This document shows, one piece after another, positions 1 to 64,000 of a stretch of 64,000 nucleotides of DNA (its first letter is position 1; every line of letters begins with the position of its first letter). Under the pieces are notes generated by a model. The model worked only from the letters and a program-made list of their open reading frames with translations. It did not search any database and was not told the origin of the DNA. This stretch comes from Cliona cf. orientalis. Taxonomy: Eukaryota; Porifera; Demospongiae; Clionaida; Clionaidae. The stretch lies in the NCBI GenBank assembly GCA_963930775.1, contig OZ005699.1, positions 3,555,501-3,619,500 of the forward strand. Reading direction: 5' to 3'. Both the position numbers and the translations under genes were made by a program.

Positions 1-233
1 AAACTTTAATAGTGGGCGGAATTTTAAATCAGTTAGTTATTTTAAGGTAAATTATGCATAACGTATCATGTATCTAGTGTGAAACAAAAACATCCTAAGT
101 CATTCCCTCGTTTATAAGCCATCCAATGAAATTGAGCAGCGGGCTGTCATGTCCTGGGCGGGGCTAACCGGTCACGTTTCGTTGGAGACGCACCTGGTAA
201 TGGTCGTTTATTTATCACTGTTTGGCGGACAAG
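1..233. other. 5' flank of the first gene
   Basis: This stretch holds no gene. It becomes more GC-rich towards the first start codon (around 145-200), which would suit a TATA-less promoter and 5' UTR, but no specific element can be named. Confidence 0.3.
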
Positions 234-3200
234 ATGGATTGCCAAGATCATGAAGATCCAGAGGAGATCCCGAAATCTAAACGTCCGCGACTTGAGAAAA
301 ACAAGGCGGAAGAGGAGGATGCGAAGCTTCCACAGTCTAATTTTTCGATCAACTTTCGCTCTTTCCTCTCCGAGCACAATGTTGTGGTGAAAGATTTTGA
401 GCAGCTGTTTCATCACGTCATGGACGTGCTGGGTGCTGAGAATATGACTGACTTGGAGGAGATACGACCTGATGATCTCTCTGAGGATAAAACGGGTATA
501 CGTTAATGTACACGTGATCTGTGAGTATAGCTAGCTAGCTATGTCACTACTAGCGCTGTGGCAGTATTAAATATTTTATCCGATTTCATTGGATACTGAG
601 TAGGATGGTCTCTGCTGCACTGTCATTCTGTAGGAGAGGCAATCAATTTCATATAGGTCAATTGATAGGTGCAGAGCTATTTTCTGAATACAATTAGGGC
701 ATTAGGGCAGTAATGAGTAGGCTACTCGTATGTGATAGCTAGTGCTAATAGGCTAGCTATATTATGGGAATTAGTACGTGTATTATGGCTGTATCACTAT
801 ACTACTACTATCTAGGTTTGAAGCCAATTCAACGGCGTAAATTTTTGCGGGCCATAGCAGAGAAAAAGAAACCACTTCCATCCACTGATGCTCAGACTAT
901 CGTAGAAGAGATACATGTAATTGACTCTGACAACGCGGCACTCCCTATGGACATCGAGGCAACCCCAGCTATTTCCAGTCCAGTGCACAGTAGCAATGAA
1001 TTCGAAGCTCCTGGACCAGATGATTCTCAGTGTTGTGACACCGCTTCAGGCTTATCTGTAAGGTATGTACACTGTCAAAACCTCTTTACATACCAAGCAG
1101 AAGAAAAGGTTCTCCATAATGTGCCGTCCACGACCACTTTGGGGGAGCTTGTTTGCTTAATTGCATCAGCTGAGGGGTTGACCAAGGACAAAACCCTTGA
1201 ATTATTCTTCAAAGAAGGATATCCCCTGGATCCGAATGAGATTACACTGAAAGGTGAGTATAAATATTCTTAACTATTTTGTATTACTGGGTTCTCTTGC
1301 TTTAGACTATGCATCATGTGTCATATTTGTCATATAATAATTATGGTACACGTACATGTACATGTCCATACATGTACTATTAGCCGACTTATCCAAGTGG
1401 AAAATCACCAGTGGTACTCTACTGTACACTTTTCTACGACAAACGCACCAGCCCAGTGTCAAAGAACTACCCAACATCATGACATTGTTTCCTTTGGGCA
1501 ACAGTGCAGCATCTCCTGCTGAAAACCCCTCCCATGAAGGTTAGTGGTCACCATAATTTATAGAGAGTAATTAGCAAGGGTGTGCCACATTAATTGAATT
1601 TGCTGTCACAATGTGGTTATAATATTTCACTTCAGAATCTACTATATATACAGACACAAAGCTATACCCAACACCATCAGCCAGTAGCTAGTGTAGATAT
1701 AGCCTGCTGTGGCTTTATACCGTATAGCGGGAAATTTTCGAGAGAAAACTTTCGCGGATCGGTAGGAAAGGAACATTTCGCGGAGAAAACTTTCGCGGAA
1801 TTTTAAAACTGGTCGCATAATGGGTGTGGTATGCCTAGAATTTCGCGGAGAAAACTTTCGCGGATGGCTGAAAAATCGCGAAATTTGTGAAAATTTTCTC
1901 CCTCGAAAGTTTCCCGCTATACAGTACTTCACTTGGACATCACAGGCAGCTGGTCATCCATTTCTCATCCACAGTACCTCACAACTGCATGCAATAGGAA
2001 CAAATCCTACCTATCTGTATTTGAAAATAAGAGCCTAGCAATCATGTACCAGTAGTCATATAATACAGGGCATTGCAACCACAAGGAGCTAGACACCTTT
2101 ATACCTGTAGTTTGGCCAGCTAGACCCTTGTCCTCTCCAGATCAAAAGTTATAATTATGATAATGAGTAGAGAGGGAGAGATGGCCCAGACTATCCACCG
2201 GGTACTATATTATTATAATATGCGCACTCGTGCAATACAGTGTTGCACACCCTTGCTAATGTATACTCTTAACTGTTTGATTCACCTACCAAAATTAATT
2301 ATTGTACTCCTCAATATGCATGTACATTAAATAGCAACTCCTGGACCAATGACAGAGTTTACAGTGCATAGTTTCCTCAATGGAACCTTTGTAGTGGATG
2401 TCAGTAAAAGTGGTGGTCTCAAGGAATTGCAGGATAAAATATTTCAGCATACAACAATTCCTTCCAGGCAATTCAGCCTTTACCTCACTTCGTAAGTTAA
2501 GTTATAGTGAACTATACATGATTGTATGTACATCTATATGTGTATCCTAAATATTATGCTATCATGATACAGCAATTGGAGATATCTGAGTGATGATATG
2601 GTGAAAGAAGCCTTGGAAAAAGGTTTGACAGAGATTCTCATGATCCCACGATCATTCTACTGGCTTCCTAGTGGTGTTGAGTATGGAAAGTGCACCTACG
2701 TCCCAGTCGTTGGACAAACAGACGTAGGGTTTGCTAAATTCTATTCAATTCTCTATTACATGGTAAGCTGTACTTACATGTAGAAGGTGGGGAGCATGCC
2801 CACTCCAAAATTGATTTCCCCTCCATTTATAAAGCATATGGTACACATGTACATGGATAATAATATACATGTACACTTGGAAATACATGTAATATGATTA
2901 TAGTAGATCCGAATCCCTCATTACATCCCTAGTAGCAATTTACTTTCTGAAACAGTCTACACTAAGACCTCCCGTTTAATGGAAAAATGGAAAAGATGTT
3001 TTGCTACGTATGATTATGCACGCGCACGTACGTACATGTATTATGCTGGTATACGCAATAATCTCGTATACATGTACGTCTGCATATCTATCCGTGTACC
3101 GCGCCCTATCCACTACTTAGTTGCGTTCTTGGTATCAATGTGAAACTCAGCTCTTCTTCTTTCCAATGGTACTTTAGATAAAACGATAGCTAACTCACAC

Positions 3201-6200
3201 TAGAAGATACAGTTGTACATACACATACATTATCTTTGCCCCCACATGCGTGGCATGCATGTCATTAACCCCGACAGCCACCATGCAAACTGCGTGTTGA
3301 CATTAAAATGTATTGTACGTATATGGACTTCTGGTGGTCTTAGTGTGACTGGAAACAAGCATATTTGCCCAGTAAGGGTATATCCAATCGTGAATTTTGG
3401 CACAAATATGGGTGAATATGGAAAATAGTTCTGTAAATACTTTAAAGTTCGTCATTAAATTTTGTTTTCAGTTTCAACTTATGCCACTTTATAGTATTAA
3501 TTTTGATGACTACGTAACATTGCATAACTTAAGTTTACATACTTAGTGACTTTTACCATGATATTCCATGTGACTAGGGATGTGGTGATCGTTTCATAAG
3601 CAATAAGCATATACCAGTCTTCCATCCAAGCAAAAGGTTTTATATGAAGGGAAGGTGTGCTATAGCTGGGCAGAGCTTTAAGGCCTAATTAAAAGCATTA
3701 TGTCATGATGTAACTAGTGATTGTTAATAAATTTAGATCTAGCATACAGACTCGCGTTGTGATAGATTACGCAGATACAGAAATATTGCCGCGTGCTCCT
3801 CGTGGACTCCAGAACGCCAGCGAAGGACGAAGCAAGGACTTAGCTACTCGTGGTGCTACTAGAGGACTGGTATCTATGTCTGCTTCTTGACCTACCCTCA
3901 CTCACTAAAGGTAAATCTCTTCGTGGTGTACTACCTTGCATGTGGTAGATCTAGCTAGATATAGACATCGCTACTCTGGCACAGCCGACTCTCACCCGTC
4001 CCCCTGATATAGACCTCTTATCTTTCGCCGCTAGCTAAAGATCTTCCAGCTCCAACCCTTGAGCCTTTCTTGGACCGACCACGTTCTACTACCGCGAACT
4101 ACAACCATTGATTAAATAGCGATTTCAATCTAATGAGTGCGGTTATATCATGTGTGACACTAATTTACTAAAATAGCCCTTATATCGTGGCACAATCCCT
4201 TTAAGAAATTTCCCTACCCACGTAGAATTATCATATCCTTCCCTCCCCCCCCCCCCCCTTTCAGCAGTAGACACTGTCTAGATTGTGGAGGGAGCTTATT
4301 TTCGAATATGCACACATGCATGTCAACTCACCTCAAATATAAAGCCCCTCCAGTAGAAGTCTTTGCTTATCATCTCTTCTCCGCCTACATAATGCTCATT
4401 TGGCCATAGTACGGAGTCTACTCTCGTTTTGAGCTTCAACATAACAGCAAAAAGAGGCACTACACTTCCGTGGTCAATTCTGCAATTCTAGTCAGACCGA
4501 CAGCTAAGGCCATTCAAGTAACTTTTTCCATGCTTTTACCATGATATAATATTATATTCTGTACAAGGATGTTACAAATGAAGAGACATACACATACCAT
4601 TGAGACTACAAACAATGGCACTTCTGTCAATCTCCAGGCGTTGATTTTGCTGATGGTTCAATTTTAACAAGGGTTTATAGATGAGGCAAAAATACCTGTG
4701 TAAGAATTTGTGGGTCAAAGAGGGGAGGGGATTTGTTTTTGAAGAGGGCTTATTTTTTTGGGATAATTGGTAATTCTCTTCTTACGCGATTTCTATTATT
4801 ATAGAAGCCATATATTATTTATGCAGGTAAAGAGTGACTCGTTTAAGAAGGACCAAATAGCTGGATATGTGCATAAAGCCTATGGCTGTCCTCCGATGAC
4901 TTATGCTCTGAAGCTTCTCTTTAGCAACCAAAGTTTACGACAATTTGGCTGCTGGGTATATATAGCTATAACCTCTTAACGTAATAATAGCAGTAATGCA
5001 TGCAACTGAGTTTGAGAAGAGGCATAATAATATTATAATATAATATTGTCACAATGCAATGTACATTACTCCCGTATGCATACAAGGTTACAGCTCTACT
5101 TGATAGTATGTGAATACTTAATGAATCAGTCTCTCTTGGAATGGTGATTACTTGTTTATTATGCATTTAGGTGGCCTTGATTGAAGGATTCTATCAGCTC
5201 TTTCGTGCTATCCTCAGTGTGTACTGTGATGGTAAGCCAGAAGTTCATTATTGCTGTAGATCCAGCCAAAAATACATCTGGGGCCACACTCACATTTTTT
5301 CCCCATCTATAATTATTGTATACATACAATTTACATATATCCTATCTGTAGGGTTGCCACATGCAAAGATATACATGACTGTACAATAGAAATCATTGAT
5401 GCTGTCTATACAATGATGTTACTATGCAATATTATTTTAGTTCCAGATGAGAAAGTGTTTGAGTTCAGTGACTACCTGTGGGGCTTCATCATTCAGCAAG
5501 CCAGCAAGGTATGTGTTCACAGTGTATAATCATAGTACATGTATGTGCATATTCTAACATAGCTGTCTGCATAGTCCAGGAATTTCATAGTGAATTCAAT
5601 TTAGCTGTTTGGCAGTCTGCCAACCGTCATATTTACACATGTATATGTATCAATAAGTATTTAATTATAGGTGCAATGTCTGCTTACTTATTGAACTGTT
5701 GTACAGTTACGCTTATGGACTATAGCTAGCATGGTCAACCATCTATACTACATGCAGGCAAATGTAGATGAACATTGGACTAATGTTGATCTGATTTGTC
5801 CTATAACTGGGGTAAAGATAATCCAGCCCGTCCGTCTCCCGCTCTGCGATGATGTTTTTGACAGAATTGGCGTCCTCAAGAAGCTAAAGGGTATGAATGA
5901 TATTGAATACCGAAAGATTGCATGGGTATGTACATATACACAGCAGCATTGTCTACCATAAGGTATATGTTTAAAACAAAACTCCTCCTGCATATAATTT
6001 TGCTGTATACATGTACTGACCTTTATCTGTACATCACAGCGAATGAAGCAGTGCCCGGATGTAGCGTAAAGAATTTGAAAGAAGATGATATGCATAAAGA
6101 TGAAGCATTTGAGAGACTACTCATGTGCAATATCTTCCACAGCTGTATGTGTGGCTTGCCAATCTTGAAGCAGACCTCCCTTTCAGCTACAACAGGGTAA

Positions 6201-9200
6201 GCCTAATTAATTGTATGATAGAGGTGTTGTTATAGCTGTGGCGAAACCTCTCTGACTTGGTATTGGCTAAATCATTTAAAATTTATGATCTGAATGCTTG
6301 CATCATAGGACCTGGTGCAAAATAAATATTATGTTTAATTAATGTTGGCAATGTCACTAAATTCCTAAAATGTAAAATCTTGCCAAAATTTTCCACTATA
6401 TGCGTAGTATAATGCCAGAAGCATATGAGCCGCCTATAGTATAAGGAGTATGTAATTTGCATGCCATCAAGATACAAATCCATGCACATGCAGTACTTAA
6501 TGTGGTTATAATAATATTATGTGTATGTGTGTGGACTAGGGCATTTCCAATGGACACACAATGTCATGCAGTTTCCAAATGTAAAGTACATGTATTCCGC
6601 ATGAATTTGTATTTCGATGGCACCCAGGCATATACGGAATTTGCACACTCCTTTGGCGCCTTCAGTGGCTGATAATCATTAGTATTAACTGGCTACCCCA
6701 TTATACAGCTGCATCAGAAAATTAACCTTTCCTGTGGATGTCACATGGAAGATGTTCAGTGAATGCAATACCCAGCTATGTGTGAAACTCGATAATCTTG
6801 ATTCAAATAAACCGTGTTTAGTCTACTACAAGAAAAATGGTGACTTGCATGAAGTTTATAATCTGTGTGACTATTACGTTTAATAATTACTGTGTACATG
6901 TCTTTAGGTTGTATGGTAGTGAAAATTGGAGTGCAAAAGTCTGACAGTTTGAATCCTACTGTGTACAATCCTTTGTACAATCCCGCTAAAAAGGAGGGGT
7001 CTTCATTGTCCGTCCCAAAATCAATGCTAATTGATGGATCTAGTGGGTACATAGAACCATTAAATTTTATTATTAAAGGCATTGTGCCACAATATAAAGG
7101 CTATTTTTTAGTAAATTAGTGTCACACATGATATAATCACGCCCATTAGATTGAAATCTGCAGCCACTTTTTAATCAACAATTGTAGTTTACGGTAGCAG
7201 AAGGCGATTGGTCCAAGAAAGGCTCAAGGTTGGAGTTGGAAGGTTTTCAGCTAGGGACGGAAGGTAAGAGGTCTATCAGAAGGACGGGTGAGAGTCGGCC
7301 GTGCCAGAGTAGCAATGTCTATATCTAGCTAGATCTACCACATGTATCACGAGTAGATATACCTTTAGTGAGTGAGAGTAGGTCAAGAAGCAGACAAAGA
7401 TACCAGTCCTCTAGCAGTGCCAGGAGTAGCTAAGTCCTTGCCTTGTCCTTGGATGGCATTCTGGAGTCCACAAGGATCGCACAACAATATTTTTGTACGT
7501 GCACGGTTTATTACAATGCGAGTCCGTATACTAGATCTAAAAATAGTAACAATCACCGCTTATATCGTTACACAATGCCTTTAAGTAAAGCTGTTGATAC
7601 TAGCATGGAGGTGTACCATGTGCATATCATCACTGTAGAGAGTGTAAGAAGGTCAATATTAACAGCTACATGAATGAAAGAGCCAAAGTAGAAGCTAAAC
7701 TTCCGTCCACTATCAGGTATAATAATTATACTGCATTGCTACCTACTCCTAACTCCTAACTCGCTCATATCGTAGAATTCAGCGATTACACCCCCCTCCC
7801 CCCCGTGCATGCTAGCATTGGGCAAAAGCGGGAGGGGGCTTATATGCGGGATCCTAACATTTCCGTGTGATGACCATTACTGACCATCGAATGCCACGTG
7901 GGTGCGCAATCTCTGCACTTTTGTTTGGTTCGAGAAAAATGACAAAGGCATAATAATATGACACAAATAGCTAGTTTGTTAGTTGATGCTACTGTTTTTT
8001 ACTCTTATGGTCTATAAATATCTACATCTTACAGTCAGAGGGGTGGGGCTTATACACGAGACAAAATTACCTATGCAGTAACTTGAGCTAAAAATGTAAG
8101 GGGGGCTCGTGCGCGAGGGGAGGGGGCGTAATCGCGGGATTCTATGATAATAACATCAAGAGTATATACTCTTGATAACATTTATTATGATTGTGTAACC
8201 TTTTTCTGTAGCCATGTTGTACCCAGCCACACAGAATCCCAGGCCCAAGCTCCATTGGAGGCTATTGTTGTATGTGAAAAAAATAATCTACTCTCCCTTT
8301 GCCATGCTATGAGTATCAAATATAATGTATGTGCCTATATCTAGGTCACACTTGATGCAAGCACGTCAATGGCTGAGCATATCTTTCAAGAGTAAGTAGA
8401 TGTAACACTATACAGTATATGTAATAATATGTATTGTGTATTATTATTATAATATTATGTAGGAAGGGAGATGATTACAGCCGTTTTCAAGCAGCCAAGG
8501 ATCTTTTCGACGCTTTTCTGAATCGGACCCAGGCTTATGGACTGCACCATCTAGTGGGACTGATCACTTTCAAGTCACATGTGACAGTCAACCTGGCACT
8601 TACCGAAAAACTGGTATCTTTCACAGTAAGTCTAGAATTAACTAGAGTTCTTTGGAGCACATACCCCGCACGCTGCAGCATCAATGTGAGATCAGAGAGA
8701 GCTTGAACTCCATGCATGCCACCTGCAGTCCCTGTTGACGACCTTTACCTACATATTTTACCAGGTTGTGCGCATGAGCAAAAGCACATGGTGGGTAGTA
8801 TTGATAGGTGTGGCCAACAAAATCCAGTATTTGCGATGCTCATGGACCTTGCCAAACGATTTGAAGCATAACAAACCCAGTTTTTTGACGATATCGACGG
8901 ATATACTGTACTTACAAGTTGTTCAGACGCCAGATCTGGCAATTTTTGTGCTGACGACGGACGACAGACGACAGATAAGATGGATTACTTTACCCCTTGC
9001 GCAGGTGCGCGGGGTAAATATTGATAACAATATACATGTAATGTAGCACACATGAGATAAGTTCTACCCTATACTCTACTACTACTACTAGGGTGCCATC
9101 AACTCTGTCTCACCAGGAGGTAGGACTGCTCTTTACGATGCAATTGCCAAAGCGTGTGAGCTCCTAAGACCACTGGCAACCAGCTTTCCTTCATGCAAGA

Positions 9201-12200
9201 GGTAAAAGTTCCACATCGGTTTGTGACTAGCAACATGTACAGTGTTCTCCCCAGGTTTAAGGCATGATAGTAGGGCATAGCTTGGGTGGAGACTGTGGCC
9301 ACATCAAAGCTTATGGATTAGCACTATTCCCACATCAAAGGGAATTCTGAACTGAAGGCTTGTTGGGCCAATATGCCTTAGGTATATATGCTGGGGAGTA
9401 CACTGCATACAATGTCGTGTAGTATTGAACAGTACTAACTTATTCCAGACACCCTAGCGACAGCTTTAAGTATCGATGCTTATTAAAGGAGGTGTCCTCA
9501 TGCATTTTGGTAATAGTTTGTACACTTAATTCTTTGTGTAGATGGGGTCATGCATAATATCCTGATTAAAATAGATGTCCTTATTGCAGGGATATCCTTA
9601 GGGAGAGTGTAGCTAGTTATGGTATTCAGACTGAGTGTAAGTATTGTTCTGTAATACAACTAATTGGCAGGAGGATACTCTGCTTGACAGATGGGGAAGA
9701 TACTCGATCGGCGAACAAGCCTGATAATCTACTGGACGTCTTAAAGGTGGACATACAAATAATAATAGTTATCATTACTGATAATTATGTCTTCCATAAA
9801 TCTGATAGAGAGATGAAATAGTTATGGATACTGTATTGATCACAGGATCTCAGGGCAACCCTACACAGAAAGCTTTGTCATTTGCTACGGGTAAAACCAT
9901 GAACACTTTAGGGAGATCATAGCTTTAAATGAGGAAAATTACTTTTGAATTGCTTTTTTAGGAGGTTACTGTTTCTTCCCAAAATCCATGGCTGAGGCAA
10001 CCAAGATATTTGAGGTTGAAACTCTCGTCAGTCTCAGCGAAAGAACTCGCTCAGGATCACTTAGTGTACTCTCTCTTTCTCTCTCCCCCACTTTTCCTCA
10101 CTCCTTCTCCCCTTCTTTCTCCATTTATTCTCTATAAAGTGTTCATTATATTTTATTCTGCAGGGCGATCTAAGTAGCTACAGATCTCTGCCTTTCACTT
10201 CGACCAATCCCTACGGAAACAAAGCTCTCATGTCGAATTTTTCTCAGGGCCTAGAGAAGGCTTGCTTCACTACAACAGCAAGGTAAACATGAAGTTGATG
10301 ATAGCCTCATCCCCAGCTTTCAATACTACACGCAGCATGTAAACTATACAAAAATTAGGAGGGTCTGGGGATAGTTTGCAACATTGAAAAGCTTGGGACA
10401 TGACTATACATTTAACTATACTGTGACATGTATTTTTTTATTTCCAGGATGGTGGAGAAGTCTTTGCTCTTGGGAGTTCCATCAATGACTTCAGGTGCAG
10501 CTTCCAATCGGAACAAGAGAATTCTCAGAGAACTTAGACAGTATCAGAACAATCCCCATCCATCTGTTAATGTCTTCCCAAATGAAGACAAGTGAGCAAA
10601 CTTTATACATAATAGTATTATTATAGCTAATAACAAATAATGATTGTTGCAGTTTGGCTATATGGAAGCTGGTACTCACTGGACCTGATAATACACCTTA
10701 TGAAAAAGGTATTATTTTCTAAGCTGATTTAGAAATGTGGTGTTGACAGATAGGGCTGATTCTATACAACTGTACTGCTATAGGTGTCTTCCTCAAATTT
10801 CCCGACCAGTATCCTTCCAAGCCACCCGAGATTCGCTTTCACACACCTGTAAGAAAATAATTATGTCTTGCCTTGTGTGCATTTAGTTAAGTATGTGACT
10901 TTTATCTCATAGATTTATCACTGTAACATCAACAGTAGTGGTCGTATCTGTCACAGCAGCTTGGATAAAGGTTATGTCCCAACGGAGACCGTCCGAGGGC
11001 TGGTGGACAACATTTACGGCTTGCTGATGGATCCTGAGCCAGCTGATCCTCTTGATAGGTATAAATGATAATAATAAATACTGTGTGCACTGGAATGCTC
11101 CTTCCAATGTTATAATAATATTATTCTAATGAATACAGGGTTGGGTGGGTGGTCACATTAACGTTTTGACATCTTTCTCTTCCCACATTAAATTTGCTGC
11201 ACTGCTTCTTAAGAGCACTCATGGGATATCTAGAATTTTTATCCTTTTGGGAGGCAGGGAGGGGATGGGGGAGAGCGAGGCACTTTTTAGTAGTCACTTA
11301 TTCTCAGCCATGCATGCATGGTGCAATCTAGCATAGGTGCTCCTAAAGGGATTACAAATACCAGACCTTCACAAAAAAGGGCCCAAAGGCAGGGCACCTT
11401 ATATTGGACCTAGACTGGTGGGTGTACCACTGTTACTGTTGGACGCAAAAGAGCGCCCAGATAAATACTTCACTATTAGAATGATAGGCGCAGCTACCTT
11501 GTTTATGCACGGTTGCCAATCAAGAGTGAGGGCGGCCAGCTATTGGGCCAATACTTCAGTGCCATAACTCAAATGGCTGATTTATGAGGACTATACTTCA
11601 AATAATCGATATAATACATGGATCAAAGTAATAGCCTGCCAAACGCCCACATATAACTAGGCTAAGCGTTTCAGCACCAAAAAAGTGATCGTGCAAGATT
11701 GGCAATCGTAACCATGCCTATACTTAATAGTGATAGCACGTGCATATCCAGGACAGGTACTAATGAACACGTATTTGACTATACGTTAGCTCAGGAACTT
11801 GAGTTCAAAGTGGGAGGGGGGGTGGGCCGATATTCCATAGTGGGCCCTCTTTCACAAGGGTATGGTACATATCTTTATGCAAATTATCATTTCTAGTGTG
11901 CTAGCTCTTGAGCTACGTCAAAACAAGGTCAGATATGAGAGAACGGCAAAAGAAATGACTCTCAAGTATGCCTCAAGTGATCGCCAAGAACTTAAACAGG
12001 TATATAATATAATATGTCAAGCTCTGGTTTTGAAATCTTTCAGAGAATAATTATTTCATTGTTAGTTTGGTGCATTAGGAGGGAGGAAATCTGACATGTT
12101 TCAGTGTTTACTGTTATTCCTATGTAGCTACACTGCATAGAAATTTGTAGGGCCAGGGGGAAGGTCAATATTGGTTGGGAAATCACTGTGTTTCTGAAGT

Positions 12201-12499
12201 ACACATTATGTGGTATTTTACAATCCGTGATTTTTTTTGGTTTTTAGACTGTCATTGATGTTGACTCTGAAGTTCCTAAAGCCTATCTGTGTCCCCTGAC
12301 AAAGAAAATGTTCACTGATCCTGTAATTACTCCTTACGGGCACACATATGAGAGGGAGGCACTAATGGAATACATGAGACAAAACGGTCCTAAAGATCCA
12401 GTAGCACAACAGTCTCTTGATCCTTCCAGACTGACTCCCAACACCGCACTCAAGTCCATCATTCAGAACTTCAAACAAGTGAGCAAAGAACTCAGCTGA
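234..12499 (+). CDS. SAM/Ubl/SP-RING/vWA/E2/U-box multidomain ubiquitin-pathway protein (about 28 exons)
   Basis: The hand-built model gives a protein of about 1240 residues. Exons: 234-495, 816-1253, 1384-1539, 2335-2491, 2573-2762, 4827-4955, 5171-5231, 5441-5508, 5758-5925, 6040-6196, 6709-6839, 6908-7046, 7604-7716, 8212-8269, 8345-8391, 8463-8625, 9092-9201, 9590-9634, 9671-9746, 9809-9890, 9962-10065, 10164-10282, 10448-10591, 10653-10708, 10794-10848, 10913-11058, 11897-11999, 12248-12499. Domains in order (approximate residues): SAM-like helices (35-100), ubiquitin-like folds (170-250, 286-340), SP-RING-like CPIT...PVR...W (495-600), vWA with a complete MIDAS (DASTS, GGRT, TDGED; 735-915), E2 (1010-1130) with its cysteine at 10949-10951, and a C-terminal U-box (CPLTKKMFTDPVI; 1168-1240). 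The role is inferred as transfer of ubiquitin or a related modifier by E2 and E3 modules on one chain. Phases agree except at the SP-RING exon, which needs one extra base, and at the 7046/7604 junction, so a two-gene alternative is possible. The start codon is the first ATG. An upstream in-frame TTG at 222 is not needed. Confidence 0.7.
1718..1926. mobile_element. TA-flanked MITE, copy 1 (TIR starts CCGTATAGCGGGAAA)
   Basis: This 209-base element lies in the third intron of the first gene. It begins TACCGTATAGCGGGAAATT and ends with a near-perfect inverse, TTTCCCGCTATACAGTA. Internally, the block GCGGAGAAAACTTTCGCGGA recurs in both halves. The TA at both ends fits a Tc1/mariner-type target duplication. 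No coding capacity is seen. A second copy lies at 63067-63277. Confidence 0.8.
3689..4204 (-). mobile_element. TTAA-flanked piggyBac-like MITE, copy A
   Basis: This element of about 510 bases lies in the 2763-4826 intron of the first gene. It is bounded by TTAA on both sides, with termini related to AAGGCATTGTG and its inverse CACAATCCCTT. It aligns throughout, in inverted orientation, with copy B at 7073-7584. TTAA duplication and this terminus layout are typical of piggyBac-type elements. It has no transposase and is therefore non-autonomous. Confidence 0.75.
7073..7584 (+). mobile_element. TTAA-flanked piggyBac-like MITE, copy B
   Basis: This element starts TTAAAGGCATTGTGCCAC and ends CACAATGCCTTTAA. 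It shares its whole body with copy A in opposite orientation, for example TCCAAGAAAGGCTCAAGG and TAGATCTAGCTAGATATAG-type stretches. It fills nearly all of an intron, ending about 20 bases before the acceptor at 7602-7603. Non-coding. Confidence 0.8.
7766..8150. mobile_element. MITE with C-rich terminal inverted repeats
   Basis: The left end (about 7766-7804, ATCGTAGAATTCAGCGATTA followed by C-runs) is the inverse of the right end (about 8117-8150, G-runs followed by GTAATCGCGGGATTCTATGAT). The roughly 385-base unit sits in the intron between 7716 and 8212. The internal phrase GGGGCTTATA recurs. No coding sequence is present. Confidence 0.6.
8940..9020. repeat. GCGC hairpin plus GAC-rich tract (unit 1)
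   Basis: A GACGACGGACGACAGACGAC tract is followed by a hairpin, TACCCCTTGCGCAGG/TGCGCGGGGTA. Read on the minus strand, it has the same layout as two other places in the window (12980-13060 and 62955-63020). It lies in an intron of the first gene. Confidence 0.4.
11059..11896 (+). other. long intron of the first gene, nothing recognised
   Basis: This 838-base intron separates the E2 exons from the last two exons. It contains a G-rich patch (about 11245-11280) and short open frames with no recognisable homology. No inverted-repeat element was identified. Confidence 0.5.
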
Positions 12500-12919
12500 A
12501 TCAAAGCTCAATTCCTGTGCAGTTATTCACCATCAATATAGTACAGTGATTTCATACATACTATATCCAAACAGTGCACTTTATTAATTTTGGTAATAAT
12601 TGTTACTCCATCAATTGCTGCAGTACCGTTTTACTTATCAATGCATGCATATTTCATGATCAATGTCCACTATGATAATATTATGATTGTTCAAGCAGGA
12701 GTGCTTGCTTGCCCCCCAGCAGTACCCAATTTGGCTATCTTCCATGCATCACTATTTGTAGGTTCTGAAGTAAACATAATAATTATATTACTTGTATCCC
12801 CCTACTAGTATGTACCATGTAATGGGGAAACTTTATTCCAATCTTAGTCTAGAACCTTATAGCAACTCGATCAAGAGCTTTTAATATGCATACAATACTG
12901 GTTGAATCATTCTACTTTT

Positions 12920-12925
12920 AATAAA
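12920..12925 (+). promoter_or_regulatory. possible polyadenylation signal AATAAA
   Basis: A canonical AATAAA lies about 420 bases after the stop codon of the first gene. It is the first exact match noticed downstream, so it may end that transcript. Position alone supports it. Confidence 0.35.
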
Positions 12926-12979
12926 CATGTGAATGCATCAAGTAAAAGGAAACTTTAGGCATAATATACCTGGCATGGT

Positions 12980-13060
12980 TAACCCTCACCGCAAAGCGTA
13001 GGCGGAGGGTTACTGCTGTTGTTTGGCGATTTTTGTCCGTCTGTCTGTCCGTCGCAACCC
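12980..13060 (+). repeat. GCGC-type hairpin plus GTCYGTC tract (unit 2)
   Basis: An imperfect hairpin, AACCCTCACCGC/GCGGAGGGTT, is followed by GTCCGTCTGTCTGTCCGTC. The layout matches units at 62955-63020 and, inverted, at 8940-9020. Confidence 0.4.
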
Positions 13061-14470
13061 TCCTTTGCGAAATGGTAAGGGTCGTCATAGAGAAAGTACG
13101 CATTCTAGGTATACGTAGCATAAAGGAAGAGTGGTCATGTTAGGTCCTGCCCAGTGGTGTAGTAGTGTGCAGCTGTTGCAACTTGCCAGTCCGTGTTTAC
13201 ATGGCACCTACCTCAACTACATGACTGATTATCATTCTGTGCTTTGCTGGTCAGTTGTCAATGCAGTGACAGTGTAAACAGGCAGTGGGCCACCTCTCAA
13301 GTGCATAATTCAATTGAAGTATGTCACAGAGGCTTTCAGTTTATATTATAGTGGCAGAGCCAGGTGCCTTCCCCCAACTCTTAGATCACTGACTCAAAGG
13401 AAAACAGTTAGTTCCAGAACCCTGTTTAGGTGCAGGGTATGTACTAGTTTAGTAGTACCACAACCCTGTTCAGGTGCAGGGTATGTAGTTCAATACTCCT
13501 GGCATTGAATAGTATACACAGTGAGCCATGCTATACATCTCCAGCTATATTATATGCATGCATGTAGCAGTGAGGGTTCTGCACTCTCCTGTGCATTCAT
13601 TATTGACCAGCTGTGAGAAAAGGGACTGTTTGGGATTGTTTTGTTTGTACATATAGTAGCTATGTATATGTAGCATGTAATGTACTCACAACAATTTGCA
13701 GAAAGCATGCAAGTTGGATATTGAGAGAATAAACAGAAATTGTCCTTTAACAATAACTGAAGATTGAAACTGTGCTTTAAGTTTTCTTTTTATTTGATAC
13801 AGTCACATGTTTCAAGTATATACACAAAATATTTGCCACGGAGCTCGTGGATGTCTCCAGGTAATGGGACTTGAAAATCTTGGGTCTCTTATGACAGGAA
13901 ATGTTGGGGTTATCATGTCACGTACACATCTGTTAACAGAAGCCATGCATGCAAACATTGATTGTGTGTGCATGTATATTATTATGGGTGTTGCTCGAAA
14001 CATTTTGCTTATAATTATTATCAACATCAACATCAACAATGATTATGGTAATGTAATTACTTCATAAGATAAGAGTGTAGTGTCTAGTCCGCTAATATTA
14101 ATAATACAGTGTGAGATGAAAAATCCCACAATCATCAGTAATGTGTGATTTTATTGATAACTTTCAGTTTCAAAATTATCATTACTAACTGTGATGGGCA
14201 TTGAGACAATTGACCATTACCTTTGGGACCATTTGTAGAGTGTGGCTTCTTGTATAATATTATTATTATGATATGGAGCTCGAGTAATGTTCTGTAGTTA
14301 GTAGTGCAAGTAATCAGCTTATAATATTATCATACAAGACTAAGTACACCCAGGAGTACTATACATTGATAGAAAGCAAGTTGGACATTGCATAAACAAT
14401 ACTACCATCTTCTCCAGATGGTCCCTTTTCTCATAGCAAGGTCACAGTTTACCAGAATCAGTTTGCTGCT

Positions 14471-17400
14471 ATGAAAAGTGCTCTGGTTTCCTTTCTTACT
14501 GTGGTGGCTGCAGTTGGTGTAATGAAGTGTACCAATACTAGTAGTTTCACAACATGTGTGAGCACTGAATTCGGCTCAGATAATCAGTCCACTTGTTTGG
14601 ATGGAGCTGGATGTTGCGCAAGTCTAAACTACTTGATCACTGAACTAAGCAGCTGTTCGTATGCACCAGCTACTCTAACTAACAAGGTGGAAATTCGTGT
14701 TGAATCTGATCTTGAACTAAATGGTACGCTATTCATCACGAATTTCTGTAATGTCTCCAGAGGATTTGAAATCATTGGTTCAGACATGTACCAGTATCCT
14801 ACTATCAAATGTCGTGCATTTGGTATGGGTCTTTATTTTGGTGATATTCAAAATTTACACATTGCTCGTCTAGAACTCTCTAAGTGTGGCTTCAGGCAAT
14901 ACAGTAACTATGGCAATGGTTCAGATTCAGTCAATTTTGAGCTTCATGCTGCCTTATATTTGGTTAACTGTAGCAATGTAGCAATTGAATATGTGACCAT
15001 CAGCAACAGTCAAGGTACAGGAGCGATTTTGCTAAATATTCATGGAGACGTAACTATTATCAACTCTACATTTGAGAAAAATGAGCCAGCTTTAGTTGGT
15101 GAGTCCTCCGTAGCTAATGGTGGGGGGCTCTATATTCAGTTAGGTAATCACACAGTGAATCAGAGCGAATGCCAGTTCACGGGGAAGTACATTATACAAA
15201 ACTGTTTTTTCATTAGAAATAATCACATTAAATTTTCACAACTTTGGCTGATATCTAGCCCTGATGCTTCATTAGAGCATTTGGGGAAAGGTGGTGGGCT
15301 TTTTATCAACATTAATGACAATAACAAACACCATCAATTCAAAATCTCGAATTGCACTTTTGACGAAAATTCTGCTATAAGTGGGGGAGGGATGTTTGTG
15401 CAGTTTTGGGATTCGCCACAAAACAACACTGTCATTATTGAAAATTCACACTTTCTCAAAAACAAATGCCAATATGCTGGTGGCGGTGCAGGTGCAAGCT
15501 ATGCATTTTATAAGGATACTGAAAATGATATTAGCAACGCTGCTTACAATAACATCACATTTATGAACTGTTTATTTGAAGAAAACTTTTCTCTAAAAAG
15601 TGGTGGAGGAATGCATCTGTTCTCAACTCAAGCTAATAGTTTATCCATAATCACAAATGCCATCATAATCCATAACTGTACACTAAGGAGGAACAAGGCA
15701 TACATAGGGTCAGCATTGGCCTTAGCTCCTGAGACGCATCGCAAAGGTCTGCTTCCAAAGCCAATTTTATCATGGTGCACTTTCTCGTCGAACTTCATAA
15801 CTAATGAGACACTAGTGGAAAGCAATGCTTTCAATGCATCCCTAACTGGCCTTGCAATGATTTTTATTAGTGATTTTCAGGTTAAAATCCGAGGAGATAC
15901 CCACATTTTCAACAATAGTGGCACAGCTCTCTGGCTGGCCTCAGCAGAAATGGAAATTGTTAGTGGAACTTCACTAAATTTTACCGGAAATAGTGGTACT
16001 TATGGAGGTGCTCTTGGATTGTTTGGAGAGTCTGTGTTGCATATTCACGATAAAACCAGGCTCTACTTCATAAGTAATACAGCTAAGTTAAGAGGGGGAG
16101 CAATAAGTGTAGAGTCAACCAATTTTTACATGTTTTCTTACAATTATTGCTTCATTCAATACAAAGGGAGCTCAGGCAAGATTAACAGGGACATGATATT
16201 CTACTTTAAAGGTAATGAAGCATTATCCGGTAACGGAGACATTCTTTTCTCTGCCACTGTTTATTCCTGCATCCAAGACTTAATCAAAGACTCACCACTG
16301 CAAATTTTCGAAAACATTGGAGCAGTTACGGGTCCACAGGCCGTTCTGACCCATATGAAGGATACTGTACGTACACTTCCTAGCAATTTCTCTCTAGAAT
16401 TACCCAATTCCGAAATAGGCAGCCTGGAAGTACAACCAGGTATCGATTTTGAAGTAAATTTATCAGCTACTGATGAATATTCACAACATACAAGGGTGAT
16501 GTATCAAATCCACATACTACAAGATACAAAGAAGGCTGATGCTATTTCGATGGATCCTGCCTATGCATTTTTGTCCAACAACACCATACTGATAAATGGA
16601 ATAAAAGCTATGACTGGAACAAGGAAACTTCTTGCTCTAGAAAGTGGAAGAGCATCTCTACGTATGAGGATTCTTTTGGTAAACTGCCCCCCTGGTTTTG
16701 TGAATAATGACTCTGGTACCTGCGAGTGTGGTGCTGCATACTTCAATGGAATATCATACTGTGTTTCTGATCGTGCGCACATTGTTCCAGGCTACTGGGC
16801 TGGCAGATGTGCTAACAATCAGTTCTGCACTGCTTTCTGTCCTGCAGGATTCTGTAACTACTATGGCGAATATCATACATCATCCAACTTGCTGCTTTTA
16901 CCATCTGATATTAAGGACCTCGATTATTCTGTGTGTGGCCCAACTCGTACTGGAATTTTGTGCGGGAAATGTAGCCTTGGCCACTCAACGCACTACCACT
17001 CTTATTTTTATGGCTGTAAATCAAATAAGCTTTGTAAACTGGGCATTCTGTTCTTTCTGATATCTGAACTGCTCCCTTTAACGGTCATCTACACAATTGT
17101 TATGGTATTCAACATCAGCTTCACTTCTGGAGAGATCAGTGGCTTTATCTTCTTTGCTCAGATTGCAGACTCCCTCAGTATCAGCGCCAGTGATAGCATA
17201 ACGTTTCCACCCGTCATTTGGTACTTCACTCAGGCTCACCAGTTCATCTATAGGATGTTCAATTTTGATTTCTTCAGCATAGAGGCACTATCCTTCTGTC
17301 TTTGGGAAGGTGCAACTGCACTGGATGCAATGATAATGAAGTATGTCACCATTCTTTATGCAATGGGGTTGATCATTATGACTATTCTTGTGATGAAGTC

Positions 17401-18283
17401 AACCAGGTTTAAAAGATTTTGCACATGCTTTCGACCTCGTGCACTAAGATCTGCGGCTATCCATGGTCTAACGACATTCATAATCATCTGTTTTTCTCAG
17501 TGTGCCAGAGTATCTTTCCAGATCATCTCTCCCGCTTATCTCTATGGTCGTGGACCAATGAAGATTGATACAGTAGTCCAAAGAAGTGGTGAGCTGAAAC
17601 CGTTCGATGAAACACATCGCAAGTATGCAATACCAGCTCTATTTTTCTTCTTTATCTTGGTGATTTTGCCCCTCCTGTGGCTCTTACTTTATCCACTTCT
17701 TTTCAAATTACTTGAAAGATTCAAGCTGAGTGAATCGAAGTTAGCGGCATTTCTTTCTAAGTTATTCCCTATGGAACTCTTAGACTCATTTCAAAGCTGT
17801 TTCAAACCCAACCGTCGCTACTTTGCTGGGCTCTACTTTTTCTATCGTATTATGACTTTGTTAGTGTACACTGCTACCAGCACGCTAACCCAGTTTTACA
17901 CACTCCTCACACTTGGAATGATACTGGTCATCACTGTGCACTCAATTGCTCAACCTTACAAGGTTCTCTGGCATAACATCCTGGATGCTTTTATCTTTGC
18001 CAATATCATGGCCGTGAATGCTCTCACACTGTACAGCTTCCATATCCTTGGAGTAGGCAACGACAACTCATCGCGTAGTATTAATATTGCACTCAGTGTG
18101 CAGTTACTTTTAATGTATTTTCCTCTTGTCTATATTGTGGTGCTGCTTGCTCGAAAGATCTATGTTGAAGTAAAGAGACGGTATCCTGCCATGGAATGCA
18201 CATGCAATGCATTAGATTTTGAAGATAGCACTTCTCTTCCAAGTCTCCGTGATTCAGTTAGTTACCATGAGTTTGAAGAGTGA
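14471..18283 (+). CDS. beta-helix ectodomain, multi-pass membrane protein (subfamily 1)
   Basis: This is a single open frame of 1270 residues. A signal peptide (about 1-20) precedes a long N-glycosylation-rich ectodomain with right-handed beta-helix repeats. Units of the Pmp type are visible, such as SGGGM, YGGALGL and RGGAIS following F..N motifs (about 130-560). A membrane-proximal neck carries cysteine clusters, CPPGF (about 738) and TGILCGKC (about 828). From about 855 to 1226 there are about nine or ten hydrophobic segments, including FAGLYFFYR and HSIAQPY. The roughly 45-residue tail is acidic. The closest relative in this window is the 34176 gene, which shares SFQSCFK.N. and GLYF.YR. 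The function is unknown; a surface receptor or channel-like role is inference. It is probably not a GPCR, because there are too many hydrophobic segments. No intron is needed. Confidence 0.85.
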   Translation: MKSALVSFLTVVAAVGVMKCTNTSSFTTCVSTEFGSDNQSTCLDGAGCCASLNYLITELSSCSYAPATLTNKVEIRVESDLELNGTLFITNFCNVSRGFEIIGSDMYQYPTIKCRAFGMGLYFGDIQNLHIARLELSKCGFRQYSNYGNGSDSVNFELHAALYLVNCSNVAIEYVTISNSQGTGAILLNIHGDVTIINSTFEKNEPALVGESSVANGGGLYIQLGNHTVNQSECQFTGKYIIQNCFFIRNNHIKFSQLWLISSPDASLEHLGKGGGLFININDNNKHHQFKISNCTFDENSAISGGGMFVQFWDSPQNNTVIIENSHFLKNKCQYAGGGAGASYAFYKDTENDISNAAYNNITFMNCLFEENFSLKSGGGMHLFSTQANSLSIITNAIIIHNCTLRRNKAYIGSALALAPETHRKGLLPKPILSWCTFSSNFITNETLVESNAFNASLTGLAMIFISDFQVKIRGDTHIFNNSGTALWLASAEMEIVSGTSLNFTGNSGTYGGALGLFGESVLHIHDKTRLYFISNTAKLRGGAISVESTNFYMFSYNYCFIQYKGSSGKINRDMIFYFKGNEALSGNGDILFSATVYSCIQDLIKDSPLQIFENIGAVTGPQAVLTHMKDTVRTLPSNFSLELPNSEIGSLEVQPGIDFEVNLSATDEYSQHTRVMYQIHILQDTKKADAISMDPAYAFLSNNTILINGIKAMTGTRKLLALESGRASLRMRILLVNCPPGFVNNDSGTCECGAAYFNGISYCVSDRAHIVPGYWAGRCANNQFCTAFCPAGFCNYYGEYHTSSNLLLLPSDIKDLDYSVCGPTRTGILCGKCSLGHSTHYHSYFYGCKSNKLCKLGILFFLISELLPLTVIYTIVMVFNISFTSGEISGFIFFAQIADSLSISASDSITFPPVIWYFTQAHQFIYRMFNFDFFSIEALSFCLWEGATALDAMIMKYVTILYAMGLIIMTILVMKSTRFKRFCTCFRPRALRSAAIHGLTTFIIICFSQCARVSFQIISPAYLYGRGPMKIDTVVQRSGELKPFDETHRKYAIPALFFFFILVILPLLWLLLYPLLFKLLERFKLSESKLAAFLSKLFPMELLDSFQSCFKPNRRYFAGLYFFYRIMTLLVYTATSTLTQFYTLLTLGMILVITVHSIAQPYKVLWHNILDAFIFANIMAVNALTLYSFHILGVGNDNSSRSINIALSVQLLLMYFPLVYIVVLLARKIYVEVKRRYPAMECTCNALDFEDSTSLPSLRDSVSYHEFEE

Positions 18284-18520
18284 ATACAACAATGTCATTT
18301 ACTTTGTGATGACTATTTAGCTTTAGACTGCATGAGACTGCTAGCTACAATAATTATTACAACACACGCGTACATACATACTGATGATCAATACAATGTC
18401 ATAATAATAGTATTATTATAGTATTTTGTAATATCTATGGATTCAAGACAAAAATTAATTAGTATGCAGCATTTTGTATGGTCAAATTTTTTGCATGATC
18501 AAGTGGTATTTCCACAAGAT

Positions 18521-18526
18521 AATAAA
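18521..18526 (+). promoter_or_regulatory. polyadenylation signal AATAAA
   Basis: A canonical AATAAA lies about 240 bases downstream of the stop at 18283, in AT-rich sequence. Confidence 0.45.
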
Positions 18527-18756
18527 AATACTGGTGTACAATTTCAAGCACATGCTCTGGATAACGCTAACTTAATTATAGGCCTGTGGGACTAGCTATA
18601 CTTCTTAATACTAAGTTTAGGTATCATAGGCTACAATTATGCTAATTGACACCCCAATTAACCCAGACATGCTATGCAAACATCAAGGTCGAAGGTTAAT
18701 TAGGATTTAATTGCTTAGAGTTTGAAGTTTAACCATGCCAATATCAATGATGGTAT

Positions 18757-18763
18757 TATAAAT
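18757..18763 (+). promoter_or_regulatory. TATA box of the transglutaminase gene
   Basis: TATAAAT stands about 47 bases before the ATG at 18810. That leaves room for a very short leader if transcription starts some 30 bases downstream. Confidence 0.5.
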
Positions 18764-18809
18764 ACTGGCAGCTAGGCATTCCACTCTTGGTTGGCTCCTT
18801 GCAGCAGAC

Positions 18810-20954
18810 ATGGCAAGAACACTTTTCATCTCTGTTTTGTTGATATTCCTCTCTTTGGATGCATTGGCAAAGGATGAATGGAATGAAGCTAATTTGCACC
18901 TCTCCTACAACATGATGAAACATGTGAACCTTGAAATTCACAGTACCAAGCTATTTCGACATCAATCTGGTCTTCATGTGCGCCATGGCTTGGGTTTGGA
19001 CGTGCTATTGAAGTACAGTGCTAAGCAGCAGTATTGTGATAAACTACAACCATTCATGTTCAAATTGATGCAAAATGACGTCTCAGTACACAAGTGGACC
19101 CAGAAACCAAGAGTGCAGCAGCAATATAGCTCTCAGAATCAGGATGAGATACTTGAATTCAATCTCCATGTGAGCAGAAGCATTCCAATTGGCAAATATA
19201 CACTCAACGTTGAAGATCCGTGCTCTGAGCCTACCGGCAAAGAACTGCAGCTATGTATTGTAAATGTGATGTTCAATCCTTGTCCTGAAGCAATTGAAGT
19301 AGGCCATTCACTGCAAAGGGTTCGAAAACAAGAACCAAGCAATGACTTAAAAAGTGAGTATGTTAACAATAACTTTGGATTCATATGGGTTGGGGGACGA
19401 GTTGCTATACCCTGGAATTATGGAGTGAACAGTCAGGTTGTCATCGATGCCAAAAATGCCCTGACTCAGAAGATGTCTCAGAGAGTGCGATCAGATCCAA
19501 TCCTTTACTCTCGTACTCTAACAGAGCTTATTGGCAATGATGTTCTATACGGCCGATGGGATGGTTCCTACAGTGATGGTGTTGAACCTACTCAGTGGGT
19601 AGGAAGTGAAGATATCCTGAAGCGTTGGCTTCGAACGAAAAGGCCTGTACGGTATGCCCAGTGCTGGGTGTTTGCAGCTATTCTCACCACTATTCTACGT
19701 GCATCGGGAATTCCCGCTCGTACTATAACAAACTACGGCAGCCATCATGACCGAGGACTCACAGATGATGGAACAGCTGTTTTGAGGCAGTATGATAACA
19801 TAGTGCAGCCAGATGAAACCACATGGAATTTTCACGTCTGGAGTGAAGCGTGGATAGCACGACCTGATCTAGGCCAGCCAGCTGGGTGGAATGCAGTCGA
19901 TGCCACTCCACAGGAGCCTTCTCCACTAGCGCCAGGTCAGCCATACCGTGCAGGACCTGCGTATGTACCATTCATTCGAGCAGATATGAGAAATATGGAT
20001 TATGACACATATTTCATTTTGGCTGAAGTGAATGCTGTTAAGTATTGCCCTATGACTGGAAAACCTCTTCCACAATCTGTAGGACTTGCTGTTTTAACAA
20101 AGAAACCAGGAACAGGACAAAATGTATACGACTACAACAATGCCGAAAACATTACCACTAACTACAAGATATCTTCATCTTCTACCTCTAGGAAAAGTTT
20201 ACGAGCATTGAATAGTATGAATTCAACCCTCCCATCTCCCTTCGCAGGATGTGAATTTGATGATGGAATGCACCTAGAGAGTACTCCCATTCATCCGAAG
20301 GTGGGTGAAAACTTCATACTCACAGTAACCGAGGGAAATGTATCTACTGCAGATGAAGATATTGTTATTCAAATGGAACTGATGAACTACATGGGGGAGT
20401 CCCTCGGAGTCATCGCAACATTCACAGGTATCAAGGAGCTCAATGTCACTGAGATGGACTACCTGCCCTATCTTGGTAACTCTAGTGTATTCAGATTCTC
20501 TGTAGGTACATACAATGAATCAGATAGCCTCACAATCTATGATACCCTACTCATCACGCTCGAGTATGAATCACTTACTGTAGAAGCCACAAGGGACACT
20601 AACTCAACCACTATCACTCTAATGGTAACGTATACCAATCCACTCTCAGCTCCTATGACTGGGGTCATCATGAGTATATCCGGTCCGGATAACACATATA
20701 TGAGAGAGGAACGACCTGATATTCCAGCTAATGCACATTTTACAACCTTCGTGGAGGTTCAGTGCTATGAAGACGATGATGGAGCTGCCATGATACCAGT
20801 ATCCCTTGACTCAGATGTGACTCACAGTGTCTATGGCATTGGCTGGAGTAGCTGCAGGGATACTTTATCAAATGGTGGCATAGTCATGCTCTCTATTCCC
20901 TCGGCAATAGAGTTGATACTCCTATCTCTACTTTCCCTCTATTTCTCCATTTAA
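18810..20954 (+). CDS. secreted transglutaminase, probably GPI-anchored
   Basis: This is a single open frame of 714 residues. Transglutaminases form isopeptide bonds between glutamine and lysine side chains of proteins, using calcium. The catalytic triad is complete: Cys285 in YAQCWVFA, His342 in FHVWSEAW and Asp364 in NAVDATPQE. Their spacing (57 and 22) is close to that of animal tissue transglutaminases. An N-terminal beta-sandwich precedes the core, and two C-terminal beta domains follow (about 490-690). Unlike most animal relatives, it begins with a signal peptide (about 1-20, ending ALA) and ends in a hydrophobic stretch of about 20 residues after SNGG. This is the layout of a GPI-anchored protein. 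It sits in the same orientation between two beta-helix membrane protein genes. A role in extracellular cross-linking is inferred. Confidence 0.92.
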   Translation: MARTLFISVLLIFLSLDALAKDEWNEANLHLSYNMMKHVNLEIHSTKLFRHQSGLHVRHGLGLDVLLKYSAKQQYCDKLQPFMFKLMQNDVSVHKWTQKPRVQQQYSSQNQDEILEFNLHVSRSIPIGKYTLNVEDPCSEPTGKELQLCIVNVMFNPCPEAIEVGHSLQRVRKQEPSNDLKSEYVNNNFGFIWVGGRVAIPWNYGVNSQVVIDAKNALTQKMSQRVRSDPILYSRTLTELIGNDVLYGRWDGSYSDGVEPTQWVGSEDILKRWLRTKRPVRYAQCWVFAAILTTILRASGIPARTITNYGSHHDRGLTDDGTAVLRQYDNIVQPDETTWNFHVWSEAWIARPDLGQPAGWNAVDATPQEPSPLAPGQPYRAGPAYVPFIRADMRNMDYDTYFILAEVNAVKYCPMTGKPLPQSVGLAVLTKKPGTGQNVYDYNNAENITTNYKISSSSTSRKSLRALNSMNSTLPSPFAGCEFDDGMHLESTPIHPKVGENFILTVTEGNVSTADEDIVIQMELMNYMGESLGVIATFTGIKELNVTEMDYLPYLGNSSVFRFSVGTYNESDSLTIYDTLLITLEYESLTVEATRDTNSTTITLMVTYTNPLSAPMTGVIMSISGPDNTYMREERPDIPANAHFTTFVEVQCYEDDDGAAMIPVSLDSDVTHSVYGIGWSSCRDTLSNGGIVMLSIPSAIELILLSLLSLYFSI

Positions 20955-21304
20955 ACCTTCATATCAGACTGGTGTACTGTTACAGTAGCTTCGATCCCCA
21001 TTTAGTGTATCACAGGTGATAATACCTTTTTTTTTGGATTTGTGATGTATAACAATTATTATGCATAATATAGCTTTAGCTTTGAGATGCTTCATTTATG
21101 CTTGATCATGAGGAATACCTACTGTGCACATTATACTATGTATGGCCTTATAGATTTTATTATAATACTTGCTGTGCACATAATGTTTTAGTGCACTAGC
21201 TGGCTAGTAGAAAGCTTCCATGAACTTCCATTCCATTGCTCTATAGCTTGATGTAATAATTATACTCTGCATGGTCCATGGCTAGATCCTTGGTAAACAA
21301 TTAG

Positions 21305-21670
21305 TATTATGAGAAAGTTATTTTAACCTGTACTATAATATGGTAGCACACCATGATAGTTGTGGTAATAAGATCACAAATTACAGTTACTGTGACCTGA
21401 CATGACCTGATATTGTGACCTTATTAACACAATTAGTGGTGTGCCACCATAGTACAGGTTAAAATCCCCAGACTTTTCTAACTGTCTGCATTTTGACACA
21501 AACAGCACCCCATAGGTTGATAAGGTCACAATATCAGGTTAAGTGGGATCACAATATTAGGTCATGTCAGCTTACATGAACTGTAATTAATAATATTTTG
21601 TGACCCTATTAACACAACTCTAGTGGTGTGCCACCATAGTACGGGTTAAAATAACTTTCTCATAAAAATA
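21305..21670. repeat. foldback element with long inverted arms
   Basis: The left arm starts ATGAGAAAGTTATTTTAACC. Its inverse, GGGTTAAAATAACTTTCTCAT, closes the element near 21667. A third, internal copy of TGGTGTGCCACCATAGTAC plus AGGTTAAAAT occurs at about 21437. Several internal phrases (CCTGATATTGTGACC and inverse) also pair with each other. Confidence 0.65.
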
Positions 21671-21773
21671 ATAACCTGATATTGTGATCCTATACTTTGC
21701 CTGATACTGTGACCATATAAACATAATATTATGGGGTGCTGTTTTGTGTCATAATTCATTATCAGCAGATAAT

Positions 21774-22967
21774 TAGAAAAGTCTGGGGACTGTAGTGGAC
21801 ATTTACGTAAATCATAGTGAAAATTTGACGTGAATCAAGGAAGACTTAGAGATGCTACAACCTTGGGGATTTATGAAAGTAGTGAAAAATCTCACTGGTA
21901 GACATTGTGTAAATTGCAGCAGATGTTTACACATTTTTGACAAAATTCTGTAGTGGCAGTGGTGTCACAGGAATTCACAAAAGTAGTGGATATTATGCAA
22001 TGGACATTAAAATCCAATAGTTATCAATGTCATCCCATAGGTTGTGTGCCCCATGCAAACACACACATGAACACAAAACTAATACTGCACCCAAGACTTG
22101 GGGCATGCCCACAACGTTAATCATTGAAAGCTTAATTTGTGGTTAAAAGTATTGAAAGAATGCTTTGATCTATAATATTATGTGGATAATTATTGGCCTT
22201 TTCTTCAGGGGCCTTTCCGATGACCTGCATAATCATCCCTGGCTCTTCCTGAGCCCGCTCACTTCCCAGTGACCAAAAGTACTCACAATACGATTTGCTT
22301 AATTGTATTAACCAATAATTATGGATCTCTGGAAACACATCTTTGCTTTGGTGGTATAGTTTAATCTCCACTCATCTCTAAATCTCATCTAAGGTTTATA
22401 TAATTTCCACTATGAAGCAATGTTGATACTTTCATAAATTACCATTTATCTTTTGGATTTACATAAGGTAATACCCACGTGCACTACTCTCATAAATCCA
22501 CAGTCCACACTGTACCTATCTTGGCTGCAATTTACGTAATTTACTAAAGTAATGTCCAAATTAACTTTACGCAAATGTCCACTACTTTCATAAATCCTCC
22601 TAATTATCCATTGGCATTGGTAATGAATAATATGACACAAAATGGCACCCCTTATGCATTGGCCATGGGCACACAACCGATGGGGATGACGTTAATATTA
22701 CTATTGGATTTTGATATTCATGTGTTTTTTGTAAAAAAATGTCTGCCACTACAGAATTTTGTCACGAAATTTAATTAATGTGTAAACATATGCTGCAATT
22801 TATACAATATCTACCAATGAGATTTACGTAAATTTCCACTAATTTCATAAATCCCCATAGTTGTAGTATCTCTAAACATCTGTGATTCATGTCAAATTTC
22901 CACTATGATTTATGTAAATATCCACTACTTTCGTAAATCCCCAGACTTTTCTAAATGCCTGCGAGGG
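21774..22967. repeat. large inverted repeat built of GGATTTATGAAAGTAGTGGA-type units
   Basis: The left side (21774-22110) begins TTAGAAAAGTCTGGGGA. It matches the inverse of the right side (about 22590-22967), which ends TCCCCAGACTTTTCTAA. Shared blocks include ATGCTACAACCTTGGGGATT, AATTGCAGCA.ATGTTTACAC and ACAAAATTCTGTAGTGGCAG. The two boundaries at about 21470 and 21780 share the same AAAAGTCTGGGGA word, which suggests that related foldback units are joined end to end. Confidence 0.65.
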
Positions 22968-23675
22968 AGACAAGGGTCTAGCTGGCCAGATTGGCTAAAA
23001 TGTAATGATTTGTAGTGGCTAACTAGCTACTTTATGCCATCAATAAGGTGTTAATTATTATGGTCAAAATTCTGTATGACACTGTTCTATGGTGGCTCAA
23101 TAATCCAGTCTAGTAATTACGCAAGTTTCTGAATTATCATTAGCAAATACATAATAATTATTGTCGTCTTCCTATTGGGTAATATTGCTACATAGCCACA
23201 TTTAGCTACATGACACAATCGACTAAGAAGTCTCGGACTGGCCAGAGTATTGTTATAGTATTACTTTAATATCATGGGAATAAGGTATCTATTCAGTTAT
23301 AGTGTTTGATATTGCCAATGTTTATGGTATACATCTGCCGCACCTGTGTAAATTGCAAAATGAAAATGAATCTCATGCATTGATTATACATGATATTGCA
23401 TTATCTATCAATAATAATTACCATCGTGTACATAATATAATACTCCTACCATTACCTTTATTAGCCACGTTTGCTTTGCTACACCTGTGGACATATGGCA
23501 CACATAATATCACTACATGTGTATTATGTATAGCCTGCACAGCACAGGAACATACCATAGGTATTCAGTTTCTATTGTATGTCATCATCACTGTATGCAT
23601 GTGATTGTATACTTATGCAGTTTCTAAAGTTCTAACCAGAGTCATCATATTATATACCTAGCTTGGTGATGTGCC

Positions 23676-26600
23676 ATGTATTACTGCTATCTCATAGTCT
23701 GTTTTTGTTGTAGTTTTGTTGCTAACACTCATTCACTTGATGAAGTGTTCTGTGTCAGTCAGAAGAACAATAATGACCAGGTGTGTCAAGATTACAACTT
23801 CACTGAGATTAACACTCTCTCACACTACATGCGTCAACATGATGATTACTTTAAGTCGAACCAAACGTATGTATTTGATCAAGGAAGACACATGCCACTT
23901 ATTAACTTCACACTAAATATCAGCAATACAAGTGATCTTTCTCTAATTGGATCAAAGAAAGTGGAAGCAGCTATTATTGATTGCAATGGACAGTCTACCG
24001 GGTTCCTGTTTCAGTTCTTCTTGAATATCACTATTTCCGACCTTACTTTTGTTGCTTGCCACATTCATAAGCATAAAGGCCCTTCAGCAATTCTGGTGTT
24101 TCTTGACGGTTTTGATTTGCACTTGTTATCAGTTAAACTTATGCTATCAGTTGATCAGGCATTTGATATTAAGGATACTTATGGTGATGTGGTATTAAGC
24201 CATATCGAAGTATCTCATACTAATACGGCTGGAAAAAAGAGAGAGAAAGCTGGTAATGCAATCACCTATCAGCACTGTGATAGCAGTCAAAATTCTGATC
24301 TTTCAATTATCAACTCCACTTTTATGAATAACTCTAATTTTATCAGTAATGGGCATCATGTTCAACTGTATGCCGCCGGTTTATCTATTAACCTCAAATG
24401 TCCCAATATTAGGGTTGTGATTGACAATGTTAATATGTCCAACAATACGGGAGGCACTGGCGGTAACTTGGCATTGTATTTTTTCACCACACAGAGCTTC
24501 TTTAACGTATCGATTGCAATTTTTAACAGCAGGTTTGAAGGTGGAAATGCTGCAGAGGGAGCTGGTATGTTTGCACTGTTTGTGATGGGATTATTTTCCC
24601 AAGGTGCATGTGAAAGGAATCATCAGGATCATTTGTTATTTCTCGTCTCCAATACCACTTTCAATAATAACATTGCACAATTTGCGGGCGGTGGCATCTA
24701 TTTGAAGCAAAAACAGTCTCTATCATCATGTAGCAGAGAGAATATAACGTTTGTGAATGTTATGTTCAGCGGCAACTTGGTTGTGAAAGCTAACTCTGGT
24801 GGTGTAGCATTTCATAGTATCAACTTTATGGTAACGGATTACCTTCATCACGAAATGCCCCAATACTACCTCAATCTTACCAACTGCAGCATTTGTAACA
24901 ACCATGTCAAAAAACATAATGTAGATAGCTCTGGAACTGGCACAGTATTCACAAAATCAAATCATTTTTTCACACTTGAAAACACAGCCATATTCAATAA
25001 TACAGCAACTGGTCTACTCGGAATGAGCAGTAATGTCATTCTCTCACACAACATCACCATTGTCAACAACACTGGTTCCAGTGGAGGAGGCATACTCTTG
25101 TGTCAGAATGCTGTCATGTACCTTGAAGCATACACTAATGTCACCATTGCTCACAATATTGCATACCATACTGGTGGAGGGATATGCGTAGAAACTGATT
25201 ATTTGGAATCAAAACCGATCTGCTTTTTTCAAATCGGTCGCTATCCACTGTTTAATTCCAAATTGACTCAAACGATAAGCATCACACTTCACAACAATCA
25301 CGCTGGTTTCGCTGGGGATAACATTTTTGGTGGTTCGATAGACTACTGCTACATGATTGACAGCCCACGGCACAAGGCAAACAGAAGTATTGCTATGTAT
25401 GAAGCACTATTCACTGTACCTAGCAATGAATATAGTCTCTCCTCAGTCACATCACCACCTCGATATGTATGTGCTTGTCAGAATGATAGACCTGTTAACT
25501 GTTATAGTAATAGCTCTCGTCACACTCGGTTGCATTTATTTCCCGGTGAACCATTTCAACTAGAATTTGCAGTGGTTGGTCAACATCAGGGAACAGTACC
25601 TGGAGCAGTGCAAGCCACTTTGAAACACAACAATTCTAGGTTTGAAGGAAATAAGAAGATCAGTGTTCAAAGTATTAAAGATACAAGATGTAAATCACTG
25701 CAGTACACAATTTACACTAGCCAACACTATGAAGTAGTGGAATTGAAAGTTCAACAATTTGGATATATTAGTGAGTTTGCTCAGTCTAACCGATATAATC
25801 GTTATTTCATCAACATTAAAATAAAAGAATGTCCGTTAGGTTTTACTGTTAATGGCTCTTGCTGTGATTGTAATAGCCTACTGAAGCAACTTGGTGACAG
25901 GATTACTTGCAGCATCAAAAACCAGACCATACAAAAAGTTCCACCTACATGGATAGGTTATGTGCAATCAACCGATGGGTCAATAGCTGTAGCGTACCAC
26001 GAATACTGCCCATTTGATTATTGCAAGAATTCTGTAATCGACATACTTGTGACAAACGAAACCTTGAGTGAAGATGTCCAGTGTGCTTACAATAGGACTG
26101 GTGTAATGTGTGGTTCATGCTCAGCTGGTCTCAGTGTTGTTATGGGAAGCTCGGAGTGCCGTTACTGTTCACACTACTGGTTACTTCTCAACATTCCTAT
26201 AGCAATAATTGGAGTATTACTAGTCTTTTTGCTGACTGTGCTCAATATTACTATTGCTGAGGGAACACTCAGTGGGCTCATATTTTATTGCAATGTTGTA
26301 TGGAACAACTATTCAATCTTTTTCCCTGGACGAAACATTACAGTTTTCACGTTCATGCTTAAAATGTTTCTATCACTGATCAATTTGGACAGCAAAATCA
26401 GTTTGTGTTTCTTTGATGGTATGGATGCTTACTCTAAGATTTGGCTGCAGTTTGGCTTTCCCCTATATCTATGGTTAATAACAGGGATTCTTGTGCTTTT
26501 AGGTGGAAGGTGCTCCTGGATTGTTAGGCGTAACGTTGTCAAAGTGATGGCTACACTTATTCTCTTAGCATATGCTCGGCTTCTAACATCAGTGACAAAA

Positions 26601-27392
26601 GCTTTACAAGTTTCATACATACATATTCCAAATGGAAACTATGAGCAGAGATGGCTTATTGATGGAAATGTTCACTACTTCAAGGGAAAACATATTCCTT
26701 TGGCATTATTTGCTGCTTTAGTTAGCGTTTTTCTCTTTCTGTTTTCGCTCTGTCTTTTTTTCATCCAATGCCTTCAAAAGGTATCACATTTGAGAGTGTT
26801 TTCCTGGGTCAACTATTTTAAACCAGTGATTGATGCCTACACAGGACCATTCACTTCAGGTGGACGATTCTGGACTGGACTTCTACTTTTGTTGAGGATT
26901 CTGATATTTATTGCTTCAGCTGTAAACACAAGTGGCAATCCTAGGGTGATGCTAAGTATCATTTCAATTGCAGTTATTTGTCTCTTATGTATTGTTTGGA
27001 TACTACCGGCAGGTTTATACAGACGCCGGAAATTCTCCACACTTGAGTGCGCCTTTTTACTCAATCTTGGAGTATTATCATCATTATTGCTCATCTATAC
27101 CGAAGAAAGGCACCAGTCAATGATAGTATCAACAATATTTGTAACTATTTCTCAGCTCATGTTTTTTGGGATCATTTTCTACCATATTGCTCGTTTAAAG
27201 CCCATCAGGACATGCACTTTTAGATGTTGCTACTGTGTAAGGATGCGATACAATAGACAAGTGGAGATGACCACATCTACCTACTTTTCAAACAGTGACG
27301 TTGTGCAAGCATCTACATTCCCACCTTATCAACCATTTAATGAAGATCGTGAACCGCTACTAGCTATAGCATCAGATCATGAATATGATTAA
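23676..27392 (+). CDS. beta-helix ectodomain, multi-pass membrane protein (subfamily 2)
   Basis: This is a single open frame of 1238 residues. A signal peptide (about 1-20) is followed by an ectodomain rich in N-glycosylation sites, with beta-helix units such as FAGGGIYL, SSGGGILL and TGGGICVE (about 150-560). A cysteine-rich neck follows, with CPLGF (about 718) and TGVMCGSC (about 809). About nine or ten membrane segments run from about 833 to 1178, and the cytoplasmic tail is about 60 residues. The membrane part resembles the complementary-strand gene ending at 27991 (GLI.Y.NVVW / GVIFYANIVW, F.VSHLR, DAY..P) more than the two subfamily 1 genes. The start at 23676 is chosen because the hydrophobic signal follows directly. 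Function unknown. Confidence 0.85.
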   Translation: MYYCYLIVCFCCSFVANTHSLDEVFCVSQKNNNDQVCQDYNFTEINTLSHYMRQHDDYFKSNQTYVFDQGRHMPLINFTLNISNTSDLSLIGSKKVEAAIIDCNGQSTGFLFQFFLNITISDLTFVACHIHKHKGPSAILVFLDGFDLHLLSVKLMLSVDQAFDIKDTYGDVVLSHIEVSHTNTAGKKREKAGNAITYQHCDSSQNSDLSIINSTFMNNSNFISNGHHVQLYAAGLSINLKCPNIRVVIDNVNMSNNTGGTGGNLALYFFTTQSFFNVSIAIFNSRFEGGNAAEGAGMFALFVMGLFSQGACERNHQDHLLFLVSNTTFNNNIAQFAGGGIYLKQKQSLSSCSRENITFVNVMFSGNLVVKANSGGVAFHSINFMVTDYLHHEMPQYYLNLTNCSICNNHVKKHNVDSSGTGTVFTKSNHFFTLENTAIFNNTATGLLGMSSNVILSHNITIVNNTGSSGGGILLCQNAVMYLEAYTNVTIAHNIAYHTGGGICVETDYLESKPICFFQIGRYPLFNSKLTQTISITLHNNHAGFAGDNIFGGSIDYCYMIDSPRHKANRSIAMYEALFTVPSNEYSLSSVTSPPRYVCACQNDRPVNCYSNSSRHTRLHLFPGEPFQLEFAVVGQHQGTVPGAVQATLKHNNSRFEGNKKISVQSIKDTRCKSLQYTIYTSQHYEVVELKVQQFGYISEFAQSNRYNRYFINIKIKECPLGFTVNGSCCDCNSLLKQLGDRITCSIKNQTIQKVPPTWIGYVQSTDGSIAVAYHEYCPFDYCKNSVIDILVTNETLSEDVQCAYNRTGVMCGSCSAGLSVVMGSSECRYCSHYWLLLNIPIAIIGVLLVFLLTVLNITIAEGTLSGLIFYCNVVWNNYSIFFPGRNITVFTFMLKMFLSLINLDSKISLCFFDGMDAYSKIWLQFGFPLYLWLITGILVLLGGRCSWIVRRNVVKVMATLILLAYARLLTSVTKALQVSYIHIPNGNYEQRWLIDGNVHYFKGKHIPLALFAALVSVFLFLFSLCLFFIQCLQKVSHLRVFSWVNYFKPVIDAYTGPFTSGGRFWTGLLLLLRILIFIASAVNTSGNPRVMLSIISIAVICLLCIVWILPAGLYRRRKFSTLECAFLLNLGVLSSLLLIYTEERHQSMIVSTIFVTISQLMFFGIIFYHIARLKPIRTCTFRCCYCVRMRYNRQVEMTTSTYFSNSDVVQASTFPPYQPFNEDREPLLAIASDHEYD

Positions 27393-27416
27393 GATACTAA
27401 TGGTATGTGCCACTCA

Positions 27417-27422
27417 AATAAA
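27417..27422 (+). promoter_or_regulatory. polyadenylation signal AATAAA
   Basis: An AATAAA lies 25 bases after the stop codon of the 23676-27392 gene, followed by a T-rich tract. This implies a very short 3' UTR. Confidence 0.55.
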
Positions 27423-27990
27423 ACTGTTTTCTTTTGTTCTAGTGCTATAGTTTTCTTATTAGGTTAGAACACGAGCATTAGGTTTGATTATCCACTCATG
27501 ATTAGTTATACACAACATTTTCAAAAGTTAGTTGGCATCATTATAATTAACTTTAGTAATTTCTAATGGAGGGGGAATTCATATTACTTTAATTGAAAAT
27601 CTGAGCTAGAACCAGCAATTATGCGTCCTAAAAGCTCAAATCAAAAAGGCCTGAAAGCCCACACTTAGTACTCTATAAGTTGCCGAAATTTGAATCATTA
27701 AATTTTTCTACAGTTCAGAAATATTATATAACATACCCCGATAATTTCAACTTTATCAGGCTTTATATGACCACAATTGAAGGGTGTCTTTTAAGCAATT
27801 AATTAAGTTCCATAATATTATGTTTCATAATATTTAATAGTGCGGAGCGCATGACGACCTTTGCGACCAGAAATTTGGGCGAAATTTAAAATCGTAATAT
27901 AATTTTTTTATATTGCGTTCTATTAGCATAAACACAGTATTATTAATAATTGCATAGCTGAAACATTATATTGATATTATTGTCATTCAT
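27423..27990. other. spacer between convergent genes
   Basis: AT-rich sequence between the stop codons of two convergent genes. No coding region or clear repeat was seen. Confidence 0.6.
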
Positions 27991-30900
27991 TCAATTGTAA
28001 GAGCTGACTTTGGTAGCTGATGTTGTGTATTCAACAGAAGCTGTCATAGCAACAGGTTGGGATGCATGATCAATCAAAGGCTCCAGTTCAGGATCTTTAA
28101 TACGCTCATGAACAATGTCATCATCGATAATTTTATTGATGGCATTATGACTTCGTCTACACCTCCAACCAGTTCTAGATTTGAAACAATGCTCGCCAAA
28201 ACTCAGTACAATAATGATGCATACTTGAGCAAAAGTGATTCCAGCTGATACTTCTAGTAATATTGTTTTTGATTCAGTAGATTCCCACTTGTATAGTGTT
28301 CCGGCACTCAAGACAATCAAATTTAGTAAGGTGGCACTTTCAAGAACCCTCACAGCTCTTCGCTTATAAACATTATTGGTGGATATGAAAAACAGTAGAA
28401 ATGCTATAAACAGTAATAGCATAAACACATTCAATTCGGGATTAGCCACTGATGTTACTGTCATTAAGACCGACAGTATTCCTCGAACAAGAAGCATTGC
28501 TCCAAACCAGTATTGGTGTTTATCATTCAATGGAGAGAAGTAAGCATCGTAGACAGGGGCTAGCTTATTGATCCACTTGAGTGGCCTTAGATGAGATACC
28601 CTCCTTAAAGGCTGAATGAACAGAAGCAGGAGTGTGTAGGGAAACCACAAGAACACAAGAGTAGCAATGGCCACTATGAAAAGGTAAATGTGAGGGTGCT
28701 GGCAGTAGCGTAGATTTCCGTCAAGGTACCACACAGCATGGGAGGTGTTTTGAGGGTACTGTGCTATCACTGCAACTGAGGTGGCATCAATTACAGTACG
28801 AAGCAGCTTCATGTAAGATAAAAGGAAGAGTGTGGCTAGAAGAGGAACAGCTCTGCTACCAATGAGGTTAGTGAGGCAAGAGGAGTAGCGGCAAGAAACA
28901 ATGATAACACCGGCAATGGCCCAGATATAGAATGGGAATAGAAACTGTAGCCATGTTTTCCAATAAGCATCCAACCCCACAAAGAAGCAAGTCTCAATTC
29001 CGAAATCCAAGTTATGCCAGGCAACAAAAACATGGAGAAATGTGACTAGATAATTCTTTCCTATAAACGAGGGGAAGAGTATTATTTTGTAGGCCCATAC
29101 AATGTTGGCATAAAAGATGACTCCATTAATGAGTCCTTGAGTAACAGTGAGATTAAGTGCAAGGATGAAGAACACAAGGAGGACACCAGCAGCAGCAAAG
29201 GCAAGCAGGAGCGCCATGTTATGACTATTATAACATTCAATACACCGACAAGATCCAATTGCCAGGCTAAAGTTATCCATGCAGGCACCACACAGGATAC
29301 CAATTCGGTTGGAGGTACACTGCTTACTGGGATCTTCTCCAATGTTGATTGTTTTGTTACCTGACTTGCAGTAGAGTAGTGGACAAAATTGATTATAGAT
29401 GATACCAGTGCTGTGACTATCATTGAATGTTGCATTCACCCACACAGCACTGTTCCATTTTAAGAGACCAGCTTTGTGTTGTATTAAACACTGGAAGCCA
29501 TCAGACAAGACAGGATAGCAGCCACATTCAGTACCATTGTAGTTTAGAGTCAATCCTGGAGGGCAGCCTGGAAGTATGGTGATATTAATGAATATTGGGG
29601 TCGTTAAGAGCTCTTGATCGATACAACCATAATGATAATTAGAAACATAATCAGAAATTTGTCCCTTAATCTTATTTTCATAATCAAAGATATCATACTT
29701 AGTTGATTCATTGCTAATATAAGCAGATGCTGGTAGAAATGATGTCTGTAACAATAGCATTTCATAATCACGTTTTGAGTAAACTGTATAGTTAAATGGA
29801 AAACAAATTTCATTGTTGGTTACGATTTGTGATTTATCTTGTTGTGAGAGAGGATCTGAATAAAGGAATCTGGTGTGGATTGTGCCAACTGTGGTTCCAA
29901 AGTCATACCCAACTATACATGCAGGTAATGTTATGGTTTCACTACGATAAACGCTGGTATTAGTGAAAATATGTGACATACTTCCACACTGTGGTTTACC
30001 ATTGGAATCACAGAGACATACACGCTGGGGAGCAGACGATACTGGGGATAGGGTCTCATTTAGATTAGGATCAAATGAGATATTGACGTACCCACCTGGG
30101 GACTCGTACTGATGCCAGCAGTGAGGTTTTCCATGCTTATTGGCCAAACTGATGTGTATTCTATCACATAAAGCAGCTCTTACACTTACTCCATACATAT
30201 GGTGACCGACACCACGCTGTGCATGATTTCCCTTAAAAGACACTTCAGCTGAGTAGTCCGTGATCATGAATGTACAAGGTGATGCAGACAGAGAATATAC
30301 TGCTCCACCAACATCGAATGCTACATTGTTTATAAACTGAATACTCGACTGATATCCAACTGTGATCATGAAAGAGGAGGGCATGATATAGAGAGCACCG
30401 CCTTGAAATGCAGAGTTGTTGAAAAGGAGTAGTCTGGAAAAATTATCAATAACCATAGAGGGATGGACACCTGTTTCTATAAAAATGGCACCACCTTTAT
30501 GCTGTGCTACATTCATGATGAACTTCACTGATTTATTGGCATTAATGTACATGATTCCAGAATTGAAGTAAAGGGCTCCTCCATTTGAACCTTTATTGTT
30601 ATAAAAGAGGATGCCATCCGTGTCCACTTGAACAATTGAATTTCTTAATAACAAACCTCCTCCATAAATTCCAGAGTTGTTGCTAAAATTCAAATTTGCA
30701 TTAGTAGTAGCAACCAGTTTTCCGTTTTGAAGCAGAATTGCACCACCACTGGTACCTGCAGAATTGTGGCTGAATGTTAAGCTTGCTTCTGAGTCAATAA
30801 TCAGTGATCCATCGCTGAGCCAAATTGCTCCACCATCATAAGCATGCACAGAGTTGTATGTAAACACCACATGGGATTCAGCACCCACGGTAATCATCCC

Positions 30901-31864
30901 ATTTATCATGTACACTGCTCCACCAAACGAATCAGCAGCGTTATTCATAAAGATGACTCTAACTTTGGCATCGATGTTTATCATTGCATTCTCCCCATAC
31001 ACTGCTCCTCCATCATTACTGCACGTCAGGTTAACAAAGTACACAGTTGCAGCTGTTATGATGTTAAGTAAAGATTTCTGCTCCATGTTAGTGGTCTTTA
31101 GAAACACTGCTGTACCCGATGAATATTGAGGCTGAATGATTCCTATAACACAGTCAGTAAAATTCACATTTCCTGTCAATGTTACTACACTAGAAAGTGC
31201 AATAATGATTGAATTTGTTTGATGTTTGTATGACTGAAATGTGCTATTGTTCACAGACATCCCACCACTATAATTACTTATGATGAAGCAGTTTTCTTTG
31301 AATGTGCAGTTATCCAATAAAGCTTGTGAACCTTTTCCTGTAATAGTGATGAATGATAAGATTTCATTTATGCCAGAGTAACCATAGAGGTTGGAGTTCT
31401 TCAACGTGATAAAACTATTCATGATATTTAGCGAAGGACACATCATTGTCAGATTTGTTATGTTCACTAAGCTAATGTTTAAGAACTGAATTATTGTGCA
31501 ACTAGAGTTACTGTTACTGGTACCGTTTTGTGAACTGAACTGATGGTTAATGATAATATTTTTCCTGGATTCTGCTGCTCCTTGTATGATAAATGAGTTG
31601 AAATTTTGTACAGTTAAGTCCTTTGAATAGTTGTGGATCCCACACATAAATATCAATGTAACGTTGATGTGATCTGCGGAAAAGACTGCTATGCTCGGCT
31701 AAGTAGTCCATTGTGTGGCAAAGCTGACGAGGTGGGCAGCTGCTGTTTTGAGAACAGGAACTAAGTGGCTCCGTTGGTGAGACATGATAGATCACACCAG
31801 AGTTGGTCTCAGCTAGGATGCAGATTAACCCAACTAACAAATTTAAATGGAGAAAAGATTTCAT
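27991..31864 (-). CDS. beta-helix ectodomain, multi-pass membrane protein (subfamily 2), with one apparent frame slip
   Basis: The reading frame covers about 1290 residues. The start is the ATG at 31862-31864, which gives a good signal peptide (MKSFLHLNLLVGLICILA). The main frame runs 31656 to 27991. The two frames meet at a run of four A (31680-31683), where removing one base would join HSSL to SADHINVTLIF. The ectodomain shows a regular chlamydial-Pmp-like array of about eight GGA[ILV] units spaced about 36-40 residues apart with F..N motifs. A neck with CPPGL and IGILCGAC follows, then about nine or ten membrane segments and a charged tail. It is convergent with the 23676 gene and belongs to the same subfamily. 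Either an assembly error in the A-run or a genuine inactivating indel would explain the slip. Function unknown. Confidence 0.8.
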
Positions 31865-34175
31865 TCTTGTACAATTATTCCAATGATATCGAGAGCTTGC
31901 ATCTGATTCTACATTAATCTGATTACATTTGACTCGAGCATAATAATAAATTAGCTTACTCAGGTTCACAAATTAAATGGTGCACCTAGCTGACTTGGAC
32001 TGAAGCTACAAGTAGCTGGCTAGTGCATGTACGCATTCAAGAGAGGGGGTATACAGGCAATAAACTATAGAGGATATGCTGCAATAACGTTGATCTTAAA
32101 TACTAGCATGAGTGATGCATGATGATCCAAAGTAGCTATAATTACAAGTTCTATGACAAATTTATTGTAGTACTACTGTTCCTCGTAAATTGAAATTTGA
32201 ATTGGTCACTTAACGTAATGAGGTCTAACAACAACATTCACTTAACCGCAAGCAATCATACAACCTAAGGCTAAGTTCCTTCTTGAACATGATTGGTTTC
32301 AGTAGGATTCATCCACTGTGTACACAATTATTTTTCAATCACAGCCAATACGATGATATGAATACTTGGCTCTAAATGCATGAAGTATAACATCATAATA
32401 ATTGTTAGCTACTCATGATTTGGGGGAAAAGTGGGTAATGGGCCAGTAGGACTAATTCCTTGTAATTTAATTACCGGTATATAGCTGGACAAAACTTGCT
32501 GCTTCTAGTAGCTATGCCACAATTTCCTCTTACTTAATTTTTGAGTAGAATGTACCTGATTAATAGAACCCCACTATCTGAGTTATAACTATTTTGGTGA
32601 GCAGGTCCTCTACATACAAAGGGTACATGGCAAGGATGTTTTGGGGAATGAAGCCTTCCCAGAGTTTCAAGCTCAGTGTTTAATATAGGCATGGTGAAGA
32701 TTTTGAACTTAGACTTTTTCCACAACAACTGTAGCTAACAGTTATAAGAAGTGAGACGCCTTTTATATGCAGCACTGAGGGAGGGCCGGGGTGGGTGCTT
32801 AAACCACATGCAAACTAGCATCATTGGGGATATAGGAGGAGGAGGTGGGGGATGGATAAACGAAGTTAATCCCTTACCAAAGCAGACTGCATGAGGTGTT
32901 TATAAACACCCTGATCCCTATTACCTGTAGCTATGTGTACCTATTAGGCCACTCCAAGTCGACCATTAATAGTTTCTGGTCACACCAGTTGTCTCAAGTA
33001 CATGCGGGCGGGCAGATGGTTAGGACTATATGTGACTATGACTAATTGAATTAAGACAGGAATAGGAAGTACTTAAACCATACCACAAATACATGTTCAG
33101 CAAACCTCAGAGTGCAGACAACAGCCCGTCAGATCACACAGCTCATGCTATGAGCCATTCAAGTGCACAGGCAGTTCAACAGTAAAATCTAACGACAAAC
33201 TGATGTCCCACAGTGCAGTTAGTAAATTTATTTTGATTAGCTCGAGATCAAGATCTCGAGAGCTATTGTGTGACTCAATACATCGTTTAATTTACATCAT
33301 CTTTTACTATGAATATCATTATAGTCCTCATAAACTGGCTTTTTAAAATATCATGCGTCGAGCGGTTGACCAGAAACTAAATTAAATGATAAATTTGGAG
33401 TGGCCTTGCAGTTACTATAATACACACATAGGCAGCAAAATTAATGTAAGGAAGCGCTTTCATGAAAAATTAACGTCATTGTGACACTAACTTTTGACCC
33501 CATCCCCCCCAGGAAAAAATCAGTATGCTATAGAGTACTATATAATATTATAGTAAGTATTATAAGTAAATATCATGGCCTCCCCCCCTTCCTCCTGAAG
33601 TGCCCCCTATACTTGGAAATATACTCTAATAAAGACCGTAGAGTGGATTAATTTGGTAAATAAAGTGAAATAATTATTGAAACAGCCAAATTGGAAACAC
33701 TGAATTTGCATTGGTAACAGGTATGAGCCCTCTGTACCACTGAAGTTAATATCTAACTATAATGTTTATGCTAAGAAGGATATATTATGCAGCAATAATT
33801 CTCAGCAACTGGCTGTTTGCTTATAAATAAACCAACCAAACAATAAATATTGATTGATTAATAATTATAGTGAGCATTGATAGTCACATGTTTCTTATAA
33901 AGCAATATCCTGGAAATCACCTGTTGTGATAATGGTAGTCTGAATTGTAAGCTCAGATTTCAGCCAGTGTTTATAATAATACTGTACCACATGTTTGCAT
34001 TACTAGGCCTTCATGTGCTGATTATCAAAACAGTGAAATCCCAAAGTTTTCAATTTGTCATTATTCTAAAACAGCACATGATTTCAGTAACTGCTTTAAC
34101 CGTATTCATAAATTCAATGTGCGGCATTTTTTGAAATATATGAAGTTGAAGTGAGTTGATGGTCACGGTATAGGT
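31865..34175. other. intergenic region between divergent genes
   Basis: No gene was recognised. A perfect palindrome, CTCGAGATC-AA-GATCTCGAG, lies at about 33242. Promoters for both flanking divergent genes should lie here, but no TATA box is evident. Confidence 0.5.
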
Positions 34176-37100
34176 ATGCACAAGTGTTTGATTGCAACTT
34201 TTATACCTTTGCAAGTAGCTATTATCATAGTATTTTGCAATACTCATGCCACAGTAGGTAGTGGCCTAATATGCATTGAAGAGAATGCCAGTTCAGGAGA
34301 ATACCACAATCTGTGCAAAACTCCTAATGCCACACTCTGTAATATTTCATCGATATCCTTGTCAATCCTGCCCGAGCTACTTCAAGCAAATTCAAGAGTT
34401 CATTTTTGTACCCCTCACATACAGCTGGACACAAGTATCCATTTTCAACAACTTTTCAATGTGACATTCACTGGCAGTGAGAAAAGGACGATAATTTATT
34501 GCTTTAAGTCTGTGAATACAGGGGTGAGATTTACCGAGTCGGAGAACATTCATCTTGAAAACTTAGTGTTTGAAAAGTGCGGTAATTTGCAAGAAAGCAC
34601 TTCCATAAATATAACTAGTGGAGCTACCATTCAGTTTTTTACAAGTCTTTACATTTTCAATGTAACAGATTTTAGCATGTACAATGTTGCAATCAGGAAT
34701 AGCAATGGTGTTGGCCTTACCATGTTTGATGTTGGAGGCTTAGTAGCAATTAGCCACTGCGTATTTGAGAACAATAAAATTCATGCGATTAATGATTCTG
34801 ACGATATTCCAGGAGGAGGAGGAGTATATGTTGAATTTACGTACTGCCCACCGGGAAGGCATGATAAAGAATATGACGGTAGCTACAATTCCATTGCCAA
34901 TAGTATTTACAATATCTCCCATTCAAACTTTACGAACAACAATGCTTCTCAAGCTACACAATTAAAAACCGATTTTCAGATCAATGACGGTGACAGATTC
35001 CAGGGGTTTGGAAGAGGAGGTGGATTCCAGGTCACCTTCAGAGGAAAATCTTTTGGGAATAACATAACTGTAAACAATTGTAGATTTTCCAAAAATGAAG
35101 CATTTTGGGGAGGAGGATTAAAAGCATCCTTCCAAGATGAATCTCAAAATAATACTCTGACTGTACTAAAAAGTACATTTGAGTACAATAGATGTTTTGC
35201 AAACGGAGGAGGCGGTGCAAATGTTGGATATACATTCTATCATTCGCCATTCCCATGCCACAACAAGATTATATTTTCTGACTGTGTATTTCTAGAGAAT
35301 GAGGCCAAATTTGGTGGTGGTCTGGCATTCTATTCAAGTGACAGTACATCTAGTGAACTGAATAACACAGCAGAGTTCAACAACTGTACATGGATTGCCA
35401 ATAAAGCTCGATATGGATCAGCAGTGTCCTTATCAATTCAAGCATGGACAACCGTTCTCAGTGGAAATCTGCCAATACCAGTCTTCATCAATGCAAAGGT
35501 TATTAACAACACTATCATTGATCGGCTTTATGACTATGAGGATGGTTTATTTGAAATATATTCCAATGGAACTGGGGCATTCTTTGCCACACGCTATACA
35601 ATACTTTTCAATGAATCATTAGTGTTCGAAAATAACAATGGAACGGCAATGTATTTAACATCAACTGTGATGAAGATAGCTCCAAATACAAGTGTCACCT
35701 TTGTAGGAAATAGTGGATTCAATGGTGGAGCAATTGCACTCACAGCATTTTCAGTCATTGTGCTCGGAAACAGTACCTCGCTTATGTTCAAGAATAATTA
35801 CGCAGTCAGGTGTGGAGGAGCAATTTACAGCTTTTCCATTGACAAACATGATTATTTCTCATCTCGTAGCTGTTTCATGCAAAATGAAAATCCCATAATT
35901 GGCTCACCTTCCAATGTTTCAGTCAGTTTTCTAGACAATTCTGTAGGGGAATATAGAATTGACTCAAATTCCAAAACATCGTACTGTTGTGGGCATTCCA
36001 TTTTTGCTGTATCTTTAAAACCTTGTCTCTACTTTTGTAAACAACGAAAGCAATCCAGTATAATTCCAATAGAAGATGTCCTAAATTGTATTGGAAATGT
36101 AACTTTCGAGAATATGAGAAAGTACGAATTGTCCACTAGTGGTGCAAAGTTCAAATATGACAGAAGTAAGACAGACTTTAGCATGATTCCAGGAAAGGAA
36201 GCTTATCTTCCAATACACATGGAAGACGATCTTAATCAAACTGTACAATCAAAATATCATCTGACCATTTTCAATATTGATAACTCACAGATTAAAGCTG
36301 ATGAAGCGCACACTATTCTCTCAGGAAACAGAACAGAGCTCTATGGTAGGCCAGGAGACTCAGCCACCGTTTTACTGTCTAAAACTGGTCTTCGTGGAAT
36401 TGCTATTCGTTTCCGAATTCGAATGGAGCACTGTCCACCAGGATATGTGATGATTACTGATCGCCAATTTAAACTAAATTTAGATCGTTGTAGGTGTAGT
36501 GCAGGGACAAATCAATCATATCTAGGCGTATTCTACTGTAATGATGAAAGTTTCACTGCCACAATCCGACATGGCTACTGGATAGGATATGTGGGCAAAG
36601 CAACTGAAGAAAATCTTCTCGGTGGGTACTGCCCAGATAGATACTGCTTTAGAAAGCATGAGAGATATCGCATCCATTTTCTTCCTAATCGTGCTTCCAG
36701 AGAGGATTTGGATCGTCTGGTGTGTGAAAATCAAAGAACTGGGGTTCTATGTGGTCAATGTAGAAATGGCCACTCTGTACTCTATCATAGCAGCTTCCTG
36801 ATCTGTTACAAGAGTTCAATGTGTAATGTCGGCTGGATCTTGTATCTGGTGAGTGAAATCTTGCCCCTTACACTGATGTTCATTTTTGTTCTCATCTTTA
36901 ACGTCAACTTCCTGTCTGGAGAACTCAATGGTTTCATCTTCTTTGCTCAGGTGTTTGATTTGTTCTCAATCACTGCAAATGGATTCATTTGGTTCCCAAC
37001 AACTGCATTTAGAGCACTGATTATGATTCAAGCCATATACAGGTTTCTAAATTTTGACTTTTTCAGTGCAAACAACCTATCCTTTTGCTTATGGCAAGGG

Positions 37101-38150
37101 GCAACTTCACTCGACATGATCGTGTTTAAGTTCGTAACAGTTATGTATGCTCTACTACTAATCGTAGTTACCATATGGCTAATGAACAAATGTAATATCT
37201 ATCAACGTCTCTCTTGCTTGAGGGTGAGTACAGTTAAGCATTCAATCATTCATGGACTGTCTGCTTTCCTGGTGATGGTCTATGCTCAATGTGCAAGGGT
37301 CTCATTCAAGCTTCTTGACTTCACCAAAATACATGGCAAAGGTTTCACACATGTGTACACAGCTGCAACCTACCAAGGAAATTTGGAGTACTTTGGACGT
37401 CAGCATTTCCCGTACACAATTCCAGCGATAATATCTCTTTTAGTCGTAGTGGTGAGCCCAGTCCTTATCTTGACACTTTATCCATCATGTTTTAAAACTA
37501 TTTCCTTCTTTAAACTAGATGAATATCGATGCATATCCTGGCTATTACAACGAGTTCCTCATGCTCTCCTTAAACCTTTTGCTGACTCGTTTCAAAGTTG
37601 TTTCAAAGATAACATGCGATTCTTTGCTGGGCTATACTTTGCATATCGTGTCATAATCCTCATTGGAATGTTTGCCCCTACTCGTTTCACACAATCATAC
37701 TTACTCCTGGAGCTCATGTTAGTCATCATAATAGTTATCCATGCCCTTGCTCAACCCTATAATAACAGGAAACACAATACTTTGGATACTTTGCTCTTCT
37801 TTAATTTGGCAGTCATTAATGGAATTACTTTATACAACTACCATTACACGAAGCACTATGAGCAACGTAAGTATGGAATTCATGTACTTATTCACATTCA
37901 GCTTGCTTTGGCATATATGCCACTGGTCTGCTTCATCATTTACACCATACTTAGCTTGATTAGGAAAGCTAAGAATCGCTACAAATCAAAGCTGGTGGCA
38001 TGGAACATTCAGCTCAAGGAGCTGATGAACTCTGATTCTGAGGATGAGCTTCCCTCCAGGCTAGATGAGGACTTTGAAGAGATGGAGGAGTCTACTGATG
38101 AAACTAACTATCAGTTGTTCAAAGAACAGCGAAACACAAACTCATACTGA
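34176..38150 (+). CDS. beta-helix ectodomain, multi-pass membrane protein (subfamily 1)
   Basis: This is a single open frame of 1324 residues. A hydrophobic signal (about 8-28) leads into a glycosylation-rich ectodomain with beta-helix units such as RGGGFQV, GGGLKASF, FGGGLAFY, FNGGAIAL and CGGAIYSF (about 190-560). The neck carries CPPGY (about 753) and TGVLCGQC (about 855). About nine or ten membrane segments run from about 883 to 1258. The 65-residue tail is very acidic (SDSEDE...DEDFEEMEE) and ends with possible tyrosine sites. It is clearly the paralogue of the 14471 gene: GFIFFAQ, FDFFS...LSFCLW, QCARVSF, FAGLYF.YR and H.LAQPY are shared. Function unknown; a receptor or channel role is inference. 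Confidence 0.85.
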   Translation: MHKCLIATFIPLQVAIIIVFCNTHATVGSGLICIEENASSGEYHNLCKTPNATLCNISSISLSILPELLQANSRVHFCTPHIQLDTSIHFQQLFNVTFTGSEKRTIIYCFKSVNTGVRFTESENIHLENLVFEKCGNLQESTSINITSGATIQFFTSLYIFNVTDFSMYNVAIRNSNGVGLTMFDVGGLVAISHCVFENNKIHAINDSDDIPGGGGVYVEFTYCPPGRHDKEYDGSYNSIANSIYNISHSNFTNNNASQATQLKTDFQINDGDRFQGFGRGGGFQVTFRGKSFGNNITVNNCRFSKNEAFWGGGLKASFQDESQNNTLTVLKSTFEYNRCFANGGGGANVGYTFYHSPFPCHNKIIFSDCVFLENEAKFGGGLAFYSSDSTSSELNNTAEFNNCTWIANKARYGSAVSLSIQAWTTVLSGNLPIPVFINAKVINNTIIDRLYDYEDGLFEIYSNGTGAFFATRYTILFNESLVFENNNGTAMYLTSTVMKIAPNTSVTFVGNSGFNGGAIALTAFSVIVLGNSTSLMFKNNYAVRCGGAIYSFSIDKHDYFSSRSCFMQNENPIIGSPSNVSVSFLDNSVGEYRIDSNSKTSYCCGHSIFAVSLKPCLYFCKQRKQSSIIPIEDVLNCIGNVTFENMRKYELSTSGAKFKYDRSKTDFSMIPGKEAYLPIHMEDDLNQTVQSKYHLTIFNIDNSQIKADEAHTILSGNRTELYGRPGDSATVLLSKTGLRGIAIRFRIRMEHCPPGYVMITDRQFKLNLDRCRCSAGTNQSYLGVFYCNDESFTATIRHGYWIGYVGKATEENLLGGYCPDRYCFRKHERYRIHFLPNRASREDLDRLVCENQRTGVLCGQCRNGHSVLYHSSFLICYKSSMCNVGWILYLVSEILPLTLMFIFVLIFNVNFLSGELNGFIFFAQVFDLFSITANGFIWFPTTAFRALIMIQAIYRFLNFDFFSANNLSFCLWQGATSLDMIVFKFVTVMYALLLIVVTIWLMNKCNIYQRLSCLRVSTVKHSIIHGLSAFLVMVYAQCARVSFKLLDFTKIHGKGFTHVYTAATYQGNLEYFGRQHFPYTIPAIISLLVVVVSPVLILTLYPSCFKTISFFKLDEYRCISWLLQRVPHALLKPFADSFQSCFKDNMRFFAGLYFAYRVIILIGMFAPTRFTQSYLLLELMLVIIIVIHALAQPYNNRKHNTLDTLLFFNLAVINGITLYNYHYTKHYEQRKYGIHVLIHIQLALAYMPLVCFIIYTILSLIRKAKNRYKSKLVAWNIQLKELMNSDSEDELPSRLDEDFEEMEESTDETNYQLFKEQRNTNSY

Positions 38151-38821
38151 GAAATATATGCTTCTTCATCTTTCAGAAAGATCACAGCAAACAAGTCTAA
38201 ACTATACTTGCCATAAATAGCTAGCTATATATCACAGTGACTGTAAAAACTATAACGATTAACAGTTGTCTCAGTTTTATGAGTCCTTTCTAGATCATTA
38301 ATCATTTGCATTAGGATATCTCATTGTCTGAATTTTCTAGATTCCTCATTGTAAATATGTTTTCTGGAACATTAGTTAATGCAGAGGAGTCAGATGCATG
38401 TAGACTAGCTTACCCTCCTCTGCATGTATTCACTCTGTTTACTGAAAAAATATACCGCAACCAGTGAGTTTCCAATGAATTTTGTTATGTAGAAGTGAAA
38501 TTGAGATAACCAATTATTGGTTAAAATGATTATATATCTTAGTCAAAGAGTGTGCTAGATCTATTATGCATGATAGAAATTTATTCCAACTTCAGAATGT
38601 TTTCCTAATGTATGACCTCTGATGTAGCTATGTGCTAGCTATAGCTATATGCACGCATCAAGGGCATAAAGTCTACATATACAGGCTGTGAATAATTGAT
38701 TTTTCCAACACTCATGCCATGAATAATTACGTTGATCAGGTTACACCCCTAACTAGGACCTAGCTTGAATGCTGACTCATCATAAACAAATATTGGAAGC
38801 CAAGAGAGATCTTCAACTGCC
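38151..38821. other. spacer before the receptor kinase genes
   Basis: AT-rich, with no gene and no clear repeat. It must contain the promoter of the first kinase gene, but no specific motif was identified. Confidence 0.5.
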
Positions 38822-41800
38822 ATGCAGCTGCTCTTTATACTCAGTCTGTTAGCTCTATTTCTGTCTCATTTATATGGTGATGCAGATTCAAAGAGTATTG
38901 GTAAGCTATATAGCTAATATGCATTCTAAATATTCAGGATAGCTTGCCATGGTGTAGCTAGCTACCTAGCTAGCTAGTTAATTGCATGAAAGGAATAATT
39001 TATTAACCAGCTAAGAAAGGTGATCAGTATTGATTGAACACAAAAGTTTTGATATTTGGCTGGCTATGATATCTAGCTATAGCAGATTCATTTATAATTA
39101 ATCAGTCCTTTTGTGTGTGGGGGTGGAAGAGTGGAAGTGGTAATGCAAACTGAGTGGCTACTGACTGATAAGTGATATTTTACTTTTGGTACGGAGGTGG
39201 CCAGCTACATTAATGGCTAATTGTGGGGTACGTAAACTATATCTCTGTTGCCAGAGCTGAATAACAAAAGCAATAGAAAGAGGATCAATAACTAGCAAGC
39301 CCTAGCTCTCAACCTGCTCAGCTTAGTAAACTCGAGGTATCCTATCTTTCTGGCTGGGGTTCATGCTAAATTACGGCTATAATTATGCTTCTTAAACATA
39401 GACCTTTCAAAGATTCGGTATCACTTCACTCCATGTGGTTCAACTGGATTTGATGGTCCTTCCTTTGACCAGTGTAAACTCCACTACCGACAGACCATGT
39501 CACCAATAGCAACAGATGGAGTACTGTTTCAGTTTGACGAAGACAATTTCAGAGGAGGCCAAGGCTTTCGAATACCACGAGAAGATGTGTACAATGTGAC
39601 TATTGCTGGAGCAGCCGGGGGAAGGGGCCTGTGCAACATCCACTTTGGACGTGGATATAAATTTCAGTTCCAAATTGGATTAACACCAGACTATGAGCTA
39701 TTAGTGATGGTGGGACAGAAGGGAAGGAGTCCTTGTGATGACCCATCCGAACATCCCCTATGTGGTAATCCTCCAACAGATCAAGAAACTGCTGCTCTCT
39801 GTAACCAGACTTGGTATTATGTTGACAATTCCACCATAAATGATGTAAGGATAGTGTACAGATTTACTGGAGGGGGAGGGGGAGGAGGGGCATCACTGTT
39901 GAGAGGAAGGATTGCCAAGAATGGTTCTATTTATAGCGATCCAATTGCAGTAGCCGGAGGAGGTGGTGGAACTTCAGCAATTCTGGATTATGCCGCTGCA
40001 GTTAATTTGATCAGAAATCGTACAAACGAGCCTGACATCTCAGAACTTGATCAAAGTTATCAATATCATATTGATGGTCGTCGTTTTTTCTCAACTGACA
40101 TTATTAATGGATTAGATGGTGCACGAGGTTTTAAACCACCATTGGATATATCTATTGTTCCTGGAGCTGGTGGAGGATGGTTGACAATCTTGCCATCATC
40201 AGACACTGATGGAAAATCAATCAGTCAACCTCAGAACTTTGCAGAAGGAGGGCTGGACTGTGGACAATTTCTTTCTAATCTTCAGTTTTTTGGTGAAGTT
40301 GATGGTGGATTTGGTGGAGGTGGTGGTGAGTGTGGGGGTGGAGGGGGAGGGGGTGGCTACACTGGAGGAGCCGTACTGGATATTCAAAACTACATTCCAG
40401 GAGGTGGAGGGCATTCAAATGCATTTACCTCTCCAAATGTTCCTATTTCTAACTTTCATGGATTTTCTTTCAATGGTGACAATGATGGCTATGTTGATAT
40501 CATACCAGCCAATTGCAACTGTACCGGATATTGCTCTGTGAATAAAACAGAAGATACGTTTGAGTGCTTTTGCCCTAATGCTACTCAGCTAGCACAAGAT
40601 GGCTTTGATTGTTTCAATGGTGAGTAGATCTGACTTCTATGCTTGTTATTATACAATGTCATGTGATTACCTCATATCAACAGAGGTTGACATCGATATC
40701 AGCGAACTAGAAGTCTCAGAGTCTAATGGATTTCTCCTTCAAGGATTGCAATTTTTAAATAGTTCAGTTGAGCTGTTCAGCGTCAACAATACTCTGAGAG
40801 TGGGCCCAGAATCTGTATGTGCTATTGTATTCCTGGGCACTAACGGATATCCTGTTGCTGCAACATCACCTCTGAGGTAGAATTTCATGCACAATTATAA
40901 TTTTGAATAATAATAATATTTAGAAAAAGTGTCCTTTTTTATTCAGGGAAAGTGGAGTGGTATCCAAGCTGGCACATCTGATGGTAGCTGAAAATTACTC
41001 AACAGTTGCACTGTCAGAATACGTTGACCAACTAGTGTCTTCAATAGAAGTTGTCGGAGCCGTGCTAGTCACTAATGGGATTTGCGCTCTGAATGAAATA
41101 TCAATTGTGATGAACATAAGCACCAGGATACCCTCAAGCTCACCAGGAGGTTATTTAATTAACTGTTAGGATACTGTGACTAGTACCTTAACTTTTAAAA
41201 GTTAATGTAATGTGTCACTGTGTATATATAGGACACAACCTTGACATCAGGGACAGTATTGCTGACATAGCAGTGGTTGCCAGACAAGTCTTACAGCTGC
41301 CACCAGAAACAACTACATCACCACCAGTAGATCCAAGCCCAGAGCCTGCAGGGCCATCTGGGCTAGTCATTGGGCTGGTTGTTGCTGCAGTGGTCCTGAT
41401 ACTAATGCTAGTATTGCTTACAGCATTTGTCATTTGGACTAGATTCCGCAAGACTAAAAGGTATAATCCATATCCACATAATATATAGCACTAAATAAGC
41501 AGTCCTTCTAATCCAGCAAGGAGATAACAATAGATCAAAGACCAGCTACTGACATCATAGCAGCAGAATCTCATGATTATGCCAAGTTGAGACTAGACAC
41601 TATGGAGTTGAAGCATAATGTATACAGCAAATTAGAGGTACAGCACCATAATAATATTATCATACACTATGAATTATTGATATGCATGGAATTTGGCACT
41701 TCATAAAATTACAGCATAAAGAAGGGGATCTCTCATCTCGTACTAAAGATATCAATGAAGGATATGAAACTCTTGAATATGAGGTTGATATCATACCATG

Positions 41801-43553
41801 CATATATTATTATTATTATACATTATTATCATCATAACTCACTAGCACATTGGATTGATAGCTGTACATGGTCAATTGAGTATTCCCTTTCTCTTCATAG
41901 CTATACAAGTTTATACTAACAGAATCAAAATTAATATTGGTGTGTAAAAAATTTAATGTTTCAGGTTGTGCCTACTGAAACAAAAACTGAATCTGGGCCA
42001 GTAATTGCTCCTCTGTATGATGTTATTGCCCCCAGTCATGACTTCACTGAGTACAATAAGGAGAGAGCTTTGTCTGGAGTGGCAGTAAGATAACAACACA
42101 ATAAAATTTAATTGTACACAACTTACTAATGATAATTATCACAACAATTGTAGGACTGGCAGTATCCCAGGAGTAAGCTGATCTATACCAGGGAGCTAGG
42201 TGAGGGGCAGTTTGGAAAGGTTCTCTTAATGAAAGCACAGGTAATTAATATTCTCACCGTTAATGTCATGCTCTAGCAGCCCATTAATATTGCACAATAA
42301 TATTGTGCAGGGAATTGCTGGATATGATGGAAGGATCCCTGTTGCTGTGAAAACACTGACCAGTAGAGATCCCTCAGTTATTGCCAAATTCATGGAGGAA
42401 GCAGATTTGATGAGGAAATTTTCACATCCTAACATTGTTAGCTTGTTAGGTAAATAATATTGTATTCGGTTTCTACTAGTCAGTGATGAGGTTTATTCAT
42501 TCCCTTCATAACTGGAAATAATCGATGAAGGTGTCAGTTCAAATTCTGAAGATGATGATGATGTGGACAATGCTCCTCTCATGATATTGGAGTACATGCC
42601 ATATGGGGATCTTCAGGGTTTCTTAGAAAGCCATAAGTATGTACCGATCTACCATACCATAGATTTTCAATGTATCAGTACTGCAATTATCCTGTAGGCC
42701 AGATGAAAATGGACAGACATGCATACAAGAAAAGCAATTTCATACCTTTTCTTGCGATGTAAGAATAACTTAAAACATTAATTTTAAAAATTATTCATGT
42801 TGGTTCTTTTAAGATTGCACTAGCACTTGAGTTTTTAGCTGAAAATTACTATGTTCACAGAGACGTGGCAGCAAGAAATTGCTTAGGTAAGCTATCAAAC
42901 ACATAATCACATATGCATTACAAAAATTTTTATTTTTAGTAAGCACTGACCTACACATCAAGCTGGCAGACTTTGGACTGTCTAGAGAGATATATGAAAA
43001 GGATTACTACAAAATAGCAGGGAAGGCTGTTCTCCCTGTCAGGTGGATGGCTCCAGAGTGCCTCGTTTATGGAATATTCACAACAGCTGCTGATGTCTGG
43101 TAGGATCGGTTACAGCAATGCATGCTATAAATCATTTCTGGATTCTGTAGGTCCTATGGAGTTGTTCTTTGGGAGATAACATCATATGGTGATGCACCAC
43201 TTGATGATATGGAAGCAAAGGACATTGTCGAGGCAGCTCAAGATGGAACTCTACAGCATTCAAGGTCTGTACCTATGGCTATTGAGTATTCAATACAATT
43301 TTGAGATCAATTCAGGCTGTGATTGTATGAAGTAGGCTTATCTTGAAATATCTGATTTACAATTAGGCCTGAAAAATGTCCTGAATACCTGTACACTCTG
43401 ATGTGCAAGTGCCACACCCACGAGGCAAGTGAGAGACCTACTTTTGGAGATATCCTCAACATCCTTGCCAATGAACAAACTCAATATGAAAAGATAACAT
43501 TGGTACCGGTGACACATGATCACGAAGTCCCTTCAGATGCAAATAACAATTAA
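38822..43553 (+). CDS. ALK/LTK-type receptor tyrosine kinase, copy 1 (16 exons)
   Basis: The model gives 1052 residues. Exons: 38822-38900, 39402-40619, 40684-40876, 40947-41149, 41232-41460, 41517-41637, 41715-41783, 41965-42084, 42154-42240, 42311-42449, 42531-42636, 42698-42758, 42814-42886, 42940-43099, 43151-43264, 43367-43553. All phases close. A signal peptide (1-22) precedes an ALK/LTK-like glycine-rich domain (about 30-395). Diagnostic motifs are [28 protein letters not shown], long Gly runs and [18 protein letters not shown]. An EGF-like module (about 395-433, NCNC...CFC...GFDC), an unrecognised stalk (434-600) and one membrane helix (about 613-637) follow. The kinase (745-1030) has [22 protein letters not shown] and an activation-loop IYEKDYYK like insulin-receptor/ALK kinases. 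It should phosphorylate tyrosines after ligand binding at the cell surface. The LDL-A and MAM domains of vertebrate ALK are absent. Confidence 0.88.
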
Positions 43554-44631
43554 ATATTACTAATTAACTAGTGCTATAGAGACTAAAAAAATTAATAGCA
43601 GCTACAATAATTAATGCATAATTCATAATTCTGTGATCATGATACTGTTTCAGATCCAGGTGTTGTTGAATGAGACTATATCCCCTCCCGGCATTAGATA
43701 CACAGCATCTTACACAAGTTGCAATTAGTTCCATGGCTTCAATGTATAATAGAACACTGATTAAAAATAATTGATTCCATGCCTCAAGTATGCAATTTAG
43801 TAAGGCTAGCTTTTACTATAATACTTTTTTTTAATTTCTCTAACCTTGCTATAGTAAAGTGTTGTGTACTACAATGCCCTGAAATGCATGTAAGCAGCTA
43901 GTTGAGACAGAGAGTATGATGTAAATCTGATCCACGTACTCTTCTTTCCCCCATCATCTTCTTGAATCAGCTTCTTGTCCATAACACACTTCTTATCAGA
44001 TAATATAATACCGGTATTATTATTTTTTATTACGTGGCTTCAATATTGACCACATTAAAATTTATGGTATATAATGTTACTCAAAGATCACAGCGCACAT
44101 GGGTGACAGTAACCTCACATTAGCTGTGCATACTTGCAGCTCTTTTTACACATATTACCTTAAGACATAGCAGTCCAGTATAGCATTACTTTGATTACAA
44201 CTCTCACATAGTGAAACTGCAATACTCATAGCTACATGACAGTCTTCAACTAGAGAATTGCCACGTACGTGTTGGGTAACTATAATAGCTACTAGCAGCA
44301 GCTAGCTAGCTCTTATTGATCTGCATGCTATCCCTTAGCTACAACATGAGGACAATGCCTGACTCAATGAGTGTAGCTCATAGTAATGATTAGAGATAGC
44401 AGAAGATCTGGAAGAATGTCATTAATATGACAGTGTACGATTTATAGCTAACAGTAACAATGTAAACATGTATGCTGACTTATACAAGACATGGTAGATT
44501 CCCTACAAATAGCATGCTACATTTATCAGAACAACCATATAAGGTTGGTAATATTATTAGTACATGACATGACTAATAGCTTGTCAATGAGTAGGTCTAG
44601 AATATCTAAAATGATGGCCTCAAGTAGAACA
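43554..44631. other. spacer between the two receptor kinase genes
   Basis: About 1.08 kb of AT-rich sequence without a recognised gene or repeat. In-frame ATGs upstream of 44632 (44491, 44611) could extend the next gene's N-terminus. Confidence 0.5.
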
Positions 44632-47600
44632 ATGTCAAAGCTTTATCTTCTACTGCTCTTGGCTACAATCTTCTCTCAATGGAGCAGTGTAAATACAATA
44701 AGGCTAGGTGAGTAGATGTCATGTACTGCTGCAGTTAGTATAATAACAGCACCATGCAGTATTCTTTTAGCACAATGATCTTGAATTTTACAGATCTATC
44801 GAAGATACGCTATCATTTCACTCCATGTGGATCAGCTGGCCATGATGGGCCAACCTTCGACCAGTGTGAGGAATATTACCATGAGCACATATCACCAATA
44901 GCAACAGATGGGGTGCTGTTTCAGTTTGATGAAGAAGATTTTCGGGGAGCACAGGGTTTTCGAATACCAAGAGAAGATGTGTACAATGTTACTATCGCTG
45001 GAGCAGCCGGGGGAAGGGGCCTGTGCAATATACACTTTGGACAAGGGATAGCAATGGACTTTCAAATCCAATTGTCACCAGAATATGAACTATTGGTGAT
45101 GGTCGGACAAAAGGGACAGAGTCCATGTGATACCCCTTCAGATCATACTTTGTGTCAAAGTCCTCCAAAAACTGAAGAGGAAGCTGATCAGTGCGACCAG
45201 TTTTGGTACAATATGACCACACACATTGATTTTGGTAATGTGTTATACAGCTTCAGTGGAGGAGGAGGGGGAGGAGGGGCATCAATGCTACAAGCACGGA
45301 ACACTGAATCAGGAGAACTTTTTTCTGAACCGATCGTAGTAGCTGGAGGTGGTGGTGGAACTGCTGCTATACTCAATTACAATGATACGATTAATTTGTT
45401 GAAAATGTTCTCTATTTTTGAACTCGATCCATTATCCTTAAAAGAACTTTACGAGAATCACATTAATGCCAGGTATTATTACAATACTGATCTCATCTAT
45501 GGAAGGAATGCTACAAGAGGATACAGACCACCAACTCTATCATCAGACCTGCCTGGAGCTGGTGGGGGATGGTTGGAGTCACGAACCACATCCAGTAGAA
45601 CAGATGGACAATCACTAAGTCAATCTATTGGCTTTGCACAAGGAGGCATTGATTGTGATCGTCGGATCATGTTTAGAGAAAGTACTAGTGAAGTTGATGG
45701 TGGATTTGGTGGAGGTGGTGGTGAGTGTGGGGGTGGAGGGGGAGGGGGTGGCTTCACTGGAGGAGCTGTACTGGACTACAATAATGACATTCCCGGAGGT
45801 GGTGGACACTCTGTCTATGTCCTTTATTCATCACTACTAGTTAACTCCGAGTCGGTAGAATACTCCTTCAACGATGGTGATGGTTACGTGGAGATTGTTC
45901 CTGCCAATTGTAACTGCAGCGGTACATGTGCAGTTAATGAAACGGAAGATACGTTTGAGTGCTTCTGTCCTGACAACACTACTTTAGCACAGGACGGCTT
46001 TGACTGTTATTATGGTAAGCCAGAACACGTGTGCATGCATGCATGCAGCAGACAGTATGCATATTAACAAACCTGATACATATTATTACAAGTATAAAAA
46101 CAATTGAATAAAATTGAAGAATGAAGTAGGGATGGCAGGATCAAAAAGTACACAAACAAGAGATAATCGCATCTACTATACATCCCTATGCTTGCTTTTC
46201 TCGACTATTGTGCACCTATTAATCATGGTTGACGTGTTTGTTGAGTGCGGTATGTGGGAGATATTCGTACGTGCAGGTTGTTCCCTAGTTGTCACGATGG
46301 TTTGGATTTATCAGTTTGATTCAATCGCATTATTACTGGTTATTTTTGCACCCCTCAAACAAATCTGATACATATTATTATAATACTTGTACTTTGTTGG
46401 TGAGTTTAATGCACAGAACTCTAGACATCATGCTATGGGGTAGGTGCTTTATCATATGCACGCATATGGGTATATAAGCCTCATCCCACAGTCTGCTCCC
46501 ATTTTTTCAATGTTACTGGGGACAAGACTACACATGGGCAAAACTTAGCAAACTTATCCATAATCATAATACATCAGAGGCAATCATTGTTGTGAATGAC
46601 ACACTGGAGCAGTCGGAGTATGATGGACATCGACTTCAAGTGTTTCCTTTTCTTAGTAGTCCTGTTGAGCTCTTTAGCATTCAAGCTGAACTGACTGTGG
46701 GACATGGATCTGTATGTGCACTAGCATTCTTCAATGAAGACATGAATCTATTTCTTGTCTCAGCTCCCATCAGGTGAGCTAGTGCAGATGTAATTATGAT
46801 GACTGAACATTCAATTATTGTACTGTAGTGAGAATGGGACAGTGAATTTGCTTTCAAGATTGACACTGGATGAGAGTTACGCATTAAATGAGTACAGAGG
46901 TCAACTGATATCCTCAATGGAAGCAGTAGGAGCCATCTTGGTAACCAATGGAGTTTGCTCTCTACTTAAGACATCAATAGCAGCAAACATCAGTATTCGA
47001 ACAAATCAATCAGAAAGTTACAATTATGGTAAGTATGTTGCTAGTATTTTTATATTATGTGTTCATGATTATCCTATGCTTTTACTACAGATATCAACAA
47101 TATTATGAGTATTCAGGATATGTTAATCAACTTAACAATGGTTGCAAGGCAGATTTTAATGCTGCCATTCATAACTGAAGCTAATGATTATTTGACTACA
47201 GCAAATCCACGGATTAATATGACAGGATTGGTGACAGGATTGATCGCAACCATAGTAGTAGTTTTGTTTTTCTTGATTTTATTGACAGGTGCAACAGGCA
47301 TTCTCTGCAAAATTCACCAAACCAGAAGGTAGATTATGATTGTCCATTTATAATATACTTTTAACATAAACTTTCATCTGAACAGGGAACCAGTGACCAT
47401 GGCCGTCAGTCAGGCACAAGTTGAAGCCATGGACGATAAGGAGGCTGGAGCGTATGCCAAATTCGGCCCAACTGGAGCTACCGACCAGGGCTATCGCTAC
47501 AGCAGCTTAAAAGTATTCTACCGATACACACAATATATCTATTGAATATGTTTATTGAAATAATATGTCATTGTAGAGACTAGAGAGTACAAGTGAAACA

Positions 47601-50600
47601 TCAAGCAACACATTTCAGGTAATAACACTTAAAATCTCCTTATTCACTATTCATATGCAAGTCATACATTATCACTGTAGAAGCAGTTTTCATCACGCTC
47701 CATTAATGATGATGGATATGAACTTGTTGATTATGAAGATCATAATGTAATAATTGAATACCTTGCTAATGCACATGAATTAAGAATCGCATGTACTGTG
47801 ATTCTGCTTGTATCCATACAGGTTGCATGCAAACTGATCCCAACGACTCCATCTGGAACTGTGATTGCTCCTCTGTATGGTATTATAGCCCCTACTCATG
47901 ACTTCACGAAGTACAATAGGGAGAGAGCTCCACTAGGATTGGGTGTAAGCTAGTCTGATATAATATATTGACATGCAATCATAACAAATCTGTGAAGTAT
48001 AAGCTATAGCAACTTTATTTTAGGATTGGCAATACCCCAGAAATAAGCTGATCTATACCAGGGAGCTGGAAGAAGGGCAATTTGGAAAGGTTCTCTTGAT
48101 GAAAGCGCAGGTAATCTACAATTAAAACAATCATTATGAACCAAATAAGATTGATAACATCATAAAATTTTGACATCAACGATGCGTGAATTTGTCAATA
48201 ATTATTATGCTCATGTGACTGTGCAGGGAATTGCTGGGTACAAGGGGAAAATTCCTGTTGCTGTGAAGACACTGACCAGCAGAGATCCCTCAATTATCAG
48301 CAAGTTTAAGGAGGAAGCAGATCTAATGAGGAAATTCGTCCATCCCAACATTGTCAGCTTGCTAGGTATCTACTTCTACAAACTAGAAACTTCAAGTACA
48401 GAGACTTGATATTTCTTTTTCTAGGTGTTTGCACTGAGGCTGATGAGGATTATGATGAAGATAACGCTCCATTGATGATCCTTGAGTACATGCCATATGG
48501 AGATTTGAAGGGTTTCCTAGCGAATCACAAGTACGTAAAATTGTCAATGCAGCCTCTCACTAGGCTCTCTCTCTTTGCATGAAAATTTTACATTTCCCAA
48601 TAATACTTACATGAATGATGTTTGCAGGCCAGATGACACTGGATACACATGCATCAGGGAGAAGCAATTTCATAGCTTTGCACATGATGTAAGTTCAATA
48701 TTTACACTAGTACTATAGTAACTACTGCTCTTAACATTCTACAGATTGCTTCAGGTCTTAATTTTCTAGCTGAGAGCCATTATGTTCACAGAGATGTGGC
48801 GGCAAGGAATTGCCTAGGTAGATCAATATAGGTGGCCAAATATGACATCAAATTAATAGCATGATTGATGGCACATGCAGTAAGCACTGATTTGCACATT
48901 AAGCTGGCGGACTTTGGACTTTCACGAGACATTTATGAGAGAGAATTCTATCAAATTGGTGGGCAGATTTTGCTTCCAGTGAGGTGGATGGCCCCAGAGA
49001 GCCTTGTCTATGGAATATTCACAACAGCCGCAGATGTCTGGTAAGTATAGGTCAATGTATGCGTGGATACATACATGTACATGTTGCATGACGAGTTTAT
49101 AACAATACTACATGCTTGCTGACAATATATACTACATCATTTGTGGATCATCTATTATTATACATCACAATCTGCAATATTAATGTATAGCACACAGGAT
49201 GACAGTGACACTGATATCCATAAAAAATAATTGAATAGGTCCTATGGAGTTGTTCTTTGGGAGATAACATCATACGGTGATGCACCACTTGATGATATGG
49301 AAGCAAAGGACATTGTCGAGGCAGCTCAAGATGGAACACTACAACATTCAAGGTTATAATAATGCAGAGTTCAATCATGCATTATTTATACTAATAATTA
49401 TAGCTATGAGCCCTGATTTGCCAAAGCAAAGCTCACTCTGTCCATGCTATAATCATTTCTTACTATTCAGAACGACTATCATAATATTATATGCAGTTAA
49501 AGCTTGCCAAATATCGGTCCCTCGAGATTGCACATAAGGCATTCAAGCGTGCTCATTGGTGATTCAAATTCTAAATCTCTAATCTCTTAGCCAATAGGAA
49601 AGGGTGTAAGAGATTGTACATTGGCGATTCAAACACCAAATCTCTTTCTTTCATGACACGGCAATCTAGAGGGAATCTGTTAACTTTTAGGAGAGTGTGT
49701 GCTTGCAGATTGGCGATTGTGCTATCAAATAGATAGATAATTTTGTTGAATTCCTATAATATTATAGGTCTAGCTCAATGTTTTAAGTAATTTCACGCTG
49801 ATGGTGCAAGCGGTATGGCTCATTCTCGAATATGCGCGGATGGTTCCTTGTGCCATAATTAATTTAATATTGCTTCTAGCCTGACTTCCAGTGACACCGA
49901 CAGTAAATAATATGATATTAAACAAAATGCAAGGAACTGCACACACTAAATTATATCTGGGTCAATCCGTCCATCCAATCAACAAATTCTTAAAGACCAA
50001 AACGACAGGGATCCCCCTGCTGGGGATCCAATTAGGGATTAGAATTGCCATTGTGCAGTCACTTAACATAGAGTCCTAAGATTCCGGTTTGAGTCGCCAA
50101 ATGTGCATGTAATCTCTTAGCACAGTGGTGCTAATACATTGTAGCTAGAATCATTAACTCAATATGCGACCTCTTGGCTGGGATTTGAATTACCATGGCA
50201 ATGTGCAGTCTCTTAGCACAGTGTCCTAAGACAGTGGAGATTTGGATTTGAATTGCTAGTTGATGTACAATCTCTTAGCTAGCACACTCAAACGGCTAAT
50301 GTCCGATCTCGAGCGACCTTCTTGGCCACTGTACGTAATAGCAAGCATCTGCAGTTATACTTTAATTAATAAGCAATTAAAATATACACCCATACCTATC
50401 TCCCTTCCTCTAACACTGGTATATGAGCCTAGGCATTACCCTTCCCTGAAAAATAATAGCAATGCCCTCTAGTAGTTCACTGCAAGTACATACTAGCAAT
50501 TATAAAATTTTCACACATCACTCACGCAGCTCTGGTTTCTAATTCCTCAATCCTAAATTATTGGACTTCCACCTCCTAATCATAGGCCCGCCAAATGTCC

Positions 50601-50709
50601 AGACTACCTTTCTATTCTGATGTCCAAATGTCACATCCATGAGGCTAGTGAGAGACCTACCTTTGAAGATATCCTCAACATACTTAATGAACACAACAAT
50701 CAACAGTGA
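44632..50709 (+). CDS. ALK/LTK-type receptor tyrosine kinase, copy 2 (17 exons)
   Basis: The model gives 1050 residues. Exons: 44632-44707, 44794-46014, 46578-46773, 46829-47028, 47091-47328, 47386-47512, 47577-47618, 47681-47746, 47822-47944, 48024-48110, 48227-48365, 48425-48530, 48628-48688, 48745-48817, 48881-49040, 49239-49352, 50586-50709. All phases close. The start ATG directly precedes the signal peptide ([15 protein letters not shown]). The layout is that of copy 1: glycine-rich ALK-like domain, EGF-like module, stalk, one membrane helix (about 612-636) and kinase (from 764). [12 protein letters not shown] and DFG are intact. The glycine loop reads LEEGQFG, with Glu at the first Gly position (48069-48071), and the activation loop reads IYEREFYQ rather than DYYK. 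The copies are a tandem duplication. Copy 2 has an extra small cytoplasmic exon and a 1.2-kb repeat-filled intron before its last exon. Confidence 0.88.
46087..46390. mobile_element. ACAAGTATAAAAA-type foldback/MITE element in a kinase intron
   Basis: This element in the second intron of kinase copy 2 starts ACAAGTATAAAAACAATTGAA and ends ATAATACTTGT. The arm contains GAAGTAGGGATGGCAGGATC and TACATCCCTATGCTTGCTTT, shared with 60321-61106 and 62239-62595. A direct repeat, CTGATACATATTATTA, flanks it (about 46073 and 46365). Confidence 0.6.
49353..50585 (+). repeat. intron with degenerate tandem repeats
   Basis: The last intron of kinase copy 2 contains a decayed array of units built from AATCTCTTAGC, CAGTGTCCTAAG, TTGGCGATTCAAA and similar words, recurring between about 49540 and 50290. 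No coding content was recognised. Confidence 0.45.
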
Positions 50710-51848
50710 CTATCTTGGCATTGCAAATCAATTAATTTTGATGAGTGAATTAATAGTTAGCTATACTTATAAGACTACAATAATTAGTAGTATTGGTGCC
50801 ACATAGCTACTTATCATTACTATTGTGGTTTAACTTGGTGTTGATCATCATCTGAACCATGCAGAGATTGGCAGCTAGCGTTGCATGTATGTATGCATGT
50901 TCATCACACTTTTGGAATGCAATTAATTTTTGGTACTAAGCAGCAGTCTCACCTTCTCACTCGTATCCAGTCTACACTAATATAGCTACAGTACATGTAA
51001 ATAACTAGCAGATCGAGCAACAGACTCTGTGCCAGTTGTGTAGAGTAGCTCATGCATGCTCACTCATTCATTTGCTCACACGAGGCATTATTTGCATCAT
51101 GTGTACTCCAAGTAATATTACAGTGCTATCCTTGAGTGACCTGGGAGGAGGCTAAAGCATACATAATTATTTTATTATGTTGACAATAATGTGATTGTAG
51201 CTAGATCATTAACGTAAACTAGAAATGTAGCTCTACAACAGTAGTCTGCACAGTCACCTTGTATGAGTAGCTACCACCAGCTGAAAATCTCAATAAGTAC
51301 AACATGTATAGGATATCTTTAAAGTATGGCCCATGCACACAAATTTTGACGAGTTGGCAGTTAGCAGTTACGGGTATAGTACTGTATATGGTTTCAATTA
51401 GAGGATAATAATAGTTAGGCTGTAGGCACCGGTAGCCTACTGAAAATTTTGCGCTTCAAGTCACCGGCAACTAGCCTGCCATAAAACTTAGAAAATCATT
51501 TTCGAAAGTGAGAGAAGAAAAAAAAAATAATTCATATATCAAGCGGGATTCGAACCCATGACCACCATTCCGCCAACCCAGCTTGCTGCTGCTGGATGCC
51601 CTTTTTTTGCCAAATTTGTACACCTTTTATTACCACTATAATACTAATCCCTTGTCACCAACCGTAGCCGAAACTCAACCCCCACCCCCCCCCCCCCCAC
51701 CCCCGCTACTAGCCTCACTAGCTTTCTTGTGCTCAGTAGACTATAATTATTATACTGACTATAATATAGCTATATAATACATTGCCGGTACTCCATGCAC
51801 TAAATCTTGGGTACTGGTGCTGGTACTCTAGACACAGTGTAATAGTTA
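50710..51848. other. intergenic region
   Basis: No gene was recognised. It holds simple AT-rich sequence, a tRNA-like fragment (about 51420-51605, minus strand) and a C-run (about 51680-51705). Confidence 0.5.
51420..51605 (-). mobile_element. tRNA-like SINE fragment
   Basis: On the minus strand, GGGTTCGAATCCCGC is a perfect RNA polymerase III B-box/T-loop. A-box-like AGCTGGGTTGGCGG lies about 20 bases upstream, too close for an intact tRNA. An A/T-rich run and a unique body follow. This is the shape of a tRNA-derived SINE or a degenerate tRNA pseudogene. Confidence 0.4.
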
Positions 51849-54800
51849 TGTATAACGTGGACTTGAATGCTGGTAAATGACAGCAGGTTAGCTAGCTAGC
51901 AGGCGCTTGGTAGTATACCGCGGAAATATCTCTGGAAATGAGTCTTAATCTAGGAGTTTCACAGGGCTTAAGATACAGGACATGATGGGGTAACAGACAA
52001 TAGACAAGATGTACACAAATCATAATGTTTAAGGGCTGATAATTGATGAATGCTAATTTGTTATGGAATAACGTCTCTAAATGTGTTCATGATGACCATT
52101 CCTAATATGGTAATCCATTACACTGCCCCCTTCTTAGGTTTGTCTTGTCCCAAGATACCACACTCTTGTACTTGAAATAATTTAGCTAACAGTTTTTCTC
52201 TCCTGAGTACTGCGTCGCAACCCTGTTCTTTTTTAGCCTTCTTGTTCAGGTGTGTTAGTTTGTGCATTCTCAGCCGATGATTCTTCATTAGGCTCCTCCT
52301 CGTTGGATGGGTTTGAGGGTTGTGTGCTTGGTGGGGTGGCTCCAGCATACTTCCATAACCGGTTCCTGTGCACTACTTTAACTTTGCTTCTTGGTGTTAG
52401 CTGAATTCGATATAATGATTGTGTAGGGTCCCTCCCAGGGGCTCATCAATTTAGGGTAATGTTCCACCTTCTTGCGGGGATTGTAGAGCCAAACTGCATC
52501 ACCTTCTTTGAATGTGTCGTCATCGGTATGCAGGTCGTAATAATTCTTACCCGAGCCATTGAGATCTTTAAATTCTCCCTGGCGTAGCTGTGAACTTGCA
52601 TGCTCCAGCCGCTGTTGTAGAAGCTCACAGTAGTCGGTGGTAGTTGCTGCTTCTTTTGGTCTCCCAAGGAGTAAGTGGACTGGTAGCCGCAACTCGTGGT
52701 CAAACTGTAGCATGGCAGGAGAGCATTTGGTTGCCTATGTGTTACTGATCTCAATGCCATCATTAGGAAAGGTATGTAGTGGTCCCAATTGCGCTGGTGC
52801 TTGTCTACAAATTTGACGGTTGTGCTTCCAACATCCTATTTATCCTTTCCACCATACCGTCGGACTGAGGGTGAAGTGGAGTGATCCGGGTTTTCCTGAT
52901 TCCTAGGAGTGAGCAGGTTTCCTGAAAGACATTGCTCTCAAAATTTCGGACTTGATCGGAGTGGATTTCCAATGGAACTCCGAAGCGGCAGATGGATTCC
53001 TTCATCAAAACTTTGGCAACTGTTATAGCCTCCTGATTTGGTAGTGAATATGCTTCTGGCCACTTGGTAAAGCAATCGGCGACCAGCAGGACATACTATT
53101 TCCCGATTCTGCGGTTGGTAGTGGGCTGAGTAAGTTGAGTGCGATCCTTTCGCCTGGTACCCCCATATTATACTGATGCATTGGAGTTCTCTGCTTCCTG
53201 GAGGGCCCCCAGCAAGATGCACACAGATCACAAATTCTGCACCAATCTTTCACGTCTTGGAGACAGTGTGCCCACTAGAAGCTTTGCCTGATCCGTTCTG
53301 AAGTGTTGATTACTCCCAAGTTGCTATAGGAGTGTTGTGTAGCTGCATAAACACTTCCTTTCTCATCTTTTTCGGAAGAACTAGTTGAGGTACCACTCTA
53401 TCACCAGAAGGGCTTTCTCAGAATCGATGCAGGAATGTATTATTTTCAGGCTCTTCCATTGTGACCAGTAGTGTTTGGTTGTCGGAGAATAGGAGGATAC
53501 TGCTGACCACTTTGGCCTTTCGTCCGATTTTTCTTTCCATTCTAGGATTGGTTTCAGATCTGGATCTTGCATTTGTTCCTGCTGGATTTGTGAATACTGA
53601 CTCATATCAATGGTGGATGCAGATTCTGCTGGAGTTAGGCTCACTGTACAGGCTTTTGGCTCCATCTTTTCGTCATTTGTAGTGGGAGCTCGATCAAGGG
53701 TGGCCAGTCTTTCCTTGGTCTCACAATCACAGTGCTTACATGTAGTATTGGGCCAGGCAAGGTTGTCTGGAGAAAGCATCCGCATTGTTGTGCTTTAGTC
53801 CAGAGCGGTGCTCGATTTCAAAATCGTATTCCTGTAGTCTCTGAATCCAGCGTGCAATCTGCCCTTCAGGATTTCGAAAGCTGAGTAGCCACTTCAGAGC
53901 AGCGTGGTCTGTCCTCACAGTGAAATGCCGACCATAAAGGTACAGCATTAATAACAGCCAGCAGCTCCCGTCTAGTAACGCAATATTGCTTCTGTGGGCG
54001 ACTCAAGGTTTAACTGTAATAGGCAATAACTTGCTCCTGTCCATCTTGCCAGTTGGAGTTGCGATAGAACAGCTCCGACAGCCTGGTTGCTGGCATATGT
54101 GTCCAAAATGAGAGGGGCGTCTGGTAGCGGGTAACCCAGTGTGGGAGCTCTCACTAGTCAATCCTAGCACTTGCACCATCAACCTCTCGAATGTGGCTGG
54201 GGCATTGCATAGGCCAAATGGCATGACCTTGAATTGCCAGAGGCCACTCCCGGTTGAAAAGACAGTCTTCTCCTTGGACATCTCATCCAGCTCCACCTGC
54301 CAATACCCACTCTGAAGATCAAGTGTAGAGAACCACTTCATGCCAGCCAAGGCCTCTAGGGCATCATCCACCCGTGGCAGAGGATACGAGTCCTTAAACA
54401 GTTGTATACTTTATGGACACTATTGGCAATATTCAATGATGGCTTCAGGAGCCTCCAGAAAGCATTTCAGAGCACCTAAAATCTTAAAATTTTCTGGGGG
54501 GCCATGCCCCCAGACCCCCCTAGGAGGAGCCGCCTTACGGCGGCTGCCTACATGATACCCTGTGCCCGACCAAACTAACACTTCTAGCTACACCACTGGT
54601 CTGCCACCAACATCCTCCAGCTGCTGCTGCTGGGAACCAATGAACTCCTGCATCTGCTGGCTGATCTGTGCATGCTGCATCTACTGTATGCAATTAAGTT
54701 CCTCATAGCGTGCTTTCTGCCCCTCTTACTTGCTGTTCTGCTGCTGAAGCTCGACCCTCAGTCCAGCGACTTCTGACTGTAGCAGCTGCTGTAGCTGGAG

Positions 54801-55238
54801 ATGTCTCTCTTGGGAAACCCTGTCTTGCTTGGCACTCTTCTGGTCCAGCTCAGCTTTCTACATGTCCAGTCTTTGCAATATCACGGCAAGATGCTCTTCC
54901 AGTTTCTGCTGCTGAGCTGCAGCTCTCGTTGTTATACCTATTGCCATCACGCTCCTGATACCAGTTGTAGCGTGGACTCGACTGCTGGTAAATGGCAGCA
55001 GGTTAGCTAGCAGACACTCGGTAGTAGCTACACAGCTGAGGAAATGAATCTTAATCTGGGACAGTTTCACAGGGCTTTAAATACATGATGCGGGGGTAAC
55101 GGACAATAGACACTACTGAAGACCGATAGCTACATGTTTAAGGGCTGATAATTGATGATTGCTAATTTGTTATGAAATAAAGTCTCTACATGGGTTCATG
55201 GTGACCATTCCTAATATTATGGTACTGAATCCGTTACA
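51849..55238 (-). mobile_element. Ty3/Gypsy LTR retrotransposon fossil, broken
   Basis: Two LTRs of about 275 bases flank it (51849-52122 and 54966-55238), in the TG...CA form. Read on the minus strand, a primer-binding site beginning TGGTATCAGGAGCG follows the first LTR and suggests tRNA-Met priming. Recognisable pol parts lie in Gypsy order: reverse transcriptase (about 54000-54375), RNase H (about 53740-53950) and integrase with its C-terminal part (about 52380-53260). gag and protease are not clearly recognisable, and unrelated sequence lies around 54470-54600. It is broken in many places, with pol scattered over at least five frames. The LTRs have visibly diverged, so the insertion is not recent. 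Confidence 0.85.
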
Positions 55239-56327
55239 CTTACGTGCCAGTGAATAATTATTATTGTAGCACATTGTACAGTAATTGTCAAGTTAGTAGC
55301 TAGCTAGTGCCGGGAGCCGGGTCACATACATAGTACTTTGGTATGAAACACTTGCATGACCATATTATAGTGAGGTATTACTATTAGCTAATAGCTAGCT
55401 GTAGATTACTACAGCAGTAGTTATGGGGTCAGTATTAAATGGCTCGAAAGTACGGTAGCGTGTGCGGCACTGAGTAGCCCAGGCTAGAAGTATCCGTGCT
55501 GCGGCACACTAGTAACTTACAGTAGTAGCTACAGGCTGGAGTAACTAGTGGAAGTAGCTAGTGCGTTCTGAGTGAGCCTAGTGGAGTAGTAGAAGTACAG
55601 CTGCAGACTAGTCTGAGTAGCCACTCAGCCTGTGGGGTCCGATGACTCAGTACTGAGCCGCCTGGTGTGTATTAAGTAGCAGTGAGGTAGTGGAGTCACT
55701 AATCATGAGTAGAGGTATAGCAATGGACAGTCAGGGGTGTAAGAAGATACGGTTTTGGTTCTTACACCAGTGATAGACGACTTTATACACGTCAATGTAC
55801 ATGGCCGCCATTTTGTACAGTGAAATAGAAGGTCACATGAACAGCGCGTGCGCGCTTGCGCACGCGCAGCTGCGCAGCTCCATATGATGTCATGAATTAT
55901 TATTAATTATTTATAGTACCGGCTGTACCACCAGCCTCCCCGATCCGATCTGCTACCGAGTAATACCATGTACCGATTTTAGTTCACGACTTGTTCCCAA
56001 GCCTAGTGAAGGCAAGCTTATTGCCTATTAAAGCTGATATCTGCATATCACTATAAATAATCTACCTCTTTGTTTCAGGGCTCGGACTGTCTGCGTTTGA
56101 GACAAATACACACCTATGGTAAGCTAAATCACTACTCCATGTGGGAGCAAACCTTTTGTGGCTCAACCACCAGAGCAACCCGAGTTTCCATTGTCCCCTT
56201 ACTACTGTATGCTGAACGTCTTGGTCAGTGTGTATTCGGCTCCATAGATGTGCAGATACATACCTGGATTACGGTAGATAGGCGAGCATGTTATCACTGG
56301 GTGAAGTGAAATGAAATACCATTGTGT
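55239..56327. other. intergenic, low-complexity region
   Basis: It holds AGTAGC/GTGGAGTAG-type simple sequence (about 55430-55700) and an alternating purine-pyrimidine GC patch (about 55845-55880). The open frame at 56070-56309 has no recognisable homology. Confidence 0.45.
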
Positions 56328-56604
56328 ATTAGCCTCGCACCCAGGCCCTTCGAGAGGAGAAGGAGAAAGGGCCTGGTACACACTGCATGCGCATGCACTG
56401 GGGGACCCCCCAAAAATATGGGGTAATCAGATACTATCGTATACTCTCCATTTATTGCCCATAGAACTGTACGTCATGCAGAACCCGCGAATGATCACTA
56501 TGGTAACGCTAACGCGACCAGTCACTATGGAGACCCCGGCGCATGTGCGCGCAGTGTGTACCAGGCCCTTTCTCCTCCCCTTGAAGGGCCTGGGTACGAG
56601 GCTA
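56328..56604. mobile_element. MITE with about 55-base TIRs and 8-base target duplication
   Basis: The ends read TAGCCTCGCACCCAGGCCCT and the inverse AGGGCCTGGGTACGAGGCTA. The inverted arms extend through GGCCTGGTACACACTGC / GCAGTGTGTACCAGGCC. CATTGTGT stands on both sides (56320-56327 and 56605-56612). An 8-base duplication fits hAT or P-type elements. Non-coding. Confidence 0.75.
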
Positions 56605-56804
56605 CATTGTGTGTAAGCATCCCTACAGATATGCAGGCTTTATTATGCCAGCATGTTCTGGCTTTCCCACAAGTACATGCCTTCTGGTAATCACAGCTAT
56701 CAAGGACAGCCTACTTGTGGGTGCTATGCGGGATTTGCAATTGTCACTCAGTGTGTAATGACCACAGTGCTGCTCCCAACTGATTGTGGTATATCACCCT
56801 GATT

Positions 56805-57230
56805 GGGCTATTCCATTTAATAGCCATACACCCCCTATGGATGACTAGTGAGGAAAATTTAACCCCTGGACATAATTAACTAGCAACCATCCCCCCTAGA
56901 CAGTCGTTAATTAGGTCACTGTTCTTCAAGACATAATTAAGAACATTACTACTCCCCCTGGATTATTAATTAAATCAAGTTTTGTTCCCCCTGGACACAA
57001 ATTAATGCGTTAATTTATGGAAGGGAAATCACCTAAAGGAGCAAAGTACCCCCCTGGACACCACAATTAGTGATTGTTTCACCCCTAGACATAATTAAAT
57101 TTGACCAAAATACCCCCCTTCCCTTCATTAAAATCAGTGTTTTACCCCCTGGACAAGCCTCAAAATACCCCCCTAGACATTCGTTAGCAGTCATCCATAG
57201 GGGGTGTATGCTTATTAAATGGAAGAGCCC
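56805..57230. mobile_element. TIR element filled with CCCCCTGGACATAATTAA minisatellite units
   Basis: The terminal arms of about 40 bases (GGGCTATTCCATTTAATAGC ... and inverse ending GGAAGAGCCC) enclose roughly ten degenerate units of the form CCCCCTGGACATAATTAA. No coding sequence is present. Confidence 0.7.
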
Positions 57231-57487
57231 ATTTGGTAGGGCTAGGGAATAAAGTTTGGTTCACCAATCAGAGCTAAATCACACACTAGGTAGTGCTTAG
57301 TAGTATCAGCTGTTACAACAATGTGCACACTAACTAATTGATATTAATCAGGGGGTAAGTGTAAAACCTGGACTCTGGACTCATGGACTGGACTGTGGAC
57401 TGAGATTTGGACTCGATTTTGGACTGATGCTCAGTTCAATGACGACCATTTCCAAGAGATTGCGGATAGAAGCATTGAGATAGAAGG

Positions 57488-57983
57488 TACCATACTCGCT
57501 CTAATTATTCGAACATTCTAATGGCCCAAACGGCAAGTTTAAGTAATTTATTTCCTTCCTAATTCGTCGAACATCTTGAATTTCAAGTTTTCTCATCCGT
57601 TCTAAATCAACCGAACGGCCACGCGGTACGGCATGGCAGGAGCTCGAGACAACTCTTCCACGTTGATCGAAGAGTGTGGCTACCACATCTTGGACAGCAT
57701 ATAAGAGCGGAAAGGGAACACAGACACAGACGGCGATCATTTGCGATCGCTCCTGAGAGCACAGCGATACTGAGAACTCTAGAGCTGATAACGATAAACC
57801 TATAGTTGGACATCGACTGCTGTTTCTTCATCGCTATAATAGTGCTTTCTCCATTTGCACCGGATCCGTTCTATTTACACTCGAACAAACCATTGCCCGA
57901 ATTTATTTACTTTCTATTTAACACCGAATGGCGATATTAATAATTATTTTTGGCCGTTCGGATAATTAGAGCGAGTACGGTGC
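57488..57983. mobile_element. nested TIR element inside the Mutator-like element
   Basis: The left end TACCATACTCGCTCTAATTA pairs with the right end TAATTAGAGCGAGTACGGTG. The element of about 496 bases lies wholly inside 57353-59136, so it inserted later or was carried along. It contains only short open frames. Confidence 0.6.
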
Positions 57984-58469
57984 TATAATGCAAGCTAGTC
58001 ACAAGGAGCTGGCCTGGAGGCTACTTGTAAGCATCTAGAAGTAGAAGTGAACATTTCCCTTTAAAAATTGGTGAGGGATGTGACCAACTGCATCTCTTTA
58101 GGAATGAATTTCAAGTATCACCACGTTTAAGTTACGTGGAGACTCGGGATAAGTCTATAGGACACTGACTAAATGGTCTGCATGTAGGAACTTGATCTAG
58201 ATGGACAGGCATCTACCTTAGCCTTTAATAGCCTCCAACCCAGGCTCCTTCTCGAAAGTGAGCCTGCGTTTGAAGCTACACTGGCCTATTAATCTCTCAG
58301 TTGTAAAGCTATGTTCATTAAATCTGTGATAACTTTTGGCTTTAATAGTCTCGTCCTCAATCCCGCGTGTTTGAAAGGAGGCTGGGGACGAGACTATCTT
58401 TGGCTGCATCCGAGTCATAACATGATGTCCAACGTCCTTAGGAGATGCACCCCTCACCAATTTCTAAGG

Positions 58470-58890
58470 GAAATAATCAGCTCTATCTCTACATGCATGC
58501 TTACAACATAGATATTAGAGCGCACTCTAATATCTATGCAAGCGCACTCTAATATCTATGCAAGCAGCTCCTTAGTACATTCTATCCAAAGTCTATGGAA
58601 AATTATTGGAAAGTGCACGCATACCAACACTAAGCAGTAGGCGGACACAAGCCAGCATGAGCCATCTTTCGAAGATTGTTAGACAGCAAACTCACTTCCC
58701 CGACGCTCCAATTATATCACATCAACATCCATACTATACTAGAGCATCAAGTCAGCTGAATACTCTCATGATACCAAGAGCAAACACAGCATCATATCAT
58801 GCTTCATTTTTTCCAAGAACACTAGCACAGTGGAATAAACAAAAAGTCAATACAATACCACAAGCTGCACCAAACTATTAGTAACAATTA
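58470..58890 (+). mobile_element. 3' fragment of a LINE (ORF2 tail)
   Basis: The frame ending at 58881 contains YYTRASSQLN and ASFFPRTLAQWN. This resembles the conserved C-terminal signature of several non-LTR retrotransposon ORF2 proteins (SFFPRT..WN). The upstream reverse transcriptase is missing. Just before it, GCGCACTCTAATATCTATGC is directly repeated (about 58519-58565). The fragment is 5'-truncated and embedded in the Mutator-like element. Confidence 0.6.
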
Positions 58891-59145
58891 CACTAGTAAT
58901 TATTAATATTAGTGATATAATTGTTTAGGCATACACTTTGAATTAGCATCTTTGCTATTTTGTATGTCTGCTGTATGCATTGTAGCTACAGAAACAAGTA
59001 TAAAATATGGCCTCCAAGGGAGTTTTTGTTGGAAATGGTCGTCATTCAACTGAGCATCAGTCCAAAATCGAGTCCAAATCTCAGTCCACAGTCCAGTCCA
59101 TGAGTCCAGTCCAGAGTCCAGGTTTTACACTTACCCTTAATCAGG

Positions 59146-60320
59146 AACGAATTAGCTAGGGCATTTCTGGCATGTGACAAAGTGAAGCTATCTGCTAGCT
59201 ATATCTTATCTCTGTATCTTTGAACCCGGTACCCAGGCTAACAGGATTCGAGGCTACGAACTAATGAGGAGTGTGACTATAACTGTTGCGTGCTCGTCAT
59301 CCTGGATGGAGTAGAGTTGGCATAATTACTTCAGATAGCTATAGAAAGAGAGCACTATATCACCAAAATTATAAAATGAGTCGTACTAGATCGCGAATAA
59401 TTATTTTGCCACCTATATTATTATTATTATTAAAGTAAGATAGACTTGAGTATCACCTACCGAACGAGCCCTTAACCATGGCTCCACCCACCTCGGTTCA
59501 TGCAGGGTGCACATACAAAGTATCGCTGGTAGAGAGCGGACAATGGCTGTCATTGCCAGACGAAGGTGAAAAATTTTATATAAAAATTTTATATTACTGT
59601 TGCTATTTTAATATGAATACGTGACAAAAGTCACATGTACATGTAAATGGTATCCAATCCATCATAAAGGCATTCTCCTTGCATACCCAGGTGAAAAGGA
59701 CCACGCAAATACGCGGTTAGTGTGAGCGTTGGTGGGTACAACACGGATATCCGCGGACATACGTGAAATATTGACCGTTCAACGTCCGGTCACGCCCAAA
59801 CGCGCGGGTGCAAGCGGTTCAAGAATTAACAACGATGGCGTTTCGACGTTAAAGCAAGCTTGTAGTAGGCGATACTCAGGGTCGTTGAAGCTTAGCAGCC
59901 GAAGGTTCGAACACGCACAGAATCAAAGCACTCCTTTCTTAACTTTGTTTTCGATCACACTGGAAATAAACGGTTTGGGACCAACAAAAAGTTTATGCTT
60001 ATTTTAGGGTCAAAAAATTGCAGAAAAATTTCCCAGATTCTCCATGCCATGCGTGCATTCTAGTACATGTGTAGCTATATACAGTCCAAATAATAATCTT
60101 TAAAAATTGATGGCTTGGTGCGATCTGCAAATTTTTACCCCATCGGAAAACACACTTTAGACTACAATGAATGAATGAAACAAAAGTTGGAACTGTTTAG
60201 AGTGATGCTGTGCAGCTTCTGTATGGATGCACTCCTGGCCCACCAATAATGAGATGCAGATAGTACTTACATTGCCCCTGCATCGTGGCAAGTGATGAAG
60301 GATTACATAATACTACCTAC
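59146..60320. other. intergenic region, nothing recognised
   Basis: No gene or clear transposon ends were seen. Part of it (about 59690-59960) is richer in CG dinucleotides than its surroundings and contains a 92-residue open frame without recognisable homology. Confidence 0.45.
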
Positions 60321-61106
60321 AAGTATAGAAAGAATAATTTAAAAATTGAAAGATGAAGTAGGGATGGCAATGCCAAAAAGTATACAAAGATTTGCAGGGA
60401 TAAGATAATCACAACCACTATATTCTGTACATCCCTACGCTTGCTTTCTCGATTATCACGGAGTCCTATTGATGTTGACTTATTTAAAGGCATTGTGTCC
60501 ATACATAAGGCCTAATTGCTTCTTAATGAGTTCATTAGTTCAAAAATTCAATTAAAGTGGGCACAGGAAGTACAGGCACGCCCAATATCACGGTATAGTC
60601 CACGGAAGTACGCGGAGATCGAACACATGCAGCGCAGAAGACATTCGCGACGGTCGAGTTGAGAAGCCTGCAATCTTCGGTTATGGACGGCTAAAGAGTA
60701 AGAAAACTGATAAGTATAGGATCGAGAGCCTACACGATGCCTAGAAAGTCGAATGCCCAGCAGAGCGAGCCTCAACGGGCAGATTTGAATGTACACACGA
60801 ACTTATCAGCCATCCGCCACGCCCAGTGTTCATTTACCGCGTGGGCGCGTGCGGCTTCAATTAGCAGGCAATCAGCGCTTATAGCATGAAACAATGCCTT
60901 TAAGGCTTAGAGTGTTCATTTGCATATGGGAGAAATTCATGTTGTCCCCTATCATAATCAGTTTTATTCAGTCACATTATTACTTTTTGTACTCTCCATG
61001 CTACTCAAAAAGCAAGCATAGGTATGTATAGTGGATGTGATTTTTTTTTATCTCTTGTTTGTATATTTTTTGGCATTGCCATCCTTACCTTTTTTTATAC
61101 ATTACT
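60321..61106. mobile_element. AAGTATA-type foldback element interrupted by a TTAA element
   Basis: The left arm (about 60321-60450, with GATGAAGTAGGGATGGCAAT and TACATCCCTACGCTTGCTTT) is inverted in the right arm (about 61000-61106, with AAGCAAGCATAGGTATGTAT and GGCATTGCCATCCTTACC). Between them sits the TTAA-flanked element 60484-60903. Confidence 0.65.
60484..60903. mobile_element. TTAA-flanked piggyBac-like MITE, copy C (different interior)
   Basis: This 420-base element starts TTAAAGGCATTGTGTCC and ends ACAATGCCTTTAA. It shares termini with copies A and B but has an unrelated, CG-richer interior. It is inserted within the 60321-61106 element. Confidence 0.65.
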
Positions 61107-61413
61107 TTTATTGTGGTAGGTACAACTACGGTAGAAGATGGGAGGTGCTGAAGTTCGCGTGTGCGTGCAAAGTCATAGCCACGCCCCTTGTTAATTCACC
61201 TGGGCAATAAAGCAGGCTGGTATCAGGAGTGGATGCCCTTTTCGCAGTAGCTATCAGTATTTTCATCAACTATCTTTATCACCGAGGTTACTACTGAGCT
61301 AGCTATTATGCCGGCCCAGCCACGCCTGTATGAAGAATGACAATTGGCTATTTCTTGAACATCTGGTTCTGACATGTACAATTGTTTTGATGAATGATCA
61401 TGGTCTTGTTAGA

Positions 61414-61941
61414 TACCGTAAAGTCTGGTTAATAAGCGCATATTTTTTAATAAGCGCATGCTTCCTTCCTGTTGTTAAGTATTGTCTAATAAGCGCATGC
61501 GCCCAATAAAGACGACAGTAAGTATTCACCGTTCGATCAAGAGTGTTCCATGCTCTACATGGCTAGAACTAATTTACCAACCTATTTTCGGATAACCAGC
61601 TGCACGAGATCGGCTATACTCAACACTGTGATGTTCCACTGAGACGGGTTCGGACTCTTGACCTTGACTTCGAAGCGAGTTTCGCCGAAGAAGTCGGCTA
61701 TTTTTCCACGGTTTTCTTCCAGCGATGGCTTCCGATCATACTCCCATGAACTATTACAGAGCTTATTCCAAGAATCGCTGTGTTCATAACTTGCTAGCTT
61801 TGTGATCGAGCGCTCGAACGTGCTGTCAGTGGGCGGGGCCAAAATTTCACTCTCTATTAAGCGTACATCATCTAATAGGCGCATGTTTCCTCATCACCGA
61901 GAGTGATAAGCGCATGCGCTTATTAACCAGACTTTACGGTA
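61414..61941. mobile_element. TA-flanked TIR element carrying a 100-codon frame
   Basis: The ends are TACCGTAAAGTCTGGTTAAT and its inverse ATTAACCAGACTTTACGGTA, a perfect terminal match with TA at both borders as in Tc1/mariner/pogo-type insertions. The words AATAAGCGCATG repeat near both ends. The interior encodes a minus-strand frame, described separately. Confidence 0.75.
61582..61884 (-). CDS. hypothetical 100-residue ORF inside a TIR element
   Basis: The frame fills most of the interior of the 61414-61941 element. The product is charged and globular in composition, with several Trp (SWNKLCNSSWEYD, FFGETRFEVKVK, SQWNITVL). It does not look like a DDE transposase and has no membrane or zinc motifs. 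Its ATG lies in an AATAGGCGCATG-type subterminal repeat. It could be a captured host gene fragment, an accessory frame or chance. No family was recognised. Confidence 0.3.
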   Translation of the reverse strand: MRLLDDVRLIESEILAPPTDSTFERSITKLASYEHSDSWNKLCNSSWEYDRKPSLEENRGKIADFFGETRFEVKVKSPNPSQWNITVLSIADLVQLVIRK

Positions 61942-62238
61942 GATAATTTGCTAGAGATTTTGATTTTGGCACTTAGATCATTCACAAAGTTGTTTGAGAT
62001 ATTTGGGTGTTCGTAATGTATTATGTGTATGGGAACATCTGTGCCATCCCTATTTACATGTATAAAGTCTACCGACTCTATGATCGACTGTATATGTGCG
62101 AGGCGTCCATTAACTGCCTTTGTCTGGAAATACCCTACCCTACTCAGTCTCTACGTGTACGAGTTAATGGGAAAATCGTGTCTGACTCAGATGGCGTTGA
62201 TGAATTATTACTCTAAAGAGGAACAAAAGAACAGAAAT
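61942..62238. other. short intergenic spacer
   Basis: No gene was recognised. A 69- and a 78-residue open frame overlap here without recognisable features. Confidence 0.4.
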
Positions 62239-62595
62239 AAGTATAAAAACAATGGATGAAGTAGGGATGGCGGGGTCAAAAAGTACACAAACAAGATTTG
62301 TAGGGACAATCACATGGACCACTATACATCCCTACACTTGTTTTTTTGAGTACAGGAATTAACTAACCAGATAGTAATGCATGCGACGATCAAACCTGAT
62401 TGACCCCCATCCCCTATGAGCGTACTAGTGGATAAGATGAATTTCTCTCACATGCATAGAAGATTGATGGTACTAATAGGTCACCATCAACTGAAAAGCA
62501 AGCGTAGGGATGTAGAGTGGATGTGATTATCCCTACAGATCTTGTTTGTGTACTTTTTGACTACTTTATCCTTCAGTTTCATTGTTTTTATACTT
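62239..62595. mobile_element. AAGTATAAAAACAATG-type foldback element
   Basis: The element is symmetrical. The left arm (62239-62345) and right arm (62490-62595) are inverted copies, including AAGTATAAAAACAATGGATG / CATTGTTTTTATACTT and ACTATACATCCCTACACTTG / CAAGCGTAGGGATGTAGAGT. It belongs to the same family as 46087-46390 and 60321-61106. Confidence 0.7.
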
Positions 62596-63066
62596 GTAAT
62601 GATAATAATAACATGATGTCAGTTATAAGGTATTAATGTCTTGGTGTGGAGATAAAAATAAATTAATCGTGACTGTATAATACTTCAGAGCTTGCCCTGT
62701 AGTGTGACATTTTACGTTTTCCTATAATTATTTTCATGTATTTAGGGTGGGGATGAGTCCCAATGCCTCCATGCCTTGCCCCCTACTGTATGCATTTTTA
62801 TGCATGTCATTTCATTAGCACTGGTATACATAGTGAGAAAATTTTATGAGGCACTTCCGTAATATCAGGAGTACATTAGTGTAGAATAGCATATATAAAG
62901 AAAAATTGAGTATGGCTCTCAATTGCTGTGTTGATTAAGAAATGTTTTATCATTAACCCTCGGCGCATGCGCCGCAGGGTTACGGTATAGTCGTTCTGTG
63001 TATCTGTCTCTGTCTGTTAACACTCTAACTGCTACATACTTCGTTTCCGAGTCTCAACCTCGGTAT
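62596..63066. other. intergenic spacer with hairpin unit
   Basis: AT-rich sequence. At 62955-63020 it holds a hairpin, AACCCTCGGCGCATGCGCCGCAGGGTT-like, followed by GTCTCTGTCTGT, the third unit of a window-wide repeat type. No gene was recognised. Confidence 0.45.
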
Positions 63067-63277
63067 TACCGTATAGCGGGAAATTTTGGAGGGAGAAAAC
63101 TTTCGCGGATCGGTAGGAAAGGAGCATTTCGCGGAGAAAACTTTTGCGGAACGTTAAAACTGGTCGCATAATGGGTGTGGCATGCCTAGAATTTTGTGGA
63201 GAAAAATTTTGCGGATGGCTGAAAAATTGCAAAATTCGTGAAAGTTTTCTCCCTCGAAAATTTCCCGCTATACGGTA
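63067..63277. mobile_element. TA-flanked MITE, copy 2 (TIR starts CCGTATAGCGGGAAA)
   Basis: This 211-base copy of the element at 1718-1926 is in the same orientation. It begins TACCGTATAGCGGGAAATTT and ends TTTCCCGCTATACGGTA. Most of the interior matches, including GGTCGCATAATGGGTGTGG. Confidence 0.8.
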
Positions 63278-64000
63278 TATGATTTTTTATGGCGTTTCAA
63301 ATTAATGCATGACATTGTATTATGTGGATTTCGCTGAAAACGCTGTGTTCTCCAGTTCTGGCGACATTTACTCAGGACCGTTACCTTCCACCATAGATCC
63401 ATTCTTCCACGCGCCCTGGCAGATTTTCGGTGGACAGAATTAACAACAGTAGACTTCTTTCAAGTTACAAACTAAATAGTTCTAGTTACAACTCCTGTAA
63501 ACCTACTGCCTGCCTGCCAATAGTCAGCGAAGTAACTGCTTAGCTTCTTGACTTTCCTGCAAGCCACACCCAATGCACTTGTCTCTATTTACACACAAGT
63601 CATGCTACCGTATTCATTATACTGCACCCTATAAAAACTCTGGCCAGTTGTTTTTTCATTTAAAAAGGCTGCCCAGCAGCTGGTAAGGACGTTTAATACT
63701 ATTACGTGTAATATGAACGTACATGTAGCCTTGTACCCGGGCACTTTGAGGGTATGAGATAAGGAGTTGATGCCTTACTCCACCCCCAAATTGGTACGAC
63801 ACCCCTCAACTTGACCTTGAGAAGCATGTTGGCACTCGGGAAATCAATGTAGTTATCGTTGCCAACTTCTGCAACAAATGCCATGCAACGCCCCAAGGGT
63901 TTTTGGTTCTAGAGAGCTCTAGTTAATTTGTAAGAGCAGAATGATGTATTCTGATGTTCATAAGAATATCTTGCTCAAATGTATTGTATGAAGCTGCCTA
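63278..64000. other. right edge of window, nothing recognised
   Basis: No coding region, repeat boundary or RNA gene was identified in the last 720 bases. A gene could begin beyond the edge. Confidence 0.4.

Follow-up and report, generated by a model that had tools for sequence, protein, structure and literature searches.

A sponge gene model placing vWA, E2 and U-box domains in one predicted protein

In the genome of the sponge Cliona cf. orientalis, we find a gene model which combines a vWA domain, a ubiquitin-conjugating E2 (UBC) domain and a U-box E3 domain in one predicted protein, an unusual arrangement that, as far as a gene model can tell, is well supported. The model lies in a stretch of 64,000 nucleotides of contig OZ005699.1, which was analysed as a whole and is referred to as the window. 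We consider it probable that this animal gene, present as a single copy, codes for a self-contained E2-E3 consisting of the vWA domain, a UBE2D/E-like E2, a spacer of about 22 residues and the U-box. Its 27 exons extend from 234 to 12499 on the plus strand. They were joined by hand from window positions 1–12000 and 12001–20000 with their phases checked by script, and they yield an open frame of 1,215 amino acids free of internal stops. All 26 introns possess GT-AG borders, the start ATG at 234 is preceded by an in-frame TAA at 198-200, and the terminal stop codon occupies 12497-12499. Searching the assembled protein against Pfam returned 12 families at E<=1, with UQ_con (6.5e-34), U-box (1.3e-18), VWA_2 (3.5e-11) and VWA (4.3e-7) surpassing their cut-offs. 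The earlier note had read the locus as a single chain made up of SAM, Ubl, SP-RING, vWA, E2 and U-box modules; the last three of these stand, whereas the SAM and SP-RING assignments could not be upheld and the joint formed by exons 11-13 is weak. Judged by its sequence matches, the front half of the protein thus appears less certain than the vWA–E2–U-box half.

The three C-terminal domains are solid. The vWA domain (exons 14-20, 8212 to 10065, plus strand) harbours a complete MIDAS motif, which we take to consist of DASTS, the threonine of GGRTALYD and the aspartate of LTDGED; a sequence search of the PDB with this domain gave no match at E<=0.01. The E2 domain follows in exons 22-26 (10448 to 11999, plus strand), the UQ_con match covering residues 985-1118 (10518-11957) with 117 bits at a cut-off of 27. 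Within the best 60 of its 327 PDB matches, the top ones comprise the unnamed E2 of entry 4gpr and enzymes labelled UBE2E2, E2 8, UBE2E1 and UBE2D1. The catalytic cysteine, which resides in exon 25 within the sequence GRIC, is aligned with that of these enzymes, and HCN replaces HPN as it does in UBE2E2. In all three alignments shown, the domain is short by three residues in the conserved strand preceding the FP motif, a gap which adjoins the exon 23/24 joint. Exon 27 (12248 to 12499, plus strand) encodes the CHIP/PUB-like U-box and the stop codon. Here, the match comprises residues 1141-1209 (12272-12478) and reaches 67.3 bits at a cut-off of 21.4, the nearest solved structures in the PDB being those of LubX, PUB12 and CHIP. 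The E2 and U-box matches are separated by about 22 residues (1118 to 1141); their linkage within one gene is that of the gene model, in which exons 25 and 26 are separated by an intron of 838 nt. UBE2D- and UBE2E-type E2s are common partners of U-box ligases, and the PDB entries 2oxq and 7xed each contain an E2 chain alongside a U-box chain. The earlier note was correct in stating that the MIDAS residues and the E2 cysteine are present. Its further claim that the parts look functional applies to the vWA domain, to the U-box and, for the most part, to the E2, but it does not hold for the SP-RING, which is discussed below.

Genome searches with either half of the protein revealed no second copy of the gene. 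All 12 matches obtained with the N-terminal half belong to the window locus. The C-terminal half produced 21 matches, 13 of them at the window locus (79–100% identity) and eight elsewhere (31–54% identity), the latter falling into the E2 or the U-box part. A genome-wide U-box search gave eight matches which we grouped into six places; neither the five places other than the present gene nor a U-box-like place on contig C16 has one of the 50 listed UQ_con matches within 100 kb. Likewise, no relatives were detected in the collections viral_contigs (C-terminal half) and genome_contigs (both halves), neither of which was built for animals. Matches to the Wnt profile (PF00110) are grouped at three places of the genome; as Wnt is not known to occur outside animals, they mark the genome as that of an animal. 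Further along the plus strand, the window contains an intronless open frame of 1,270 amino acids (14471-18283), the last part of which appears hydrophobic by eye, and from 18810 an open frame whose start resembles a signal peptide by eye and which matches Transglut_N at E=0.0011, under the cut-off.

In the N-terminal half, exon 1 and the start of exon 2 (234 to 868, plus strand) form an open frame with a basic cluster, SKRPRLEK, which by eye is NLS-like. The SAM domain formerly assigned to this segment finds no profile support: no Pfam family was matched at E<=10, in a search whose HMMER filters drop most matches above about 0.1, and the 340-residue N-terminal piece retrieved only four PDB matches, whose names (DpHF18 and dTor, for example) are of the design type. 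We have therefore abandoned this assignment. Two Ubl-like segments follow, both weak. The first, a beta-grasp candidate in exons 2-3 (1037 to 1475, plus strand), matches OTU1_UBXL at 0.042 and Rad60-SLD at 0.045; the second, in exons 4-5 (2335 to 2675, plus strand), matches UN_NPL4 at 0.0025 and ubiquitin at 0.019. All of these values are under the cut-offs, as are those of OTU1_UBXL (0.0014) and UN_NPL4 (0.06) in the search with the whole protein. Among ten shuffled Ubl pieces, none matched a Ubl family and two matched unrelated families, the best at 0.036. Both of these stem from the five shuffles of the first segment, which consequently, on its piece, stands no higher than chance since one of its shuffles attained a value as good as its own, albeit with an unrelated family; the five shuffles of the second segment matched no family at all at E<=1. 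The NPL4 and OTU1 families are p97 partners, and the likeness of the two segments to them may be regarded as a lead, but only a lead, towards p97. Exons 6-8 (4827 to 5508, plus strand) are open in phase and contain no recognised domain; a piece spanning the late part of exon 5 through exon 8 gave no Pfam match at E<=10.

Exons 9-10 (5758 to 6196, plus strand) resemble the SP-RING of NSE2/MMS21 in what looks, from its sequence, like a degenerate form. On this piece the zf-Nse profile reaches 2.3e-5 and 24.6 bits, which is below its cut-off of 27. The whole protein does pass zf-Nse with 43.7 bits, but the best stretch in this case is the U-box. The PDB chain of NSE2, 2yu4, aligns with exons 9-10 at E=0.016. 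Taking the Cys-His-Cys-Cys positions of its site to be the zinc ligands, two of the four are matched in exons 9-10, while the histidine and one cysteine are unmatched. In a genome-wide zf-Nse search, which gave three matches, the best one (54.6 bits) is located on contig C7 and none falls on exons 9-10. The CP and GC halves of the NSE2-type motif are situated in adjacent frames, and reading through the frame boundary raises the Pfam score from 24.6 to 25.3 bits and the PDB score from 18.7 to 21.3 bits (E=0.002). This split, along with the higher read-through match, hints at, but does not prove, a frame error, be it one of the assembly or of the gene itself. The SP-RING of the earlier note, remaining below the cut-off even upon read-through, is accordingly not retained as such.

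Such a frame error would be expected if the gene were decaying, i.e. if it had once encoded a full protein and now carried frame errors in the SP-RING and perhaps in exons 11-13, as well as a shortened E2 strand, leaving a partial or inactive product; indels in the assembly would mimic this situation. The separated CP and GC halves with the gain upon read-through, the three-residue gap of the E2 and the weakness of exons 11-13 would all fit such decay. Nevertheless, we consider it improbable, as the Pfam score drops to 22.9 bits when an X is placed at the read-through joint, a GT-AG splice leaves exons 9-10 open, and exons 14-27 are open throughout, with the MIDAS residues, the E2 cysteine and the U-box retained.

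The connection between the two halves is made by exons 11 to 13, all of which are uncertain. Exon 11 (6709 to 6839, plus strand), if its frame is read onward, runs into a stop at 6881-6883. Exon 12 (6908 to 7042, plus strand) comprises 135 nt and is therefore skippable in frame. Exon 13, with the Cys/His-rich segment VPCAYHHCRECKK (7611 to 7716, plus strand), joins exon 12 in phase and matches no Pfam zinc finger. When splice sites were scored with exons 9–13 excluded from training, the lowest of the 26 donor scores were those of exon 12 (2.1), exon 20 (2.8) and exon 11 (3.0), and the lowest acceptor score of the model was that of exon 10 (-1.6). For codon usage, the weights were derived from other genes in the window, and 142 intronic open stretches served as a null (median -0.102, 90% point 0.038). 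As a group, exons 11–13 score -0.026, compared to 0.096 for exons 1–8, 0.060 for exons 9–10 and 0.132 for exons 14–27. Individually, exons 11, 12 and 13 are equalled or exceeded by 27, 29 and 52 of the 142 intronic stretches, respectively. Since exons 6, 9, 14 and 24 also fall within the intron range (34, 20, 24 and 78 of 142), this test is weak for short exons.

The earlier note had relied on exon phases to place all modules in one protein. Phase alone turned out to be poor evidence for a single chain, because an in-phase bridge of three exons is likewise possible in 47% of 200 sequences obtained by dinucleotide shuffling of 6197-8211, although the real sequence offers 22 such chains against a shuffle mean of 7.9. 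Two attempts to give exons 11-13 a firmer shape were discarded. A Parkin-IBR-like cysteine spacing seen by eye had suggested that exons 11 and 13 together form an IBR-like zinc finger, but this is unsupported; its single PDB match (E=1.3) vanished once exon 11 was joined straight to exon 13. A scored splice search meant to select exons 9–13 gave results which shifted with the intron penalty and placed some exons inside the transposable element described below; extra exons arose in calibration stretches too.

The weak splice and codon scores of exons 11-13, the continuation of the exon 11 frame into the stop at 6881-6883 and the ease with which in-phase bridges arise by chance would all be accounted for by two adjacent genes on the same strand, a Ubl/SP-RING-like gene ending at 6881-6883 and a vWA-E2-U-box gene starting near exon 13 or 14. 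ATTAAA motifs at 7059 and 7072 could serve the first of these. AATAAA, however, is absent between 6883 and 7604, the next occurrences being at 11073, inside intron 25, and at 12920, past the final stop. Moreover, the frame of exon 13 has a stop immediately upstream of the acceptor at 7604, and its first methionine is the 23rd residue.

A further argument arises from intron 12, which contains a MITE (7073 to 7584, plus strand) flanked by TTAA at either end. A second copy is found in inverted orientation in intron 5 (3689-4204). Within the genome, this family is represented by 40 scored matches out of 219 candidates, including that at 7073-7584, to which the other 39 show 84-87% identity. All 12 other copies examined, 11 from elsewhere and that of intron 5, possess TTAA at both ends, as is characteristic of piggyBac-type insertions. 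Once the element is removed, intron 12 shrinks to 60 nt, the shortest of the other introns having 61 nt, and the acceptor at 7604 follows the possible stop at 6881-6883 at a distance of only 212 nt. As most of the gap from 6883 to 7604 is MITE, two separate genes become less likely, and we regard this arrangement as rather doubtful. The MITE favours one gene, without implying how the locus is spliced at present.

We therefore lean towards the two halves being joined in a single long chain. The most far-reaching form of this reading is that the 1,215 residues, with two Ubl folds, an SP-RING short of ligands, the MIDAS-bearing vWA domain, the E2 and the U-box, constitute a conjugation line lacking only the E1, and that the gene descends from a vWA–U-box gene thought to have been lost before animals arose or early in their evolution but kept in this animal lineage. 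While possible, this reading falls somewhat short of being probable in our view.

If the gene is expressed and its product active, an E1 would load ubiquitin onto the E2 cysteine, whereupon a U-box, either from the same chain or from a dimer partner, would bind the E2 and accelerate the transfer of its ubiquitin to a lysine. The distance of about 22 residues between both domains makes docking within the chain or within a dimer conceivable. The vWA domain may use its metal site to select either a substrate or an acidic ligand. Both Ubl-like segments and the remnant of an SP-RING-like domain, which rather probably belong to the same chain, would act as docking parts and not as a second catalytic ligase. 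The gene may indicate that the vWA–U-box type, reported as not present in animals (PMC3087547), survived in one animal lineage and had an E2 added to it. If active, it would represent a natural E2–U-box fusion in which the activation of an E2 by a U-box could be studied within one chain and with fixed pairing.

Several known proteins share individual traits with this predicted architecture. As in the present gene, the E2 of UBE2O and of BIRC6/BRUCE is embedded in a larger multi-domain protein, and UBE2O is said to be a hybrid E2/E3. BIRC6/BRUCE possesses a BIR domain, which has no counterpart among the 12 Pfam families found at E<=1 in the whole protein, whereas the E3 part of the window gene is a separate U-box. 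The plant RGLG ligases consist of a vWA domain and a RING; they, too, join a vWA domain to an E3 module, yet with a RING in place of the U-box, and are not known to contain an E2. BRUCE and PARPs bearing a UBCc domain are described as multi-domain E2s (PMC2964712); such PARPs, those of fungal clade 6A among them, are treated in PMC2964712 and PMC4245714. These PARPs resemble the window gene in that an E2 is fused to other domains, but the fusion involves a PARP domain instead of vWA and U-box; a link to PARPs was considered and dropped, no PARP match being found at the locus. Elsewhere in the genome, 17 of 57 PARP catalytic-domain matches are concentrated on one contig (G000:C10:5116823-6676561), 12 of the 17 in open frames of 650-1,491 amino acids.

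According to PMC4327156, the accessory domains of the E1 and E2 families are exclusive and show little interconnection; against this background, the link between E2 and U-box is notable. VWA does not occur in the accessible part of a survey of the snail ubiquitin system (PMC6548493), and no protein with vWA, E2 and U-box is named in the titles and abstract openings of the open-access literature searched. Among the CrPUB U-box proteins of Chlamydomonas, VWA is one of 13 extra domains (PMC4378952, in part). These algal proteins thus combine VWA with a U-box as does the animal gene described here, but no E2 appears among the 13 domains listed in the available text. The nearest described kind, likened to our gene by domain description alone, are the vWA–U-box proteins of the Mb_UBOXa type from choanoflagellates and protists (Monosiga, Naegleria, Trimastix and Spironucleus), whose gene was described in 2010 as ancient and 'not present in animals' (PMC3087547, seen in excerpt). 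Common to both is the presence of vWA and U-box in one protein, here by gene model. In contrast to the Mb_UBOXa type, for which that excerpt names no E2, Ubl or SP-RING, the window gene carries an E2 between its vWA domain and its U-box and resides in an animal genome.
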